Below the pieces are notes generated by a model. The model saw only the letters and a list, made by a program, of their open reading frames with translations, was not told the DNA's origin and did not search any database. Positions 1 through 64,000 of a stretch of 64,000 bases of DNA are shown here, in pieces; the first letter of the stretch is position 1, and every line of letters begins with the position of its first letter. The position numbers and the translations under genes were made by a program. The DNA is from an uncultured Oscillospiraceae bacterium (GTDB taxonomy: Bacteria > Bacillota > Clostridia > Oscillospirales > Oscillospiraceae), in contig CANQMW010000008.1 in assembly GCA_947625045.1 (NCBI GenBank), forward strand, positions 1 through 64,000, written 5' to 3'.

Positions 1-1638
1 GTGGACGACTTCTCCGTCATCGTGGCGGCCTCGGAGTTCGAGGCGCTGATGCTGGAAAACAGCCTCATCAAGCGCCATAAGCCCCACTACAACATCCTCC
101 TCCGGGACGACAAGACCTACCCCTATATCCGTCTGGACGAGCGGGAGGAGTACCCGAGCTTCTCCATCGTTGGCCGCACGGCCCCGGACGGGGCGCGGTA
201 TTTCGGCCCCTACGGCGGCCGGGGCGTGAGCCACAGCATATTGAATACCCTGGCGAAGGCGCTGAAAATGCCCACCTGCGGGAAGAAGTTCCCCCGGGAC
301 ATCGGCAGGGCCCGGCCCTGCCTCAACTGGCATATGGGTGTGTGCGAGGGCTGGTGCCGGGGCGAGCCCGACGGGGCGGAGTACCGGGCCCGTATCGGCC
401 AGGCGGAACAGATATTATCCGGCGGGGCGAAGGAACTGATGGGCCAGCTGGAGCGGGAGATGCTTCAAGCCTCCGAGGACCTGCGCTTTGAAAAGGCCGC
501 CCAATTGCGGGACCGGCTCGCCGCCGTGAAGGAGCTCAATAACCGTCAGACGGTTCTGAAGGCCGCGAGGGCGGATGTGGACGCGGTGGGCTTTCACCGC
601 AGCGCGAAGACATCCTTTGTGGTGCTCCACTACGCCGAGGGGGACCTGGCGGGGAAGGACCTGGAACAGATGCCGGAGCCTTTGGAAGACGACGCCGCGG
701 CGGTGTCCGCCCTGGTCCGGCAGTACTATACCATCCGGGGCGCCTGGCCCAGGCAGATACTGCTGCCGGTGGAGATCGAGGACGCCGAGCCGCTATCGCA
801 GATGCTCAGTGAGATGGCGGGCCGGAAGGTGGAGCTGATCGCGCCCCAGCGGGGGATCAAGAGGGAGCTCATGGAGGCCGCCGTGCGCAACGCCCGGGAG
901 GAGAGCCTCCGGGCGGAGAGCGAGGCCGAGCGGCGGGTGAAGACCCTGGAGTGGCTGCAAAAGATGCTGGGCCTTCCCGAGCCCATCCACCGGATGGAGT
1001 CCTTCGACATCTCCAATACCGGCGACTTTGGCATCGTGGCATCCATGGTCGTGTTCGTGGACGGAAAGCCCGCCCGCAGCCAGTACCGAAAGTTCAAAAT
1101 GAAGACCGTGGAGCACCAGGACGACTTCGCCAGCATGCACGAGGCCGTGAGCCGAAGACTGGCCCATTATAAGGACGGGGACGAGAAGTTCTCGCCCCTG
1201 CCCGATGTGCTGCTCATCGACGGCGGCGTGGGCCAGGTGGCCATGGCGGTCCAGGCCATGGAAGAACAGGGGTACCCCCAAATCCCCGTGTTCGGCATGG
1301 TGAAGGACGACCGGCACAGGACCCGGGCCCTGACGACGCCGGACGGGCGGGAGATCGGCATCTCCGCCAGCCCCGCGGTGTTCGCCCTTATCGGCAGCAT
1401 CCAGGAGGAGACGCACCGCTTCGCCATCACCTACCACAAGACCCTGCGCAAAAAGGCCATCGGCTCCAGCCTGGAAGACATAGAGGGCGTTGGGCCCAAG
1501 CGCCGGGCGGCGCTTTTGAAGAAGTTCAAGAGCGTGAAGGCCGTGGCGGCGGCCAGTTTGGAGGAACTTCAGGAGGCCGTACCCAAAAATACCGCTCAGG
1601 CGGTATACGACCACTTCCATTCCAAGGAGAACGAGTAA
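1..1638 (+). CDS. uvrC: UvrABC excinuclease subunit C, 5' end outside the window
   Basis: UvrC makes the two incisions around a UvrB-bound lesion in nucleotide excision repair. The visible 545 residues begin inside the N-terminal GIY-YIG nuclease domain (the LENSLIKRHKPHYNILLRDD stretch). They continue through the Cys-rich segment near residues 92-122, a UVR helix pair that contacts UvrB (about 145-180), the RNase H-like 3'-incision domain with ESFDISN and LLIDGGVGQ, and a C-terminal helix-hairpin-helix (IEGVGPKRR). Family members are about 600 residues, so roughly 60 are missing. The GTG at position 1 is an internal codon. The stop directly abuts rsmD, so the two are probably cotranscribed. 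Confidence 0.97.
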   Translation: MDDFSVIVAASEFEALMLENSLIKRHKPHYNILLRDDKTYPYIRLDEREEYPSFSIVGRTAPDGARYFGPYGGRGVSHSILNTLAKALKMPTCGKKFPRDIGRARPCLNWHMGVCEGWCRGEPDGAEYRARIGQAEQILSGGAKELMGQLEREMLQASEDLRFEKAAQLRDRLAAVKELNNRQTVLKAARADVDAVGFHRSAKTSFVVLHYAEGDLAGKDLEQMPEPLEDDAAAVSALVRQYYTIRGAWPRQILLPVEIEDAEPLSQMLSEMAGRKVELIAPQRGIKRELMEAAVRNAREESLRAESEAERRVKTLEWLQKMLGLPEPIHRMESFDISNTGDFGIVASMVVFVDGKPARSQYRKFKMKTVEHQDDFASMHEAVSRRLAHYKDGDEKFSPLPDVLLIDGGVGQVAMAVQAMEEQGYPQIPVFGMVKDDRHRTRALTTPDGREIGISASPAVFALIGSIQEETHRFAITYHKTLRKKAIGSSLEDIEGVGPKRRAALLKKFKSVKAVAAASLEELQEAVPKNTAQAVYDHFHSKENE

Positions 1639-2178
1639 ATGCGCGTGATCACAGGCACGGCCCGGGGCCGGAAGCTCATGGAGCCCAGGGATATGTCCGT
1701 GCGGCCAACCACCGACATGGTGAAGGAGGCCATATTCAGCATCGTCCAGTTCGACGTGCCGGGAAGGCGGGTGCTGGACCTGTTCGCCGGGACGGGGCAG
1801 CTGGGCATCGAGGCCCTGAGCCGGGGGGCGAGAGAGTGCGTCTTTGTGGACCAGAGTCCCGCGTCATTGGCCCTGGTGCGGAAGAATCTGGAGATATGCA
1901 AAATGCAGGCCCCCGTGGTCCGCGCCGACGCCCTCTCTTATCTTGAAAACTGCGGAAAATTCGACCTTGTGCTCCTGGACCCGCCCTACCATGAGGGCCT
2001 ATACGACAAGCTTCTGCAAAAAGTATTTGGATTTGACATATTGAACGATGGTGGTATAATACTGGTCGAGAGCATGCGGGACGAGCCCATGCCTCCGGCG
2101 CCCGTGCCCTATGAAAAGGGCCGGACCTACAACTACGGGAAGATCTCCCTGACCACCTACAGGAGAAACGCCTCATGA
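1639..2178 (+). CDS. rsmD: 16S rRNA (guanine-966-N2)-methyltransferase
   Basis: This 179-residue SAM-dependent enzyme methylates G966 of 16S rRNA in the assembling small subunit. It shows the family N-terminus with VRPTTDMVKEAIFS, the SAM-binding loop VLDLFAGTGQLGIEAL and the catalytic LLDPPY of N2-guanine methylases. Its length matches the family. It starts immediately after the uvrC stop and overlaps coaD by four bases (ATGA), so translational coupling is likely. The rsmD-coaD pairing is widely conserved in Firmicutes and supports both calls. Confidence 0.97.
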   Translation: MRVITGTARGRKLMEPRDMSVRPTTDMVKEAIFSIVQFDVPGRRVLDLFAGTGQLGIEALSRGARECVFVDQSPASLALVRKNLEICKMQAPVVRADALSYLENCGKFDLVLLDPPYHEGLYDKLLQKVFGFDILNDGGIILVESMRDEPMPPAPVPYEKGRTYNYGKISLTTYRRNAS

Positions 2179-2672
2179 CCACTGCCATCATCCCCGGCAG
2201 CTTTGACCCCATCACCCTGGGCCACCTGAACATCATCCGCCGGGCGGCGAAGATATTCGACCGGGTCATCGTGTGCGTGATGAAAAACCGGGCCAAGACG
2301 CCCATGTTCACCATCGACGAGCGCATGGACATGGTCCGCCGCAGCACGGAGCGGTTCGGGAACGTGCAGGTCTCCACCACGGACATGCTCCTGGCGGAGT
2401 ACGCCAAGCAGTTCGAGGGTGCCGTGATTGTGAAGGGCCTGCGGGCGGTGTCGGACTTTGACTATGAGTTCCAGATCGCCCTGGTCAATAAGAAAATGAA
2501 CCCGGATCTGGACACGCTGTTTCTGACGTCCAGCGAGAAATATACCTTCCTCAGCTCCACCGTGGTGAAGGAGATGGCCGCCTACGGGGCGGACCTCTCC
2601 GAGCTGGTGCCGAAGGAGATCATATCCGATATCACAGAGAAAACAAAAATCAGGAGGCAGACAGAGAAATGA
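2175..2672 (+). CDS. coaD: Phosphopantetheine adenylyltransferase
   Basis: CoaD transfers AMP from ATP to 4'-phosphopantetheine, the penultimate step of coenzyme A synthesis in the cytosol. The 165-residue protein has the nucleotidyltransferase signature GSFDPITLGH with its TxGH motif at the N-terminus. The conserved tail motif FLSSTVVKE lies near residue 120. Length is normal for the bacterial hexameric enzyme. The start overlaps the rsmD stop (ATGA) and the stop overlaps the next gene, placing it inside one operon. Confidence 0.97.
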   Translation: MTTAIIPGSFDPITLGHLNIIRRAAKIFDRVIVCVMKNRAKTPMFTIDERMDMVRRSTERFGNVQVSTTDMLLAEYAKQFEGAVIVKGLRAVSDFDYEFQIALVNKKMNPDLDTLFLTSSEKYTFLSSTVVKEMAAYGADLSELVPKEIISDITEKTKIRRQTEK

Positions 2673-3172
2673 ACGAACAACAGGGCATCCTTGAGCTGAT
2701 AGAAATGCTGTATACCATGATCTCCGACGCCTGGGGCGTGCCCCTGGGGCAGGACAAGTGCCTGGTGGACCGGGAGAAGGCCCTGGACCTCATTGAGGAG
2801 ATCAAGGCCCAGCTGCCCGCCGAGATGGCGGAGGCGAAGCGCCTGGTGTCCGCCCGTGATGAGTTCATCCGCAACGCCAAGAAGGAGGCCGAGTCCGTCC
2901 GCAAGATGGCGGAGGAGCGGGCCCGGAAGATGGTGGAGGAGCAGGAGGTGGTCCGCGCCGCCAAGGCCCGGGCCGAGGAGATGATCGCCACCGCCGACAA
3001 CAAGTCCCGGGAACTGCGCAAGGCCGCCAACGAGTATCTGGTGGAGTCCATGCAAAACGCCGAGGAGTCCATGGCCCAGGCCCTGGACATCGTGCGCAAG
3101 ACCCGCGCCAAGTTCCGTTCCGCCGCCTCCGGCACCTCCGGCGCCAAGCTGGATACCCAGCGGGAGCAATAA
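2669..3172 (+). CDS. Coiled-coil protein of unknown function downstream of coaD
   Basis: A 167-residue, highly charged protein dominated by Glu, Lys, Arg and Ala from about residue 35 to 150, with the heptad character of a long coiled coil. There is no signal peptide or membrane segment. It overlaps coaD by four bases and is followed by an intrinsic terminator, so it closes the uvrC-rsmD-coaD operon. Similar short coiled-coil proteins sit after coaD in other Clostridia and are often labelled ATPase or ATP-synthase-b-like only because of the helix. I see no nucleotide-binding motif and assign no function. Confidence 0.85.
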   Translation: MNEQQGILELIEMLYTMISDAWGVPLGQDKCLVDREKALDLIEEIKAQLPAEMAEAKRLVSARDEFIRNAKKEAESVRKMAEERARKMVEEQEVVRAAKARAEEMIATADNKSRELRKAANEYLVESMQNAEESMAQALDIVRKTRAKFRSAASGTSGAKLDTQREQ

Positions 3173-3196
3173 TGTCTGCCTGATCTTGAATAGACC

Positions 3197-3230
3197 ACGG
3201 GAGGACCTGAAAAAGGCCCTCCCGTTTTTT
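3197..3230 (+). terminator. Intrinsic terminator after the uvrC-coaD operon
   Basis: An ACGGGAGG ... CCTCCCGT hairpin is followed by a run of six T. It lies 24 bases after the coiled-coil gene and ahead of the sigma factor gene. Confidence 0.9.
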
Positions 3231-3296
3231 CTGTCACGGCGGGGATGAAACGCTCGTTATTCGTGGTGAGCGCGCGCCGGAAAGGAGGCAGGTAAA

Positions 3297-3830
3297 TTGG
3301 ATGAGGAAAAAGCTCTGGCCCGTCTGCGGCGGGACGACGAGAGAGCGTTGGAATGGTTCGTGAAACGATACACGCCATACGTGGGCGCCATCGTGTGGAG
3401 CATCGTGGGCGGCCGTCTCACCGTGCAGGACGCCGAGGAGATCGCGGCGGATGTGTTCCTGACGCTGTGGCGCAGCCGGGAAAAGCCCCGGTCGGGGTCC
3501 GTAAAAAGCTACCTGGGCGCCATCGCCCGCAGCCGGGCCATCGACGCCCTGCGCCGGAGCCAGTGTATGCCGGAGCTGGAGTATGACGAGCTGGACGGGG
3601 CCATAGAGGGCCCGGAGGGGGATATGCTGGCACGGGAGGATAGACAGATGCTTCTCGCGGCGGTGGACGCCCTGGGGGAGCCGGACCGGGAGATATTCCT
3701 GCGCCGGTATTGGCTGGGCCAGGCGGCCCCGGACATCGGTCAAAGGCTGGGCATGAAGGCGGAAGCCGTGCGCCAGCGGCTGAAGCGGGGCCGGGACGCC
3801 ATCAGAATGACATTGACGAAAGGAGAATAA
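3297..3830 (+). CDS. RNA polymerase sigma factor, sigma-70/ECF type
   Basis: A 177-residue sigma factor of ECF size. Region 2 lies around residues 10-85, including the EWFVKRYTPYVGAIVW helix and a DALRRS-type end. Region 4 is a C-terminal helix-turn-helix (GQAAPDIGQRLGMKAEAV). The start is TTG at 3297, chosen because AAAGGAGG lies eight bases upstream and no in-frame ATG fits. The next gene, two bases downstream, encodes a membrane protein with a cytoplasmic N-terminus, the usual layout for a sigma factor and its regulator. No convincing ECF promoter was found upstream, only a TGAAAC at 3246-3251. Confidence 0.9.
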   Translation: MDEEKALARLRRDDERALEWFVKRYTPYVGAIVWSIVGGRLTVQDAEEIAADVFLTLWRSREKPRSGSVKSYLGAIARSRAIDALRRSQCMPELEYDELDGAIEGPEGDMLAREDRQMLLAAVDALGEPDREIFLRRYWLGQAAPDIGQRLGMKAEAVRQRLKRGRDAIRMTLTKGE

Positions 3831-3832
3831 GA

Positions 3833-5539
3833 ATGGACTGGTATGAACTGTTTAACGGGACATGTCCCGATGATTTGCCGCTGGATAAAAATCCTGTGGA
3901 TGCGGAGCGGGTGCTGGCTATGGTCCGCGAGGACCTGGGCCGGACGAAGCGGCCCCATAAGCTGGGCCGGACGGTCCGGGTGGGCCTCATCGCGGCGGCG
4001 CTCATCGCTGCCCTGGGCGTGACGGCCTATGCGGCCTACGAGCTGTTCATCGACAAATACGTCATCGGCCAGCCGGCCGAGTATGACACGCAAGAACAGG
4101 CACAGGACCGGACCATGGCCCGGATCTCCCTGACCGGCTATCAGGGCACGCCGGAGTACAAGGCCTATACCGAGTGGGAGGCGTATGAGAACGACTGGTG
4201 GGAAAAGGCCATGGAGCATAACCCATGGCAGGAGCGGGGCGTGGACGACTCCTGGCACGAGACGCCGGACAACTACGCGAGGCTGTACAGCGCATGCTTC
4301 CAGGACCAGGCAGACGCCCTGGACGCCATTGTGGAGAAATACGGCCTGACCCTGCACCAGGACATAGCGGTCTATTACTGTTCCAAGGACCTGTACGAGG
4401 CACTGGGCACGGAACCATTTTTCGATGATTCTATCGACCTCATCACCGAGGACCGCGACGTGAGCGGGTATGTCTACGACGACGGCAGCTTCAAGGCGGA
4501 GTTTCGGGAGCTTCTGTCCGGGGATCGCCGGGTGGACATGAGCATGTTTGTGAACGCCAAGGGCTCCTTTGCCATCATCTCCGGTTCGGCGGAACTGACC
4601 GAGGACGGCGAGGCGTGGCAGTATACCACCAAAAGCGGCAAGAGCGCGGACCTGTATCTCGCGCCCAACGGCGCGGAGCTCATGACGGAGAGCGAGGGGG
4701 CCTATATCTCTGTGAGCGCCTACGCGGGCAGCGCTCCCAGCTACGACCCGGCCGCGGACCCCCATCTGAGCGAAGAAGAAAAGCGGCTCTATCTGGAGGA
4801 CTGTTTGCGGAATGACCCGGATATGACCGAGGAGGAACAGGAGGCCGCGTGGCAGGAATTCTATAACGGCTGGGTCGAGATGCAGCAGTCGATGCTGCCG
4901 CCCACTATCACGAAGGAGGACCTGGAACTCATCGCGGACAGCATTGACTTTGCCGTTCTGGCGGCGCGCTTCGACGGTACGCCCCACCCGGAGACAGCCG
5001 ATATGCTGCCGATGTTGAAGGAACGGGAGAACGCCCGCTATGAGGCCAGTACCGCGGCGGCAGCGGAGAAGAAGGCGCAGAGCGCCGACATTCTCGACCA
5101 GCTCGGCAAGTACGCTCCCAGTGCGCTGCCTGAGACCTTTGCCGATGGGCTCTGGGGCACGCAGGAACCTTTGGATCCGGATTGGATCGGCCTGGAGGGC
5201 GAGGCTCTGTCCTGCAGCGCCGGTTATTCCCCCACCGAGGTCGAGGCAGATACGCTCAGCTACTACCGCATCACGGACTCGCCAACAGAGCCGGCGGCGT
5301 ATATTTCGACCATCCGCCAGTTCCTGGCGGAGAGATACCCGGACGGGGAGGTCACCGACGAGACCGTGCAGGGACATCCTGCGGCGATGGTGATATGCTC
5401 GGACAACGGCGCCGTGTACTGGTATGACGAGGACGCGGACCTGCTGTTTGTCATGAGCATCGTCGATATGCGCTATAGCCCTGCCGTGGAGCGGGACGCG
5501 GTCCTGGCCCTGGCGGAGAGCGTGGAAAAAGTGGGATAA
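3833..5539 (+). CDS. Single-pass membrane protein, probable regulator of the adjacent sigma factor
   Basis: A 568-residue protein with about 44 cytoplasmic residues, one membrane segment near residues 45-63 (VGLIAAALIAALGVTAYAA) and a large acidic extracytoplasmic part rich in Glu, Asp, Tyr and Trp. ATG at 3833 follows AAAGGAG and lies two bases after the sigma gene. Position and topology suggest an anti-sigma or signal-sensing partner, but I see no zinc HxxxCxxC motif and no named ectodomain. It could instead be a regulated envelope protein. The gene ends at a bidirectional terminator shared with galT. Confidence 0.8.
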   Translation: MDWYELFNGTCPDDLPLDKNPVDAERVLAMVREDLGRTKRPHKLGRTVRVGLIAAALIAALGVTAYAAYELFIDKYVIGQPAEYDTQEQAQDRTMARISLTGYQGTPEYKAYTEWEAYENDWWEKAMEHNPWQERGVDDSWHETPDNYARLYSACFQDQADALDAIVEKYGLTLHQDIAVYYCSKDLYEALGTEPFFDDSIDLITEDRDVSGYVYDDGSFKAEFRELLSGDRRVDMSMFVNAKGSFAIISGSAELTEDGEAWQYTTKSGKSADLYLAPNGAELMTESEGAYISVSAYAGSAPSYDPAADPHLSEEEKRLYLEDCLRNDPDMTEEEQEAAWQEFYNGWVEMQQSMLPPTITKEDLELIADSIDFAVLAARFDGTPHPETADMLPMLKERENARYEASTAAAAEKKAQSADILDQLGKYAPSALPETFADGLWGTQEPLDPDWIGLEGEALSCSAGYSPTEVEADTLSYYRITDSPTEPAAYISTIRQFLAERYPDGEVTDETVQGHPAAMVICSDNGAVYWYDEDADLLFVMSIVDMRYSPAVERDAVLALAESVEKVG

Positions 5540-5549
5540 AAGCAAAAAG

Positions 5550-5589
5550 GAGGGCTCCCCAACCGGGGAGCCCTCTTACCGTATGCTTT
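5550..5589. terminator. Bidirectional terminator between the sigma operon and galT
   Basis: A perfect 11-base-pair stem, GAGGGCTCCCC ... GGGGAGCCCTC, at 5550-5575 is flanked by an A-rich left side and a T-rich right side (GCTTTTATTT). It can terminate both convergent units. Confidence 0.85.
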
Positions 5590-7076
5590 TATTTCACGCT
5601 CTCCACGAAGCGCAGGAAGGCCGCCTGGCCCTCCGGGGTGCGCTTGTAGACCCCGGCGTGCTCCAGGACCTGGGCGAAGACCTTGCCCACCTCGTCCTGG
5701 AGGATACCAACGGCGTTGTCTGCAGTGAAGGTGTACTTTTTAAGTAACCCCTCCGCCCAGTCGGCGTGCTTGGAAAGCACCTCGTCGCCCCGGATGTCGC
5801 GGCCAGCAACCAGCGCGTCCGCGAGGGCGGCAAGTTCCGTCTTGAGCCGGGCGGGGAGGACGGCCAGACCCATCACCTCAATGAGGCCGATGTTCTCCTT
5901 CTTGATGTGGTGCAGCTCCTGGTGGGGGTGGAAGATGCCGAGAGGATATTCCTCCGTAGTGCGGTTGTTCCGAAGGACCAGGTCCAGCTCGAACTGCCCC
6001 TCCCGCATCCGGGCGATGGGGGTGATGGTGTTGTGGGGTTCGCCGTTGGTCTCGGCCAGCACCTTCGCCGCCGGATCGCTGTAGCCCCGCCAAGCGTGCA
6101 GTATCTTGTCCGCCAGGTCGATGAGCCGGTCCGGGTCGGCCGCACGAACACGTATCACGCTCATAGGCCACTTCACCAGCCCCGCCTCCACATCCTCATA
6201 CCCGGGGAAGGAGACGGGGGTCTCCACCGGGGCCTTCGCCATGGCAAAGGTGTACCGCCCGCCCTGGAAGTGGTCGTGGCTCAGAATGGACCCGCCCACG
6301 ATGGGCAGGTCCGCGTTGCTGCCCAGGAAGTAGTGGGGGAACAGCCGCAGAAAGTCCATCTGTTTGCGGAAGGTGGAGCGGTCTATCTTCATGGGGATGT
6401 GCCGGGCGTTCAGGACGATGCAGTGCTCGTTGTAGTAGACATAGGGGGAGTACTGGAAAAACCAGTCCTGCCCGTCCAGCGTAAGCGGTATCATCCGGTG
6501 GTTCTGCCGGGCGGGATGGTCCAAGCGGCCCGCATAGCCCTCGTTGGAGGCGCAGAGCTGGCAGGCGGGATAGGCGTTCTGGGGCGCGTTCTTCGCCGCG
6601 GCGATGGCCCGGGGGTCCTTCTCCGGCTTGGAGAGGTTTATGGTGATGTCGATGTCGCCGTACTGGGTGGGCGCGACCCACTTCACGTCCTTGGCGATGC
6701 GGTAGCGGCGGATGTAGTCCGTGTTCTGGGAGAAGTCGTAGTACCAGTCCGTGGCGGCTTCGGGGCTGCGGGCATACCGGGCCTGGAAGGCAGCGTTCAC
6801 CTCGCTGGGGCGGGGGGTGAGCCGGCCCATGAGCTCGGTGTCAAAGAGGTCCCGGGTGGCGGTGCCGTCCTGGATGCGGCCATTTGCCACCGCCCAGTCC
6901 AGGATGTCCTTCAATATGTCCTCCAGGGGCCGGTGCTCGCCTGGCTCCGGGGCGGACCAACGGTCCAGGCCCAGGGCGTCCAGCAGCCGGTTGGCCGCCC
7001 AGGTCATGTCCGGCGGCGCGATGAGGGCCTTTTCCATGGCGTAGCGCACCAGCTCCGCGATATAGACGTCTATCAT
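5589..7076 (-). CDS. galT: UDP-glucose--hexose-1-phosphate uridylyltransferase, class II
   Basis: GalT exchanges UMP between UDP-glucose and galactose-1-phosphate in the Leloir pathway. At 495 residues it is the long Firmicute GalT2 type rather than the roughly 350-residue class I enzyme. The central GGSILSHDHFQGGRY segment carries the active-site histidines of this class. The start has AAGGAG at proper spacing, 12 bases after the galK stop. Together with galK and gluQ it forms one minus-strand operon. galE is not in the window. Confidence 0.95.
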   Translation of the reverse strand: MIDVYIAELVRYAMEKALIAPPDMTWAANRLLDALGLDRWSAPEPGEHRPLEDILKDILDWAVANGRIQDGTATRDLFDTELMGRLTPRPSEVNAAFQARYARSPEAATDWYYDFSQNTDYIRRYRIAKDVKWVAPTQYGDIDITINLSKPEKDPRAIAAAKNAPQNAYPACQLCASNEGYAGRLDHPARQNHRMIPLTLDGQDWFFQYSPYVYYNEHCIVLNARHIPMKIDRSTFRKQMDFLRLFPHYFLGSNADLPIVGGSILSHDHFQGGRYTFAMAKAPVETPVSFPGYEDVEAGLVKWPMSVIRVRAADPDRLIDLADKILHAWRGYSDPAAKVLAETNGEPHNTITPIARMREGQFELDLVLRNNRTTEEYPLGIFHPHQELHHIKKENIGLIEVMGLAVLPARLKTELAALADALVAGRDIRGDEVLSKHADWAEGLLKKYTFTADNAVGILQDEVGKVFAQVLEHAGVYKRTPEGQAAFLRFVESVK

Positions 7077-7088
7077 CTTTCTCTCTCC

Positions 7089-8369
7089 TTATGCGATTTT
7101 GGCTCCGCCCACGGGGCGCACGTTCAGGATGTGGCAGGCGCCCTGGCCCAGCACCGCCTCCACCCGGGCTTTGAACCCGTCTACCATGTCCAGGGGCACG
7201 AAGGCCTGGGCCGTGCCGCCGAAGCCGCCGCCGTGGACCCGGACCGCGCCCCGGCCGTTCAGGATGTGGGAAGCGAGAGCGATGGTGAGCATCAGGGCCT
7301 GGTCCGCGGTCTGGCCGGTGGGCACCACGTTTTGCAGGTACAGCGCCGAGGACCGGCCGGAGGCGGAGACAAGAGACAGAAATGCGTCAAAATCCCCCGC
7401 CTTCAGGGCGTCCGCCTGGGCCTTGGCCCGGTCGTTTTCGTCGAAGTAGTGCATGGCCCGCAGCACGGCCCGGTCCCCGGCCTCCCTGCGCAGGGCAGGG
7501 ATGGCGGCGGAGAAGTCCGCCTCGGCCACGTCCCGCAGCACCTCCCGGCCGAAGTGGCGGCTCACGGCCTTTAATTCGTCGGTGATGGCAGCGTACTCCG
7601 CCGTCAGGTCCCCGTGGCCGGCGCCGGAGTCCAGGATGCACAGAGCATAGCCCGCGCCGTGCAGGTCCAGGTTTATCTGCTCTACGACAGGGTGGGCGGG
7701 GTCTTTAAAGTCGATGGCCACCACGCCGCCCACGGAGGAGGCGGTCTGGTCCATGAGGCCGCAGGGCTTGCCGAAGAAGAAGTTCTCCGCGTACTGGCCG
7801 ATCTGGGCCAGCTCCACAGGGGTGCACTTGTTCTCAAAATAGAGGTCGTTGAAGATGTTGCCTGCCAGTACCTCGAAGGCGGCGGAGGAACTGAGGCCGC
7901 TGCCGCCGGGCACATCCGAGACCATGTAGGCCTCGAAGCCCTTTCCGGCCAGATCGCAGCCCATCTGGGCGAACCGGGCGGCCACGCCCCGGATAAGGGC
8001 CGCGGTGGTGTTGCGCTCATTGGCCTTGGGCTCCAGCTGGGAGAGGTCTGTCTCCACCATGGGATAGCCCTCGGAAAGGACCCGGACCTTGCCGCTTTCA
8101 TTGGGCGACACGGCGGCCAGGATGTCCATATCCACCCCGGCGGCCAGGACACGGCCGTGCTGGTGGTCGGTGTGGTTGCCGCCCAGCTCCGTGCGGCCGG
8201 GGGCGGTGAAGAAGGCCTCCGCATCGTGGCCGAAGGTGTTGGCGAATTTGTCCAGCACATAGGCGTAGCGGTCCTTCTCCCGGGGGAGCCGGGCGGGGCC
8301 ATATAGCTTTACGAGCTGGTCATCCAGCGCGCCGTTTGCAAGCCGCTGGGACAGGGGGGACTTTTCCAT
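7089..8369 (-). CDS. galK: Galactokinase
   Basis: GalK phosphorylates galactose at C1 with ATP. The 426-residue protein carries the galactokinase signature APGRTELGGNHTDHQHG near residue 40, the GHMP ATP-binding loop GGSGLSSSAAFEVL, and the C-terminal GGGFGGTAQAF motif. ATG at 8369 is preceded by AAAAAGGAG. A longer frame continues upstream but only antisense to gluQ and lacks family similarity, so it was cut here. The gene lies 17 bases after gluQ and 12 before galT. Confidence 0.96.
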   Translation of the reverse strand: MEKSPLSQRLANGALDDQLVKLYGPARLPREKDRYAYVLDKFANTFGHDAEAFFTAPGRTELGGNHTDHQHGRVLAAGVDMDILAAVSPNESGKVRVLSEGYPMVETDLSQLEPKANERNTTAALIRGVAARFAQMGCDLAGKGFEAYMVSDVPGGSGLSSSAAFEVLAGNIFNDLYFENKCTPVELAQIGQYAENFFFGKPCGLMDQTASSVGGVVAIDFKDPAHPVVEQINLDLHGAGYALCILDSGAGHGDLTAEYAAITDELKAVSRHFGREVLRDVAEADFSAAIPALRREAGDRAVLRAMHYFDENDRAKAQADALKAGDFDAFLSLVSASGRSSALYLQNVVPTGQTADQALMLTIALASHILNGRGAVRVHGGGFGGTAQAFVPLDMVDGFKARVEAVLGQGACHILNVRPVGGAKIA

Positions 8370-8386
8370 AGGGCGTTGTCTCCTTT

Positions 8387-9310
8387 TTATATCATGATGT
8401 CCTCGCGGGGGACTTTGTTCCAGTCGAACAGGGGGATGAGCTCCCGGGGGGTGACGTCCTCCGGGGCGGGGATGAGCCCGGCGAGATACGCCAGCCTCCC
8501 AACCAGCGCCTGGGGAGTGTATGTTTCCCGCAGGCCCTGAGTGCTGAGGCTGCCAACCCGTTTGGAGAGCTTGCCGCCGGCGTCGATGAGCAGGGGGCAG
8601 TGGCAGTAGTTGGGCGGCGTGCCGCCCAATGTGCGGATGAGCCATGCCTGCCGGGGGGCGGAGGAGAGAAGGTCCCGGCCCCGGACCACATGGGTAACGC
8701 CCATGCGCATATCGTCCACGCTCACGGCAAGCTGATAGGCGTATATCCCGTCCGCCCGGCGGAGGATGAAGTCCCCGCCCTCCCGGGCCAGGTTCTCGGT
8801 GCAGGTCCCGTAGTGGCCGTCCTGTACGGTCACGACCTCGTCCGGCGTGCGCACCTTCCAGGCGGGGGGACGGCCGGACAGGAACCGGGCGGCCCGCTCC
8901 GTATCTGTGAGCCGGGCGCATTGGCAGCGGGGGTCGTGGACCGCCTCGCCGGGATGGGGGGCGTTGGCGGCGGCCAGCCGCTGGGCCCGGCTGCACCAGC
9001 AGGGATAGACGAGACCTTGTTCTTCCAGCGTATGGAATGCCTCTTCATAGAGGGCTGTTCTGCTGCTCTGCTGGTAACTGGGCTCCGGCCAGCCCTCGTC
9101 CCAGTCCAGGCCCAGCCAGGCAAGGTCGTCGGCGATGGCCCGGGCGTAGTCGGGGCTCGTCCGCACCGGGTCCAGGTCCTCCATGCGCAGCAGGATGCGC
9201 CCTCCATGGGCGCGCACGTCCAGCCACGCCAGAAGCATGGCCAGCAGGTTCCCCATGTGCATATACCCGGAGGGGCTGGGCGCGAAGCGGCCCACATACG
9301 GCTCGTTCAT
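8387..9310 (-). CDS. gluQ: Glutamyl-Q tRNA(Asp) synthetase
   Basis: A 307-residue truncated glutamyl-tRNA synthetase paralogue lacking the anticodon-binding domain, as in GluQRS, which glutamylates queuosine in tRNA(Asp). It has GRFAPSPSGYMHMGN at the N-terminus (HIGH region), a Cys-rich zinc site around residues 105-128 (CWCSR ... CQC), and KLSKR as the KMSKS equivalent. The ATP-binding motif begins at residue 8, so ATG at 9310 is the only possible start. No Shine-Dalgarno precedes it, and the promoter -10 lies six bases upstream (see findings). Heading a galactose operon is unusual for this tRNA-modification gene. Confidence 0.93.
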   Translation of the reverse strand: MNEPYVGRFAPSPSGYMHMGNLLAMLLAWLDVRAHGGRILLRMEDLDPVRTSPDYARAIADDLAWLGLDWDEGWPEPSYQQSSRTALYEEAFHTLEEQGLVYPCWCSRAQRLAAANAPHPGEAVHDPRCQCARLTDTERAARFLSGRPPAWKVRTPDEVVTVQDGHYGTCTENLAREGGDFILRRADGIYAYQLAVSVDDMRMGVTHVVRGRDLLSSAPRQAWLIRTLGGTPPNYCHCPLLIDAGGKLSKRVGSLSTQGLRETYTPQALVGRLAYLAGLIPAPEDVTPRELIPLFDWNKVPREDIMI

Positions 9311-9316
9311 ACCATT

Positions 9317-9344
9317 ATTATACTATTTTTCGCCCCGTTGTAAA
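9317..9344 (-). promoter_or_regulatory. SigA-type promoter of gluQ-galK-galT
   Basis: On the minus strand, TTTACA (9344-9339), a 16-base spacer and TATAAT (9322-9317). The predicted start point falls on the A of the gluQ ATG. Confidence 0.7.
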
Positions 9345-9364
9345 GGCAGAAATAGCCGCCGGGG

Positions 9365-9393
9365 TTGACAATCCGGGCTGCATTTACTACAAT
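9365..9393 (+). promoter_or_regulatory. SigA-type promoter of pgsA
   Basis: TTGACA (9365-9370), an exact 17-base spacer and TACAAT (9388-9393), 43 bases before the pgsA ATG and back to back with the gluQ promoter. Confidence 0.8.
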
Positions 9394-9435
9394 GTGGCCC
9401 GGAATGACACGATGAACGAAGGAGCGGCGCATCTC

Positions 9436-9978
9436 ATGAATCTGCCCAACAAGCTGACCCTGGCCCGCATCGCCATGACCGTGCTGATGGTGGTGTTCCT
9501 GTTGCTGCCCGGCCCGGTATGGGCGTGGCTCGCGGCGGTGATGTTCGTGGCGGCGTCCCTCACCGACCTGGCCGACGGGCGCATCGCCAGAAGCCGCCAC
9601 CTCATCACCAACTTCGGCAAGTTCATGGACCCCCTGGCTGACAAAATACTCAATTACTCCGTCATGGTCATGCTCATCCCCGAGGGGCTCATCCCCACGG
9701 TGGTGCTGGTGATCATCCTGTTCCGGGAGTTTCTCGTCTCCGGCATACGCCTGTCCGCCGCGGAGCAGGGGCGGGTGGTGGCCGCCAACATCTGGGGCAA
9801 GCTGAAGACCGTGGTGCAGGACCTGTCCCTGGTGGCGATCCTCGTCCTGCGGGCGCTGGACGCACCGGTGCTGAATACGGCGGCCGGCGTCATGATGTGG
9901 CTGTGCGCGGCGCTGACGGTGGTGTCCGGGGCCGTGTACCTGGTGCAGAACATAGACGTCTTGAAAGACGCCGACTGA
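9436..9978 (+). CDS. pgsA: CDP-diacylglycerol--glycerol-3-phosphate 3-phosphatidyltransferase
   Basis: PgsA makes phosphatidylglycerol phosphate at the membrane, the committed step to anionic phospholipids. The 180-residue protein has several hydrophobic segments and the CDP-alcohol phosphotransferase signature DLADGRIAR ... GKFMDPLADK (D-G-x2-A-R-x8-G-x3-D-x3-D pattern). ATG at 9436 fits the conserved N-terminus MNLPNKLTLAR and has AAGGAG upstream. An in-frame ATG at 9412 is less likely. The gene is monocistronic between its own promoter and a strong terminator. Confidence 0.95.
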   Translation: MNLPNKLTLARIAMTVLMVVFLLLPGPVWAWLAAVMFVAASLTDLADGRIARSRHLITNFGKFMDPLADKILNYSVMVMLIPEGLIPTVVLVIILFREFLVSGIRLSAAEQGRVVAANIWGKLKTVVQDLSLVAILVLRALDAPVLNTAAGVMMWLCAALTVVSGAVYLVQNIDVLKDAD

Positions 9979-9987
9979 AAAATAGAT

Positions 9988-10020
9988 ACCGCCGGGGGCT
10001 CATGCCTCCGGCGGTTTTTT
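9988..10020 (+). terminator. Intrinsic terminator of pgsA
   Basis: An ACCGCCGG ... CCGGCGGT stem is followed by six T. It lies between the convergent pgsA and M3-peptidase genes. Confidence 0.9.
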
Positions 10021-10024
10021 GCTG

Positions 10025-11818
10025 TCATGACTGGGCGGCGAGGCGCGCAAGCTCCTCCAAAAAGGGGGCGCATATCTCCTCCACGGCCCCGGGCGCTGTA
10101 AAGGGCGTGAGAGCGCACTGCTCCAATATCTCCACGTACCCGCCGTTATACTTGTCGGCGGCCATGATGTCCGCCAGCAGCTCTACGCCCGCGGTGAGGT
10201 CATCTTGGGCGGCATCCCATATCTGGATGACCGCCAGGGCGGAGGCGGCGTAGCTGATATAGTAGAGCGGGTCCGAGAAGTTGTGGGGGATATATATCCA
10301 GAAATAGTCCACCCCAGTCGGCTCGTATACGCCGTACTGGGCGCTGATGTCCGCGAAAAGAGCGCTGATCTCGTCCAGCGTCATATCCGGCCGGGCGTAG
10401 ATCTCCCGCTGGAACTCGTCGTAGATGCACCCGTCCACCACGGCCCCGAAGAGGTCGCACAGCACCGCCGTCCGGGCGCTGGGCCCGCCGTCGCCGTAAA
10501 CGTCGTCGTAGCAGAAGGTGCCCAGGGCCTCCAGCGCCGTGGAGGGTATCTCCATCAGGTCCGTGTTCCCCGTGCTGAACAGGTCGGGGGGCGGGAAGGA
10601 GAGCATATCGGCGAAGTGGCCAAACTCATGGGTGAGGCTGGCCAGGTCGTAGAAGTCCCCCCGCAGGGAGAAGAAGACGAAGGGCATGCCATATTCCGAA
10701 AGATAGGTGGTATAGTTGCTGTCCAGCCGGTCGGCCCCCATGCCGATATCCGCCAGACCGTGCTCCGTCATATAGGCGAAGGGCGCCTCCAGCGCCGGGT
10801 CCAGGGTCCGTACGCACCGGCCCAGGGCGTCCAGCAGGCTTTCGCCGTCGGGGAAGGAGGCCTCTCCGCCGTCGGGGAGGGAGTAGTAATAGAGACTGTC
10901 GTAATACTCTCTGGCCAGGGGCTTCACCGCGTCGCAAAGCGCCTGAGCCTGGTCAGGACTGTAGTCCCGGAAATAGATGGTCTCATAGGCCATGTCTGTG
11001 AAGCTTTCATATCCCGCCAGCGCCGCCTGCTCCGCCCGCAGGTCCACCAGTTCCAGGAAGATAGGCCCCACCTGATCGCAGAGGGCCTTCTGCAGGCCGA
11101 AGTATACCTCCAGATAGGCGTCATAGTCCCGGTGCGCCAGATCCGCGCCCTGAAAGCCGTCGATCATGTCCTCCGTCCAGTCCTGGCCCTGATAAGAGTA
11201 GGTCACATCGCCGGCCCCGGCCATGAGCTCATAATACCGGTCGATGAGCTCCGCCTCCCGGGCGGCCAGCTCCGCCTCCCGGTCTGTCATGGGCGCGTAG
11301 CTGGCAAAATACGCCGCCAGCTCCGGCCCCACATGCTCCCGGAGGACATCGGCGCAGGGACCTGCCATGACCCCGTGGCAGGCGGTGAGAAAGGCGTCGC
11401 ACATCCGGCCATACACCGTCTCGCTGTATACGGACTCGTCCGACCAGTAGCTGTCGGTGACGTTGCCGCTGCAGCGGATATAGGCGATCTCCGCCTGGGC
11501 GGCGGCGTGGGCCAGCCGGGCGTAAAGTTCGTCATAGCTTGCCAGAACGGCTTGCGCGTCCTGCTCCTCCGCCAGGGCGGCGGTGCCCTCATAGAAGGGG
11601 TCGGGGTCCACATGCTCGTAGACCATGTCGTCCCAGTCTACCGCCTGGCCGGGGACGGCCCCGGCCATGACCGGGGCGGCGTCCCGGGGCGCGAGGGCGT
11701 CTCCCGCCGCCTCCAGCCGGTCCTGCCGCCGGTCGATGACGTCCCGCAGGTCCGCAAGTCCCCCTGAGGCGTTGAAGGCCAGGATCAGGGCCAGAAGGAG
11801 AGAGAGGATGGTGTGCAT
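10025..11818 (-). CDS. Secreted M3-like zinc metallopeptidase (oligoendopeptidase type)
   Basis: A 597-residue protein with an N-terminal signal sequence (hydrophobic MHTILSLLLALILAF) followed by an acidic, alpha-helix-rich body. The zinc motif HEFGH is at residues 397-401, with a further Glu-rich segment about 25 residues later, as expected for the third ligand of gluzincin M3/M32 peptidases. It probably cleaves short peptides outside the membrane. Classical PepF/PepB enzymes are cytosolic, so the signal peptide is notable. It is transcribed alone from a promoter overlapping that of the divergent MATE gene. Substrate is unknown. Confidence 0.82.
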   Translation of the reverse strand: MHTILSLLLALILAFNASGGLADLRDVIDRRQDRLEAAGDALAPRDAAPVMAGAVPGQAVDWDDMVYEHVDPDPFYEGTAALAEEQDAQAVLASYDELYARLAHAAAQAEIAYIRCSGNVTDSYWSDESVYSETVYGRMCDAFLTACHGVMAGPCADVLREHVGPELAAYFASYAPMTDREAELAAREAELIDRYYELMAGAGDVTYSYQGQDWTEDMIDGFQGADLAHRDYDAYLEVYFGLQKALCDQVGPIFLELVDLRAEQAALAGYESFTDMAYETIYFRDYSPDQAQALCDAVKPLAREYYDSLYYYSLPDGGEASFPDGESLLDALGRCVRTLDPALEAPFAYMTEHGLADIGMGADRLDSNYTTYLSEYGMPFVFFSLRGDFYDLASLTHEFGHFADMLSFPPPDLFSTGNTDLMEIPSTALEALGTFCYDDVYGDGGPSARTAVLCDLFGAVVDGCIYDEFQREIYARPDMTLDEISALFADISAQYGVYEPTGVDYFWIYIPHNFSDPLYYISYAASALAVIQIWDAAQDDLTAGVELLADIMAADKYNGGYVEILEQCALTPFTAPGAVEEICAPFLEELARLAAQS

Positions 11819-11893
11819 GGTCTGCCTCGCTTTACGTAGTGATAGAGGATAGTGTGCGCCGCCGGAGCGGGAACATACATTAAAGACAATACC

Positions 11894-11922
11894 ATTCTAC
11901 CACAGACCGGGTAAATTGACAA
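11894..11922 (-). promoter_or_regulatory. Promoter of the M3-like peptidase
   Basis: On the minus strand, TTGTCA (11922-11917), a 17-base spacer and TAGAAT (11899-11894). Its -35 element shares five bases with the -35 of the divergent MATE promoter. Confidence 0.6.
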
Positions 11923-11944
11923 CGGCTCTGCCCTCGGATATAAT
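11916..11944 (+). promoter_or_regulatory. Promoter of the MATE exporter gene
   Basis: TTGACA (11916-11921), a 17-base spacer and TATAAT (11939-11944), both perfect consensus hexamers. Confidence 0.85.
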
Positions 11945-11973
11945 AGCCCTCTGTCTGAAAAGGAGGATGTCCC

Positions 11974-13365
11974 ATGCCCGGAACAGTTCACAAGTTCATA
12001 GGGGACCGGCGGTTCTACCGCCGGGCGCTGACGGTGGCGCTGCCCATCATGCTCCAGAACACGGTGACGAATTTCGTGTCCCTGCTGGACAACATCATGG
12101 TTGGCCAGACCGGCACCGCCTCCATGAGCGGCGTGGCGGTGGTTGGGCAGCTTTTCTTTATTTTCTATCTTGTCATATTCGGCACCGTCTCCGGTCCCGG
12201 CATCTTCTGCGCACAGTACTGGGGCGCGGGGCGGGAGAAGAGCTTCAAGGCCGCCTTCCGCTATAAGATGGCCACGTCCCTTGTCATGTGCTTTGTGTGC
12301 TTGGCGGTGCTGGGCCTTGCCGGCCGGCCCCTCATCGGCCTTTACATCACAGGCGGTCCCGAGGAGAGCGCCGAAGTGGCCGCCTATGCCCAGGGATATC
12401 TTAAGGTCATGCTGTGGGGGATGGTGCCATACACCGTCGCCATGGTCTACGCCACCACTCTGCGGGAGGCGGGCCACGCCGTGGTGCCTATGGTGGCCTC
12501 CTGGTCGGCGGTGGGGGTGAACCTGCTGCTCAACTGGGTGCTGATATTCGGCCATCTGGGCGCCCCGGTCATGGGCGTGGAGGGCGCGGCGCTGGCGACC
12601 GTGATCTCCCGGTTCGTGGAGCTGGGGGTGTGCGTGCTCTGGAGCCACCGGCATAGTGACCAGGTGCTGTTCACCCGCCATATGATGGAGGGGGCGCCCA
12701 TGCCCCGGGCCCTTTTGAAGGACATGTTCCGCCGCAGCACGCCCCTGATGGCCAACGAGGCCCTCTGGTGCCTGGGCACGGCCACATTGACGCAGATCTA
12801 CTCCACCCGGGGCATCACCGTCATGGCGGCCATGAACATCGCGTTGGTCCTCTTCGACGTGTTCACCGCCGTGGCCTTCAGCGTGGGAACCACCATCGGC
12901 ATCATCGTGGGCCAGGAGCTTGGTGCGGGCCTGACGGAGCAGGCGGTGGATACGGACAGGAAGCTCCTGACCCTGGGCATCATGGTGTCCACATCCATCG
13001 CCCTTCTCATGGCGGCGGTGTCCGGACTGTTCCCGCGGTTTTACAACACCACGGAGGAGGTGCGCTCTCTGGCGGCGTCCCTCATCCGCATCATGGCGGT
13101 GATGCTGCCCTTCGACTGCTTCGCCAACGGCAGCTACTTCACCATGCGCTCCGGCGGCAAGACCCTGGTCACGTTCCTCTTCGACAGCTGCTTTGCCTGG
13201 GTGGTGAACGTGCCAGTGGCGTGGTTCCTGGCCCACTGCACGAGCCTGGGCATCCTGGCGGTGTACGCCCTGAGCGTGTCCACCGTACTCATCAAATGCG
13301 TCATCGGCGGGGTGCTGGTGCACAAGAGATACTGGGTCAACACCCTGTCGGGACTGGATACGTGA
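11974..13365 (+). CDS. MATE family multidrug/toxin efflux transporter
   Basis: A 463-residue polytopic membrane protein with about twelve hydrophobic segments in two similar halves, the MATE fold. The N-terminal FYRRALTVALPIMLQN helix and the LLDNIMVGQTGT segment are typical of the NorM/DinF-like superfamily, which exports cationic drugs or metabolites using Na+ or H+ gradients. The start has AAAGGAGG seven bases upstream and a consensus promoter. The gene is monocistronic. Substrate cannot be read from sequence. Confidence 0.93.
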   Translation: MPGTVHKFIGDRRFYRRALTVALPIMLQNTVTNFVSLLDNIMVGQTGTASMSGVAVVGQLFFIFYLVIFGTVSGPGIFCAQYWGAGREKSFKAAFRYKMATSLVMCFVCLAVLGLAGRPLIGLYITGGPEESAEVAAYAQGYLKVMLWGMVPYTVAMVYATTLREAGHAVVPMVASWSAVGVNLLLNWVLIFGHLGAPVMGVEGAALATVISRFVELGVCVLWSHRHSDQVLFTRHMMEGAPMPRALLKDMFRRSTPLMANEALWCLGTATLTQIYSTRGITVMAAMNIALVLFDVFTAVAFSVGTTIGIIVGQELGAGLTEQAVDTDRKLLTLGIMVSTSIALLMAAVSGLFPRFYNTTEEVRSLAASLIRIMAVMLPFDCFANGSYFTMRSGGKTLVTFLFDSCFAWVVNVPVAWFLAHCTSLGILAVYALSVSTVLIKCVIGGVLVHKRYWVNTLSGLDT

Positions 13366-13426
13366 CGGCAAACGTGACAAATAGGTAAAAAATTCTATAA
13401 TTTTAGAAAATAATCAGAAACTCTCG

Positions 13427-13455
13427 TTGACAACGGGCAGAATTGATGATAAAAT
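13427..13455 (+). promoter_or_regulatory. Promoter of the large surface protein gene
   Basis: TTGACA (13427-13432), a 17-base spacer and TAAAAT (13450-13455), in the AT-rich gap after the MATE gene. Confidence 0.7.
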
Positions 13456-13539
13456 TGTAACCGAATCCAGATGGAAATAACAATTAATAACAAAAAGATT
13501 ACACGACCCGTAATGCTTGGATTCTGGAGGTACTGCCTT

Positions 13540-16314
13540 ATGAGAAAAACTTGGACAACGCTCGTAGTGCTGGGCATCCTGCTGTGCATGTTCGTGAGTA
13601 TCGGAGCGAACGCACAGGCGGCGGAAGATGCCCTCACCATCCTGGCTGTGGACGGCGACGTGCTCACCGACGAGCAGATCACCGCTCTGAAGAACGAGTA
13701 TTCCAACGGCTATATCCTGGATGTGTCCGGCGAGGGCACCAATAGTAACCTGGATATCGTCTTCACCGAGTCTCACCCCGTGGAAATGGGCGCCATTCTC
13801 CCCGAGTCCGGCGAGCATGAGACGAAGAGCTTGTATCTGGGCGACCCCATGACTCTGGAGGCCAATGGGGAGAAGATCACCCTCATCGGCGTCAACAATG
13901 AGCTGGACGCCGGCACCATCGGCATGCTGCTGGAGGGCGCTGAGGGCAAGATCGTCGCCGTGGGCAAGGCCGAGGCCGGCCAGGCCGTGAAGGACGCAGG
14001 CATCGACTTGTTCCTGACCACCGACTCCGGCGACGGCGTGCAGACCATGGTCACCGCCAACGTGGGCGTGACCCAGGTTGTGAACGTGGGCGTCGACAGC
14101 GCCTGGCCCATCACCAAGGTCACCCTGGACTGGGAGGGCAATCTCCAGGCCGAGCCCATAGCGGTCCCTGAGGGCCTCGCCATGGTGGAGCCCGGCCCTG
14201 TGGTGGAGGAGCCTGCCCAGGACCAGCCCGCGGCGGAGCAGCCCGCAGCCGACAATGTCTTCAACGTGTGGTATGACCGCAACGGCGCCGAGGAGGGCGT
14301 GGTCTACGACACCCAGGTGTCCGAGAGCAATCCTCTTGTCCTGCCCGAGAACGGCTACACCCATTACGGCTATACCTTCGCCGGCTGGAACTACTACGGC
14401 ACCATCTATCAGCCCGGCGACAGCATCTATCTCAGCGGCGACGCCACCATCTACGCCGCCTGGGACCCTGTCATTGAGGCCGAGGTGTACGACGTGACCT
14501 TCAACGCCAACGGCGCCGAGAGCGGCTCCATGGAGGATACCCAGGTCACCGCCGGCAACGCCTTTGAACTGCCCGAGAACGCCTACGCCCGGGAGGGCTA
14601 TGAGTTCACCGGCTGGGATGTGAACGGCTCCATCTATCAGCCCTATGAGGCTGCCAGCATCAGCGCCGACACCACGGTGTACGCCCAGTGGGCGGCTGTG
14701 AGCACGGCTCCTGTCGTATACAACGTCTGGTTCGACGCCAACGGCGCCGACGGCGGCTCCATGGAGGCCACCCAGGTCACCGAGGGCAACGCCTTCGAGC
14801 TGCCCGAGAACGGCTACACCTATACCGGCTATAACTTCACCGGCTGGAACGTCAACGGTTCGGTCTATCAGCCCCACGAGACCGTGACCATCACTGCCGA
14901 CACCACTGTCTACGCCGCCTGGGAGCAGGCTCCCGCCGAGACCGTCTCCTACACCCTGACCTATGAGCCGGGGGAGGGCACCGGCGAAGCCTATACCGCC
15001 ACCGGCACCCAGCTGACCCTGGACGAGAGCCCCTTCACCGCTCCTGAGGGAAAGCACTTTGTCTCCTGGAGCATCAACGGCGCTCCCTATGACGCCGGCG
15101 CAGTCTTTGAGCTGACCGCCGACGCCGCAGCTGTCGCAGTCTATGAAAACGACGGGGACAGCGCCGCCGCCACCGCTCAGGACCCCGGTCTGCAGAACGG
15201 CAGCGACATGCGCACCTGGAAGCACGGCGGCACCGACACGCTGGCCATCTCCTTTGCCAACGCCAAGGTGGATACCGTGGCCATGGGCCCGGTGGACGCC
15301 ATGACCCAGACCCTGGATCCCTCCAGCTATACCGTGACCGACTATAACACCACCGGCAGCACCGTGACCCTGACAAAGGAGTACCTTGACAGCCTGACCG
15401 TGGGCAACACCTACTTCATGGAGTTCCGGTTCAAGGCTTCTGCCGACGGCGTGACCTATGAGCCCGTCCTGCTGATGCTGCACGTCAACGAGGCGGACGC
15501 CCAGGACGCCGGTATCCAGAACGGCACCGATATGCGCACCTGGAAGCAGGGCGGCACCGACAGCCTGGCCATTTCCTTCGCCAACGCCAAGGTGGCCACC
15601 ATCAACGTGGCGCCTGAGGGCGGCTCCGGCGCGACCCTGACGGCCGGCTCCCAGTTCACCGTGTCCAACTTCGGCGACAACGGCCAGACCGTGACCTTCG
15701 TCAAGACCTACCTGGACAGCCTGGCTGCCAACACCACCTATAACGTGAACTTCACCTTCGCCGACGCCAATGGCTTCAGCTACGCGCCCATCAGCGTGAA
15801 GCTGCACGTCACCCCCGCCGACCCCGTGGCCACGCCCGAGCAGAACCGTAAGGAGACCTGGAACCGGGCCTATGAGCTGCCCCTGACTTTCGACGGGCGC
15901 ACGCCCTCCGGCCTGCAGATCCGCTTCGGCGCGGACAACTGGGTCAACGGCACCAACAACACCGACTATCGCCTGAACGGCAGCACCATCACCCTGCTGC
16001 CCGCCATGGTCAACGGCGGCAGCCGCTGGCAGTCCTGGGGCAACGGCGGCTATACCTTCCGGGTGAGCTTCACCAGCGGCGACCCCGTGGAGGTGAGCGT
16101 GACCCTGGAGGCCACCGCCCCCACCACACAGGCTCAGCCCACCGCCACGCCTGTGCCCGGCTCCACCGCGGCCCCTCAGAACCTGGGGCCCACCGCCCCT
16201 GTGACCGGCGACGAGACGCCCATCGTACTCTACGTCGTGATCCTGGTGCTCCTGGTGGCGGCGCTGGCCATCGTGATCATCCTTCTCACCAAGAAAAACC
16301 GCGGCCGCAGATAA
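13540..16314 (+). CDS. Repeat-built cell-surface protein with InlB-type B-repeats and a sortase-like C-terminus
   Basis: A 924-residue exported protein. ATG at 13540 follows CTGGAGG and gives MRKTWTT plus a signal peptide ending near ANAQAAE. After a roughly 200-residue N-domain and a Pro/Glu/Ala linker come three Listeria-Bacteroides (InlB B-type, Flg_new-like) repeats of about 75 residues, each ending GW..NG..YQP ... DTTVYAxW, and a weaker fourth. Then come two 108-residue units (15175-15498 and 15499-15822) that share DMRTWK.GGTD.LAISFANAK, and a final diverged domain. The tail is a Thr/Pro linker, APVTG at residues 886-890, a hydrophobic span and KKNRGRR, so sortase anchoring is likely. 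Probable adhesin; ligand unknown. Confidence 0.88.
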   Translation: MRKTWTTLVVLGILLCMFVSIGANAQAAEDALTILAVDGDVLTDEQITALKNEYSNGYILDVSGEGTNSNLDIVFTESHPVEMGAILPESGEHETKSLYLGDPMTLEANGEKITLIGVNNELDAGTIGMLLEGAEGKIVAVGKAEAGQAVKDAGIDLFLTTDSGDGVQTMVTANVGVTQVVNVGVDSAWPITKVTLDWEGNLQAEPIAVPEGLAMVEPGPVVEEPAQDQPAAEQPAADNVFNVWYDRNGAEEGVVYDTQVSESNPLVLPENGYTHYGYTFAGWNYYGTIYQPGDSIYLSGDATIYAAWDPVIEAEVYDVTFNANGAESGSMEDTQVTAGNAFELPENAYAREGYEFTGWDVNGSIYQPYEAASISADTTVYAQWAAVSTAPVVYNVWFDANGADGGSMEATQVTEGNAFELPENGYTYTGYNFTGWNVNGSVYQPHETVTITADTTVYAAWEQAPAETVSYTLTYEPGEGTGEAYTATGTQLTLDESPFTAPEGKHFVSWSINGAPYDAGAVFELTADAAAVAVYENDGDSAAATAQDPGLQNGSDMRTWKHGGTDTLAISFANAKVDTVAMGPVDAMTQTLDPSSYTVTDYNTTGSTVTLTKEYLDSLTVGNTYFMEFRFKASADGVTYEPVLLMLHVNEADAQDAGIQNGTDMRTWKQGGTDSLAISFANAKVATINVAPEGGSGATLTAGSQFTVSNFGDNGQTVTFVKTYLDSLAANTTYNVNFTFADANGFSYAPISVKLHVTPADPVATPEQNRKETWNRAYELPLTFDGRTPSGLQIRFGADNWVNGTNNTDYRLNGSTITLLPAMVNGGSRWQSWGNGGYTFRVSFTSGDPVEVSVTLEATAPTTQAQPTATPVPGSTAAPQNLGPTAPVTGDETPIVLYVVILVLLVAALAIVIILLTKKNRGRR
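15175..15498 (+). repeat. First copy of a 108-residue tandem domain
   Basis: This unit encodes a segment starting AQDPGLQNGSDMRTWK and is directly followed by a second copy of the same length in frame. It matches no domain I can name. Confidence 0.85.
15499..15822 (+). repeat. Second copy of a 108-residue tandem domain
   Basis: This unit encodes AQDAGIQNGTDMRTWK and onward, exactly 324 bases after the first copy. Similarity is highest over the first 35 residues. Confidence 0.85.
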
Positions 16315-16343
16315 TAAGCGCCGCAAGCGTAATAACGAGCAAG

Positions 16344-16373
16344 AGGGCCGTGGGCTTTTCCACGGCCCTTTTG
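16344..16373 (+). terminator. Intrinsic terminator of the surface protein gene
   Basis: A ten-base-pair stem, AGGGCCGTGG ... CCACGGCCCT, is followed by TTTT. Confidence 0.9.
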
Positions 16374-16401
16374 CAGACGAACTTTGGAAAGGCGGTGCCC
16401 C

Positions 16402-18042
16402 GTGACCGTGTGCACGAAAAATAAATGGCGGCGTTTGGCCGCTGTCATACTGGCCCTGGGGCTCCTGCTCGCGGGAGGCTGCGGAGAGAAGGAGGCTGGC
16501 CCCGCGGAGTTCAACGGGGGCGCCGAGTTCCGCCTGGGCATCACAGAGCAGCCGGACAGCCTCAATCCCTTTGCGGCCCGGGGCCGCATGGCGGAGGAAT
16601 TCTTCCTGCTGGTCTACGACCCACTGTGGCGGCTGAACGCGGCGGGGGAACCGGTGAACTGCCTGGTGGAGGACTGGAGCATGTCCAGCGACCAGCTGAC
16701 CTGGACGCTGCGGCTGCGCAAGGACGTGACCTTCTCCGACGGCACGCCCCTGACCAGCGAGGACGTGCGCTATACCTACGAGGCGCTGATGCAGGGCGAC
16801 ACCGCCTATACCCACTGCTTCGACGGCATCACCTCGGTCCGCTGCCCCGACAGCAGCACGGTGGTGGTGACCACCTCCTATGTGAAGGGGGACATGCAGT
16901 ACCTGGGCGTGCCCATCCTGCCCAAACACATATGGAGCGCGGTGAGCGGCTCTTTGGCGGATTTTGACAACGAGCAGATGATAGGCTCCGGCCCCTTCGT
17001 CCGGCAGCTGGAGGACACCGGCCCCCAGGAGATCAGCTGGATATTCAAGGCCCGGTCCAACTACTTCGGCGGCTCGCCCAAGATCGGGCAGCTGCGCTTC
17101 ATCTATTACGCCACCGCCACCGGTGTGGGGCGGGCCGTATCCGCCGCCGAGCCGGAGGTGGACGCCGCCATCGGCCTTACCGACGTGCAGATCACCACGC
17201 TGCAGGGCGTGCCCGGCGTGCGGCAGATGCAGGCCTATCTCCCCGGGTCCCAGATATGGGCCATTGCCTTCAATACACGGGAGGGCGTCTTTACGGAGGC
17301 CGGTATGCGCCAGATGGTTGAGTACTGCACGGACCGTGCCCGCATCGTGTCCATGTCCGCGGGCGACGCGGCCATGGCGGGCAGCTCCTGGGCCGGGCCC
17401 GGCGTGGATTACCACTATGAGGTGGCCGGGCTGCGGGGCTATAACCCCGACGCGGCCGCCGCCATCCTCAACTCCATGGGCTACGCGGACCTGAACATGG
17501 ACGGCCATGTGGAGCACATCGGCACCCGCAACGACCTGGTCCTCACCCTGGTGACCAGCTCCCAGGACGACTGGTCCTCCTCAGCGGCCACTATTCTCAC
17601 CGAGGCCCTGACGGCCCAGGGCGTGCAGGTCTCCCGGCCAGTGACCGACGGGCCGGTACAGGATAAGTGCGGGCCCCAGGACGACTGGGACATGTGCATG
17701 ATCTCCTGGCGGGGCAGCCCCAACGCCGTGATGGCCGCCCAGCAGTTTTACGGCTCCGATTCCAGCCTCACCGGCTGGAGCAGCGATAATTACATGAGCA
17801 CCTTCGGCCGCCTGCAGGTGGCCCTGGACCGGAACGACGTCCGGGACCTGGCCGGACAGCTGCAGCAGATCGTCTACGACGAGTGCCCCTATCTGATATT
17901 GGGCTACCACAGCGACATCCAGGCCATCCGGGAGGACGCCTGGACCGGCTATGACGATGTGCTGAGTGCCGCCGGCGGGCTTTTCTGCAACGGCAGCGCC
18001 GACGCCTATATGACCCTGACCCCCGCCGGGGCGGGAGACTGA
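16402..18042 (+). CDS. ABC transporter substrate-binding lipoprotein, family 5 (peptide/nickel type)
   Basis: A 546-residue extracytoplasmic solute receptor. The lipobox LLAGGC lies near residue 25 after a basic hydrophobic leader. ITEQPDSLNPF and the DLTWTLRLRKDVTFSDG-like region are hallmarks of SBP_bac_5 proteins that bind oligopeptides, dipeptides or nickel. GTG at 16402 was chosen over TTG at 16384 because GGAAAGG lies nine bases upstream. No permease or ATPase genes adjoin it, so it may be an orphan receptor. The aminotransferase follows 23 bases later. Confidence 0.9.
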   Translation: MTVCTKNKWRRLAAVILALGLLLAGGCGEKEAGPAEFNGGAEFRLGITEQPDSLNPFAARGRMAEEFFLLVYDPLWRLNAAGEPVNCLVEDWSMSSDQLTWTLRLRKDVTFSDGTPLTSEDVRYTYEALMQGDTAYTHCFDGITSVRCPDSSTVVVTTSYVKGDMQYLGVPILPKHIWSAVSGSLADFDNEQMIGSGPFVRQLEDTGPQEISWIFKARSNYFGGSPKIGQLRFIYYATATGVGRAVSAAEPEVDAAIGLTDVQITTLQGVPGVRQMQAYLPGSQIWAIAFNTREGVFTEAGMRQMVEYCTDRARIVSMSAGDAAMAGSSWAGPGVDYHYEVAGLRGYNPDAAAAILNSMGYADLNMDGHVEHIGTRNDLVLTLVTSSQDDWSSSAATILTEALTAQGVQVSRPVTDGPVQDKCGPQDDWDMCMISWRGSPNAVMAAQQFYGSDSSLTGWSSDNYMSTFGRLQVALDRNDVRDLAGQLQQIVYDECPYLILGYHSDIQAIREDAWTGYDDVLSAAGGLFCNGSADAYMTLTPAGAGD

Positions 18043-18065
18043 GAGCATTCACAGAGGAGAGAAAA

Positions 18066-19205
18066 ATGGAACTGACCATCAACACCGCCGCCCAAAAGGA
18101 GCAGCTTTCCGGCATTCGGGAATTCACCTATCTCGTCCGGGCCACCCCCGGCGCCATCGGCTTCACATTGGGTGAGCCGGACCTGAACACCCCGGAGGAG
18201 ATGAAGGAGGCGGTGAAGGCCGCCCTGGACGATAACGACACCCACTATCCTCCCGGCAACGGCTATCCCGAGACCTTGAAGGCCATCTCCGACTATGAAA
18301 AGCGGGCCCATGGCCTTTCCTACAGCCCCGACGAGGTCATCCTCACCGACGGGGCCACGGAGGCCCTGTTCGTGAGCCTGTCCACGGTGCTGAACCCCGG
18401 GGACGAGGTCATCATCCCCACGCCCGCCTTCGGCCTCTATGAGTCCATCACCCGGCTCTGCCGGGGCGTGCCTGTGGCCCTGCCCACGGAAACGCACGAT
18501 TTCCAGATCGACCCTGCCGAGCTGGCCGCGGCCATCAATGACAGGACCAAGGCCATCATCCTCACCTCGCCCAACAACCCCACCGGGTGCATCTATACAA
18601 AAAAGACCCTGGACGCGGTCCATGAGGTCCTGAAGGATAGACCCATATTCGTGATATGCGATGACGTGTACCGGGAGCTTGTCTACTCCTGGGAGTACCA
18701 CAGTTTCTCCGAGTACCAGGACATGCGGGACCGGATCATCGTGGTGCAGAGCTTCTCCAAGCCCTACGCCATGACCGGCTGGCGGCTGGGGTACCTGCTG
18801 GCGGACGCCCCCGTCCGGGAGCGGCTGCAGGTGTTCCACCAGTACTGCGTCACCTCCGCGCCCAGCTTTCTGCAGCGGGCCTGCGCCGTGGCGCTTTCAA
18901 GCGACGTGGAGCCGGTGCGGGCGCTTTTCAAGCGCCGCCGGGACTATGTGTACGGCCGGCTCAGAGCCATGGGCTGGGAGCTGGGGGAGCCGGAGGGAGC
19001 GTTCTATCTGTTCCTGCCCATCAGCCAGTATGGCATGGACTCCATCAGCTTCTGCAAAAAGCTTCTCAAGGAGGCGGGCGTGGGCTTTATCCCCGGCGTC
19101 TTTTTCGGCACGGAGGGCTACATGCGTATGAGCTACTGCTACTCCGACGCCGAGCTCAAAGAGGGCATGGACCGGCTGGAGAAATTCGTAAAAGAGAATC
19201 AATAA
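18066..19205 (+). CDS. PLP-dependent aminotransferase, class I/II
   Basis: A 379-residue fold-type I aminotransferase. It shows TDGATEALF near the cofactor-binding region, SPNNPTG, DDVYRELVY, and the Schiff-base lysine in SFSKPYAMTGWRLGY (Lys232). This is subgroup I-gamma, including aspartate, aromatic and N-acetyl-diaminopimelate aminotransferases (PatA-like). The substrate is not clear from sequence. AGAGGAGAG precedes ATG, and it may be cotranscribed with the upstream peptide-binding lipoprotein. A strong hairpin follows. Confidence 0.92.
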   Translation: MELTINTAAQKEQLSGIREFTYLVRATPGAIGFTLGEPDLNTPEEMKEAVKAALDDNDTHYPPGNGYPETLKAISDYEKRAHGLSYSPDEVILTDGATEALFVSLSTVLNPGDEVIIPTPAFGLYESITRLCRGVPVALPTETHDFQIDPAELAAAINDRTKAIILTSPNNPTGCIYTKKTLDAVHEVLKDRPIFVICDDVYRELVYSWEYHSFSEYQDMRDRIIVVQSFSKPYAMTGWRLGYLLADAPVRERLQVFHQYCVTSAPSFLQRACAVALSSDVEPVRALFKRRRDYVYGRLRAMGWELGEPEGAFYLFLPISQYGMDSISFCKKLLKEAGVGFIPGVFFGTEGYMRMSYCYSDAELKEGMDRLEKFVKENQ

Positions 19206-19209
19206 GTAA

Positions 19210-19240
19210 AGCGGCGCTGCCATCCGGCAGCGCCGCTCTT
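19210..19240. terminator. Terminator between the aminotransferase and ireB
   Basis: A twelve-base-pair stem, AGCGGCGCTGCC ... GGCAGCGCCGCT, lies between convergent genes. T-tracts on both sides are weak, so efficiency is uncertain. Confidence 0.75.
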
Positions 19241-19250
19241 GAATATGGTT

Positions 19251-19499
19251 TTATTTCTGAAGATAGGCGGACACGAGCTCCTGCAGCAGGTCGTCCCGGT
19301 CCAGCCGGCAGATGAGTGTGCGGGCGTTGTTGTAGTTGGTGATGTAGGTGGGGTCCTCGGAGAGGATGTAGCCAACGATCTGGTTGATGGGGTTGTAGCC
19401 CTTCACCAGCAGAGAACTGTACACGCTGGACATGATCTCCCGAATCTCGGCGCTGTGGTCGACGACCTTGAACTTGCGGGTGGATTCCTCCATGCTCAT
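19251..19499 (-). CDS. ireB: IreB family regulatory phosphoprotein (UPF0297/DUF965)
   Basis: An 82-residue protein with the family core KGYNPINQIVGYILSEDPTYI and NNARTLI, ending DLLQELVSAYL. In Enterococcus, IreB is phosphorylated by the Ser/Thr kinase IreK and affects cephalosporin tolerance. B. subtilis YrzL is the homologue. The start has AAGGAGG upstream. A minus-strand TATAAT at 19552-19547 is a plausible -10, but no good -35 is visible. It is transcribed divergently from the nnr operon. Confidence 0.95.
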   Translation of the reverse strand: MSMEESTRKFKVVDHSAEIREIMSSVYSSLLVKGYNPINQIVGYILSEDPTYITNYNNARTLICRLDRDDLLQELVSAYLQK

Positions 19500-19622
19500 A
19501 TCCCTCCTTATAATGACCGAATATCGCGGTGTTTTCCGCTGACGGTATTATAGCATATCCCACGGGTAAAAAATGTTACAGAAGTATTAAAAATAAATTA
19601 CATCGACTTGAAGCGGTTTAAA

Positions 19623-19651
19623 TTGACGGATGAAAAATGGGATATTATAAT
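19623..19651 (+). promoter_or_regulatory. Promoter of the nnr-alr-mazF operon
   Basis: TTGACG (19623-19628), a 17-base spacer and TATAAT (19646-19651), 31 bases before the nnr ATG. Confidence 0.8.
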
Positions 19652-19682
19652 AGCCAATAAGAGATTTTGAGGAGGTGACGGC

Positions 19683-21200
19683 ATGGAACTGTCCGACGCA
19701 AGGCACATGAAGGCCGCCGATGAGGAGGCCATCCATGGCCGGGGCATCCCCTCTTTGAAGCTGATGGAGACGGCGGCAGGCTATGTGGCCCGGGCCGCGG
19801 CGGAGCTTGCGGGAAAGCAGAAGACTGCCGTGATATTCTGCGGCCCCGGCAACAACGGCGGCGACGGCGTCGCGGCCGCCCGCATATTGATAGATATGGG
19901 CTTTTCTGTGCGGTGCCTTCTGGTGGGCAGCCGGGAGAAGATGACGGAGGACGCCCGGAGCATGGAGCGGGAGCTCCAGTCCGCCGGGGGCACATTGGAG
20001 GACTTCGACCCGGGAGACGAGGAACTGGCGCAGGAACTGAAAAATGCCGGGGTGATCGTAGACGCTCTGTTCGGCATCGGCCTCAAGCGGCCCCTGGAGG
20101 GGGCGGCGCTGGCGTCGGTGCGGGCCATGAACGGCGCGGGCCGGCCCATCGTATCGGCGGACATCCCCAGCGGCGTGTCGGCGGACACCGGCGCGGTGCT
20201 GGGCGAGGCGGTGAAGGCCGCCTGTACCGTGACCTTCTCTATGGCCAAGCCCGGCCACTTCGCGGAGCCGGGGTGCGTCTGTCGCGGCGAACTGCGTGTA
20301 TGCGATATCGGCATCCCCGCCGATATATTGGACAAGGCGGGCTGCGGGATCTACGCCATCCACGGGGAGGACCTGGCCCTGCCCAGGCGGTCCCCTCTGA
20401 GCCACAAGGGCGACTACGGAAAGCTCTTCGTCGCCGCGGGCAGCGTGGGCTATACGGGGGCGGCGTGCCTCTGCGCCCGGGCCGCGGTCCGGGGCGGGGC
20501 GGGACTGGTCTATCTGGCCATCCCGGCGGATATATATGAGATAGAGGCGGGCAAGCTGGACGAGGCCATGGTCCTGCCCCTGGCGGGCAATGAGGCGGGC
20601 AGGTTCTCCCGCCAGGCCATCCCCGCTTTGGAAGAAAGGCTCTCCGCCTGCGACGTGTGCGTGATCGGCCCCGGCCTGGGCCGGGACGGGGACACGGCCG
20701 CGGTGACGGCGGCGGCGCTGAAAGCCGCGGGCGGCCCCGTTGTGGCTGACGCGGACGCCCTCTGGGCCATCGCGAATGAGCCTGAGCTCTTGAGCCAGGC
20801 GGCGGGGCCGGTGGTGCTGACGCCCCATGAGGGGGAGTTTGCCCGGTTATTGGGCCGCCCGGTGGAGGACCGGCTCACCGACGCCCTTACATACGCGGCG
20901 GAACACCGGTGCGCGGTGGTATTGAAGGGCCACCGGACCATATGCGCCTTCCCCGACGGCAAGGCCTATATCATCGACGCTGGCAACCCCGGCATGGCCA
21001 CCGGCGGCACGGGGGACGTGCTGGCGGGGCTCATCGGGGCGCTGCTGGGGCAGATGCCCGCCCGGCGGGCGGTGGTGACGGCCTGCTGGCTCCACGCCCG
21101 GGCCGGGGACCTTGCCGCGGAGAAGCTGGGCCAGTACGCCCTGCGGGCGGGGGATATCATCGACTTCCTGCCAAAGGCTGAAATGGAGATCACACGATAA
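19683..21200 (+). CDS. nnr: Bifunctional NAD(P)H-hydrate epimerase / ADP-dependent NAD(P)H-hydrate dehydratase
   Basis: This enzyme repairs hydrated NADH/NADPH. The N-terminal epimerase half (about residues 1-210) has the YjeF_N motif NNGGDGVAAAR. The C-terminal ribokinase-like dehydratase half (about 225-505) has PHEGEFARLLG and GNPGMATGGTGDVLAGL with the catalytic Asp. At 505 residues it is a normal fused form. ATG at 19683 has GGAGG upstream. It leads an operon with a lipoprotein, alr and mazF, a layout like the B. subtilis acpS-ydcC-alr-ndoA region. Confidence 0.95.
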   Translation: MELSDARHMKAADEEAIHGRGIPSLKLMETAAGYVARAAAELAGKQKTAVIFCGPGNNGGDGVAAARILIDMGFSVRCLLVGSREKMTEDARSMERELQSAGGTLEDFDPGDEELAQELKNAGVIVDALFGIGLKRPLEGAALASVRAMNGAGRPIVSADIPSGVSADTGAVLGEAVKAACTVTFSMAKPGHFAEPGCVCRGELRVCDIGIPADILDKAGCGIYAIHGEDLALPRRSPLSHKGDYGKLFVAAGSVGYTGAACLCARAAVRGGAGLVYLAIPADIYEIEAGKLDEAMVLPLAGNEAGRFSRQAIPALEERLSACDVCVIGPGLGRDGDTAAVTAAALKAAGGPVVADADALWAIANEPELLSQAAGPVVLTPHEGEFARLLGRPVEDRLTDALTYAAEHRCAVVLKGHRTICAFPDGKAYIIDAGNPGMATGGTGDVLAGLIGALLGQMPARRAVVTACWLHARAGDLAAEKLGQYALRAGDIIDFLPKAEMEITR

Positions 21201-21210
21201 GGAGCATTGC

Positions 21211-21771
21211 ATGCGGAAACGGTTTCTTTCCGCACTGATGATGACCCTCCTGCTGCTGCCGGGCTGCGGCGGCGGGGAGGCACGGATGGAAAAGGCCTTC
21301 GAGAGCCTGCGAAGCGCCGTAACGGCGGCTCAAAGCATCACATTCAAGGCGTCCATGACGGCGGACCGGGGCGACACGGCGGAGCAGTACGTGCTGGGCG
21401 CGGCCTATGACGGACAGAAGACGGAGGTGGAGATCCTCTCTCCGGCGCTGCTGGCCGGGGTGAAGGCGTCGGCAAAGCGGGGGGAGACGGACCTGGCCTA
21501 CGAGGGCGTCATACTGGGCGCCGGGCCTCTCGACAAGGAGGGGACCACGCCGGTCAGCGCCATCCCGGTGATGCTGGACGCGCTGGCCAGCGCCTATGTG
21601 GAGCTTCTCTGGCGGGACGGGGACTTTCTGGCCGCCCGGCTCTACGTGGGGGAGAGCTCCGTGCTGACGGTGTGGCTGGATAAGGATACCATGACCCCCC
21701 AGGCGGCGGAGATCGCCGCGGACGGGCGGACGGTGGTGACCATGCTCATCACGGACTGGCAATTGAGCTAG
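21211..21771 (+). CDS. Small lipoprotein of the alr operon, YdcC/LolA-like position
   Basis: A 186-residue secreted lipoprotein with leader MRKRFLSALMMTLLLLPGC, the lipobox Cys near residue 19. The mature part is mixed alpha/beta, around residues MEKAFESLRSAV onward, and would suit the LolA/LppX-like fold. It sits between nnr and alr, where B. subtilis has ydcC, so the same role is suspected from context only. ATG at 21211 follows AAGGAG. A lipoprotein of unknown function is the safe label. Confidence 0.8.
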   Translation: MRKRFLSALMMTLLLLPGCGGGEARMEKAFESLRSAVTAAQSITFKASMTADRGDTAEQYVLGAAYDGQKTEVEILSPALLAGVKASAKRGETDLAYEGVILGAGPLDKEGTTPVSAIPVMLDALASAYVELLWRDGDFLAARLYVGESSVLTVWLDKDTMTPQAAEIAADGRTVVTMLITDWQLS

Positions 21772-21798
21772 TCATTTGCATACAAAGGAGAAAGAGAC

Positions 21799-22920
21799 AT
21801 GACAGACGAGACAAAGAGGACATGGGCGGAGATAGACCTGGGGGCTATTGAGCACAACTACCGGGCCATGCGGGCGAAGCTCGCCCCCGGCACCAGGTAC
21901 ATGGGCATCGTGAAGGCCAACGCCTACGGCCACGGGGCCGTGCAGGTGTCCCGGCTGCTGGCGGGGCTGGGGTGCGAGTATCTGGCTGTGGCCTGCCTGG
22001 ACGAGGCCATAGAGCTGCGCCGGGCGGGGATAAAGCTGCCCATCCTCATTTTGGGCTACACGCCGCCTCAGTACGCCCCGGTGCTGGCGGAGAACGGTAT
22101 CACCCAGGCGGTGGGGAGTTTGGATGTGGCCCAGGCTCTTAATGACGCCCTGGCCGGCACGGGTATGATCTTGAAGGTCCACTTCAAACTGGAGACGGGC
22201 ATGGGCCGTACAGGCTTCCGGGCCTACGGCGAGGCGGCGCTGGACCAGGCCGCGGCGGCCATGGCCCTGCCCAATTTGGAACCCGAGGGGGTGTTCACCC
22301 ACTTCTGCGTCTCCGACGGGGACGAGAAGGTGAGGGACTTCACCTGGACCCAGCTGGAACGGTTCAAAGCGGGTTTCCAGGCCGTGGAGGCACAGGCGGG
22401 GAAGAAGTTTGAGATACACCACTGCACCAACTCCGGGGCCATGATCGCCTTCCCGGAGACCTATATGGACATGGTCCGGCCCGGCGTGGCGCTGTACGGC
22501 GTCTATCCCGGCCCGGACAGGGGGGATCTTGACCTCATCCCTGCCATGAGCCTCAAGAGCCGGGTGGCCTATGTGGAGAAGCACGAGCCGGGGGACACCA
22601 TCAGCTACGGCCGCACCTTCACCGTGGAAAAGCCCAGCTCTATCGCTGTGCTGCCCATCGGCTATGCCGATGGCCTGCACCGGGCCCTTTCCAACAAGCT
22701 CACCGTGGACCTGGGCGGCAAAAAGGTCCGGCAGGTGGGCCGCATCTGCATGGACATGTGCATGCTGGACGTGACGGGCGAGGATGTGAAAAGCGGCGAC
22801 GTGGCGGAGATATTCGGCAAGGTCATGCCCGCGGGCAATGTGGCGGACCTGGCCGGGACGATCCACTATGAGCTCTTCTGCGCCGTGAGCCCCCGGGTGC
22901 CCCGCATCTACGTGCAGTAA
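21799..22920 (+). CDS. alr: Alanine racemase
   Basis: Alr interconverts L- and D-alanine for peptidoglycan. The 373-residue fold-type III PLP enzyme shows VKANAYGHG with Lys39 as the cofactor-binding base and SYGRTF with Tyr270 as the opposite catalytic base, plus PIGYADG and GRICMDMCMLD. Length is typical. AAAGGAG lies upstream of ATG. It is followed by mazF, a conserved Firmicute neighbourhood. Confidence 0.97.
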   Translation: MTDETKRTWAEIDLGAIEHNYRAMRAKLAPGTRYMGIVKANAYGHGAVQVSRLLAGLGCEYLAVACLDEAIELRRAGIKLPILILGYTPPQYAPVLAENGITQAVGSLDVAQALNDALAGTGMILKVHFKLETGMGRTGFRAYGEAALDQAAAAMALPNLEPEGVFTHFCVSDGDEKVRDFTWTQLERFKAGFQAVEAQAGKKFEIHHCTNSGAMIAFPETYMDMVRPGVALYGVYPGPDRGDLDLIPAMSLKSRVAYVEKHEPGDTISYGRTFTVEKPSSIAVLPIGYADGLHRALSNKLTVDLGGKKVRQVGRICMDMCMLDVTGEDVKSGDVAEIFGKVMPAGNVADLAGTIHYELFCAVSPRVPRIYVQ

Positions 22921-22955
22921 GTATAAAAATCGCGTCTTCGTGGGAGAATAGAAGC

Positions 22956-23009
22956 ATGTCCGTACATAGAATGTACCGGGCGACTCTTTCACGGAAGGTG
23001 CTCACATGA
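22956..23009 (+). CDS. Possible 17-codon leader ORF coupled to mazF
   Basis: A small frame, [17 protein letters not shown], starts with ATG at 22956 and GGGAGA eight bases upstream. It ends in TGA that overlaps the mazF ATG (ATGA at 23006-23009). The peptide is basic and resembles no MazE antitoxin. It occupies the place where an antitoxin gene is usually found. Coding status is uncertain because the frame is very short. Confidence 0.35.
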
Positions 23010-23368
23010 CAAATCCGGTCCGACGCGGAGACATCTACTATGCCGATCTAAGCCCCGTCGTGGGCTCGGAGCAGGGCGGCCTGCGCCCGGTGCTCATCAT
23101 ACAGAACGACACCGGCAACCGCCACAGCCCCACGGTGATCGCCGCGGCCATCACCTCCCAGGTGGGGAAGGCGAGACTGCCCACCCACATCGAGATACAG
23201 GCCCCGGACAGCGGTCTCACCCGGGACAGCGTGATACTCCTGGAGCAGATACGCACCCTGGACAAATCCCGCCTGCGGGAGCGGATGGGAAAGCTGTCCG
23301 GCCCCACCATGACCAAGGTGGACGACGCCATCGCCGTCAGCTTCGGTTTGAACCAGTCTCTGTCGTAA
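23006..23368 (+). CDS. mazF: MazF/PemK family mRNA endoribonuclease (EndoA-like)
   Basis: A 120-residue toxin of the MazF fold that cleaves single-stranded mRNA at short motifs. The family signature is clear: [20 protein letters not shown] with the catalytic Arg region, RPVLIIQND, the conserved [24 protein letters not shown], and length as in B. subtilis EndoA. It lies just after alr, as ndoA does, but no antitoxin gene of normal size precedes it. Only an 85-base gap with a short coupled ORF is present. GGAAGGTG serves as RBS. Confidence 0.95.
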
Positions 23369-23375
23369 AATACCG

Positions 23376-23411
23376 CCCTCCGTCATAGAGTTTCCTATGA
23401 CGGAGGGTTTT
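23376..23411 (+). terminator. Terminator of the nnr-mazF operon, overlapping the next RBS
   Basis: A thirteen-base-pair stem, CCCTCCGTCATAG ... CTATGACGGAGGG, is followed by TTTTGTT. The right arm contains the GGAGG that serves the ORF starting at 23415. Confidence 0.85.
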
Positions 23412-23414
23412 GTT

Positions 23415-23768
23415 ATGGACATACCGATCTACATCGACGGAAAAAAGCAGGGTACTCTCACCATAGAGTGGGAGGGGCCCATAACGGTCATGACCGCGGA
23501 CATGGCCGACGTGGGCCGGGTCGTAAGGCTCACGGTCTACGGGGAGAGGGCAGGGTACCTGGGCGTGCCGGAGCCATCAGAGGGCCGCCTGCGGCTCACG
23601 AGGCGCCTGAGCCCCGCCCAGATGCGGTCATTCCCCCAGGCACCGGAATACGCCGCTGAGAGGCCCCTGGAGGGGCAGAAGACCCCGCCCCAGGCCCCGC
23701 CTGCGCCAAAAGAGGCCGCGCCCGGGGAGCATGTGCTCTGGATGGGGGGAAAACCCCATTATTTCTGA
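23415..23768 (+). CDS. Hypothetical protein
   Basis: A 117-residue protein starting MDIPIYIDGKKQ, with a beta-rich first half (about residues 1-65) and a Pro/Ala/Gln-rich second half that looks disordered. No signal peptide, membrane span or known motif is seen. The start uses GGAGG located in the right arm of the preceding terminator hairpin, so it would be translated from transcripts that read through. An in-frame ATG at 23397 inside the stem has no RBS. Function unknown. Confidence 0.6.
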   Translation: MDIPIYIDGKKQGTLTIEWEGPITVMTADMADVGRVVRLTVYGERAGYLGVPEPSEGRLRLTRRLSPAQMRSFPQAPEYAAERPLEGQKTPPQAPPAPKEAAPGEHVLWMGGKPHYF

Positions 23769-23797
23769 TAGCCAAAATGGAAAATGTGTGCTATAAT
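23769..23797 (+). promoter_or_regulatory. Possible promoter of the pyrimidine-nucleoside phosphorylase gene
   Basis: A consensus TATAAT at 23792-23797 with TAGCCA (four of six matches) 17 bases upstream. Confidence 0.5.
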
Positions 23798-23855
23798 GGG
23801 GCCAAATACTGGAAAACAATTGCGCAATATGCACAAATGACAGGAGGCGGCCCCT

Positions 23856-25160
23856 ATGCGGATGAGCGACCTTATCATGAAAAAGCGGGACGGCGGCGCG
23901 CTGGACCGGGACGAGATACGCTGGATGATCGAGGGCTACACCAAGGGCGATATCCCTGATTACCAGATGAGCGCCATGTGTATGGCCATCTACTTCAAGG
24001 GCATGACGGCGGACGAGACCTTTGAGCTCACCATGGCCATGCTGGACTCCGGAGACAAGATAGACCTCTCCGGCATCAGCGGCGTGAAGGCGGACAAACA
24101 CTCCACCGGCGGCGTGGGGGATAAGACCAGTTTGCTCTTGTGCCCCATGGTGGCGGCCTGCGGCGTGAAGATGGCGAAGCTGTCCGGCCGGGGCCTGGGC
24201 CACACCGGCGGCACCATCGACAAGCTGGAGAGCTTTCCCGGCTTCTCCGTGGAGATGAGCGAGGAGGCCTTCATCAAACAGATCAACGAGGTGGGCTTTG
24301 CCATCGCGGGCCAGACCGCGGACCTGTGCCCGGCGGACAAGAAGCTCTATGCCCTCCGGGACGTGACGGCCACGGTGGCCTCCATGCCCCTCATCGTCAG
24401 CAGCATCCTGTGCAAGAAGCTGGCGGTGGGCGCGGACGTGATCGTGCTGGACGTGAAGTGCGGCTCCGGCGCGTTCATGCAGACCGAGGAGGACGCCTTC
24501 GCCCTGGCCAAGGCCCTCACCGGCGTGGGCCGCCGGGCCGGGAAGAAGGTGGTGGCCGTGGTGACGGACATGGATGAGCCCCTGGGCGTCACCGTGGGCA
24601 ACGCCATCGAAGTCCACGAGGCCCTGGCTACCCTGCGGGGTGAGTATAGGGGCGAGCTCATGGAGCTGTGTCTGGTGCTGGGCACCCAGATACTGCGGGA
24701 GAGCGGCGTTGCCGCCGATGACGACGCGGCCCGGGCCATGCTGGAGCATGCGGTGGATAGCGGCGCGGCGCTGGAGAAATTCGCCGCCTTCGTGAAGGCC
24801 CAGGGGGGCGACCCGGCGGCGGTATACGACCCCAAGAAGCTGACCCTGGCCCCGGTATGCCTGGACGTGAAAGCGGACAAAGCCGGGCATGTCCGGCGCA
24901 TCCAGGCGGAGGACGTGGGCCTCGTGAGCATGCACCTGGGCGGCGGCCGGGCAGCCAAGGGCGACAGCATCGACCCGGGAGTGGGCCTGGCGCTTAATAA
25001 GAAGGTGGGCGACCAGGTGGCCGTGGGCGACGTGCTGGCCACCATCTTCGCCCGTACGGAGGAGGCCGGCCAAAAGGCCGTCGAGATGCTCCGGGACTGC
25101 TATGAGATCAGCGCCGAGAAGGTGGAGCGGGGCCCCTTCGTCAAGGGCGTAGTGAAGTAA
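23856..25160 (+). CDS. pdp: Pyrimidine-nucleoside (thymidine/uridine) phosphorylase
   Basis: A 434-residue enzyme that splits pyrimidine nucleosides with phosphate to base and (deoxy)ribose-1-phosphate for salvage. The glycosyltransferase family 3 phosphorylase signature is complete: KADKHSTGGVGDKTSL near residues 78-93, SGRGLGHTGGTIDKLES around 108-124, and LDVKCGSGAF. Length fits the Pdp/DeoA family. Pdp and DeoA cannot be told apart with certainty here, though Firmicute forms are usually Pdp. AGGAGG precedes ATG. The gene is monocistronic. Confidence 0.93.
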   Translation: MRMSDLIMKKRDGGALDRDEIRWMIEGYTKGDIPDYQMSAMCMAIYFKGMTADETFELTMAMLDSGDKIDLSGISGVKADKHSTGGVGDKTSLLLCPMVAACGVKMAKLSGRGLGHTGGTIDKLESFPGFSVEMSEEAFIKQINEVGFAIAGQTADLCPADKKLYALRDVTATVASMPLIVSSILCKKLAVGADVIVLDVKCGSGAFMQTEEDAFALAKALTGVGRRAGKKVVAVVTDMDEPLGVTVGNAIEVHEALATLRGEYRGELMELCLVLGTQILRESGVAADDDAARAMLEHAVDSGAALEKFAAFVKAQGGDPAAVYDPKKLTLAPVCLDVKADKAGHVRRIQAEDVGLVSMHLGGGRAAKGDSIDPGVGLALNKKVGDQVAVGDVLATIFARTEEAGQKAVEMLRDCYEISAEKVERGPFVKGVVK

Positions 25161-25184
25161 GTGACCCTGTGAGAAAAAGTTTTG

Positions 25185-25219
25185 CACCGCGCTCTTCTTT
25201 AAGAAGGGCGCGGTGTTTT
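25185..25219 (+). terminator. Intrinsic terminator of the phosphorylase gene
   Basis: CACCGCGC ... GCGCGGTG with an inner TCTTC/AGAAG extension is followed by TTTTC. It separates the phosphorylase gene from the ECF promoter. Confidence 0.85.
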
Positions 25220-25227
25220 CATGCCTT

Positions 25228-25256
25228 TGTAACGAAAACGCGGCTCGATTGTCTAA
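25228..25256 (+). promoter_or_regulatory. ECF-type promoter ahead of its own sigma gene
   Basis: TGTAAC (25228-25233), a 16-base spacer and TGTCTAA (25250-25256) resemble the TGTAAC-N16-CGTC class used by Firmicute ECF sigma factors. It sits 31 bases before the sigma ATG and lacks SigA hexamers. Confidence 0.6.
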
Positions 25257-25287
25257 CGGGCGTACATGTACGAAAGGGGGCGGGGCC

Positions 25288-25797
25288 ATGGGCCGGAAGA
25301 GACGGTTGCCGGACATATCGGAAAAGGCGCTGTGCGCCGAATATGAGGCGGTATACCGCTACGCCCTGACCCTATGCCGGGATGAGGCCGACGCCCAGGA
25401 CGTGACCCAGGAGACGTTCCTCAAGGCCATGAAGGCCCGGGGCTCCTTTGCCGGGGAGAGCAGCCTCTACACATGGCTCTGCGCCATCGCGAAGAACCTC
25501 TGGCTCAACCGCTGCAAAAAGCGGGGCCGGGAGGCACCCCTCACCTGGGACGCCGCGCCGGAGGCGGGCGGGGTGGAGCAGGCGGTGGAGGACCGGGACA
25601 TGTCCATGGCGGTCCACCGGGCGCTGCATAAGCTGGACGAGCCCTACAAAGAGGTATTCTCCCTGCGGGCCTTCGGGGAGCTGGCTTTCGCCGAGATAGG
25701 GGAGCTGTTCGGAAAGACTGAGGGCTGGGCCCGGGTCACCTACCACCGGGCCAAGAAGACGATATTGGAGACGCTGCGAAAGGATGGCATGATATGA
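25288..25797 (+). CDS. ECF RNA polymerase sigma factor
   Basis: A 169-residue ECF sigma factor. Region 2 is clear (EYEAVYRYALTLCRDEADAQ, DVTQETFLKAMKA, TWLCAIAKNLWLNRCKK). Region 4 has LDEPYKEVFSLRAFGELAFAEIGELFG with a helix-turn-helix. ATG at 25288 follows GAAAGGGGG; a longer frame upstream runs through the promoter. The stop overlaps the anti-sigma start (ATGA), the classic sigma/anti-sigma coupling. The upstream ECF-like promoter suggests positive autoregulation. Confidence 0.95.
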   Translation: MGRKRRLPDISEKALCAEYEAVYRYALTLCRDEADAQDVTQETFLKAMKARGSFAGESSLYTWLCAIAKNLWLNRCKKRGREAPLTWDAAPEAGGVEQAVEDRDMSMAVHRALHKLDEPYKEVFSLRAFGELAFAEIGELFGKTEGWARVTYHRAKKTILETLRKDGMI

Positions 25798-26597
25798 ACG
25801 AGTATAAAAATACACTGCCCTGCGCCGTGGTGCGGGACATATTGCCGCTTTACCACGACGAGGTGGTGAGCGCCGAGACCAGGTCGGCGGTGGGGGAACA
25901 TCTGATGGGGTGCCAGGCCTGCCGGGCGGAGTACGAGGCCATGGAAAAGGCGCTGGCAAAGCCCGCCAAGGACGGGCAGAGTACCCTGGCCCGGTTCAGG
26001 GGCATGATAAAAAAGCAGAAGCGGAAGAAGATCATCGCCATCATCCTGGCGGCGGTGCTGGCGGCGGCCGCCGCCGTGGGAGGCGTCGCGGGGCTGAGCG
26101 AGTGGTGCATCGTGCCGGTGAAGGACTCCCAGTGGGAGGTGAAGGATATCTGCCGCGTCGACACGGACCAGGGGCCGCAGATATTCATCCACTACGCCGA
26201 CACCTACGGCGGCAGGGCGTGGACGCGCATGGAGACGGTGGAGAAGGACGGAAAGACCACGCTTGCCTTTGAGATGCGCCATCCGGTGCTGTCCTGGCGG
26301 CAGCCGGACGGTCACCTGGAGCGGCCTGCCCTGTTCTTCGTCCCCGACGAGACAGCGGGCGGCGTGGACGAGGTCACCTTCAACGGTGCGACCGTGTGGA
26401 CGGCGGAGGAGAACGACGTGCCCGGCTATGTGGACGTCCTCTGGGACTGGGAGCAGGCGATGTGGGAAGACGGCGGCGGCCATACCGGCGGCTACGGCTT
26501 CGAGGACGACTATGTATATATCCTCTGGCCGGACGGACATAAGGAGTATTATACCTACGACGGCGAGCTCCTGGAGGAGGCGCCGGTTGCGGAATAA
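25794..26597 (+). CDS. Membrane anti-sigma factor with zinc finger (zf-HC2 type)
   Basis: A 267-residue single-pass membrane protein. The cytoplasmic N-domain (1-80) has CAVVRDILPLYHDEV and HLMGCQAC, the HxxxCxxC zinc site of ZAS anti-sigma factors. A basic stretch KKQKRKK is followed by a membrane span at about 82-103, then an acidic, Trp/Tyr-rich outer domain of about 160 residues. It would hold the adjacent ECF sigma until an envelope signal arrives. It overlaps the sigma gene by four bases. Confidence 0.93.
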   Translation: MNEYKNTLPCAVVRDILPLYHDEVVSAETRSAVGEHLMGCQACRAEYEAMEKALAKPAKDGQSTLARFRGMIKKQKRKKIIAIILAAVLAAAAAVGGVAGLSEWCIVPVKDSQWEVKDICRVDTDQGPQIFIHYADTYGGRAWTRMETVEKDGKTTLAFEMRHPVLSWRQPDGHLERPALFFVPDETAGGVDEVTFNGATVWTAEENDVPGYVDVLWDWEQAMWEDGGGHTGGYGFEDDYVYILWPDGHKEYYTYDGELLEEAPVAE

Positions 26598-26603
26598 GGA
26601 AAT

Positions 26604-26626
26604 GCCTCCCCTTGCACAGGGGAGGC
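26604..26626. repeat. Partial copy of the 28.9-kb palindromic element (hairpin)
   Basis: GCCTCCCC ... GGGGAGGC with loop TTGCACA is the reverse complement of the left end of the element at 28842-28966, up to the boundary bases. It lies between convergent genes and could act as a terminator, though no T-run follows. Confidence 0.55.
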
Positions 26627-26637
26627 TTCGAGTGGGT

Positions 26638-27003
26638 TCAATACTTTTCCTTGCTCTTGAAGATCGTGGCCACCAAAATGCCGAAGAAGATGGCGGCGCA
26701 GATGCCGCCCGCCGCGGCGGTGAAGCCGCCGGTGAAGGCACCCAGGACGCCCCGCTGGGCCACCGCCTCCCGCACGCCCCGGGCCAGGAGATTGCCGAAC
26801 CCGGTCAGGGGCACCGTGGCGCCTGCCCCGGCCCACTTAGCCAGGGGCTCATAGAGCCCCACGGCTCCCAATATCACCCCGGCCACCACGTAGCCGGTGA
26901 GGATCCGGGCGGGGGTGAGCTTCGTAAGGTCGATGAGCAGCTGGCCAATGAGGCAGAACGCCCCGCCTACCAGAAACGCCCGCAAAAACTGCATCCAATC
27001 CAT
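26638..27003 (-). CDS. spoVAE: Stage V sporulation protein AE (SpoVAEb type)
   Basis: A 121-residue membrane protein with four hydrophobic segments and the conserved core GAGATVPLTGFGNLLARGV. SpoVA proteins form the channel that moves Ca-dipicolinate into the forespore and releases it at germination. ATG at 27003 has AGAGGTG six bases upstream; a start at 27018 lacks an RBS. It begins one base after the spoVAD stop. A spoVAC gene is not found next to this pair. Confidence 0.93.
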   Translation of the reverse strand: MDWMQFLRAFLVGGAFCLIGQLLIDLTKLTPARILTGYVVAGVILGAVGLYEPLAKWAGAGATVPLTGFGNLLARGVREAVAQRGVLGAFTGGFTAAAGGICAAIFFGILVATIFKSKEKY

Positions 27004-27004
27004 A

Positions 27005-28024
27005 CTAGCACCTCTCATTTTCCAGCGCCACCGCGTGGCAGATGGCGGGGATGCTCTCGCCCTGCTGGTTGGTGGTGGGACTCATCATGGCCCCGGTGGC
27101 GGCGAAGAGAAGCTTGTTCCAGTTGCCCTCCAGCATCCCGTGCAGGAGATGGCCGCACAGCACCGCTGCGGAGCACCCGCACCCGGAGCCGCCGGCGTGG
27201 GTGTCCTGGCCGTTGGCGGAGTAGATGAGCCGGCCGCAGTCCATATACCGCACGCCCAGGTCCACCCCGTCCCGGAGGAATAGGTCCGCCAGGATGTGGG
27301 AGCCCACGATGCCCAGATCCCCCGTGACGATGGCGTCGTAGTAGTCCGGCCCCCGGCCCGTGTCGGTGAAGTGGGCCTTCAGCGTCTCATAGGCCGCCGG
27401 GGCCATGGCCGCGCCCATGTTGTTCATGTCCGTCACCCCCGCGTCGGTGATGACGCCGGTGGTGATGTGGGTCACATAGGGGGCGGGGCCGTCGGCCTTC
27501 AATATCAGCGCGCCCGCGCCGGTGACGGTCCGCTGGGCGGTGGGGGGCCGCTGATTGCCGTACTGCAGGGGATAGCGGTACTGCCGCTCGGCGGAGCAGA
27601 AGTGGGAGCTGGTGGCCGCGGCGGCGGTGGAGCAGAAGCCCCCGTCGATCATCATGGCGGCGAGGCTGAGCCCCTCGGCCATGGTGGAGCAGGCGCCGTA
27701 GAGGCCGAAGTAGGGCACGCCGCACTCCCGCATGGCATAGGCGGAGCCCGCACACTGGTTCAAAAGGTCCCCGGAGAAGACGTATTCCACGTCGCTGGGG
27801 CTGGTCTTGGCCTTGTCGCAGGCGATGGACCAGCACATTTTCAGCATGGCGCTCTCCGCCTTCTCCCAGCTCTTGGCGCCGAAGCGGGAGTCGTCGCTGA
27901 GATAGTCAAAATACTTGCGGAGCGGACCCTCGCTCTCTTTCTTGCCGCCCACGCACGCCGCCGCGGCCACGCCGGGCTGCAGGGTCAGGTGGACGGTCTG
28001 TTTTCCCATTCGTTTCGTTTCCAT
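27005..28024 (-). CDS. spoVAD: Stage V sporulation protein AD
   Basis: A 339-residue thiolase-fold protein that binds dipicolinic acid on the spore inner membrane. GKQTVHL at the N-terminus, CSTMAEGLSLAAMMIDGGF, ATSSHFCSAERQYRYPL and GSGCGCSAAVL match the family, and length equals the B. subtilis protein. The start is ambiguous: ATG at 28024 gives normal length but no RBS, and ATG at 28009 has a weak GGAAACG. A terminator for ylmH lies just upstream, so the pair needs its own promoter. Confidence 0.93.
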   Translation of the reverse strand: METKRMGKQTVHLTLQPGVAAAACVGGKKESEGPLRKYFDYLSDDSRFGAKSWEKAESAMLKMCWSIACDKAKTSPSDVEYVFSGDLLNQCAGSAYAMRECGVPYFGLYGACSTMAEGLSLAAMMIDGGFCSTAAAATSSHFCSAERQYRYPLQYGNQRPPTAQRTVTGAGALILKADGPAPYVTHITTGVITDAGVTDMNNMGAAMAPAAYETLKAHFTDTGRGPDYYDAIVTGDLGIVGSHILADLFLRDGVDLGVRYMDCGRLIYSANGQDTHAGGSGCGCSAAVLCGHLLHGMLEGNWNKLLFAATGAMMSPTTNQQGESIPAICHAVALENERC

Positions 28025-28048
28025 GGTGCTATTGTGTGCGGCGCGGGC

Positions 28049-28088
28049 AAAAAAATACGCTGTGAAGAGCTCTTCACAGCGATTTTTT
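28049..28088 (-). terminator. Intrinsic terminator of ylmH
   Basis: A perfect 24-base palindrome, CGCTGTGAAGAG/CTCTTCACAGCG, at 28058-28081 is flanked by A7 on the left and T6 on the right. On the minus strand the T-run follows the ylmH stop. Confidence 0.88.
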
Positions 28089-28842
28089 ATAAGTATATCT
28101 CCGTCTCCAAAAACGTCCTGTCCTTTCTCGACTGGCCGCCCAGGGACACCACCGCGCCCTTGCCCCGGCCCCGGAGGGAGATCACGTCCCCCTCGTGGAT
28201 GGGCGCGTCCACATGCAGGCACGGGGCATAGTTCAGCGTGGCGGCCCCGGCCCGGATGAGCTCTGCCGCGGCGGTGCGGGAGATGCCGAACATGCCGCCC
28301 GCCACCGCGTCCAGGCGTAGGCTCTTCACCGTGAAGGTCATCTTCTTCACCTTCCGCTCCGGCACGGGCACGTCGGTAAGGGGGATAGGGGAGGTCTTGA
28401 GGCTCACCCGCCCGGCCTGGGTCAGCTCGTCCGTCAGGAGCCTTTCCACCGTGGGCAGGCAGAAGATATAGGCCGCGTCCTCCACCACCCGGAAGTCGCC
28501 TATCCACTCCCGGCGGATGCCGAGAGCCAAGGCCGCGCCCATATAGTCCCGATGGGTGGGGGTGCCGAAAAAAGCCGTCGCTTTCACCGTGTGGATGTGC
28601 TCGGATACGTCGAAATCCGCTTCCTCCATCCAGTAGGGGAGGAAGAAGGCGCACTTGCGCTCGCAGGCCCCGTCGCCGCCGTCCATGTGCAGCGTCACGT
28701 CGGAAAGACGCTTGGTCCAGGCGGAGACCTCCATCTGCTCGGCCATGGTGAGAAAACCGGTGGCCGTGACCACGCTCTGCCGCTCGCACCGGGCGGATAA
28801 CTCTTCTATTCGCTTTTCTAAATCTTTATCCATTGATACCAT
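28087..28842 (-). CDS. ylmH: S4-domain RNA-binding protein YlmH
   Basis: A 251-residue protein with a central FFGTPTHRDYMGAALALGI segment, an EWIGDF-type motif and a C-terminal S4 RNA-binding domain (SLRLDAVAGGMFGISR ... GDVISLRGRG). YlmH belongs to the Hsp15/RqcP-like S4 group and acts in ribosome-associated quality control in B. subtilis. The usual home is beside divIVA, unlike here. ATG at 28842 uses GGGGAGG from the left end of the palindromic element. The gene lies downstream of the GTPase-NYN fusion on the same strand. Confidence 0.9.
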   Translation of the reverse strand: MVSMDKDLEKRIEELSARCERQSVVTATGFLTMAEQMEVSAWTKRLSDVTLHMDGGDGACERKCAFFLPYWMEEADFDVSEHIHTVKATAFFGTPTHRDYMGAALALGIRREWIGDFRVVEDAAYIFCLPTVERLLTDELTQAGRVSLKTSPIPLTDVPVPERKVKKMTFTVKSLRLDAVAGGMFGISRTAAAELIRAGAATLNYAPCLHVDAPIHEGDVISLRGRGKGAVVSLGGQSRKDRTFLETEIYL

Positions 28843-28966
28843 TTAAGCCTCCCCTGTGCAAGGGGAGGGGGACCGCACGAAGTGCGGTGGAGGGGTTGTA
28901 AATAAACGACAATCCCTCAGTCAGCGCTTCGCGCTGCCAGCCCCCTTTGCACAAGGGGGCCTTAAA
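28842..28966. repeat. 125-bp nested palindromic element (MITE/REP-like)
   Basis: The outer ends TTTAAG and CTTAAA are inverted. Inside lie four hairpins in order: CCTCCCC/GGGGAGG, CCGCAC-GAA-GTGCGG, CAGCGC-TTC-GCGCTG and CCCCCTT ... AAGGGGG. GAGGGGTTGT pairs with ACAATCCCTC around the centre. The whole could fold as one long imperfect hairpin. It exactly fills the gap between ylmH and the GTPase-NYN gene, whose TAA stop is inside the right end. No ORF. Confidence 0.75.
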
Positions 28967-31511
28967 ACTGTGACCTTCTCACCGCGTCGGCGATCTGGTC
29001 CAGGACCCATTCCACCTCGGTCTTGAACTCCCCTGACGAGCAGCGCAGGACCCCGGAGCGGAGGGCGCCCACCTGCACCATCCGGTCGGAGGTGACTACC
29101 CGGACGGTCTCGTTCTTGCCGATCTCGTCCACCAGCCGCTCAATATACATGTCCGCTGTCTCGCCCTCCTTAGTATAGGCTACGCGGAGATTGCCGTGAC
29201 TCTCCCGGCTTCCCTGGCCGCCGGGGACCTTATAGGCGTCGAAGACCACGATGAGCTCGCTCTTGGTATAGCCCTGGTAGTTGGCCAGCATGTCCAGCAG
29301 CTTCGACCGGGCGATGTCCAGGCTCTCCGCGGCCAGGGCTTTCAGCTCGTCCCAGGCGAAGATGACGTTGTAGCCGTCCACGATGATATGCTCGTGGTCG
29401 CGCCGCGCCTGCATCTGGATGCCCACGGCGCTGTTGACCTGGGGGGCGGAGTACTGCTTCCGGCGGATGGGGCCGAACTCCCGGACCATGATGGCCTCCA
29501 GTTCCTTGTCGTCGATATTGAGGTTCTGCCGCCGCACGGTGGGCGCCGCCGCCTCCGGGGCGGCGGGGTCTTTGAGGCCGCTGTCCAGGTGCATGTACTC
29601 GGGCACCTTGTCCCACTTCACGTTGAATCCCGCCCCGTGGGCACAGAACACGCTGTCGGGAGTGTTCTCCACATCCGCCTCCGGGTCGTAGCCCATGGCC
29701 TCGATGACCGCAACCGCGTCGTGGCAGGGCCGGTACCCGGCCACGTGGCAGGTGAAGCGGCCCCGGCCGCCGGTGTAGGCGGCAACCTGCGCGGCGTAGT
29801 CGCCCATGGCGGACACGGGAGCCTCCCCGGTGAGCACCATCTGTTCCCCCTCGGGGACGGGGCTGTCATGGGTGCCGCCCATGGCCCGGATATCGGTGAT
29901 AGCCCGACCGATCTGCTCCGCGGGCACGGCCAGGCGAAAGGCGTACCAGGGCTCCAAAAGCACGCTCTCGGCCTGCATGAGCCCCTGGCGCACGGCGCGA
30001 TAGGTGGCCTGGCGGAAGTCCCCGCCCTCGGTGTGCTTCAGGTGCGCCCGCCCGGCCAGCAGCGTTATCTTCACGTCGGTCAGCGGCGAGCCGGTGAGCA
30101 CGCCCAGGTGCTGCTTTTCCTCCAAATGGGTCAATATGAGCCGCTGCCAGTTCCGGTCCAAGAGGTCCTCGGGGCAGACGGTGGCAAGCTCTATGCCGCT
30201 GCCGGGCGCGCCCGGCTCTAAGAGAAGATGGACCTCGGCGTAGTGGCGCAGGGGCTCGAAGTGGCCCACACCCTCCACGGTGCTCGCGATGGTCTCCCGG
30301 TAGAGGACCTGGCCCGCGTCGATGTCCACGTCCACGTCGAAGCGCTCTTTGATGAGGCTTTTCAGTATCTCGATCTGCACCGCGCCCATGAGCTGGACGT
30401 GTATCTCGCCCAGGCGCTCCTGCCACAGGATATGCAGCTGGGGCTCTTCTTCCTCCAGGAGCTTCAGTTTGGGTAGCATGGTCCTGGCGTCGCAGCCCTT
30501 GGGCAGGCGGATGCGGTAGCCCATGGCGGGGGTGAGCCAGGGCTCGTCCCCGTCCGGCTCCGCCCCCAGGCCCTGGCCGGGCCAGGTGCCGGAAAGGCCC
30601 GTGACGGCGCAGACCTGCCCGGCGGAAACGGCGTCGGCGGTGTCGTACTTGGCGCCGGAGTAGAGGCGTATCTGGCTCACCTTTTCCTCCACGGGCTCCG
30701 CCGCCCGCAGGGGCAGGTACCGGATGGGGGCACGGACCGACAGACTGCCGCCGGTGACTTTCAAATAGGTCAGGCGGTTTCCCTGGCTGTCCCGGCCTAT
30801 CTTATAGACCCGGGCCCCGAAGGGGGCGGGCCAGGCCGGCTCCGCCGTATACCGGTCCAGGGCGGCCAGGAATTCCTCCACGCCGTCCAGTTTGAGCCCT
30901 GAGCCGAAGAAGCAGGGGAACAGTTTCCGCTCTTTTATGAGCCGCACGATCTCCCCGTCGGGGAGGACGCCCGCCTCCATATAGCGGTCCAGGGCCGTCT
31001 CGTCCAGCATGGCCACCGCCTCGTCCCGGCCGGCGTTGTCGGGGGAGAAGTCCACGCAGGCCTCGCCCAGGCGGGCCTGGATATCTTTCATGAGGGCGGC
31101 CCTGTCCGTGCCGTTCACGTCCATCTTGGTGACGAAGAGGAATGCGGGGACCCGGTAGCGCTGCAAGAGCGCCCACAGGGTCTCCGTGTGGGCCTGGACG
31201 CCGTCAGTGCCGCTGATGACCATGACGGCGCAGTCCAGCACCTGCAAAACCCGCTCCGCCTCCGGGGAGAAGTCCACGTAGCCGGGGGTGTCCAGCAAGG
31301 TGATATCCGTATTTCCCGCGGTGAACAGGGCCTGCTTGGAGAAGATGGTGATGCCCCGGGCCCGCTCCAGGTCGTGGGTGTCGAGATATGTGTCCCGGTG
31401 GTCCACCCGGCCCAGCTTCTTGATCTTGCCGGCCAGATACAGCATGGCCTCGGACAGGGTGGTCTTGCCCGCGTCCACATGGGCCAGGATGCCGACGGTC
31501 AGTTTCTTCAT
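28962..31511 (-). CDS. TetM/EF-G-like translational GTPase fused to a Rae1/YacP-like NYN ribonuclease domain
   Basis: An 849-residue two-part protein. Residues 1-645 follow the TetM/EF-G layout: G1 AHVDAGKT (10-17), RGIT (52-55), DTPG (74-77), TKMD (128-131), then domains II-V. Residues about 708-845 match B. subtilis Rae1/YacP, with IIVDGYNVIFAW, VVFDAY, KEGETADMYIE and VVTSDR. Putative metal-binding Asp are 712, 758, 787 and 809. A Pro/Ala linker (about 646-705) joins them. The domain IV tip (488-499) lacks the TetM YSPVST drug-displacing loop, so tetracycline resistance is unlikely. Inferred role: GTP-driven delivery of an A-site mRNA endonuclease to ribosomes. ATG at 31511 with AAAGG upstream matches the TetM N-terminus. 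Confidence 0.9.
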   Translation of the reverse strand: MKKLTVGILAHVDAGKTTLSEAMLYLAGKIKKLGRVDHRDTYLDTHDLERARGITIFSKQALFTAGNTDITLLDTPGYVDFSPEAERVLQVLDCAVMVISGTDGVQAHTETLWALLQRYRVPAFLFVTKMDVNGTDRAALMKDIQARLGEACVDFSPDNAGRDEAVAMLDETALDRYMEAGVLPDGEIVRLIKERKLFPCFFGSGLKLDGVEEFLAALDRYTAEPAWPAPFGARVYKIGRDSQGNRLTYLKVTGGSLSVRAPIRYLPLRAAEPVEEKVSQIRLYSGAKYDTADAVSAGQVCAVTGLSGTWPGQGLGAEPDGDEPWLTPAMGYRIRLPKGCDARTMLPKLKLLEEEEPQLHILWQERLGEIHVQLMGAVQIEILKSLIKERFDVDVDIDAGQVLYRETIASTVEGVGHFEPLRHYAEVHLLLEPGAPGSGIELATVCPEDLLDRNWQRLILTHLEEKQHLGVLTGSPLTDVKITLLAGRAHLKHTEGGDFRQATYRAVRQGLMQAESVLLEPWYAFRLAVPAEQIGRAITDIRAMGGTHDSPVPEGEQMVLTGEAPVSAMGDYAAQVAAYTGGRGRFTCHVAGYRPCHDAVAVIEAMGYDPEADVENTPDSVFCAHGAGFNVKWDKVPEYMHLDSGLKDPAAPEAAAPTVRRQNLNIDDKELEAIMVREFGPIRRKQYSAPQVNSAVGIQMQARRDHEHIIVDGYNVIFAWDELKALAAESLDIARSKLLDMLANYQGYTKSELIVVFDAYKVPGGQGSRESHGNLRVAYTKEGETADMYIERLVDEIGKNETVRVVTSDRMVQVGALRSGVLRCSSGEFKTEVEWVLDQIADAVRRSQF

Positions 31512-31573
31512 AGGTGTATGGCCTTTCCAAAGCATAAAGAGGCCGCCGGGACAGGACGCGGCGGCCTAGGTTA

Positions 31574-32425
31574 TCAGTCCAGGGCGAAGCCCCACCAGAG
31601 CCCGGCGGGGATCTGGTCCTTGGCGGCGGGACCCAGAGAGGCCATCATGAAGGGCCGCTCGTGCTCTGGCCCCGGGAAGAACACCGGCGAGCGCACCAGG
31701 TATTCCTTCGCGGGAAACCGCTCCGCCACGGCCAGCAGCACCTCCAGCCAGTCCCCCTCGGGAGCCAGCAGCTCGACGACCCGGCAGGTGTCCCCGTCCA
31801 TCTCCACGGCGGCGATGTCCCCGTCCACGGACAGATACCCGCCGCCGAAGCGCTTCATGTGATAGGACTCCATGGCCAGGAAGCGGGTGGTGACCACGGC
31901 GTAGGGCAGGCCCCGGAGGATGGACTTGCGCCGCAGGTAGTATTCCCCGGCGGAGATGTCGTCCCCGCGGGGGGCGGCGCCGGTCAGCTCCTCTTTGGGA
32001 ATGAGCGCCTCCCGGGCCCAGCTCACCGGCACGCTGCCGTTGGCCTTCTCATAGAAGGAATAGAGCTTATCCTCCGAGGGCAGAACGCAGGCCGCGTCCA
32101 CCAGCTGCAGCGCCTTTTCCACGCAGGCCCGGTATACCGCCGAGCCGATGCCCCGGCCCCGGTAGGCGGGGTCGGTGGCCAGGGAATAGGCGTAGGCCGT
32201 GGACAGGGAGGTGCCGTCCGGGGGGAAGAGGATGGGACCGTCCAGGATGTACATGGCCGACACGGCCATGCCGTCTGCCTCCGCCACCAGGCAACTGTCG
32301 GGGTTCATAAAGTTTGCGCGGAACTTACTGATGTAGTCCGCGTCGTCGCCGAAGGCGTCCATCCACAGCTTCTCCAGCCGGGGCAGGTCCTCCGCACGCC
32401 AGGGTCGGATGATAAAATCAGCCAT
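31574..32425 (-). CDS. GNAT family N-acetyltransferase
   Basis: A 283-residue protein. The N-terminal half is a GNAT domain with FIIRPWRAEDLPRLEKLW and the acetyl-CoA loop ATDPAYRGRGIGSAVY (Q/RxxGxG/A). The longer C-terminal part resembles Eis-type two-domain acetyltransferases, though only loosely. Substrate unknown. It overlaps the upstream DUF2156 gene by eight bases and is followed by a GC-rich hairpin (31540-31567) before the GTPase-NYN gene. Confidence 0.88.
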   Translation of the reverse strand: MADFIIRPWRAEDLPRLEKLWMDAFGDDADYISKFRANFMNPDSCLVAEADGMAVSAMYILDGPILFPPDGTSLSTAYAYSLATDPAYRGRGIGSAVYRACVEKALQLVDAACVLPSEDKLYSFYEKANGSVPVSWAREALIPKEELTGAAPRGDDISAGEYYLRRKSILRGLPYAVVTTRFLAMESYHMKRFGGGYLSVDGDIAAVEMDGDTCRVVELLAPEGDWLEVLLAVAERFPAKEYLVRSPVFFPGPEHERPFMMASLGPAAKDQIPAGLWWGFALD

Positions 32426-33320
32426 CTTTCAACTCCACCTTATATTTTTCCACCATCCGGACCGGATGGTAACTTTGCTTTGACCGGCGCAGGCTCTCCC
32501 GGCCCATGTCGTCCTCCCGGTTGATCCATTGGACCCCGGGATGGAGAGCGCGGATATGGCGGACGAATTCCCGGTTGATCATGGGATAGGCCCCGTCCAC
32601 AGCGGCGTCCGCTTTTTCAAAATGCACGTCAAAAGTGTCAGGGCTGGTCATCTCCCCCAGGGAGAAGGCGGCGAGCGTACGCCCCACCCAGAGGGCGCCG
32701 CCCTCCAGGCCCAGGGCGTCCCAATACTGAAAGGCCCGCTCAATGGCCCGGTGCTCATCCTCCACGCCGTCATGCTCATCCTCCCCGCAGGAGGCCAGCC
32801 ATTTATCCAGCAAGCCCCGGCATGCGGGGAAGTCTGCTGCCGTCAGGGGGGCGAAGCGCCAGTGGTTCTCCTCCTCAAAGCGGTGGATGTGGTTGCGCTT
32901 GGAATGCAGATGTTTGCCGGAGAGGGTGTCCAGCTTTTCAGCGGAATAGAGGTAATCCCACAGCTCCCGCTCCTCCGTTACCTGGGCGGCGGGGCCGAAG
33001 ATATCCTCCGCCAGGGGCAGGTGGTCTGCCGTCACGCCCCGGAGGACGAAGGGAAAGCCCTGGGCGGCGGCGTAGGCGCCCATCTCGTCCAGCACGGGCC
33101 GCACGTCGCCTGAGCCGATGGGCCAGACGAAAAAGGGGGCGGGACCGTAGGTGAGCAGGGTCACCATCCGGCCGTCCACGCGGCCGATCTGCTGGTGGAA
33201 GGTCTCATCCCAGAGAAATATGTTGCCGAAATTATAGTCCGCGCTGGGGGAATTTTCCGCCAGCACGATGGGGTCCACCCAGGCCTTGTCGGCCAGGGTG
33301 ACGGGGTGCAAGTCAATCAT
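32418..33320 (-). CDS. DUF2156 (phosphatidylglycerol lysyltransferase C-terminal-like) protein
   Basis: A 300-residue soluble protein of the DUF2156 family, two tandem GNAT-like folds related to the catalytic part of MprF. Recognisable features are FGNIFLWDE near residue 33, KLDTLSGKHLHSKRNHIHRF around 129-148, and the C-terminal INREDDMGRESLRRSKQSY. No membrane segments, so it is not a full MprF. Aminoacyl transfer from tRNA is a family-based possibility. It overlaps both neighbours by eight bases, consistent with an operon. Confidence 0.87.
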   Translation of the reverse strand: MIDLHPVTLADKAWVDPIVLAENSPSADYNFGNIFLWDETFHQQIGRVDGRMVTLLTYGPAPFFVWPIGSGDVRPVLDEMGAYAAAQGFPFVLRGVTADHLPLAEDIFGPAAQVTEERELWDYLYSAEKLDTLSGKHLHSKRNHIHRFEEENHWRFAPLTAADFPACRGLLDKWLASCGEDEHDGVEDEHRAIERAFQYWDALGLEGGALWVGRTLAAFSLGEMTSPDTFDVHFEKADAAVDGAYPMINREFVRHIRALHPGVQWINREDDMGRESLRRSKQSYHPVRMVEKYKVELKDG

Positions 33321-33930
33321 GAAGGGCGTTTATCTCCCGCTGCAAAGTCTTCAGGTCCACGAAGGTCTCCGGCCGCTTTCCCGGGTCCCGCAGGAGGGCG
33401 GAGGGGTGGTAGATGGCCATGGCCTTGCGGCCATTCACGTCGAACCACTGGCCGTGCTCCCTGGTGATGCGAAAATCCGGCTTGATGAACGCCATGGCGG
33501 CGATGCGGCCCAGGAACACGATGATCTTCGGGTCCACCAGGGCGATCTGCCGGTGCAGCCACCCGATGCAGGCGGCCTGCTCGTCGGGCAGGGGGTCCCG
33601 GTTCCGGGGCGGGCGGCACTTCACGATGTTGGCGATGTAGACCTTCGTCCTGTCCAGGCCGATGATCTCCATCATGATGTCCAGCAGCTTTCCCGCCGGG
33701 CCCACGAAGGGCTCGCCCTGCAGGTCCTCCTGCTCGCCGGGGCCCTCGCCGATGAACATCACGTCGGCGCGCTCATTGCCCACGCCAAAGACGAGATTTG
33801 TCCGGGTCTTGCCCAGCTCGCAGCTCATGCAGCCCGCGCAGTCGGCCCTCAGCCGCTCCCAGCTGTCCGGGGAGCGCTCCGGCTCGTTATCCATGTCTTC
33901 TATTATGCCGTTTTCCAGTATCCAATCCAT
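33313..33930 (-). CDS. Uracil-DNA glycosylase, family 4 (4Fe-4S type)
   Basis: A 205-residue enzyme that removes uracil from DNA. Cysteines near residues 31-37 (CAGCMSC), 105 (VKCRPP) and 121 supply the iron-sulphur cluster. GEGPGEQED is the water-activating motif, and HPSALLRDP is the C-terminal DNA-binding loop. Length is normal. ATG at 33930 lies three bases after the ABC exporter gene with a poor RBS; ATG at 33894 is the alternative start. Its operon with a drug-type exporter is unusual. Confidence 0.93.
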
Positions 33931-33933
33931 AGC

Positions 33934-35919
33934 TCAATCCAGCTCGCTCTGGCCGGTGTAGAGCATGTAGTACCGGCCCTTCTGGTCCAGCAGCTGCTCA
34001 TGGCTGCCCCGCTCCACGATCTGGCCGTGCTCGATGACCACGATGGCCTGGGCGTTGCGGACGGTGGACAGACGGTGGGCGATGACGAACACGGTCCGGC
34101 CCTCCATCAGTGCGTCCATGCCCTTATCGATGAGTTTTTCCGTGCGGGTGTCGATGGAGCTGGTGGCCTCGTCCAGGATCATGACGGGATGGCGGGCCAC
34201 GGCGGTGCGGGCGATGGCGAGAAGCTGCCGCTGGCCCTGGGACAGGTTCTGGCCGTTGCCGGTGATCATGGTGTTATACCCGTCCGGCAGACGGGAGATG
34301 AACCCGTGGGCGTTGGCGGCCTTGGCCGCGGCGACGCACTCCTCGTCGGTGGCGTCCAGCTTGCCATAGCGGATATTGTCCATGACCGTGCCGGTGAAGA
34401 GGTTGGTGTCCTGCAGCACGATGCCCATGCTCCGGCGAAGGCCGGCTTTTTTGATGTCCTTCACGTCCAGCCCGTCAAAGAGGATGCGGCCGCCGTCGAT
34501 CTTGTAAAAGCGGTTTATCAGGTTCGTCACAGTGGTCTTGCCCGCGCCGGTGGAGCCCACGAAGGCGATCTTTTGCCCCGGGTCGGCCCAGACGGTGAAG
34601 TCCTTAAGGACCGGCTTGCCCGGCACGTAGGAGAAGCTCACATCCTCCAGCCGGACGCTGCCCTTTACCTCCCGGAACTCGAAGGAGCCGTCCTCTTTCG
34701 GTATCTTCCAGGCCCAGAAGCCGGTGCGCTCGCCCTTGGCGGTCTCCGTGAAGGTCCCGTCGGGGGCCCTGTTCACCGTCACCAGGGCGATATTGCCCTC
34801 GTCCGGCTCCGGCTCGTGGTCGATGACCGCGAAGATGCGCTCGGCGCCGGCGATGGCGGAGAAGAGGTTGATGGCCTGGTTCGACATCATGTTGATGGGC
34901 ATGGTCACCTGGCGGATGTAGTTGAGGTAAACACCGAGCGAGCCGATGGTGAAACTGCCCGCCACGGTCATGAAGCCGCCCAGCACGGCGGTGACCGCGT
35001 AGCAGATGTTCATGACGGCGTTCATGCTGGGGAAGATGATGGAGCCCAGGAAGTTTGCGAAGATAGCATTTTCCCGGTACTCGTCGTTTCTCTCGTCGAA
35101 GCCCTTTTTGGCCCGGGTCTCATAGTTGAAGGCCTTGACCACTTTGAGGCCGTCCAGCATCTCCTCGATGTAGCCGTTCAGTTCGCCCAGGGAGGACTGC
35201 TGCTTTTTGAAGAGGATACGGGAGTACTTGCCGATGCCCCGCACGAGACCGAAGGAGAGGCCGATGGTGAGCAGGGTGATCAAAAAGAGCTTCCAGCTCA
35301 GACTGATCATCAGCGCCACGGTTCCCACAAAGGTGATGATGCCGGAGAGGAACTGGACGATGCCCTGCTCCAGGCACATCTGCACGTTGTCCGCGTCGTT
35401 GGTAAAGCGGCTCATGAGCTCGCCGTGGGTGTGCTCGTCGAAAAAGCTGATGGGCAGGTCCTGCAGCGCGGCGAACAGGTCCCGCCGCAGGGCGTTGGTG
35501 GCCCACTGGGCCAGGGTCATGCAGGTGCGGGAGGTGAAGTAGGTCGCCACGGCGCTGGCAAGATATATGCTCGCCAGGATGCCCAGCTGCCGCGCCAGGG
35601 CGGAGAAGTCCTTCTCCGGGCTTGTGATGAGGGGGACGATGTAGTCGTCTATGAGGGGCCGCAGGTAGTAGCTGGCCGCGAGGGAGCAGCCGGTGGAGAT
35701 GAGCATCATCACCAGAACCAGCACGAACAGGCCCTTGTTTTTCCCCGCGTAGCCCAGGATACGGCCCAGGGTGCCCTTGGCGTCCCGGGGCTTTCTAAAG
35801 TCCCGGCCGCCGCCGGGGCCGCCATGGACGTTTTTATAGATATTTTCGTCGTTGACGTCTACGCTGTCTACGGCGAGGCGCTCACGGAGCTGTGCCCAAA
35901 TGCTCTTCTTCTCAGCCAT
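33934..35919 (-). CDS. ABC exporter half-transporter with canonical ATPase site (subunit 2)
   Basis: A 661-residue fusion of a six-helix exporter domain and a nucleotide-binding domain. Walker A is GSTGAGKTT, the signature is LSQGQRQ, and Walker B with catalytic Glu is [11 protein letters not shown]. Extra length comes from an N-terminal arm and an insertion before the ATPase domain. It overlaps the upstream ABC gene by eight bases. Together they look like a BmrCD/TM287-288-type heterodimer exporting drugs, lipids or peptides. Confidence 0.93.
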
Positions 35920-37657
35920 TGGAAAGCGCCTCCTCCACCTGTGAAGTGTAGATGTCCCGGTAGATGGGGCTCGACTTCATGAGCTCGTCGTGGGTGCCCA
36001 CGCTCTCCACGCCGCCCTCGTCCAGGACCACGATCTTGTCCGCGCCTACCACGGAGGAGATGCGCTGGGCGATGATGAACACGGTTGTGTTTTTAAGCTC
36101 CCGGGAAAAGCTCTCCCGGATGCGGCCCTCGGTGTCCGAGTCCACCGCGCTGGTGGAGTCGTCCAGAATGAGGATGGCCGGCTTTTTCAGCATGGCACGG
36201 GCGATGCAGAGCCGCTGCTTCTGCCCGCCGGATACATTCGTGCCGCCCTGGAGGATCTGGGTATCCAGCCCCTCGGGCATCTGGGAGACGAAGTCCCAGG
36301 CCTGGGCATTTTGGAGCGCGGTGATTATTTCTTCGTCTGTGGCATCTTCCTTGCCCCAGCGCATGTTGTCCCGGATGGTGCCGGAGAACAGGACGTTATT
36401 TTGCAGCACCATGCCCACGCCGTCCCGCAGGTCCTGGATGCGGTAGTCCCGCACGTCCACGCCGTCCACCAGCACGGCCCCCTCGGATACGTCGTAAAAC
36501 CGGGGGATGAGGTTTACAAGGCTGGATTTGCCCGAGCCGGTGCCGCCCACGATGGCCACGGTCTCGCCGGGCCTCACGGAGAAGCTCACGTTTTTCAGCA
36601 CATCCTCGCCGTTGCCGGTGCGGGAGTAGCGGAAGGAGACATTCTGGAATTCCACGCTGCCGTGGTCCGGGGCGATGGTCCGTGCGGGGGCGTCGGGCTT
36701 ATCCTTGATATCCGGCTCGGCGTTCAGCACCTCCGCGATGCGCTTGCCGCAGGCCCGGGAGCGGGTGTATTGCATCAGCACCATGGAGAACATCATAACG
36801 CTCATCATGATCTGGTTCAGGTAGCTGATGACCGCGAGAAGCTGGCCGGACTGGATAGTGCCGTTGGCCACCATGCGCCCGCCGAACCAGTAGATGCAAA
36901 GGGTCACCGCGTTCAGCACGATGGTGGCCAGGGGGCTCATGGCGATGATGACGCCCACGGCCCGCAGGTTGGAGCGGGTAAGCTCGTCGTTGGCCTTTTT
37001 GAACTTCTGCTTTTCGTACCGCTGGCGGACGAAGGCCTTCACCACCCGGATGGCGATGAGGTTCTCCTGGATGTCCGCGTTCATGGCGTCCAGCTTTTGC
37101 TGGACCAGCAGGAAGAGCTTATCCACCAGGGTCATCACCGTGATGACGCCGATGAACAGCACCGGCACCGCCACCATGTAGATGAGGGCCAGACGCCAGG
37201 AGTAGGTGATGACGATGGTCATGGCCACCAGGAGCTGGAAGGGGGCCTGGATGAAGGTGCGCAGCATCATCTGCACCGCCGTCTGCAGCTGGCGCACGTC
37301 GCTGGTTGTGCGGGTGATAAGGCTGGCGGTAGAGAATTTATCGATATCGGCGAAGGAGAACTCCTGGATGTGCCGGTACATGGCCTGGCGCAGGTTGGAG
37401 CCGAAGCCGTTGGAGGCCCGGGAGGCGTTCCATGTGCTGATGAACCCCGCCGTGACGCTCACAAGGGCCAGGGCCGTCATAAGAAGGCCGCAGACGATGA
37501 TATAGCTTTTATCGCCCGTAGCCACGCCCTGGTCCACGATATTGCTCATCAGCGTGGGCAGGGCCAGTGTCACCACTGTCTCCAACAGCACGAAAATGGG
37601 CGTCAGGATCAGCGAGTTTTTGTACTTTCCCCAATAGCCTGTCAGGATCTGCCGCAT
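35912..37657 (-). CDS. ABC exporter half-transporter with degenerate ATPase site (subunit 1)
   Basis: A 581-residue exporter half with six membrane helices and an ATPase domain: Walker A GGTGSGKSS, signature VSGGQKQ and Walker B ILILDDSTSAVD. The residue after the Walker B Asp is Asp rather than Glu, the mark of the non-hydrolysing site in heterodimeric exporters. ATG at 37657 (MRQILTGYWG) was chosen because AAAGGAG precedes it; ATG at 37690 lacks an RBS. It begins the minus-strand operon running through UDG, DUF2156 and GNAT. Confidence 0.92.
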   Translation of the reverse strand: MRQILTGYWGKYKNSLILTPIFVLLETVVTLALPTLMSNIVDQGVATGDKSYIIVCGLLMTALALVSVTAGFISTWNASRASNGFGSNLRQAMYRHIQEFSFADIDKFSTASLITRTTSDVRQLQTAVQMMLRTFIQAPFQLLVAMTIVITYSWRLALIYMVAVPVLFIGVITVMTLVDKLFLLVQQKLDAMNADIQENLIAIRVVKAFVRQRYEKQKFKKANDELTRSNLRAVGVIIAMSPLATIVLNAVTLCIYWFGGRMVANGTIQSGQLLAVISYLNQIMMSVMMFSMVLMQYTRSRACGKRIAEVLNAEPDIKDKPDAPARTIAPDHGSVEFQNVSFRYSRTGNGEDVLKNVSFSVRPGETVAIVGGTGSGKSSLVNLIPRFYDVSEGAVLVDGVDVRDYRIQDLRDGVGMVLQNNVLFSGTIRDNMRWGKEDATDEEIITALQNAQAWDFVSQMPEGLDTQILQGGTNVSGGQKQRLCIARAMLKKPAILILDDSTSAVDSDTEGRIRESFSRELKNTTVFIIAQRISSVVGADKIVVLDEGGVESVGTHDELMKSSPIYRDIYTSQVEEALSNG

Positions 37658-37707
37658 CAGCCAAAAGGTCTCCTTTCCTTGTCCATACATACTAAATAAG
37701 CCAAATA

Positions 37708-37736
37708 ATGTTATCAGACCTGGCAGGTAAAGTCAA
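37708..37736 (-). promoter_or_regulatory. Promoter of the ABC exporter operon
   Basis: On the minus strand, TTGACT (37736-37731), a 17-base spacer and TAACAT (37713-37708). A partial dyad ACCTGCCAGGT lies in the spacer. Confidence 0.6.
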
Positions 37737-37771
37737 CATATCGGTGTGAACAGAGTGTTAAAACTTCCGTG

Positions 37772-37800
37772 GCATATCGGCCGGGACAGGCTCATAGACA
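37772..37800 (+). promoter_or_regulatory. SigE-type sporulation promoter of the spoIIIA operon
   Basis: GCATATC (37772-37778), a 14-base spacer and CATAGACA (37793-37800) fit the SigE pattern KMATATT-N14-CATACANT with one mismatch in the -35 and two in the -10. It is 22 bases before spoIIIAA, whose B. subtilis homologue is SigE-controlled. Confidence 0.6.
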
Positions 37801-37822
37801 TGTCCTGAAAGGGGGCGGGTGC

Positions 37823-38698
37823 ATGGAAGGGTACTTGGCGGCGGCGGCGCTGCTGCCCGCAGGCCTCCGGCGGGCGGCCATGGCTCTGCCTGAGGAGGAC
37901 ATGGGCCGGTGTGAGGAATTGAGGCTCCGCCGGGGCCGGGAGATGACCGCCCTCATAGCGGGCCGGGAGTACGGCCTGGGCGGCGTGACAGGGGAGGACG
38001 ATCTGCGCGCGGTCACGGAAGCCGCCACGTCCTCCAGCCTCCACGCCGCGGGAGAGCAGCTTCGCCGGGGCTTTCTCGCCGGGCCCCATGGGGTCCGGGT
38101 GGGGGTCTGCGGCACGGCGGTGACGGATGAGCGGGGCGTGACGGCCATCCGGGAGATATCCTCTCTTGCCGTCCGGGTGCCCCGGGCTATGCCCGGCTGT
38201 GCCGACGGCATCTGGGAGGAGCTCACCGCCGGGGGATTTCGCTCCGCGCTCATATCCTCCCCGCCGGGGGTGGGCAAGACCACGCTCCTGCGGGAGCTCA
38301 TACGCCGTCTATCCCTGGAGGGATACCGCGTGGCGGTGGCCGACGAGCGGGGAGAGCTGGCAGGGGCATGGAGCGGGGAGCCCGCCTTTGACGTGGGGCC
38401 CCGGACGGATGTGCTCACCGGCGCGCCCAAGGCCCTGGCGGCGGGCATGCTTCTCCGGGCTATGAACCCCCAAATACTGGCCATGGATGAGGCGGCGGAT
38501 GAGGCCGAGGCCGGGGCGCTCCTGGCCGCGGCGGGCGCAGGGGTGCAGGTATTGGCCACGGTCCACGGGGGCCGGGGGATGAAAGAGAGCGCCCTGTGCC
38601 GGGAGCTTCTGGCGGCGGGGGTATTCCACCGGCGCATATGGGTGGAGCTGCGGGGCGGCCGGCGGGTCTACACTGTGGAGCGTATCCCATGCGCCTGA
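37823..38698 (+). CDS. spoIIIAA: Stage III sporulation protein AA, AAA+-like ATPase
   Basis: A 291-residue ATPase thought to energise the SpoIIIA-SpoIIQ channel between mother cell and forespore. Walker A is SSPPGVGKTTLLRELI near residues 148-163. The Walker B region is NPQILAMDEAADEAEA, followed by ATVHGG. Start ATG at 37823 follows AAAGGGGG. It resembles type II/IV secretion ATPases. It is first of eight overlapping genes and overlaps spoIIIAB by ten bases. Confidence 0.95.
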   Translation: MEGYLAAAALLPAGLRRAAMALPEEDMGRCEELRLRRGREMTALIAGREYGLGGVTGEDDLRAVTEAATSSSLHAAGEQLRRGFLAGPHGVRVGVCGTAVTDERGVTAIREISSLAVRVPRAMPGCADGIWEELTAGGFRSALISSPPGVGKTTLLRELIRRLSLEGYRVAVADERGELAGAWSGEPAFDVGPRTDVLTGAPKALAAGMLLRAMNPQILAMDEAADEAEAGALLAAAGAGVQVLATVHGGRGMKESALCRELLAAGVFHRRIWVELRGGRRVYTVERIPCA

Positions 38699-39186
38699 CG
38701 GGAGCGACGCTGGTGACGGCGGCAGGGCTCTTCATAGGGCTTCTCCAGGCCCGGCGGCTGCGGGAGCGTGCGGAGCGGCGGGCAGAGCTGTGCCGGATGC
38801 TGGACGGGATGGAATTTGAACTTTCCCGCTTCCGCACGCCCATGCCCGCGCTGTTCGCCCTGTTGGCGGAGCGGCTCAACGGGGACGCCGCCGTCCTCTG
38901 CCGGGGGATAGCCGGGGGCTTTGCCGCCGGGGACGGGCGGGATATGGCGGCCCTCTGGGCAAGTGCGCTCGAAATGCTGCCCGGACCGGAGCGGCGTATC
39001 CTGGCCCCTCTGGGTACCGTGCTGGGCCGGTACGGGGCGGAGGAGCAGTCAAGGGCCCTGGAAAGCTGCGCCCGGGATATGGAGCGGGCCCGGGACGAGG
39101 CCCGGGAGGAGCTGCGGGAGAGGGGACGGCTGTGGGTAGGGCTGTCCGCCGCGGGAGGGGCGGCGCTGGCGGTGCTGCTCCTATGA
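38689..39186 (+). CDS. spoIIIAB: Stage III sporulation protein AB
   Basis: A 165-residue protein with a hydrophobic N-terminal segment, an Arg-rich helical middle (RRAELCRMLDGMEFELSRFRTP) and a C-terminal membrane segment. This layout is like GspF-related SpoIIIAB. Length agrees with family members near 170. ATG at 38689 lies within the 3' end of spoIIIAA, so translation is coupled. Confidence 0.92.
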   Translation: MRLTGATLVTAAGLFIGLLQARRLRERAERRAELCRMLDGMEFELSRFRTPMPALFALLAERLNGDAAVLCRGIAGGFAAGDGRDMAALWASALEMLPGPERRILAPLGTVLGRYGAEEQSRALESCARDMERARDEAREELRERGRLWVGLSAAGGAALAVLLL

Positions 39187-39201
39187 CCAAGGATGAGGGA
39201 T

Positions 39202-39399
39202 ATGGACGTAGATCTGATCTTCAAGATAGCGGCGGTGGGGATTTTGGTGGCAGTGCTGAACATCCTCCTGTCCCGCTCCGGCCGGGATGAGCAGGCCCTG
39301 ATGACCACCATCGCGGGGCTGGTGGTGGTGCTGGTGATCCTGATCCAGCGCATCGCCGACCTCTTCGACCTCATCCGGGAGCTGTTTGAACTGGGATGA
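39202..39399 (+). CDS. spoIIIAC: Stage III sporulation protein AC
   Basis: A 65-residue protein with two membrane helices: DLIFKIAAVGILVAVLNILL and a TTIAGLVVVLVILIQRI segment typical of SpoIIIAC. ATG at 39202 has AAGGA eight bases upstream, preferred over ATG at 39193. It overlaps spoIIIAD by four bases. Confidence 0.93.
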   Translation: MDVDLIFKIAAVGILVAVLNILLSRSGRDEQALMTTIAGLVVVLVILIQRIADLFDLIRELFELG

Positions 39400-39782
39400 C
39401 GCTGTTGATGAAGGCGGCGGCCCTGGGGGTCACCGGGGCGGTGGCGGCGCTCATCATAAAGCGCAGCGCCCCGGAGCTGGGGCTGGCCATGAGCATCGCG
39501 GCGACCCTGGCCGCGGCGGCGGTGGCAGTGGAGCTCTTCGGCCAGCTCCGGGACGTAGTGGTCATGGCCCGGGAGCAGACGGGCCTAAGCCCCGCGGTGG
39601 TGTCGCCGGTGCTCAAGTGCGTGGGCATCGGCGTGGTGACCCGGCTGGCGTCGGACCTTTGCAAGGACGGGGGACAGGGGGCCGCGGCCTCGGCGGTGGA
39701 GCTGTGCGGCGCGGCCTGTGCCATGGGGGCGGCTCTGCCATTGGTTCGGTCCCTGCTGCAGATGATAAGCGAGCTTACATGA
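39396..39782 (+). CDS. spoIIIAD: Stage III sporulation protein AD
   Basis: A 128-residue integral membrane protein, Ala-rich, with four predicted helices and the family feature KRSAPELGLAMSIA. It is homologous in layout to SpoIIIAC and follows it with ATGA overlap. Together they form part of the channel basal membrane complex. The stop overlaps the spoIIIAE start. Confidence 0.92.
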   Translation: MTLLMKAAALGVTGAVAALIIKRSAPELGLAMSIAATLAAAAVAVELFGQLRDVVVMAREQTGLSPAVVSPVLKCVGIGVVTRLASDLCKDGGQGAAASAVELCGAACAMGAALPLVRSLLQMISELT

Positions 39783-40843
39783 GAGTGTTGACCATTATTT
39801 TGATATTCGTCCTGCTCCTGCCTGTCCCGGCCCTCGCCGCGGACACGGGGGCGGTGGAGGAGGCCCTGCCGCCCTCGGCCCGGGAGATATTGGGGGACGC
39901 GAAGGTGGAGGGCGCGGCGGGAGGCGGCCTGTGGCATAAGCTGGGCGCCTGGGTGCTGGGGGCCTTGGAGGGGGAGGCGAAGACGGCGGCCCGCAGCGCG
40001 GCGGTGGCCCTCGCGGTGACGCTTCTCTGTTCCGTGGGGGCGGCGCTGTCCCCCGATGGGAAGGCGCCGGGGTATATCCTCCTGGGCGGGGCCATGGCCA
40101 TCATGGCGGTGTGCGCCGGGGACATGCGCTCCTTCCTGGCCCAGGCACGCACCGCGCTGTTGGAGCTGTCCGACTTCTCCAAGGCGCTGCTGCCCGCCAT
40201 CGCGGCGGGGGCCGCCGCCGGGGGCAGGGCCGCCTCCGCCGCGGCGAAATACGCCGCCTCGGCGCTCTTTATGGACATTCTCATCTCCGTGGGCATACGG
40301 CTGGTACTGCCTATGATCTACGCCTACGCCGCCGCGGGGGCTGCCCACGCGGCCCTGCCCTCCGGGGCGCTGGGCGGGCCGGTGAAGCTGATGGGCTGGG
40401 CCTGCTCCACGCTGTTGACGGGCCTCACCACCGTGTTCACCCTGGCCCTCACGGTGACGGGGGTGGTGTCGGGCTCCGCGGACAAGGTGGCGGGGAGCCT
40501 CGCGAAAAGCGCCATCTCCGCGGCCCTGCCGGTGGTGGGCTCCATATTGGCGGACGCGGCGGACACCTACCTCGCCGGGGCGGCGCTGGTGCGGGGGGCG
40601 GTGGGGCTGTTTGGCCTCGCCGCCGTGGCGGGGGTGTGCGCGGGGCCGGCGCTGAGCCTGGGGCTTCACTACCTGCTCTATAAGCTGGCGGCCTGCGTGG
40701 CGGAGCCCTTCGCGGAGGGACGGCTGGCGGGGCTTCTCGGCGTCATCGGCAAGGCCTACGGCATGGCCCTGGGGCTGGTGGGCTCGGCGGGGGCCATGCT
40801 CTTCATCTCCGTCGTGGTCGGGGCGGAGGTGATGAGCCCGTGA
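39779..40843 (+). CDS. spoIIIAE: Stage III sporulation protein AE
   Basis: A 354-residue polytopic protein with a cleavable signal (MRVLTIILIFVLLLPVPALA) followed by about seven membrane helices. Strong Ala/Gly/Leu content and the SADKVAGSLAKSAISAALPVVG segment match the family. The overlapping starts and stops (ATGA before, GTGA after) place it in the middle of the operon. Confidence 0.93.
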   Translation: MRVLTIILIFVLLLPVPALAADTGAVEEALPPSAREILGDAKVEGAAGGGLWHKLGAWVLGALEGEAKTAARSAAVALAVTLLCSVGAALSPDGKAPGYILLGGAMAIMAVCAGDMRSFLAQARTALLELSDFSKALLPAIAAGAAAGGRAASAAAKYAASALFMDILISVGIRLVLPMIYAYAAAGAAHAALPSGALGGPVKLMGWACSTLLTGLTTVFTLALTVTGVVSGSADKVAGSLAKSAISAALPVVGSILADAADTYLAGAALVRGAVGLFGLAAVAGVCAGPALSLGLHYLLYKLAACVAEPFAEGRLAGLLGVIGKAYGMALGLVGSAGAMLFISVVVGAEVMSP

Positions 40844-41307
40844 AGCAGTGGATATCCGGCATCGCCGCGGCGTCGGTGCTCTCGGCCATGGCCATGGCCC
40901 TGACGCCCAAGGGCTCGGTGCGGCAGGTGACCCGCCTTTGCTGCGGGCTTTTGTGCGCGCTGGCGGTGGCGGCGCCCATTTTGCGGCTGGACTATCAGGC
41001 CCTGGGGGCGTCCATCGCTCTTTACAAACAGCAGGCGGACGCCATAACGTCCCAGGCAGAGGAGGAGGGGAAAATGTTGGAACGGACATACATACAGGAC
41101 AAATGCCGGACATATATTCTGAGCAAAGCGGCCCAGCTGGGCGCACCTGTGGAGGAGGTCACCGTCACCGCCCGGTGGGACGACGGGGACGGGGTGTGGT
41201 ACCCCTGGACCGTCTCGGTGGAGGGGGCGTACCACGCCGGCCTGGCCGCGGCCATCGAGGGCGAGCTGGGCGTGCCCGGGGAAAGGCAGACGTGGCATGT
41301 CCGGTGA
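40840..41307 (+). CDS. spoIIIAF: Stage III sporulation protein AF
   Basis: A 155-residue protein with two N-terminal membrane helices (1-20 and 30-48) and a soluble alpha/beta domain resembling ring-forming motifs of secretion systems. Starts at GTG 40840, overlapping the spoIIIAE stop as GTGA. The last 11 bases overlap spoIIIAG. Assignment rests on order and topology as well as on the QVTRLCCGLLCALAVAAPIL region. Confidence 0.9.
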   Translation: MKQWISGIAAASVLSAMAMALTPKGSVRQVTRLCCGLLCALAVAAPILRLDYQALGASIALYKQQADAITSQAEEEGKMLERTYIQDKCRTYILSKAAQLGAPVEEVTVTARWDDGDGVWYPWTVSVEGAYHAGLAAAIEGELGVPGERQTWHVR

Positions 41308-41671
41308 TGAGCGCAGGCGGGCCCTGGCCGACGCCTTCGGGCGGTACAAATACGTGCTGCTGGTGGCGGCGGTGGGCCTGGCGCTGCTGCTGTGGCCGTC
41401 GGGCAGCGGAAGCACGGGCACGGAGCGGACCTACGCCGCCCGGACCGGAGAGACGGACCAGGAGCGCCTGGCGGCGCTGCTGTCCCATATGGAAGGAGTG
41501 GGGCGGTCGGAGGTACTGCTTTCGGATAAGGGCGCGGCGGTGGTGTGCCAGGGGGCAGACAGCGCCTCCGTCCGGCTGGACGTCACTAACGCGGTGCGGT
41601 GCTATACCGGGCTGGGCGCCGATGAGATCGTAATTTTCAAATCAAGTGAAAGCTGGAGGGATGATCCATGA
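41297..41671 (+). CDS. spoIIIAG: Stage III sporulation protein AG
   Basis: A 124-residue protein with a short cytoplasmic start, one membrane helix (YVLLVAAVGLALLLWP, about 18-33) and a ring-building domain with LAALLSHMEGVGRSEVLLS. B. subtilis SpoIIIAG makes a large ring in the intermembrane space. This one is shorter than the roughly 230-residue B. subtilis form, as in many Clostridia. ATGA overlap with spoIIIAH. Confidence 0.9.
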   Translation: MSGDERRRALADAFGRYKYVLLVAAVGLALLLWPSGSGSTGTERTYAARTGETDQERLAALLSHMEGVGRSEVLLSDKGAAVVCQGADSASVRLDVTNAVRCYTGLGADEIVIFKSSESWRDDP

Positions 41672-42228
41672 AGAGGAATTTGAAGCGCAATATCGTGATA
41701 ATGGCGGTGCTGGTGTTCGTGGGGGCGGCGGTATACCTGAACTGGTCCTACAACAGCCGCTGGGGCACGGCAGACCCGGCCATGGTGGCGGCGGAGGATG
41801 AGGCCATGGCCCAGGCCCAGGAGGAGTATCTGTCCGCCTCGGCGGACGCGGGCAGCGGCGCCGTGGCCATGACCGCCTACTTCGACGAGGCAAGGCTCAC
41901 CCGCCAGTCCTCCCGGGACGAGGCACTGAAACTCCTGGAGCAGGCCTGCTCCGCCGAGGACGCCGCCCAGGACGTGATCGACGAGTCCATGCGCCAGATC
42001 AACGCCATGGCCGCCTGGAACCTGCAGGAGAGCCTTTTGGAGAATGAGCTCATGGCCAAGAATTTCACCGACTGCGTGGTGATGGCCTCCGACGAGGGCG
42101 TGACCGTGGCGGTGCCCGCGCCGGTGGAGGGGCTCACCAGCACCCAGGTGGCCCAGATCACCGAGGCGGTGGTGTCCAACACCGACTATACCGCCCAGGC
42201 CCTGAACATCATCGAGGTAACCCAGTGA
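41668..42228 (+). CDS. spoIIIAH: Stage III sporulation protein AH
   Basis: A 186-residue protein with an N-terminal membrane anchor (NIVIMAVLVFVGAAVYLNW) and an extracytoplasmic YscJ/FliF-like domain (SSRDEALKLLEQ ... LESNE-type helix ... VVMASDEGVTVAVPAP). It pairs with SpoIIQ from the forespore side. It closes the spoIIIA operon. A short GCCA/TGGC hairpin with a T-rich tail (42235-42260) may weakly terminate it. Confidence 0.94.
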   Translation: MKRNLKRNIVIMAVLVFVGAAVYLNWSYNSRWGTADPAMVAAEDEAMAQAQEEYLSASADAGSGAVAMTAYFDEARLTRQSSRDEALKLLEQACSAEDAAQDVIDESMRQINAMAAWNLQESLLENELMAKNFTDCVVMASDEGVTVAVPAPVEGLTSTQVAQITEAVVSNTDYTAQALNIIEVTQ

Positions 42229-42273
42229 GTTTTTGCCAATAAACTGGCCCTTTTCTTTTTGAAACGATTGTGT

Positions 42274-42279
42274 TATAAT
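42274..42279 (+). promoter_or_regulatory. Probable -10 element of the asp23-nusB operon
   Basis: A consensus TATAAT lies 31 bases before the asp23 ATG. No clear -35 hexamer stands at 16-18 bases. Confidence 0.45.
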
Positions 42280-42310
42280 GACTTCAACCATGTTATCGGA
42301 GGAAAAGGCG

Positions 42311-42670
42311 ATGGCTGAGAATTACATCACCAAGCAGGACGGCAAGGGCTCCGTCAATATCTCGGAGGACGTGATCGCCGCCATGGCGGCCGCCGCCGTG
42401 ACCGAGGCGGAGGGGGTGGCCGGGTTCGGCAGTCCCACGACGCCGGAGCTGGTAGACCTGTTCGGGAGAAAGAACCCGGGGAAGGGCCTGAAGATACGCT
42501 TCCTGGACGAGAAGATCACCGTGGACGTGCTGATCGTGGTGCGCATCCCCGGCAGCATCACCGACACGGCCGTACACGTGCAGGACACCGTTTGCAGCGA
42601 GGTGGAGTCCATCACCGGCATGAATACCGTGGTGAACGTACACGTCACCGGCGTTTCCTTCGACAAGTGA
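42311..42670 (+). CDS. Asp23/Gls24 family envelope stress protein
   Basis: A 119-residue Asp23/Gls24 protein (YqhY/AmaP-partner type). Features are GSVNISEDVIAAMAAAAVTE with EAEGVAGFG, and VDVLIVVRIPGSI ... VNVHVTGVSFD at the C-terminus. In B. subtilis the homologue yqhY precedes nusB and is linked to fatty-acid (acetyl-CoA carboxylase) control. ATG at 42311 has CGGAGG upstream; earlier in-frame ATGs overlap the promoter. A stable hairpin without T-run (42690-42710) separates it from nusB. Confidence 0.93.
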   Translation: MAENYITKQDGKGSVNISEDVIAAMAAAAVTEAEGVAGFGSPTTPELVDLFGRKNPGKGLKIRFLDEKITVDVLIVVRIPGSITDTAVHVQDTVCSEVESITGMNTVVNVHVTGVSFDK

Positions 42671-42731
42671 TTTATAACGATACTTTACTGGAGCCCCGTT
42701 CCGGGGCTCCGCGCTGTATTTGGAGGCAGTT

Positions 42732-43208
42732 ATGACAAGATCTGCTGCAAGAGAGATCGCCATCCAGCTGGGTTTCTCCGTGGCCGGTGCGGGCCTGGAC
42801 CCGGAGACGGCTGTAGAGGCCTTTTTCGAGCCGGAGCACTACGCTTCCCTGGCCGCGGAGGGGGAGCTCTACGCTGAGAGGCCGTCCAAGCGGGATATGG
42901 AGTTCATCCGCCGGAGCGTGTGCGGCGTGGCGGAGCATAAGGACGAGCTGAACGGGCTCATCGGCAAGTATGCCAAAGGCTGGCGCCCCGAGCGCATCAG
43001 CCGCAGCGCCGCAGCCATCCTGCGCCAGGCCATCTATGAGATGCTCTATATGCCTGAAGTGCCCCCCGCTGCCGCCATGGACGAGGCGGTGGAGCTGGCC
43101 AAGGGCTACGAGGACGCCGACGTGGTGGCGTTCATCAACGGCGTGCTGGGCGGTTTCTACCGGGGCGAAAAGCAGCAGGACGAGCCTGTGGATGAGACCG
43201 ATGGATGA
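42732..43208 (+). CDS. nusB: Transcription antitermination factor NusB
   Basis: A 158-residue all-helical RNA-binding protein that with NusE/S10 binds boxA to allow full-length rRNA transcription. Features are SAAREIAIQLGFS at the start, RRSVCGVAEHKDELNGLI, and the family core RISRSAAAILRQAIYEMLY ... INEAVELAK-like AMDEAVELAKGY and FINGVLG. ATG at 42732 follows TGGAGG. It overlaps xseA by eight bases. Confidence 0.95.
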   Translation: MTRSAAREIAIQLGFSVAGAGLDPETAVEAFFEPEHYASLAAEGELYAERPSKRDMEFIRRSVCGVAEHKDELNGLIGKYAKGWRPERISRSAAAILRQAIYEMLYMPEVPPAAAMDEAVELAKGYEDADVVAFINGVLGGFYRGEKQQDEPVDETDG

Positions 43209-44409
43209 GCATGTCTTTTCCGTCACAGATCTGAACGAGTACATCAAGGGGCTCATCGACACGGACCCCTTTCTGGGCCGGGTGGCGGTGAGGGGCGAGC
43301 TTTCCAACTACAAAGTCTATCCCTCCGGCCATCACTACTTCACCCTGAAGGACGGCCAGTCCAGCCTGAAGTGCGTCATGTTCCGCTCCAGCGCGGACAA
43401 GCTCCGCTTCCGGCCTGAAAACGGCATGGCCGTTATCGCCGCGGGCCGGGTCACGGTCTATCCCCGGGACGGGGCCTACCAGCTCTATGTGGGCTCTCTG
43501 ACCCCCGAGGGCGCCGGGGACCTGCAGGTGGCCTTTGAGCAGCTCAAGGCGAAGCTGGACGCCGAGGGGCTATTTGACGCCTCTCACAAAAAGCCGCTGC
43601 CCGCCTTCCCGCGCCGGGTGGCGGTCGTCACAAGCTCCGCGGGCGCGGCGGTGCACGACATCATCCGGGTGCTGGGAAAGCGGTGGCCCATGGCGAAGAT
43701 CCTGCTGCTGCCGGTGCGGGTCCAGGGCGTGGAGGCGCCCCCGGAGATCGCGGGGGCCATCCGCTACGCCAACCGCTGGAAGGTGGCGGACCTCATCATC
43801 ACCGGCCGGGGCGGCGGGTCCATGGAGGACCTGTGGTGCTTCAACGACGAGCGGGTGGCGAGAGCCATCTATGACTCGGAGATACCCGTCATATCCGCCG
43901 TGGGCCATGAGCCGGACGTGACCATCGCGGACTACGTGGCGGACCGGCGGGCGGCCACGCCCTCCAACGGCGCGGAGATCGCCGGCCCTGACGGGGCGGA
44001 TGTGGCGGCATACGTGGCCCAGAGCGGTATTCGCCTGGACCAGGCCATGAAAAAGAAGCTGGACATGCTCTCCCGGCGGATGGAGGAGCTCTCCAAACGC
44101 CCGGCGCTGACGGACCCGGAGGTATACCTGGGCGCCAAGCGGATGATGCTGGACCGGGTCCAGGCGGACCTGGCCGGGGCCGGGGAGAAGCTGGTGGGCG
44201 AAAAACGGCGGGCCTACGTGGCCCTGGCGGCCAAGCTGGACGCCATGAGCCCTTTGAAGGTGCTGAGCCGGGGCTATGCCGTGGCGGAAAAGAATGGAAA
44301 GGCCCTGCGCTCCGTTTTCGACGCGGCAGCGGGGGACAGGATAAGTGTGCGGCTGAACGGCGGAAGGCTGGACTGCGCCGTGGAGGAGGTACATCATGGG
44401 GAAGAATGA
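43201..44409 (+). CDS. xseA: Exodeoxyribonuclease VII large subunit
   Basis: A 402-residue nuclease subunit that degrades single-stranded DNA to oligonucleotides. An N-terminal OB-fold (FSVTDLNEYIKGLI ... GHHYFTLKD) precedes the catalytic domain with VTSSAGAAVHDII, GRGGGSMEDLWCFNDE and SAVGHEPDVTIADYVADRRAATPS. A coiled-coil C-terminus ends in VLSRGYAV. ATG at 43201 overlaps nusB. The stop overlaps xseB. Confidence 0.96.
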   Translation: MDEHVFSVTDLNEYIKGLIDTDPFLGRVAVRGELSNYKVYPSGHHYFTLKDGQSSLKCVMFRSSADKLRFRPENGMAVIAAGRVTVYPRDGAYQLYVGSLTPEGAGDLQVAFEQLKAKLDAEGLFDASHKKPLPAFPRRVAVVTSSAGAAVHDIIRVLGKRWPMAKILLLPVRVQGVEAPPEIAGAIRYANRWKVADLIITGRGGGSMEDLWCFNDERVARAIYDSEIPVISAVGHEPDVTIADYVADRRAATPSNGAEIAGPDGADVAAYVAQSGIRLDQAMKKKLDMLSRRMEELSKRPALTDPEVYLGAKRMMLDRVQADLAGAGEKLVGEKRRAYVALAAKLDAMSPLKVLSRGYAVAEKNGKALRSVFDAAAGDRISVRLNGGRLDCAVEEVHHGEE

Positions 44410-44620
44410 GCCGACGTTCGAGGAAAAACTGGAACGGCTGGACCAGATCGTGAAGCTCCTGGAAAAGGGGGACGCGCCCCTGGCGGAGAGTCTGGGCCTG
44501 TTCGAGGAGGGGACCGGCCTCATCCGGGACTGCTCCAAACAGCTTGACGAGGCCGAGCAGAAGGTAGTGAAGCTGCGCAAGGGACCGGACGGCGCGCCGG
44601 TGGAGGAGCCCTTCGAGTAA
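44396..44620 (+). CDS. xseB: Exodeoxyribonuclease VII small subunit
   Basis: A 74-residue helical-hairpin protein: FEEKLERLDQIVKLLEKGDA followed by SLGLFEEGTGLI and DEAEQKVVKL, which match XseB closely. It binds the coiled coil of XseA. It starts within the last 14 bases of xseA and lies 22 bases before ispA. Confidence 0.95.
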   Translation: MGKNEPTFEEKLERLDQIVKLLEKGDAPLAESLGLFEEGTGLIRDCSKQLDEAEQKVVKLRKGPDGAPVEEPFE

Positions 44621-44642
44621 AGGAAGGGGAAAGGAGAGAAAC

Positions 44643-45455
44643 ATGGACCCGTTGGAGAGATATGAGAACTATAAGGCTATGATCGACCTGTGGCTGGCGG
44701 GCCGGTTCGTCCCCGCGGGGGACGGCGCCGACGGCCTCAGGGAGGCCATGGTCTACACCCTGATGGCGGGGGGCAAGCGGGTGCGGCCGGTGCTGTGCCT
44801 GGAGTTCGCCCGCATATGCGGCCTGGAGCCGGAGGACGCGGTGCCTGTGGCGTGCGCCGTGGAGCTTCTGCACACCTACAGCCTCATCCACGACGACCTG
44901 CCCTGCATGGATGACGACGGTGAGCGCCGGGGGAAGCCCGCCAACCACGTAAAATTCGGCGAGAGCACCGCCGTGCTGGCGGGGGACTGCCTGCAGGCGG
45001 AGGCCTTTGCCGCCGTGTGTGACGCGCCGGTGGACCAGGCGGACCGGTACCGCTGCTGCCAGCTGCTGGCCGCGGCGGCGGGGGTGCGGGGCATATGCGC
45101 CGGTCAGTTCATGGACCTTGCATCCGGCGAGATCACGGCGGAGAGCCTGACCGCCGCAGACGTTTGCAAGACCGCCGCCCTCATGGCGGCCGCCTGCGCC
45201 ATGGGCGCGGCCGCGGCCGGGGCGGACGGAGAGACGGTGGCGGCCGCCCGGGATTACGGCGCGGCCCTGGGCATGGCGTTCCAGTGCCGGGACGACATGC
45301 TGGACGGCGACGGCTTCGCGGCCCTGCTGGGGCCGGAGAAGTGCCGGACCATGGCCGAGGGCTATACCCAGGACGCCTACCGGCTTTTGAACAGGTTCGA
45401 GGACATAGAGTTCCTGCAGGAGATGACGGAAAAGCTCTGCGGCAGGACGGCATGA
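44643..45455 (+). CDS. ispA: Polyprenyl synthetase (farnesyl/geranylgeranyl diphosphate synthase)
   Basis: A 270-residue trans-prenyltransferase condensing isopentenyl diphosphate with allylic diphosphates. The first Asp-rich motif is HDDLPCMDDD near residues 81-90, after GGKRVRPVL. The second is FQCRDDMLDGDG at about 212-223. Length is a little short of the usual 290-300. AAAGGAG precedes ATG. In related genomes dxs follows directly; here two surface-protein genes intervene, the first only 22 bases downstream. Confidence 0.94.
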   Translation: MDPLERYENYKAMIDLWLAGRFVPAGDGADGLREAMVYTLMAGGKRVRPVLCLEFARICGLEPEDAVPVACAVELLHTYSLIHDDLPCMDDDGERRGKPANHVKFGESTAVLAGDCLQAEAFAAVCDAPVDQADRYRCCQLLAAAAGVRGICAGQFMDLASGEITAESLTAADVCKTAALMAAACAMGAAAAGADGETVAAARDYGAALGMAFQCRDDMLDGDGFAALLGPEKCRTMAEGYTQDAYRLLNRFEDIEFLQEMTEKLCGRTA

Positions 45456-45477
45456 GATACATCAGGAGGATAATGCT

Positions 45478-48063
45478 GTGAAAAAGAGAGTATTCAGTTT
45501 ACTGCTGGCCGCGTGCATGTTCCTTTCCCTGTGTGCGCCCGCCATGGCCGCCGGGGAGGAGATATTTGAGCCGGATGCCCCGGCGTTCCTGGCCCCGGAA
45601 GAGGAGGCGCCCGAGGCGCCTGTGGAAACAGGGGAAGCGGGGACCGCTCCGGCGGATGTGCCGGAGGAGGCTGTAGTGGATTCGTCGGTGACGGCGCCTG
45701 ACAAGACGGACGGGCCCATGGCCGCCGCCTCCGGCTCCTGCGGGGCGGATGTGACCTGGAACCTGGCAGGCGGCGTGCTGACCATCAGCGGCACCGGTCC
45801 CATGACCGATTACAGCGCCCAGATGAACTTTGAGAGCGATCATCATGCTCCGTGGTACGGGGAGTACGTCACCACCTTGGTGATCGAGGACGGCGTCACG
45901 ACCATCGGCAATGTGGCCTTCACGGAGCTTACACAGCTGACCAGCGTGACGATCCCCGGCAGTGTGACGGAGATAGGCAATGGCGCTTTCGACGGCTGCA
46001 CGAACCTGCCCTCCATCGCCTTGCCCAACGGCCTGAAGGGCATCGGCATGCGGGCGTTCGCTGACTGCCGCGCACTGAAGAGCATCAGCCTGCCCGACAC
46101 CGTGACCTTGGTGAGCTCTGACGCCTTTGCCTTCTGCACGGGGCTCACCTCCGTGAGGCTCTCCAGCGGCATGAAAAGCGTCGCCACCCGTGTGTTTGCC
46201 GGGTGCTCCGTCCTGCAGACGGTCACCATTCCCAGCGGGATGAAGCTCACCGCCATCGGCGACAGCGCCTTCGACAGCTGCGCCGGCCTGCAGAGCATCA
46301 CCATCCCCGGCACCGTCACATCCATCGGCAGCAGCGCCTTCCAGGGCTGCGCGTCTTTGAAGAGCGTGACCATCCCCGCCTCGGTGCAGACCATCGGGGA
46401 CTATGCCTTCGCCGACTGCACCAGCCTCTCCAGCGTGACGCTCGTGAGTTCCTCCACCTCGGCGGCGACCACCGCTTTTGAAAATACCCCCTGGCGCAAG
46501 GCACAGGGCGATTTCGTCATTGACGGAGGCTATCTCGCGGCCTATCAGGGCCCCGGCGGCAGCGTTTCCATCCCCAGCGGCGTGACCACCGTCGGTGAGC
46601 GGGCCTTCACGGGCCGCTCTGACGTCACCGCCGTGACCATCCCCTCCACCGTCAGGACCATCGATGACTGGGCCTTCGCGGAGACGGGGCTGAAGAGCGT
46701 GACCATCCCCAGCGGCGTCACCTCCATCGGGGACGACGCTTTTGAGGGCAGCCTGAGCCTTGCCACCCTGTCCATCCCCGGCACTGTCACGGAAATAGGC
46801 TTTGAGGCCTTCAGCACCTGCGTGGCCCTGACCAGCGTGACCATTCCCGAGGGTGTCAGGACCATCGGCAGCAGCGCGTTCGCGGGGTGCACGGCGATGC
46901 ACACCATGACCCTCCCGTCCACTATCACGGATATCGGCCTTGAGGCCTTCAGAGACTGCCTCAAGCTGCGCAAGCTCATCATCAACGGCGCGACCTTCAC
47001 CTATAAGGCAAACGCGTCCGGTGACGGCCACGACGCGTATACCGAGTTCCTGTCCCCGGCGCTCATCGTCTACGGCAGCGGCAGGGGCAACGCCCAGGCC
47101 TATGCCGCGTCCATGGGCGTGAACTATGCCGACATAAGCCAGCAGCACCGTGCCGGCTGGGTCACTGAGGGCGGCTACACCTACTGCTACGAGGACGGCA
47201 AAAGGGTGGCCGACGAGTGGCGGAGCACCGGCGGCACGTGGAAACGGCTGGACGACTATGGCCGCATGATGGTTGGCCTGCAGGATATCCATGCCGGCGG
47301 CTATGACGACGGACTGTATTACTTCGACTCCCTGGGCGCCATGCAGGTGGGCTGGCAGAGCATCCGGGGCTCCTGGTACTACTTCAACCAGGACCATGAC
47401 GGCCGCTACGGCGCGGCCCTGACCGGGTGGGTGAAGCTGAGCGGCAACACCTATTACATGGACCCGGATACCGCCGTCATGTACACCGGCTGGCACAACA
47501 TCGACGGCAAGCGCTACTACTTCAGCGACGGCTCCGTGGAAGCCGCGGGCGTCATGGCCGTGGGCTGGAAGCAGATCGATGGGGTATGGTACCTCTTCAA
47601 TGGGGACGGCTCCTATGTGCGCCAGGCCCAGCCCGGGGAAAACCCCGTGGAGATCAAGCCCCCTGCGGGGGGCACCGGCTGGCGGTATGTGCCGGAGACG
47701 GGGGACTATTACTACTTCAAGGATGGCGTCCGCAAGGGCGACTACTGGGTGGGCTTCGCCGACGGCGCGTCCGCCTGGGCCAACAACTGGTACTACGCCG
47801 ACGCCTCGGGGAAGCTGCTGACAGGGCTTCAGTATCTGGACGACCTCAAGGGCGGCAAGGGCTGGTATATGCTCCAGACCACCGATGATCGTGGGGAGAT
47901 CGGCAAGATGCTCACCGGCTGGCAGTGGACTTACTCTGACGTCGGAACGGGCTATTTCAGCCCCAAATATGGTTCTCAGGGCCTGTGTACCTACACCGAG
48001 GCCTGGGGCAGCTACAACGCAGCCACCGGCCTCTGGGGCGACGGCCTGGCGCATATAGGATAA
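45478..48063 (+). CDS. BspA-like leucine-rich-repeat surface protein with cell-wall-binding repeats (copy 1)
   Basis: An 861-residue secreted protein. GTG start with AGGAGG eight bases upstream; signal peptide ending APAMAAG; Glu/Pro/Ala-rich spacer to about residue 78. Next are about twenty LRR_5 repeats of about 23 residues with the pattern LTSVTIPGSVTEIGNGAFDGC. From residue 557 come Tyr/Trp-rich GW repeats typical of choline/glucan-type cell-wall binding (GWxxxxGxxYYF). The last 130 residues are nearly identical to copy 2. Probable surface adhesin or host-interaction protein. No terminator separates it from ispA, so it may ride the housekeeping operon. Confidence 0.92.
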   Translation: MKKRVFSLLLAACMFLSLCAPAMAAGEEIFEPDAPAFLAPEEEAPEAPVETGEAGTAPADVPEEAVVDSSVTAPDKTDGPMAAASGSCGADVTWNLAGGVLTISGTGPMTDYSAQMNFESDHHAPWYGEYVTTLVIEDGVTTIGNVAFTELTQLTSVTIPGSVTEIGNGAFDGCTNLPSIALPNGLKGIGMRAFADCRALKSISLPDTVTLVSSDAFAFCTGLTSVRLSSGMKSVATRVFAGCSVLQTVTIPSGMKLTAIGDSAFDSCAGLQSITIPGTVTSIGSSAFQGCASLKSVTIPASVQTIGDYAFADCTSLSSVTLVSSSTSAATTAFENTPWRKAQGDFVIDGGYLAAYQGPGGSVSIPSGVTTVGERAFTGRSDVTAVTIPSTVRTIDDWAFAETGLKSVTIPSGVTSIGDDAFEGSLSLATLSIPGTVTEIGFEAFSTCVALTSVTIPEGVRTIGSSAFAGCTAMHTMTLPSTITDIGLEAFRDCLKLRKLIINGATFTYKANASGDGHDAYTEFLSPALIVYGSGRGNAQAYAASMGVNYADISQQHRAGWVTEGGYTYCYEDGKRVADEWRSTGGTWKRLDDYGRMMVGLQDIHAGGYDDGLYYFDSLGAMQVGWQSIRGSWYYFNQDHDGRYGAALTGWVKLSGNTYYMDPDTAVMYTGWHNIDGKRYYFSDGSVEAAGVMAVGWKQIDGVWYLFNGDGSYVRQAQPGENPVEIKPPAGGTGWRYVPETGDYYYFKDGVRKGDYWVGFADGASAWANNWYYADASGKLLTGLQYLDDLKGGKGWYMLQTTDDRGEIGKMLTGWQWTYSDVGTGYFSPKYGSQGLCTYTEAWGSYNAATGLWGDGLAHIG
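46366..46565 (+). repeat. 200-bp LRR block shared between the two surface genes (copy A)
   Basis: This block closely matches 49271-49470 at DNA level, including the non-LRR stretch encoding TTAFENTPWR and AYQGPGGSV. Confidence 0.8.
47674..48044 (+). repeat. 371-bp C-terminal module, copy A
   Basis: The block encodes TGWRYVPETGDYYYFKDGV to the end of the protein. It is nearly identical base for base, without gaps, to 49955-50325. Confidence 0.9.
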
Positions 48064-48179
48064 AGCCCGACGGGCGGCGAGAACCGGCAGTGCCCCGCAC
48101 GCGGTTGGTGAGCAACGCGAACTTTAGCGGGAGGGGCCCTGTCGGGCGAGGCCGCCCTGGCACCACGTTAGATCGACAT
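48064..48179 (+). other. Unassigned GC-rich segment with interlocking complementary blocks
   Basis: No ORF. GCCCGAC (48065-48071) complements GTCGGGC (48141-48147). GGGCGGC (48072-48078) complements GCCGCCC (48151-48157). GTGCC (48090-48094) complements GGCAC (48159-48163). These pairings cross one another, so they are pseudoknotted or alternative. A bulged hairpin CGCGGTTG-GTGAG-CAACGCG lies between. A terminator follows. Confidence 0.4.
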
Positions 48180-48209
48180 GGCAGCCCCTCCGGGGGCTGC
48201 CATTATTTT
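48180..48209 (+). terminator. Terminator after LRR copy 1
   Basis: A GGCAGCCCC ... GGGGGCTGCC stem is followed by ATTATTTTC. The T-tract is imperfect. Confidence 0.7.
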
Positions 48210-48213
48210 CTGC

Positions 48214-48242
48214 TTGCGGACAGAAAAAGAATAGTGTACAAT
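48214..48242 (+). promoter_or_regulatory. Possible promoter of LRR copy 2
   Basis: TTGCGG (48214-48219), a 17-base spacer and TACAAT (48237-48242), 38 bases before the ATG. The -35 is weak. Confidence 0.5.
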
Positions 48243-48280
48243 ACGACATTATCATGTTTTTACGAAAGGAAAAGCTGAGA

Positions 48281-50347
48281 ATGAAGAGATGGCTCTCCCT
48301 TGTATTGGTATCCATCCTGGCTCTGAGCCTCTGTGTCCCCGCTTTGGCGGCGGAAGAGCTCACAGAGCCGGTCGCTCCGCTGCCCGCGGAGGCGGAGGAG
48401 GCTGCGCCGGAAGTCCCGGAGGCTGCTGCGGCTGAACAGCCGGAGGAGCCCGTGCCGGAGGTCCCGAAGGAGGCCACCCTGGCCGGGGACGAGCCCATGG
48501 CCATATCCTCCGGCACCTGCGGGTCGGGCGTCACCTGGGACCTGACGGGCACGACGCTCACTATCAGCGGCACCGGCAGTATGAGCAATTACAGCGCGGC
48601 TACAGACAGATATGCCCCCTGGTACAAGCAGAACGTCACCACTGTGGTGATCGAAAGCGGCGTGACCAGCATCGGAAACGACGCTTTTATAAAGTGCGGC
48701 CAGCTCACCAGCGTCACTATCCCATCCACGGTGACGAGCATCGGCGACGACGCTTTTGGAGAGTGCGGCGCGCTCACGTCCGTCCGTCTGCCCGAAGGTC
48801 TGGAGACCATCGGGGCCAGCGCGTTTACCATGTGCACCGCGCTTACCAGTATCGCCATCCCGTCCACAGTGACGAGCATCGGCGACGGGGCCTTTGAGCA
48901 GTGCCGCGCGCTCCAGTCCGTCAGTCTGCCCAACGGCCTGGAGTATCTCGGCAACTATGCCTTTCTCGAGTGTACGTCCCTGCAGAGCATCGCGATCCCG
49001 GACACCGTGACGACGGTGGGCGCGTTTGTGTTCAACTACTGCTATGCTCTGACCACCGCTAAGCTGTCCTCCGGGATGTGGCATGTGGATAAGGGCCTTT
49101 TCGCCATGTGCCGGAACCTCAGGACGGTGACTGTTCCCGGCAATGCCAGGTTCGTAGACATCGTCGATAACGCTTTTGAGGGCTGCGAAAAGCTGGAGAG
49201 TATCACCATCCCGTCCACGGTGACAGAGATAGGCGCCAGCGCCTTCCATGGCTGCGCGTCTCTGCAGAGCGTGACCATCCCCGCCTCGGTGGAGACCATC
49301 GGGGGCTATGCCTTCGCCGACTGCACCAGTCTCTCCAGCGTGACGATCGCGAGCGCTTCCACCGTGGCGGAGACCACCGCCTTTGAAAATACCCCCTGGC
49401 GTGATGCTGAGGGCGATTTCGTCATCGAGGACGGCTATCTCGTGGCCTATCAGGGCCCCGGCGGCAGTGTGACCATCCCCTCCACGGTGACGGCCATCGG
49501 TTCCTATGCCTTCGCCGACCGCACGGACATCACGGCGGTGACCATCCCCTCCAGCGTGAGTGCCATTGATGCGCGGGCTTTTATGTGCGCCGGCCTTACG
49601 AGTGTGACCGTCCCCGCCGGCGTGACGACCATCGGCTATGAGGCGTTTTTGAGCTGTGCCAGTCTTGAGCGGGTGTCCATACCCTCTACCGTCACAGACA
49701 TCGGGGAGCGGACCTTCTTTGGGTGCCGGGCGCTGACCGACGTGACCATCGCCCAGGGCGTCAAGACCATCTGGGCGGGCTGCTTCCGGGCGTGCACGAG
49801 CCTGACCAGGATCGTCATCCCCTCCAGCGTCACGTCCATCGGCGAGGACGCCTTTGCCGAGTGCACGGGACTGAAGGAACTGGTCATCAACGGCGTCACC
49901 TACACTTATGAAGATTATGAAAAGTTCAGCGATATCCAGCCGCCGGCGGGAGGGACCGGCTGGCGGTATGTGCCCCAGACAGGCGACTATTACTACTTCA
50001 AGGACGGCGTCCGCAAGGGCGACTACTGGGTGGGCTTCGCCGACGGCGCGTCCGCCTGGGCCAACAACTGGTACTACGCTGACGCCTCGGGGAAGCTGCT
50101 CACAGGGCTTCAATACCTGGACGACCTGAAAGGCGGCAAAGCCTGGTATATGCTCCAGACCACCGATGACCGTGGGGAGATCGGCAAGATGCTCACCGGC
50201 TGGCAGTGGACATACTCAGACGTCGGAACGGGCTATTTCAGCTCCAAATATGGTTCTCAGGGCATGTGCACCTGGACCGAAGCCTGGGGCAGCTACAACG
50301 CAGCCACCGGCCTCTGGGGCGACGGATCGGCGCACAGGGGAAGCTGA
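48281..50347 (+). CDS. BspA-like leucine-rich-repeat surface protein (copy 2)
   Basis: A 688-residue secreted paralogue of the preceding gene. ATG at 48281 (MKRWLSLVLVSILALSLC) follows AAAGGA; the signal peptide ends VPALAAEE, then a Glu/Pro/Ala spacer. LRR_5 repeats such as LTSVTIPSTVTSIGDDAFGEC run from about residue 105 to 540. The middle GW-repeat stretch of copy 1 is absent, and the LRRs join directly to the shared 130-residue C-terminal module. It has its own promoter and terminator. Confidence 0.92.
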   Translation: MKRWLSLVLVSILALSLCVPALAAEELTEPVAPLPAEAEEAAPEVPEAAAAEQPEEPVPEVPKEATLAGDEPMAISSGTCGSGVTWDLTGTTLTISGTGSMSNYSAATDRYAPWYKQNVTTVVIESGVTSIGNDAFIKCGQLTSVTIPSTVTSIGDDAFGECGALTSVRLPEGLETIGASAFTMCTALTSIAIPSTVTSIGDGAFEQCRALQSVSLPNGLEYLGNYAFLECTSLQSIAIPDTVTTVGAFVFNYCYALTTAKLSSGMWHVDKGLFAMCRNLRTVTVPGNARFVDIVDNAFEGCEKLESITIPSTVTEIGASAFHGCASLQSVTIPASVETIGGYAFADCTSLSSVTIASASTVAETTAFENTPWRDAEGDFVIEDGYLVAYQGPGGSVTIPSTVTAIGSYAFADRTDITAVTIPSSVSAIDARAFMCAGLTSVTVPAGVTTIGYEAFLSCASLERVSIPSTVTDIGERTFFGCRALTDVTIAQGVKTIWAGCFRACTSLTRIVIPSSVTSIGEDAFAECTGLKELVINGVTYTYEDYEKFSDIQPPAGGTGWRYVPQTGDYYYFKDGVRKGDYWVGFADGASAWANNWYYADASGKLLTGLQYLDDLKGGKAWYMLQTTDDRGEIGKMLTGWQWTYSDVGTGYFSSKYGSQGMCTWTEAWGSYNAATGLWGDGSAHRGS
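49271..49470 (+). repeat. 200-bp LRR block shared between the two surface genes (copy B)
   Basis: The partner of 46366-46565, same length, with scattered substitutions clustered in the middle. Confidence 0.8.
49955..50325 (+). repeat. 371-bp C-terminal module, copy B
   Basis: The partner of 47674-48044. Differences are few and largely at third codon positions. Confidence 0.9.
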
Positions 50348-50380
50348 TACCAGAGCGGAACAAATATAATACAAAGCGAA

Positions 50381-50413
50381 GACAGGAGAGCTTTCGGGTT
50401 CTCCTGTCTTTTT
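50381..50413 (+). terminator. Terminator of LRR copy 2
   Basis: A GACAGGAGA ... TCTCCTGTC stem is followed by TTTTT. Confidence 0.9.
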
Positions 50414-50460
50414 GGTTACGGATATTATTCATTTTGTAATGAAAATATGCAAGATCGGTC

Positions 50461-50489
50461 TTGAAAATTCAAAAACGGTTTGCTATGAT
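50461..50489 (+). promoter_or_regulatory. Promoter of dxs
   Basis: TTGAAA (50461-50466), a 17-base spacer and TATGAT (50484-50489) preceded by TGC (extended -10). It gives dxs independent transcription after the LRR pair. Confidence 0.75.
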
Positions 50490-50536
50490 ATTTAAACGCG
50501 CGATAAACGCCGATGTTACTGTACCTGGAGCGTTAT

Positions 50537-52390
50537 ATGGGCCTGTTGGACAACATCCGTTCCCCCGAGGACGTGAAGGCTCTCCCGCCTGAGGCGCTGG
50601 ATGAGCTCTGCCGGGAGATAAGAGAATATCTGGTGGCGTCCGTATCGGAGCACGGAGGGCATCTGGCCTCCAATCTGGGAGCGGTGGAGCTGACGGTGGC
50701 GCTGCATCGGGTCTACGACACCGGCCGGGACCGGCTGGTATTCGACGTGGGCCACCAGTGCTATACCCATAAGCTGCTCACCGGGCGGCGGGATTTCTCC
50801 GGCCTGCGGGAGAAGGGAGGCCTTTCCGGCTTTCCCAAGCCCTATGAGTCCGTCCACGACGCCTTCATCGCCGGCCACGCCTCCAACTCCATCTCCGTGG
50901 CCCTGGGCATGGCCCGGGCCCGGACGGCTTTGGGGGCGGACTATGACGTGGTGGCCCTCATCGGCGACGGGGCTCTGAACGGAGGCATGGCCTTCGAGGG
51001 CCTGTCCGACGCCGGCCACAGCGGCGAGCCGCTGGTGGTGGTGCTGAACGACAACGGCATGAGCATCAACGAGGGCGTGGGGGGCCTGGCAGACATGCTG
51101 GGCCGCATGCGCACCCGGGTGGAATATATCAAGTTCAAAAAGTGGTACCGGAGCTCCGTACTTCCCAAGATACCCGGCGTTACGCCCGCTCTGGGGGCCA
51201 TGAAGAGCTGGCTCAAGGAGCGGATCATCCCGGAGAACATCTTCGACAATCTGGGCTTTGAGTACATCGGGCCCATCAACGGCCACGACATCCATAAGGT
51301 GGAGAACGCCATCCGCTGGGCCAAGGAATACGGCTCCCCGGTGCTGGTGCACGTCATCACCCAAAAGGGCAGGGGCTACGCCCCCGCGGAGCAGGCTCCG
51401 GAGGCCTTCCATGGGGTGGGGGCCTTCGACGTGAAGAGCGGCGTGCCCAAGTATACAGGGGAGGATTTTTCCTCCGTGTTTGGCCGGGCGCTGACGGAGA
51501 TCGCAGGTCAGGACCCCACGGTGGTGGCCATCACCGCCGCCATGAAGGAGGGCACCGGTCTCATCGGCTTCCAGGAGACGTATCCCGACCGGTTCTTCGA
51601 CGTGGGCATCGCCGAGGAGCACGCCTGCGCTATGGCGGCGGGCATGGCCGCCCAGGGGCTGAAGCCCGTGTTCGCGGTGTACTCCACGTTCCTGCAGAGA
51701 AGCTACGACATGCTCATCCACGACGTGGCCCTCATGGGCCTGCACGTGGTGTTTGCCGTGGACCGGGCCGGCATCGTGGGCCGGGACGGCGAGACCCATC
51801 AGGGCGTGTTCGATCTGTCCTTCCTATCCGCCGTGCCGGGCATGAGGATATACGCCCCTGCCAGCTTCGCAGAGCTTCGCAGCATGCTGCGCCGGGCGGT
51901 GCTGGAGGATACCGGCCCCGTGGCGGTGCGCTATCCCCGGGGCGGGGAGGGTCCGTTTACGGAGGACACTTCCGCCGATGCGGCCGCGGCTGTGCTGCAG
52001 GGGGACGACGTGACCATCGCCGCCTACGGCACGGAGGTCAACGAGGCCCTGCTGGCCGCCCGGATGCTCCGGGAGGAGGGCGTGTCCGCCGAGGTCATCA
52101 AGCTCAATGTGCTCGCGCCGCTGGACCCTGCGCCGGTGCTGGCGTCTCTCCGCCGGACCGGGGCGCTCCTGGTGGCCGAGGAGGCCTGCGCCGCCGGATG
52201 CGTGGGAGCACAGCTCCTGGCCGCGGCGGAGCAGGCGGGCATCGCGTTGAAGGCGGCCCGGCTCATAAACCTGGGCGAGGGCATACTGGAGCACGGCGAC
52301 CCGGCGGTGCTGCGCCGGGAGAAAAAGCTGGACGGCGGGTCCCTGCGGGCGGCCGTTTTGGAGATGCTGCATGGGAAAGACGAGACTTGA
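50537..52390 (+). CDS. dxs: 1-deoxy-D-xylulose-5-phosphate synthase
   Basis: A 617-residue thiamine-diphosphate enzyme joining pyruvate and glyceraldehyde-3-phosphate, first step of the MEP isoprenoid pathway. Motifs are HVGHQ-type DVGHQCYTHKLLTGR, the TPP site GDGALNGGMAFEGLSDAG, EEHACAMAAGMA, and DRAGIVGRDGETHQG. ATG at 50537 has TGGAG upstream; an in-frame ATG at 50513 overlaps weaker context. It overlaps tlyA by 20 bases. Confidence 0.97.
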   Translation: MGLLDNIRSPEDVKALPPEALDELCREIREYLVASVSEHGGHLASNLGAVELTVALHRVYDTGRDRLVFDVGHQCYTHKLLTGRRDFSGLREKGGLSGFPKPYESVHDAFIAGHASNSISVALGMARARTALGADYDVVALIGDGALNGGMAFEGLSDAGHSGEPLVVVLNDNGMSINEGVGGLADMLGRMRTRVEYIKFKKWYRSSVLPKIPGVTPALGAMKSWLKERIIPENIFDNLGFEYIGPINGHDIHKVENAIRWAKEYGSPVLVHVITQKGRGYAPAEQAPEAFHGVGAFDVKSGVPKYTGEDFSSVFGRALTEIAGQDPTVVAITAAMKEGTGLIGFQETYPDRFFDVGIAEEHACAMAAGMAAQGLKPVFAVYSTFLQRSYDMLIHDVALMGLHVVFAVDRAGIVGRDGETHQGVFDLSFLSAVPGMRIYAPASFAELRSMLRRAVLEDTGPVAVRYPRGGEGPFTEDTSADAAAAVLQGDDVTIAAYGTEVNEALLAARMLREEGVSAEVIKLNVLAPLDPAPVLASLRRTGALLVAEEACAAGCVGAQLLAAAEQAGIALKAARLINLGEGILEHGDPAVLRREKKLDGGSLRAAVLEMLHGKDET

Positions 52391-53183
52391 CCAGATCGTG
52401 TTTGACCAGGGCCATGCCCCCAGCCGGGAGCGGGCTAAGGCGCTGATCCTGGCGGGGGACGTATATGTGAACGGGGAACGGGTGACCCGGCCCGGTGTGA
52501 CGGTGGACGATACCGCCGCCGTGGAGGTCCGGGGCGCCAAAATGCCCTATGTGAGCCGGGGCGGGCTGAAGCTGGAAAAGGCCCTGGATACCTTCGGCGT
52601 GGACCCCGCGGGGCTCATATGCTTGGACTGCGGCGCCTCCACGGGAGGCTTCACCGACTGCCTTTTGCAGCGGGGCGCGGCCCATGTGTACGCTGTGGAC
52701 GTGGGCTACGGACAGCTGGCCTGGAGCCTGCGGAACGACGGGCGGGTGACGGTGATGGAGCGGACCAACGCCCGGAACCTGACGCCGGAGATGTTCCCCG
52801 GCCCCATGGACTTGGCCGTGATGGATATGTCCTTCATCTCCCTGGGCCTTGTCCTGCCGGCGGTGAAGAGCCTGCTCACGCCTGCGGGGCAGGTCATATG
52901 CCTTGTAAAGCCCCAGTTCGAGGCGGGTCGGGAGAAGGTGGGCAAAAAGGGCGTGGTCCGGGACCCGGCGGTGCATCGGGAGGTACTGGAGAACTTCGCC
53001 CGGAGCGCCGGTGAGATGGGATTTATCCTGCGGGGCCTGACCTTTTCCCCGGTGCGGGGCCCGGAGGGGAACATAGAATATCTCGCCTGGCTGGGACTTG
53101 ACGGCCCCGCCATCGGGCCCGACTTTGCCGGTGTGGTGGAAGCGTCCCATCAGGCGCTGGACGGAAAGGGGAGCGGAACATGA
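52371..53183 (+). CDS. tlyA: TlyA family rRNA (cytidine-2'-O)-methyltransferase
   Basis: A 270-residue protein with an N-terminal S4 RNA-binding domain (RLDQIVFDQGHAPSRERAKALI) and an FtsJ-like SAM domain (LDCGASTGGFTDCLLQ, AVDVGYGQL, MDMSFISL, LVKPQFEAGR). Originally annotated as hemolysin, TlyA methylates rRNA riboses. It starts within the 3' end of dxs and overlaps nadK by four bases. Confidence 0.94.
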   Translation: MGKTRLDQIVFDQGHAPSRERAKALILAGDVYVNGERVTRPGVTVDDTAAVEVRGAKMPYVSRGGLKLEKALDTFGVDPAGLICLDCGASTGGFTDCLLQRGAAHVYAVDVGYGQLAWSLRNDGRVTVMERTNARNLTPEMFPGPMDLAVMDMSFISLGLVLPAVKSLLTPAGQVICLVKPQFEAGREKVGKKGVVRDPAVHREVLENFARSAGEMGFILRGLTFSPVRGPEGNIEYLAWLGLDGPAIGPDFAGVVEASHQALDGKGSGT

Positions 53184-54034
53184 AAAAGATCGTGCTTTGT
53201 CCCAACGTCCAGCGGGACGGGGACTTTTCCTGCACGGCGGCGGTCAAGGCCATGCTGGAGGCGGAGGGCTGCCGCGTGGCGGTGAGCCCCGTCTGCGGCG
53301 AGCCAGATACGGTCCCGCCCTTTGGGACGGAGGAACTGGACAGCGCTTTGAATGGGGCGGATCTGCTGGTGACGCTGGGCGGCGACGGGACCATATTGCG
53401 CATCGCGCCCCAGGTCATGGTCCACGACGCGCCCCTGGTGGGGGTGAACTTGGGCCACACGGGATTTCTCACGGAGCTGGACCGGGACAATACCGACCTT
53501 CTGAAAAAGGCGGCGGCGGGCGATTTTCGCATCGTGCCCCGGATGATGCTGGACGTGGAGATACGCCGGGGCGACCGGAGCGTATTTTTCGACACGGCCC
53601 TGAACGACGCGGTGATCTCCGGCATCGTGCAGAACATACGGCTGCTGGCCAAGGGGGACGGTGACCGGATCCTCTCCTTCTCCGGGGACGGTATCATCGT
53701 CTCCTCGCCCACGGGCTCCACCGCTTATTCCATGGCGGCGGGCGGGCCCCTGGTGGAGCCGGGGGCGGAGGCCATCGTCCTGACGCCGGTATGCGCCCAT
53801 ATGCTGGCGGCCCGCTCCTTTGTGCTGGGCCCGGAGCGGGTGGTGACCATCCTTCCCGAGGACGTGAGCGAGGGCAGGCGGTGCGTGCTGAGCGTGGACG
53901 GCCGGGGGCTCATCGACCTGGCCGACGGGGACCAGGTCGTGGTAAAGAGATCGAAATATAAGCTCCTCATGGCCGATCTTGGCACCAGGAGCTTTTATGA
54001 GACGGCATTCGATAAATTGGGGGAGAGAGCATGA
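53180..54034 (+). CDS. nadK: NAD kinase
   Basis: A 284-residue enzyme phosphorylating NAD to NADP. GGDGTILRIAP with the catalytic Asp, GVNLGHTGFLTE, the NDAVI-type NE/D motif (LNDAVISG) and TGSTAYSMAAGGPLVEP all match. Length is typical. ATGA overlaps join it to tlyA upstream and argR downstream. Confidence 0.97.
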   Translation: MKKIVLCPNVQRDGDFSCTAAVKAMLEAEGCRVAVSPVCGEPDTVPPFGTEELDSALNGADLLVTLGGDGTILRIAPQVMVHDAPLVGVNLGHTGFLTELDRDNTDLLKKAAAGDFRIVPRMMLDVEIRRGDRSVFFDTALNDAVISGIVQNIRLLAKGDGDRILSFSGDGIIVSSPTGSTAYSMAAGGPLVEPGAEAIVLTPVCAHMLAARSFVLGPERVVTILPEDVSEGRRCVLSVDGRGLIDLADGDQVVVKRSKYKLLMADLGTRSFYETAFDKLGERA

Positions 54035-54486
54035 AGACTTCAAGACAGAGCGTGATCCTGGACATCATCGCCCAGGAGGACATCGAGACCCAGGGCCAGA
54101 TGCTGGAGGCTCTCCAGGCCCGGGGCGTGAAGAGCACCCAGGCCACCGTGTCCCGGGACATCAAGGAGCTGCGTCTGGTCAAGGAGATCGGCCCCCAGGG
54201 CCGATACCGCTACACCCAGGCGGAGCAGGACGAGTCCAGCGAGGCCTCCCGCCGGCTGGAGGAGATCTTCCGGGAGGGCTGCGTGGGCTTTGACCATGCC
54301 CTGCACACCGTGGTTGTGAAGACCCTGCCCGGCCTTGCCAGCGCCGTGTGCGCCTCCATCGACGCCATGGGCGACGACACCATCCTGGGCTCCGTGGCCG
54401 GCGACGACACGGCCATCATCGTGCTGCGCAACGCCGCCGCGGCGGAGCGGCTGTGCGCCCAGCTGCGCCGGGCCTACAAGCGGTAA
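54031..54486 (+). CDS. argR: Arginine repressor
   Basis: A 151-residue regulator that represses arginine synthesis genes when arginine binds. The N-terminal winged helix (SRQSVILDIIAQED ... QATVSRDIKEL) and C-terminal oligomerisation domain with SVAGDDTAIIVLR (arginine-binding Asp-Asp) are clear. It lies between nadK and recN, the usual Firmicute position. Confidence 0.96.
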   Translation: MKTSRQSVILDIIAQEDIETQGQMLEALQARGVKSTQATVSRDIKELRLVKEIGPQGRYRYTQAEQDESSEASRRLEEIFREGCVGFDHALHTVVVKTLPGLASAVCASIDAMGDDTILGSVAGDDTAIIVLRNAAAAERLCAQLRRAYKR

Positions 54487-54499
54487 GGAGAGACGTAGG

Positions 54500-56188
54500 A
54501 TGCTCAGAAGCCTCCACATCGAGAATATCGCGGTGGTGGAGCGGGCCGACGTCCAGTTCCGGGAGGGACTGAACGTGCTGACCGGCGAGACGGGCGCGGG
54601 CAAATCCATCGTCATCGATGCCCTGTACGCCGTCACCGGCGGCCGCACCAGCCGGGAGCTGGTGCGCTCAGGGGCGGACAGGTGCCTGGCGGCGGCGGTG
54701 TTCGACGCGGACGCGGCTGTGGCCTGGTGCGAGGCCAACGGCGTGGAGCCGGAGGACGGGGTGCTGGTGGTCCAGCGTACCGTCACCGCCGACGGCCGGG
54801 GCGCGTGCCGCGTCAACGGCGTGCCCGTGGCGGCCAGCCAGCTGCGCACATTGGGGGCGCTGCTGGTGGATATCCACGGCCAGAATGACGGCCGGCAGCT
54901 CCTGGACGAGGGCCGGCATATCGACTACCTGGACGCCTTTGCCGCCGACGGGAAGGAGCTTGCCGCCTATAAGACCGCCTATGAGGCGTATCTCGCCAAC
55001 GAGCGGGAGATAGAGCGCCTCACCATGGACGACGATTCCAGCCGCCGACTGGCGGAGAGCCTTACCTACCGGGTCCAGGAACTGGAGAAGGCGGCCCTGA
55101 AGGCCGGTGAGGAGGCGGAGCTGGAGGACCGGTCCGCGCTTCTTAGAAACGGCGAAAAGCTGCGGGAGGCGGCGGAGGGGGCGTTCACGGCCCTCTACGG
55201 CGACGAGCAGTCCGCCGTGGACCTGACCGGGTCCGCCCGGGGCTGGCTCAGCCGGGCCAAGGGCTGGAGCCAGGGCCTGGCGGAGGCGGATAAGCTGCTT
55301 TCTGAGGCGGAGGCCCTCTTGCAGGACGCCGCCGAGCACGTCCGGGACGTGCAGGACAGCCTGGACTTCTCCCCGGAGGAGTTCGACCGGGTGGAGGGGA
55401 GATTGGCTCTGCTGCGGCGGCTGGAAAAGAAATTTAACTGCGCCGATGAGGCGGAATTGATAGCCCTCTATGATGAATCCGCCAGGCGCCTCGCCGAGAT
55501 AGAGTACGGCGACGAGGCCCTGGAACGGCTCTACGAAAAGCGGGCGGCGCTGGAGAAAGATTGCCGGACCGCGGCGGAGAAGCTGACCCGGGCCCGCCAA
55601 AAGGCGGCCCAGGAGCTGGCGAAAAGGGTGGTGCAGGAGCTCAAGGACCTCTCCATGCCGTCGGTGCGGTTCGTCACCGATATGCAGCCCCTTACCGCCA
55701 AGCCCGGCTTCGGGCCCAAGGGCGCCGACGAGGTGCGCTTTCTCATGAGCGCCAACGCGGGCGAGGAGCCGGGGCGCATCGCCAAGATCGCCTCCGGCGG
55801 CGAGCTGAGCCGCATCATGCTGGCTCTGAAGACCGTGTTCGGCCGGAACGACCCGGTGCCCACGGCGGTGTTCGACGAGATCGACACCGGCGTGTCCGGC
55901 GTGGCGGCCAGCCGGGTGGGGGAGAAACTGGCCCTCACGGGCATGCACCGGCAGGTGCTGTGCGTCAGCCACCTGCCCCAGATCGCGGCCATGGCCGACA
56001 GCCAGTACCTTATCGAGAAGTCCGAGCGGGACGGGCGGACCTATACCACCGTCACAGAGCTGGACCGGGCCGGACGGCGGCGGGAGATCGCCCGCCTCAC
56101 CGGCGGCGACAATATAACCGAGACGACGACCGCCTCCGCCGAGGAGCAGCTCAACGCGGCGGACGCGTGGAAACAAAAACAGCATTGA
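54500..56188 (+). CDS. recN: DNA repair protein RecN
   Basis: A 562-residue SMC-like ATPase for double-strand-break repair. Walker A is GETGAGKSIVIDAL near residues 30-43. A long coiled coil fills the middle. The signature IASGGELSRIMLALK and Walker B VFDEIDTGVSG lie near the C-terminus. ATG at 54500 gives the conserved MLRSLHIENIAVV start. It sits 13 bases after argR. spoIVB-spo0A, often next in Firmicutes, are replaced here by tyrS. Confidence 0.96.
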   Translation: MLRSLHIENIAVVERADVQFREGLNVLTGETGAGKSIVIDALYAVTGGRTSRELVRSGADRCLAAAVFDADAAVAWCEANGVEPEDGVLVVQRTVTADGRGACRVNGVPVAASQLRTLGALLVDIHGQNDGRQLLDEGRHIDYLDAFAADGKELAAYKTAYEAYLANEREIERLTMDDDSSRRLAESLTYRVQELEKAALKAGEEAELEDRSALLRNGEKLREAAEGAFTALYGDEQSAVDLTGSARGWLSRAKGWSQGLAEADKLLSEAEALLQDAAEHVRDVQDSLDFSPEEFDRVEGRLALLRRLEKKFNCADEAELIALYDESARRLAEIEYGDEALERLYEKRAALEKDCRTAAEKLTRARQKAAQELAKRVVQELKDLSMPSVRFVTDMQPLTAKPGFGPKGADEVRFLMSANAGEEPGRIAKIASGGELSRIMLALKTVFGRNDPVPTAVFDEIDTGVSGVAASRVGEKLALTGMHRQVLCVSHLPQIAAMADSQYLIEKSERDGRTYTTVTELDRAGRRREIARLTGGDNITETTTASAEEQLNAADAWKQKQH

Positions 56189-56201
56189 GGAGAACGGGAA
56201 C

Positions 56202-57428
56202 ATGACACTGTACGACGAACTTGTGGAGCGGGGCCTGATCGCCCAGGTGACGGATGAGGACAAGATTAAGGACCTCATCAACGAGGGAAAGGCCACCTTC
56301 TATATTGGCTTCGACTGCACGGCGGACAGCCTGACCGCCGGCCACTTCGTGACGCTTACCTTCATGAAGCGGCTGCAGCAGGCCGGCAACAAGCCCATCG
56401 CCCTCATCGGCGGCGGCACCACCATGATCGGCGACCCCTCGGGCCGCAGCGACATGCGCAAGATGCTCACCCGGGAGGCCATCGACTACAACGCCCAGTG
56501 CTTCAAAAAGCAGATGGAGCGGTTCATCGACTTCGGCGAGGGCCCCGGCAAGGCCACCATGGTCAACAACGCCGACTGGCTGCTGAATCTCAACTACGTG
56601 GACCTGCTGCGGGAGGTGGGCGCCTGCTTTTCCGTGAACAACATGCTCCGGGCGGAGTGCTACAAACAGCGCATGGAGAAGGGCCTCTCCTTCCTGGAAT
56701 TCAACTACATGATCATGCAGTCCTATGACTTCTACCACATGTTCCAGACCCTGGGCTGCAACATGCAGTTCGGCGGCAACGACCAGTGGAGCAACATGCT
56801 GGGCGGAACGGAGCTCATCCGTCGGAAGCTGGGCAAGGACGCCTACGCCATGACCGTGACGCTCCTGACCGACTCCAACGGCAACAAGATGGGCAAGACC
56901 GCCGGCAACGCCGTGTGGCTGGACCCCAACAAGACCAGCCCCTACGACTTCTACCAGTACTGGCGCAACGTGGGGGACGAGGACGTGATGAACTGCATCC
57001 GCATGCTCACGTTCCTGCCCATGGAGCAGATCAGGGAGATGGACACCTGGCGGGACCAGAAGCTCAACGAGGCCAAGGAGATATTGGCCTACGAGCTCAC
57101 CAAGATGGTCCACGGCGAGGAGGAAGCCGCCAAGGCCCAAAATGCCGCGAAGGCCCTCTTCGGCGCCGGGGACCACGGGGAGATGCCCGTAACGGAGCTT
57201 AGTGAGGCCGATCTCACCGACGGCGCCATAGATATCAAGGTCCTGCTGGTGAAGGCGGGGCTCGTCAAGTCCAACTCCGAGGCCCGGCAGAACATCGCCC
57301 AGGGGGGCGTCACCCTGGACGGGGAGAAGGTCACGGATATGTTCCTGGCCGTCCCGGCGGAGAAACTCAAGGAGGGCGTGCTCCTGAAGCGGGGCAAGAA
57401 GAGCTTCCGCAAGGTGGTTTTGAAATAA
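56202..57428 (+). CDS. tyrS: Tyrosyl-tRNA synthetase
   Basis: A 408-residue class I synthetase. FYIGFDCTADSLTAGHF carries the HIGH-equivalent, NDQWSNMLGG the tyrosine site, and NKMGKTAGNAV the KMSKS-equivalent. A C-terminal S4 domain (VKAGLVKSNSEARQNIAQGG) binds tRNA. It starts 13 bases after recN with GGAGAA upstream, so it may share that transcript. No T-box leader was seen, unlike many Firmicute tyrS genes. Confidence 0.96.
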   Translation: MTLYDELVERGLIAQVTDEDKIKDLINEGKATFYIGFDCTADSLTAGHFVTLTFMKRLQQAGNKPIALIGGGTTMIGDPSGRSDMRKMLTREAIDYNAQCFKKQMERFIDFGEGPGKATMVNNADWLLNLNYVDLLREVGACFSVNNMLRAECYKQRMEKGLSFLEFNYMIMQSYDFYHMFQTLGCNMQFGGNDQWSNMLGGTELIRRKLGKDAYAMTVTLLTDSNGNKMGKTAGNAVWLDPNKTSPYDFYQYWRNVGDEDVMNCIRMLTFLPMEQIREMDTWRDQKLNEAKEILAYELTKMVHGEEEAAKAQNAAKALFGAGDHGEMPVTELSEADLTDGAIDIKVLLVKAGLVKSNSEARQNIAQGGVTLDGEKVTDMFLAVPAEKLKEGVLLKRGKKSFRKVVLK

Positions 57429-57502
57429 GTTACAGGCAATTTAAAAGGTAAAATTGTTAAAGATTCATGATGTCGATGCGCGGTTTTTGGAGAAACTGTG
57501 CA

Positions 57503-57531
57503 TTGACATCATTGTTTTAAAGTAATAAAAT
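57503..57531 (+). promoter_or_regulatory. Promoter of the TrpXYZ-type transporter operon
   Basis: TTGACA (57503-57508), a 17-base spacer and TAAAAT (57526-57531). The leader holds a small GGGC-ACGTAT-GCCC hairpin. Confidence 0.75.
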
Positions 57532-57595
57532 TTCAACGTACATAATGGACGGGCACGTATGCCCGCCGGAATATGAGTTGAAAGGAAACACCGCA

Positions 57596-58564
57596 ATGAA
57601 GAAAACTCTTGCTATCGCTCTGGCCCTCGTCATGGTCCTGGCCCTGTCCGCCACGGCTTTTGCCGCCGAGGAGCCCTACAAAGTCGGCATCTGCCAACTG
57701 GTGCCCCACGTGGCGCTAGACGCCGCCACCGAAGGCTTCCAGGACGCCCTGAAGGAGATCCTGGGTGAGGACGCCGTGGAGTTCGATTATCAGAACGCCG
57801 CCAATGACCCCGCCACCTGCGCCACCATCGCCAACGCCTTTGTATCCGAGGGCGTGGACCTGATCATGGCCAACGCCACCCCGGCCCTGCAGGCCGCCGC
57901 TGCCGCCACCGCCGACATCCCCGTGCTGGGCACCTCCGTCACCGAGTACGGCGTGGCCCTGGGCATCGAGGACTTCGACGGCACCGTGGGCACCAACGTC
58001 TCCGGCACCTCCGACCTGGCCCCTCTGGACCAGCAGGCCGCGATGATCCAGGAGTGGTATCCCGATGCCGAGAAGGTTGGCTTGGTCTACTGCTCCAACG
58101 AGGCCAACAGCCAGTACCAGGTGGACACCGTCCAGGCCTTCCTGGAGGAACTGGGCTACACCGCTACGCAGTACGCCTTCTCTGACTCCAACGATATGGC
58201 TGCCGTCGTGCAGACCGCCGCGGACGAGTCCGACGTGCTCTACATCCCCACCGACAACACCGCTGCCTCCAACACCGGCATCGTGGACAACATCTGCCAC
58301 GGCAAGATCCCTGTGTTCTGCGGCGAGGAGGGCATCTGCGCCGGCTGCGGCGTGGCCACCCTGTCCATCAGCTACTATGACCTGGGCTATGCCACCGGCG
58401 AGATGGCTGCCAAGATCCTGACCGGCGAGGAAGACATTACCGAGACCCCCATCGGCTATGCCGCCACCTTCACTCCCAAGTACAACGAGGCCATCTGCGC
58501 CGACCTGGGCGTGACCCCTCCCGAGGGCTATGAGGCCATCGAGGTGGAGCCCGCTGCCGAGTAA
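57596..58564 (+). CDS. ABC transporter substrate-binding protein (ABC_sub_bind / TrpX family)
   Basis: A 322-residue receptor of the PF04392 type. Signal peptide MKKTLAIALALVMVLALS ends TAFAAEEP with no lipobox Cys. The mature part shows YKVGICQLVPHVALDAATEGF at its start, IDVPVLGTSVTEYG-like, and the VAALSISYYDLGYATGEMAAKIL-like tail typical of the family. With the downstream permease and ATPase it resembles streptococcal TrpXYZ; aromatic amino acids are a possible substrate given tyrS next door. A terminator follows. Confidence 0.92.
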   Translation: MKKTLAIALALVMVLALSATAFAAEEPYKVGICQLVPHVALDAATEGFQDALKEILGEDAVEFDYQNAANDPATCATIANAFVSEGVDLIMANATPALQAAAAATADIPVLGTSVTEYGVALGIEDFDGTVGTNVSGTSDLAPLDQQAAMIQEWYPDAEKVGLVYCSNEANSQYQVDTVQAFLEELGYTATQYAFSDSNDMAAVVQTAADESDVLYIPTDNTAASNTGIVDNICHGKIPVFCGEEGICAGCGVATLSISYYDLGYATGEMAAKILTGEEDITETPIGYAATFTPKYNEAICADLGVTPPEGYEAIEVEPAAE

Positions 58565-58597
58565 GGCAGAATAAGACAACGCATTTTTGCAGCATAA

Positions 58598-58630
58598 CAG
58601 CGGAAAAGGACTTTCCTTTTCCGCTGTTTT
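58598..58630 (+). terminator. Terminator after the substrate-binding gene
   Basis: A CAGCGGAAAAGGA ... TCCTTTTCCGCTG stem with TTTT lies inside the operon. It probably lowers permease/ATPase transcript relative to the receptor. A TATACT (58635-58640) just after could restart transcription. Confidence 0.88.
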
Positions 58631-58706
58631 CTGATATACTATCGACGCTTATACACTTCATTTGCGGGCACACCCCCCGCGGAACAAAAATAAGGGGGAA
58701 TCATTC

Positions 58707-59663
58707 ATGGGCGGCTTCATCAGCGCCTTGCCGGGCGCCATCTCCCAGGGCCTTATCTGGGGCATCATGGCCATCGGCGTTTACATCACCTTCAAGATCC
58801 TGGACATCGCCGATCTGACGGTGGACGGCTCCTTCTGCACCGGCGGTGCCACCTTCGTGGTGCTGTTCGGCTCCGGCGTGCCGGTCCCCGTGGCCCTGCT
58901 GGCCGCCTTTGGCGTGGGGCTGCTGGCGGGTCTCGCCACCGGCCTTCTGCACACTCTCTGCGGTATCCCCGCCATCCTGGCCGGTATCCTGACCCAGCTG
59001 GGTCTGTGGAGCGTGAACCTGGCCATCATGGGCATGAAGGCCAACGTGTCCATCAACGTGATCGACGTGAACAACCTCAACAAGCTGTGGGTTTCCCTGC
59101 GGTTCGTGCAGGACGTGGCCAAGGGCTCCCGGCCCTTTTATCAGCACCCCATCTTCGTGGTGGGCCTGTTCACCGTCGGCGTCATCCTGCTTCTCTATTG
59201 GTTCTTCGGCACGGAGATCGGCTGCTCCCTGCGCGCCACCGGCGCCAACGGCAATATGGCCCGGGCCCAGGGCATCAACACCGACGTGGCGAAGGTGCTG
59301 GGCCTGATGATCTCCAACGGCCTGGTGGCCCTCAGCGGCGCGCTTCTGAGCCAGTATCAGAGCTTCGCCGACTCCAGCATGGGCAAGGGCGCCATCGTCA
59401 TCGGCCTGGCCGCCGTCATCATCGGCGAGGCGCTGTTCTCCAAGATATTCCGCAACTTCGCCCTCACGCTTTTGAGCGTGTCCCTGGGCGCGGTCATCTA
59501 CTACGCCGTCATCCAGGCGGTCATCAGCCTCAGCAATATCAACACCAACTACCTGAAGCTCATTTCCGCCTGCATCGTGGCGATCTTCCTGTCGGTGCCC
59601 TATTGGAAGGGCAAGTATTTCGCCAAGCCCGTGAAGAGGGAGGAGGTGTCCACCGATGCTTGA
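58707..59663 (+). CDS. ABC transporter permease (TrpY-like)
   Basis: A 318-residue membrane protein with eight to nine helices of the branched-chain-permease-like fold. Features are GLIWGIMAIGVYITFKILDIADLTVDG-type start, ALRATGANGNMARAQGI-type coupling loop (GCSLRATGANGNMARAQGIN region), and GLAAVIIGEALF. ATG at 58707 has AAGGGGG upstream. It overlaps the ATPase gene by eight bases. Confidence 0.93.
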   Translation: MGGFISALPGAISQGLIWGIMAIGVYITFKILDIADLTVDGSFCTGGATFVVLFGSGVPVPVALLAAFGVGLLAGLATGLLHTLCGIPAILAGILTQLGLWSVNLAIMGMKANVSINVIDVNNLNKLWVSLRFVQDVAKGSRPFYQHPIFVVGLFTVGVILLLYWFFGTEIGCSLRATGANGNMARAQGINTDVAKVLGLMISNGLVALSGALLSQYQSFADSSMGKGAIVIGLAAVIIGEALFSKIFRNFALTLLSVSLGAVIYYAVIQAVISLSNINTNYLKLISACIVAIFLSVPYWKGKYFAKPVKREEVSTDA

Positions 59664-60450
59664 ACTGAAAGGCGTCTATAAGACCTTCAACCCCGGCACG
59701 GTCAACGAAAAGCGGGCCCTTCGGGGCCTGGAACTGAGCCTCAAAGAGGGCGACTTCGTCACCGTCATCGGCTCCAACGGTGCGGGCAAATCCACCGCCC
59801 TGAACGCAATCGCGGGCGTGTGGCCCATCGACGCCGGCTCCATCGTCATCGACGGCCAGGACGTGACGGGCCTGCCCGAGTACAAGCGGGCCAAGTTCCT
59901 GGGCCGCGTGTTCCAGGACCCCATGACCGGCACCGCCGCCACCATGCAGATCGAGGAGAACTTGGCCCTGGCCCTGCGGCGGGGTGATAGGCGCACCCTG
60001 CGCTCCGGCATCACCAAGAAGGAACGGGACATGTTCCGGGAGATGCTGAAGACCCTGGATCTGGGGCTGGAAGACCGCATGACCACGAAGGTGGGGCTCC
60101 TCTCCGGCGGCCAGCGCCAGGCGCTGACGTTGCTCATGGCGACGCTCAAAAAGCCCAAGCTGCTCCTTCTGGACGAGCACACCGCGGCATTGGACCCCAA
60201 GACGGCGGAAAAGGTTCTGAACACCACCGACCGGGTCATCAAGGAACACAACCTGACCGCGTTCATGGTCACCCACAACATGAAGGACGCCATCGCCCAC
60301 GGCAACCGGCTCATCATGATGAACGAGGGAAAGATCATCCTGGACATCGGCGAGGAGGAGAAGAAGGGCCTGACCATGAAGGACCTGCTGGACAAATTCG
60401 CCGAGCTCTCCGGCAGCAGCATCCAAAGCGACAAAGTCCTCTTGGCATAA
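59656..60450 (+). CDS. ABC transporter ATP-binding protein (TrpZ-like)
   Basis: A 264-residue ATPase. Walker A GSNGAGKSTALNA, signature LLSGGQRQALTLLMA, Walker B LLLLDEHTAALDPKT and a switch His in VTHNMKDAI are all intact. DEHTAALDP with His is typical of this transporter family. It closes the operon and is followed by a bidirectional hairpin. Confidence 0.95.
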   Translation: MLELKGVYKTFNPGTVNEKRALRGLELSLKEGDFVTVIGSNGAGKSTALNAIAGVWPIDAGSIVIDGQDVTGLPEYKRAKFLGRVFQDPMTGTAATMQIEENLALALRRGDRRTLRSGITKKERDMFREMLKTLDLGLEDRMTTKVGLLSGGQRQALTLLMATLKKPKLLLLDEHTAALDPKTAEKVLNTTDRVIKEHNLTAFMVTHNMKDAIAHGNRLIMMNEGKIILDIGEEEKKGLTMKDLLDKFAELSGSSIQSDKVLLA

Positions 60451-60466
60451 GACTGAACAAACTAAA

Positions 60467-60497
60467 AACCCGGAACAGCGTGCTGTTCCGGGTTTTC
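60467..60497. terminator. Bidirectional terminator between the transporter and GH42 genes
   Basis: AACCCGGAACAGC ... GCTGTTCCGGGTT with A-run on the left and TTTTC on the right. Confidence 0.88.
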
Positions 60498-62504
60498 TTA
60501 ATGCTCTAATATGGCCGCGCCCCAGGGGGGCAGGGGGAAGGGCTCGTCCGTGGCGATGGGTTTGCCATCGGGGAGGAATGTCCCGGCGGGGTGAGGGATA
60601 TCCACAGCAAGGCTCTCGTCGGAGAGGTTGAGATAGAAGAGGATATGCTTTCCGTCGGGAGCGACGCCCCGCTTCACGATCAGAGGGAACCGGGCAGGGC
60701 CCACGTCCACGCCAAGCTGGGGCAGCAGGGCTTCCAGCACGGTGTCCAATACGGCGGGGGAGAAGCAGCAGGCGAGATAGGCCGCCCGGCCCTTGCCGTA
60801 GTCGTTCACCGTCACGGCGGGGACGCCGCCCCACTCCGGGTGGCGGTAAGTGCACAGGGCCCGGGCCGTGGTGAGTTCCGGCAGTTCCATCCAGTCCGTG
60901 ACGGCGGTGTCATCGGGGAGAGGGATGACATCTGAGGTCAGAACTACGCCCTCCGGCTTGGTGAAACGGTCATAGGTAAGGCCCAGGCACTTTGTGAGCA
61001 TGTGGGGCTGGGCGTCGTGGTATATCTTGAGGTGCCCGTCAGCAAAGCCGGTGCGGAAGGCGGCCAGGATATGGCCGCCTTCTTTTACATAGGCATCCAC
61101 GGCCGCCAGCAGGTCCTCAGGTGCGGCATAGAGGCAGGGGAGGACAATGAGGTCATAGGCGGAGAAGTCCCGCTCCGCGTCGGAGATGACGTCATACTCC
61201 ACGTTCAGCCGGTACAGGCTGTCGACGAGCCACCGGAGAAAGTCGCTGTAGTTTTTGTCCGCCGTCTCACCGGGGGCACAGGCGGGGAACCAGTTGAGGC
61301 CCGCGTGGGAGCGGGTGCTCACCATGACGGCCACCCGGTTTTCCTTGCGCATACCCAATAGATAGGGGGACAGGGCGGCCATCTCCCGGCCCAGGGCGGC
61401 CGCCTCCCGGTATGTCTCCCCGGGGGCCAGGTCGTGGCTCAGCACGCCCTTCCAGTAGCTCTCGATGGCGTTGTGGATGCTGTGCCAGTGCCAGTATTCC
61501 ACGCCCTGGGCGCCGCCTGCCAGGTGGGCCATGGCCTGGAGCCGGAGCTGGCCGGGGTAGGGCAGCCACCCGAGATTGCCCTGGGCCTGGGTCTCCAGGA
61601 CCAGATAGGGGGCCTTTTTGAGGCCGTAGGCCAAGGCGCCGCCAAAGGCGATCTCCGCGCCGGTGAGGCGGCTCTCGCTGGGATGATAGATGTCGCATCC
61701 GGCGATGTCCACCGACGCCGCAGCGTCGAACTGGTCCGCCTCCGGCTGCAGGCCGAAGGAATATCCCCGCCACTCAAAGTCGAAGTTGTGGGTCACGAAC
61801 TGGTCCGGGCGCCTGTACTCGTCCACGATGGCGCGCTGCCAGGAGAGGAACTCCGTCACCAGATGGCGCTGGAAGGCCTGATACTCCGCGCCAAGGCTCG
61901 CGTTGATCGTCCCCCGCACGTCGGGCAGGTCGTTCCAGTCGCTGATGGAATTGGACCAGTAGGCAAGACCCATCTCCGCGTTTAAGTATTCCACCGTGCC
62001 GAAGCTGTCCTTGAGCCATTCCCTGAACAGTGCCTGGGCCCGGGGGGAGCAGGTGTCGTAGGGCTTCGTCTCGTTGTCCAGCTGGTATCCGATGACGGCG
62101 GGGTGGCCGCTCACCGCCTCCAGAAGTGCGCGGATGACGCGTTCCGCGTGGAAACGGTAGCCGGGATGGGTGATGTCGAAGTTCTGCCGGGGGCCATAGC
62201 GGCAGGGGCCGCTATGGGTGTCGGCGAGGATATCCGGGTACTTTTTCGCCAGCCACGGGGGGATGGCATAGGTGGGCGTGCCCACGATGACGGATATACC
62301 GCGGCGATGGGCGGCGTCTAGGACCCGTTTAAGGAGGGAAAAGTCGAATTCCCCGTCCCGGGGCTCCCAGGTGCTCCACGCGGACTCTGCCGCGCGGATG
62401 AGGTTGAAGCCCGCCGCGGCCATCAGCTCCATGTCCTTTTCTATGCGGTCTCCCGGCATGTACTCGGCATAATAGGCCGCGCCGAACAGCAGCTTATCCG
62501 GCAT
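60498..62504 (-). CDS. Beta-galactosidase, glycoside hydrolase family 42
   Basis: A 668-residue cytoplasmic GH42 enzyme cleaving beta-galactosides. FGAAYYAEYMP at the start and ESAWSTWEP are family marks. QLDNET places the acid/base at Glu145 and LVLETQAQG the nucleophile at Glu304. Trimerisation and beta-barrel domains follow. ATG at 62504 has GGGAGG upstream. No signal peptide, so substrate must be imported, probably by the transporter whose binding protein is divergent. Galactose released could feed GalK/GalT. Confidence 0.95.
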   Translation of the reverse strand: MPDKLLFGAAYYAEYMPGDRIEKDMELMAAAGFNLIRAAESAWSTWEPRDGEFDFSLLKRVLDAAHRRGISVIVGTPTYAIPPWLAKKYPDILADTHSGPCRYGPRQNFDITHPGYRFHAERVIRALLEAVSGHPAVIGYQLDNETKPYDTCSPRAQALFREWLKDSFGTVEYLNAEMGLAYWSNSISDWNDLPDVRGTINASLGAEYQAFQRHLVTEFLSWQRAIVDEYRRPDQFVTHNFDFEWRGYSFGLQPEADQFDAAASVDIAGCDIYHPSESRLTGAEIAFGGALAYGLKKAPYLVLETQAQGNLGWLPYPGQLRLQAMAHLAGGAQGVEYWHWHSIHNAIESYWKGVLSHDLAPGETYREAAALGREMAALSPYLLGMRKENRVAVMVSTRSHAGLNWFPACAPGETADKNYSDFLRWLVDSLYRLNVEYDVISDAERDFSAYDLIVLPCLYAAPEDLLAAVDAYVKEGGHILAAFRTGFADGHLKIYHDAQPHMLTKCLGLTYDRFTKPEGVVLTSDVIPLPDDTAVTDWMELPELTTARALCTYRHPEWGGVPAVTVNDYGKGRAAYLACCFSPAVLDTVLEALLPQLGVDVGPARFPLIVKRGVAPDGKHILFYLNLSDESLAVDIPHPAGTFLPDGKPIATDEPFPLPPWGAAILEH

Positions 62505-62619
62505 CTCGCCACCTCCCAAGATGGTCTTGAAACTGTCAACAGGATAGTACGGCGGGGAAGGGGAATTCAATAGGGCAAAGTGCAAAAAAATATTAAAGAT
62601 TCTTGTTGCAATTCGTAGA

Positions 62620-62648
62620 TTGACAACAAAAACTGAGACTGTTATACT
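62620..62648 (+). promoter_or_regulatory. Promoter of the sugar-binding protein gene
   Basis: TTGACA (62620-62625), a 17-base spacer and TATACT (62643-62648). It starts a leader of roughly 120 bases. Confidence 0.8.
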
Positions 62649-62669
62649 TTAAACAAACATAGTCTGCGG

Positions 62670-62744
62670 CAAGGGGGCGCCCCCTTGTGCCCGTATCATG
62701 ATACGGGCAATATCCCTTTATGAACGACGGGCAATTCCCCGTTC
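62670..62744 (+). promoter_or_regulatory. Three consecutive hairpins in the sugar-binding-protein leader
   Basis: Palindrome CAAGGGGGC/GCCCCCTTG (62670-62687), palindrome GCCCGTATCA/TGATACGGGC (62689-62708) and hairpin 62722-62744 (GAAC.ACGGG ... CCCGTTC). None has a T-run, so they look like mRNA-stabilising or protein-binding structures. Confidence 0.55.
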
Positions 62745-62776
62745 AAATAACCGAAAAGCAATTAGGAGGAACGATC

Positions 62777-64000
62777 ATGAAAAAGCTTCTTTCCCTGCTC
62801 CTGGCGCTCGCGATGGTCCTCAGCCTCGGCGCTGTGGCATTCGCGGACGACCCCATCGCCATCACTGTGTGGGGCGCTGAGGAGGATCAGACCTATCTGG
62901 CCGAGCGCATCGAGGCCTTCAAGGCCGCCTATCCCGACCAGACCTTCGACATCACCCTGGGCGTGGAGTCCGAGTCCACGGCGAAGGACACCATCCTCAC
63001 CGACGTGGAGGCCGCGGCCGACGTGTATGCCTTCGCCTCCGACCAGCTGCCCGACCTGGTGAACGCCGGCGCCATCCTGGACCTGAGCACCGTTGAGGCC
63101 GCGCTCCAGGCCCTGGCCGGCAAGACCCTGGACGACATCAAGGCCGCCAATGTGGAGGGCGCCGTCACCGCCGCCACCTACAACGGCGCGTTCTATGCCT
63201 TCCCCTTTGCCTCCGACGGCTTCTTCATGTTCTATGATCCCGACTACATCAGCGCCGAGCAGGCCCAGACCTGGGAGGGCCTGCTGGACGCCGCTGCCGC
63301 CGCGGGCAAGAAGGTGGGCATGACCCTGGCCTCCGGCTGGTACAACACCGCCTTCTTCAACGCTGCCGGCTTCTCCACCTCCCTGAACGCCGACGGCACC
63401 ACCAACATGGACTGGAACGGCACCTCTCCTGACGGCTTCACCGGCGTGCAGGTGGTCCAGGCCATGCAGGCCATTGCCGGCCACGACGCCTTTATGGCCA
63501 TCGCTGACGGCGACATCTCCAACCAGATCGCCGGCGGCGACCTGGCGGCCGTCATCTCCGGCACCTGGGACACCAAGCTGGTCTCCGACACCTTCGGCGA
63601 GGACTACATGGCCGGCGCGCTGCCCCTGCTGACCCTGGGCGACAAGCAGGTCCCCACCCGCGGCACCGTCAGCTTCAAGATGATCGGCGTCAACCCCCAC
63701 TCCGCCCAGACCGGCTGGGCCGTGCTGCTGGCTGAGTTCCTCACTAACGAGGAGTCCCAGGTGGCCCGCTTCGAGGCCCGTGAGATCCCGCCCACCAACA
63801 TCGCCGCTTCCGGCAGCGAGGCCGTCCAGGCCAACAAGGGCGTCGTGGGTCTGACCGAGGCCGCCGCTGTGGGCGTTGTCCAGAGCGTGGGCGGCAAGTA
63901 CTGGGATCCCACCGCTTCCTTCGGCGAGCAGATCGCCCAAGGCACCATCGGCACCGATGAGGCGGCCATCCAGACCGCGCTCGACCAGCTGGTGGAGGGC
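62777..64000 (+). CDS. Extracellular sugar-binding protein of an ABC transporter, 3' end outside the window
   Basis: An open frame of 408 codons with no stop before the window end. AGGAGG precedes ATG at 62777. The signal peptide MKKLLSLLLALAMVLSLGA ends VAFADD without a lipobox Cys. The mature start PIAITVWGAEEDQTYL and the FEAREIPPTNIAA and KDTILTDVEAAADVYAF segments match MalE-like (SBP_bac_1/8) receptors for malto- or galacto-oligosaccharides. Family members are about 400-430 residues, so little is missing. Permease genes presumably follow. Confidence 0.9.
   Translation, partial: MKKLLSLLLALAMVLSLGAVAFADDPIAITVWGAEEDQTYLAERIEAFKAAYPDQTFDITLGVESESTAKDTILTDVEAAADVYAFASDQLPDLVNAGAILDLSTVEAALQALAGKTLDDIKAANVEGAVTAATYNGAFYAFPFASDGFFMFYDPDYISAEQAQTWEGLLDAAAAAGKKVGMTLASGWYNTAFFNAAGFSTSLNADGTTNMDWNGTSPDGFTGVQVVQAMQAIAGHDAFMAIADGDISNQIAGGDLAAVISGTWDTKLVSDTFGEDYMAGALPLLTLGDKQVPTRGTVSFKMIGVNPHSAQTGWAVLLAEFLTNEESQVARFEAREIPPTNIAASGSEAVQANKGVVGLTEAAAVGVVQSVGGKYWDPTASFGEQIAQGTIGTDEAAIQTALDQLVEG

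Follow-up and report, generated by a model that had tools for sequence, protein, structure and literature searches.

The locus analysed here raises the question of what a translational GTPase of the EF-G/TetM type does when it carries, in the same polypeptide chain, a nuclease that resembles Rae1. The locus lies in a stretch of 64,000 nucleotides from an uncultured Oscillospiraceae bacterium (the window), in which the gene forms a single unbroken frame of 849 amino acids plus stop on the minus strand; an alternative ATG upstream of the start would give 857 amino acids. An earlier reading of this DNA (the original prediction) had described a GTPase fused to a C-terminal NYN domain in one 849-residue frame, and both the frame and the Pfam domains agree with that description. 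In the protein an EF-G/TetM-like GTPase leads into an extension peculiar to the family; a linker, disordered for the most part but with one conserved helix, then connects to a YacP/Rae1 NYN domain. The features are as follows.

28962..31511, minus strand: whole gene, fusion of a translational GTPase and an NYN domain, 849 amino acids (open reading frame list and Pfam)
30846..31502, minus strand: G domain, residues 4-222 (Pfam GTP_EFTU)
31278..31280, minus strand: residue 78, Tyr (DTPGY) at the position of the catalytic His in the family motif DTPGH (alignments)
31119..31130, minus strand: G4 motif TKMD, residues 128-131 (translation and genus rows)
29970..30314, minus strand: domain IV, residues 400-514 (Pfam EFG_IV, conservation among genus rows, dN/dS)
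30012..30044, minus strand: tip of domain IV, residues 490-500, HLKHTEGGDFR in place of the YSPVST of classical RPPs (alignments)
29712..29963, minus strand: domain V, residues 517-600 (Pfam EFG_C)
29577..29711, minus strand: family-specific C-terminal extension, residues 601-645 (alignment and predicted structure)
29457..29519, minus strand: residues 665-685, conserved helix motif of a linker that is otherwise disordered (alignments and AlphaFold2 model)
28974..29387, minus strand: NYN/YacP (Rae1-like) nuclease domain, residues 709-846 (Pfam NYN_YacP and Rae1 structure match)
29376..29378, minus strand: Asp712, invariant (63/63 aligned homologues)
29238..29240, minus strand: Asp758, invariant (63/63 aligned homologues)
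28087..28842, minus strand: downstream S4-type (YlmH-like) gene, 119 bp away (open reading frame list, TIGR03069, locus comparison)

Domain layout of the fusion protein

Residues 709-846 were assigned to NYN_YacP (PF05991) with 149 bits against a Pfam cut-off of 24.6, and this part matched the solved B. subtilis Rae1/YacP structures (5mq8/5mq9) with an E value of 9e-24. An alignment of 63 fused homologues (A3) took its rows from the top 80 of the 590 matches found with the full-length query, and so leans toward complete fusions and good copies. In it Asp712, Asp758, Asp787, Glu791 and Asp809 are invariant (63/63). The same acids, which we take to be the catalytic ones, are present where the window NYN domain aligns to B. 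subtilis Rae1. A script recovered 62 ATG-started frames from the 80 named loci (it passed over twelve loci, and six others lacked an ATG), and all 62 carry the NYN motif. The Rae1-like NYN domain with catalytic acids that had been proposed is thus confirmed by score, structure match and alignment, and the proposed numbering of Asp712 and Asp758 is correct. Loss of the catalytic aspartates across orthologues, named beforehand as one of the outcomes that would refute the original prediction, was looked for, and both residues are kept in every row of A3.

The nuclease half shares with Rae1/YacP of B. subtilis the Pfam family, the catalytic acids and the expected target, mRNA on ribosomes. It differs in being tethered to a translational GTPase through a long linker, whereas B. 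subtilis Rae1 is a free protein (its PDB chain has 181 amino acids; the protein itself is presumably about 170 amino acids long). The C-terminal part after the TSD motif is shorter in fused copies from the window's order (median 48, 23 rows) than in free Rae1 (median 68, 28 rows), but not in fused copies from other orders (median 70, 13 rows). According to passages in PMC12320835 and PMC6613710, Rae1 of B. subtilis attacks mRNA in the A site.

In the GTPase half the G domain was recognized with 155.7 bits (cut-off 26.5), and domains II and III stayed below their Pfam cut-offs (19.2 and 24.4 versus 27). The five-domain EF-G fold is present in the window protein. Residues 1-635 of an AlphaFold2 model matched EF-G and TetM in a structure search, by which the residues after 632 were hardly probed. 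Domain IV is the most conserved region among the genus rows (0.932, residues 401-515). The extension (residues 601-645) is common to fused and unfused members of the family and is missing in the rows of classical RPPs and EF-Gs included in the comparison. No PADLOC family for anti-phage defence matched the window protein at E 0.01.

The original prediction had listed all G motifs as present, which did not hold, since G3 reads DTPGY instead of DTPGH and G4 reads TKMD instead of NKMD. The first residue of G4 is not Asn anywhere in the genus rows (25 Thr and 4 Ser, 29 rows). In translational GTPases the switch-II His serves as the catalytic residue. Among the rows examined, its replacement by Tyr at residue 78 was seen in the window copy alone: DTPGH is found in 62/62 other rows of A3 and in 28/28 other genus rows examined, including the 96% identical sister L291 (loci were obtained from 29 of the 34 other genomes of the genus and one of them, L293, was missed by the script, leaving 28 rows for comparison). 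The window copy therefore lacks a complete set of G motifs with the catalytic His. Tyr78 may be a recent genuine change or a sequence error, both being possible, and because Tyr replaces the catalytic switch-II His, GTP hydrolysis by the window copy may be impaired.

The spacing between residue 636 and Asp712 ranges from 73 to 157 residues (median 91, 63 rows). In the AlphaFold2 model the linker is of low confidence, with pLDDT values below 50 for residues 650-666 and 683-704, and a helix is predicted at residues 668-679 (pLDDT 68 for the block 671-680). The motif ELxxI[FM]xR[TE][YF]G is found here in its strict form in 48/63 rows, and its conservation within the genus is 0.908, compared to 0.615 and 0.685 for the flanking linker. 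From the alignments and the model we read residues 665-685 as a candidate docking element. The idea that this motif (ELxxIFxRTYG) is the relocated EIFEKWRRG C-terminal helix of some free Rae1 proteins was considered and is taken as not supported. A profile scan placed the top match at the free C-terminus in 4/29 cases, a result equalled by 91/300 column-shuffled profiles; the mean best score, equalled by 16/300 shuffles, leaned slightly in favour.

Distribution and origin of the fusion

How widely the fusion occurs, and whether the genomes that carry it lack a stand-alone rae1, had been put forward as checks on the original prediction. In the samples analysed, the fusion and free rae1 were mutually exclusive. 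In the window's own genome (95.22% complete) the single PF05991 match is the fusion itself. This agrees with the result at rlmB, beside which no NYN gene for a free rae1 was found by eye among frames of at least 110 amino acids in the first 9.5 kb of an 11.5-kb stretch.

In a phylum sample of 398 genomes, PF05991 was matched in 208, in 205 of them over the cut-off. The fusion, called from a GTPase match and frame length with at most three candidates scored per genome, is present in at least 23 of the 398, and each of these has exactly one PF05991 match. Among the other 375 genomes 185 have a PF05991 match, three of them weak, and the non-fused frames among the matches listed are 169-302 amino acids long and resemble free Rae1. 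Given a rate near 0.49, a second match in 0/23 genomes has a chance near 2e-7 when calculated by hand under an assumption of independence, which these genomes do not satisfy. One family (f83) holds both forms, free in G350 and G388 and fused in G527. Because the 23 fusion genomes are without a second NYN_YacP gene, the fusion seems to replace free rae1.

In an order sample of 295 genomes PF05991 was matched in 101, and in 95 of these it lies in one frame of at least 833 amino acids that also has the GTPase match. The remaining six are cut, split or fragmentary: G107 ends with its contig, G275 is split, G215 is a fragment, and in G150, G193 and G205 the match lies at a contig end, with the GTPase front halves of G193 and G205 on other contigs. 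No free NYN_YacP was demonstrated among the 101 genomes. Since the other 194 genomes have no PF05991 match, neither form of Rae1 appears to be needed in most genomes of the order. Within the genus the fusion was found in 35/35 genomes searched.

The GTPase also occurs without the nuclease. With at most four candidates scored per genome, it was found at E 1e-150 or better in 112 of the 295 order genomes, 98 of which also have PF05991; the other 14 have frames of 633-695 amino acids and no PF05991 match. The phylum sample contains six unfused copies (651-674 amino acids), four in genomes with a separate PF05991 match (G626, G487, G512 and G603) and two in genomes with none (G632 and G681). Because the GTPase occurs without NYN_YacP in 14/112 order genomes, it has a role that is independent of the nuclease, and the nuclease is an added effector. 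As the members in L. salivarius and the viral contig L175 seem to have lost the nuclease as well, its delivery cannot be all that the GTPase does.

In a tree of 87 NYN rows, in which four genomes are represented twice among the fused rows, one branch separates 58 fused sequences (54 distinct) from 29 free Rae1 sequences (98/98; 100% of 200 bootstraps). The window NYN domain, being fused, lies across this branch from the free Rae1 clade. A quick search on 87 GTPase rows placed the fused parts in one clade with the unfused L175 nested inside (SH-aLRT 99), adjoined by an unfused sister group (97), with both outside the classical RPPs (family clade 99). A more careful tree of 46 rows gave 100/99 for the family, 100/99 for the fused clade and a weaker 90/78 for the unfused sister group. 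Distances in one half track those in the other (r 0.65), and 0/999 permutations reached as high a value. The trees and distances show one fusion event, with the halves inherited together. Within the genus (380-395 pairs) domain IV has the lowest median dN/dS (0.109), followed by the GTPase (0.218), the NYN domain (0.235) and the linker motif (0.247), and the linker stretches on the two sides of this motif reach 0.722 and 0.568; judged by these ratios, both halves are shown to be under purifying selection.

Because L. salivarius and L175 nest within the fused clade (13-row set, 98/94), loss of the NYN domain after transfer is suggested for both. A phage or plasmid origin was also considered and is taken as incidental: full-length copies were few, the phage collection and the plasmid collection each containing 2 records that cover 80% of the query or more. 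Of the viral-contig loci 12/49 were included in trees, and among these L175 and L199 are unfused family members and the others RPPs or EF-Gs (the contig-end matches L209, L211, L213, L217 and L222 were left out).

A possible mode of action

On balance we consider it somewhat more likely than not that the fusion acts as an mRNA endonuclease of the Rae1 type on ribosomes, to which it would be directed by a dedicated EF-G/TetM-like GTPase that is part of the polypeptide and has assumed the targeting role. Domains I-V would dock at the factor site of a ribosome whose A site is open, with domain IV probing the decoding centre. The GTPase would recognize the state of the ribosome and bring the Rae1-type nuclease to the mRNA in cis, while the long linker with its conserved helix would hold the NYN domain. 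Domain IV and the Rae1 domain would want the same A site, into which, we infer, they hardly fit together, so the halves would act in turn or at different places. Either GTP hydrolysis and the departure of domain IV would allow the NYN domain to cut the mRNA in the A site or close to it, or domain IV would hold the ribosome while the nuclease reaches the mRNA entrance. Once the message is destroyed, the ribosome could be rescued. Ribosome binding, mRNA cleavage and the order of these events are inferred.

A more specific reading is tentative, and we would sooner expect it to fail than to hold in all of its parts. The fusion may be a one-chain bacterial counterpart of no-go decay, in which a state-sensing GTPase passes the A-site mRNA, via GTP hydrolysis, to a tethered Rae1, with the conserved linker helix as the route; it would take the place of free Rae1 in roughly one in three of the order genomes sampled and in scattered other Clostridia, and would be partly hidden under a tetracycline-resistance label. 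In eukaryotic no-go decay, Hbs1/Ski7 similarly tie a translational GTPase to mRNA destruction on stalled ribosomes. They differ from the fusion in belonging to the EF1 family instead of the EF-G family, and in that a distinct protein or complex supplies the nuclease. If true, such a protein would be a translation-coupled mRNA nuclease directly controlled by a translational GTPase, it would explain how fusion-bearing genomes manage without free Rae1, and some proteins of commensals filed as tetracycline resistance would be translation quality-control factors.

Alternative explanations and gene neighbourhood

The architecture is not new and has been in print since 2015. The relevant passages of Atkinson 2015 (PMC4342817) describe a Tet-like protein with a YacP-like NYN domain in ten Clostridiales and propose RNase-based resistance. 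The window protein is likewise a Tet-like translational GTPase with a C-terminal YacP-like NYN domain and shares architecture and host group with these proteins, which are likely the fusion clade analysed here; in those passages the domain is noted and a resistance hypothesis attached to it, and the reading as a Rae1 replacement is the addition made here. In the open-licence literature no experimental study of the function of the fusion was found. A 2018 article by Condon is said to concern the distribution of Rae1 and may well mention the fusion.

Protection of the ribosome from tetracycline or another A-site drug, with the RNase as part of the resistance as proposed by Atkinson 2015, appears improbable. 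Tet(M)/Tet(O) have the same EF-G-like five-domain GTPase fold and are the nearest curated family, but the best curated model (NCBIfam tet_protect) scored 383.8 bits, about half of its cut-off of 775. The original prediction had pointed out that the YSPVST loop of TetM is missing, and this holds across A3: the tip reads KHTxGGDFR, with K492, H493, T494 and G496-R500 invariant in 63/63 rows of A3, whereas the classical Tet rows L177, L265 and L267 carry YSPVST in the same columns. Exceptions beyond A3 are the fused L081 (KYTDGT) and L271 (KHTEPPDF) and L. salivarius (HTVGGDFR), none of which has YSPVST. The fusion also falls in a clade separate from the classical RPPs and has the extension, linker and nuclease in addition. 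In the genomes G013 and G435 a classical RPP is present besides the fusion, and the presence of the fusion in every genome searched of the genus (35/35) likewise argues against a resistance function. Tip loop, curated score and tree support the view that the fusion protein is not a classical tetracycline-protection factor. A general ribosome-rescue or clearing factor, to which the nuclease is an occasional, later-acting add-on that is neither delivered nor timed, is the strongest rival, which we regard as unlikely. Unfused members occur in the 14/112 order genomes without a PF05991 match, on L. salivarius megaplasmids and as the sister group, and domain IV is the most constrained part, all of which this explanation would accommodate. 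It accounts less well for the PF05991 match in 98/112 order GTPase genomes (95 in the same frame), for the lack of free rae1 in genomes that carry the fusion, and for the halves diverging in step. Very improbable, in our judgement, is an assembly function, in which the nuclease would mature or degrade rRNA or tRNA and the GTPase would be an assembly factor like BipA. A part in the maturation of rRNA and tRNA has been suggested for NYN domains (cited in PMC4342817), and BipA, another translational GTPase, is linked to ribosome assembly (PMC8313970), but Rae1, the nearest characterised NYN relative, cuts mRNA in the A site (PMC12320835, PMC6613710).

The mislabelling as tetracycline resistance that had been anticipated was seen in part. 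A fused copy on an Agathobacter rectalis plasmid and the unfused copy on pMP118 of L. salivarius UCC118 are both recorded as TetM/TetW/TetO/TetS family protein, but a fused Monoglobus copy is recorded as 'translation factor GTPase family protein'. For L. salivarius, the relevant part of PMC12427466 gives resistance genes as absent in its strain, and that of PMC12502609, in which the resistance is described as intrinsic, reports intermediate tetracycline sensitivity and matches to tet(M) and tet(L). The matches are not linked there to the fusion-family gene, and these parts of the two papers do not settle the phenotype of L. salivarius.

Observations that stand against the Rae1-type nuclease reading preferred here are the Tyr in place of the catalytic His in the window copy, the tip exceptions L081 and L271, the dispensability of the nuclease to the GTPase, the lack of any PF05991 match in most order genomes (194/295), and the expected competition of the two halves for one A site. 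The gene neighbourhood gives this reading no support either: a conserved operon was looked for in 118 loci, and in the 107 in which the gene was found, the commonest neighbour family within three genes occurred in 11. The gene downstream of the fusion had been named ylmH. An S4-type gene does follow, but its protein scored 100.7 bits against TIGR03069, below the cut-off of 201.55, and the linkage is lineage-specific, a YlmH-like neighbour being present, within the available flanks, in 24/30 same-genus loci (window included) and in 5/120 other fusion loci. Beyond the genus, only a few close relatives keep the ylmH linkage.

An unfused family member in Ligilactobacillus salivarius

An unfused member of the family (L283) is encoded on the megaplasmid pMP118 of Ligilactobacillus salivarius UCC118 (positions 4986-6920), where it adjoins a copy of rpsN and is annotated in its record as TetM/W/O/S. 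The fusion matched 33 Ligilactobacillus records overall, and in the 13 L. salivarius records among the matches listed the match is limited to residues 1-643 of the fusion. The L. salivarius protein was placed within the fused clade and, since it is nested there, its nuclease seems to have been lost. Two unfused GTPase copies were observed in a single genome of the order sample (G106).

Neighbouring GTPases and fused relatives in a phage collection

A lone intermediate GTPase of 669 amino acids (L260, genome G657), with a long branch and the domain IV tip HTHGGDFR, branches basally to the family clade and so falls between the family and the classical ribosomal protection proteins. A further group of Tet-like GTPases (L261-L264) carries the tip HTHPxDF; the aligned rows shown for this group lack both the YSPVST loop and the extension typical of the family.

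Nearly full-length fused relatives were found in a phage collection, in MT835563.1 (5421-7964, 56% identity) and MT835514.1 (15276-17777, 49% identity). Both are 'Bacteriophage sp.' records without annotation, derived from human faeces, and may represent host DNA.

Switch II and downstream genes

The window copy has a tyrosine instead of the catalytic switch-II histidine (window 31278-31280), which is unique to this copy among the examined rows, 29 from the genus and 63 in the alignment of fused homologues. The second EF-G paralogue of the same genome (L003, contig C31), which is EFG-II-like and the second gene after rlmB, reads DTPGF in switch II.

Downstream of the fusion, the S4-type gene is followed by two genes, both scoring above curated cut-offs:

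window 26638-28027, spoVAE and spoVAD
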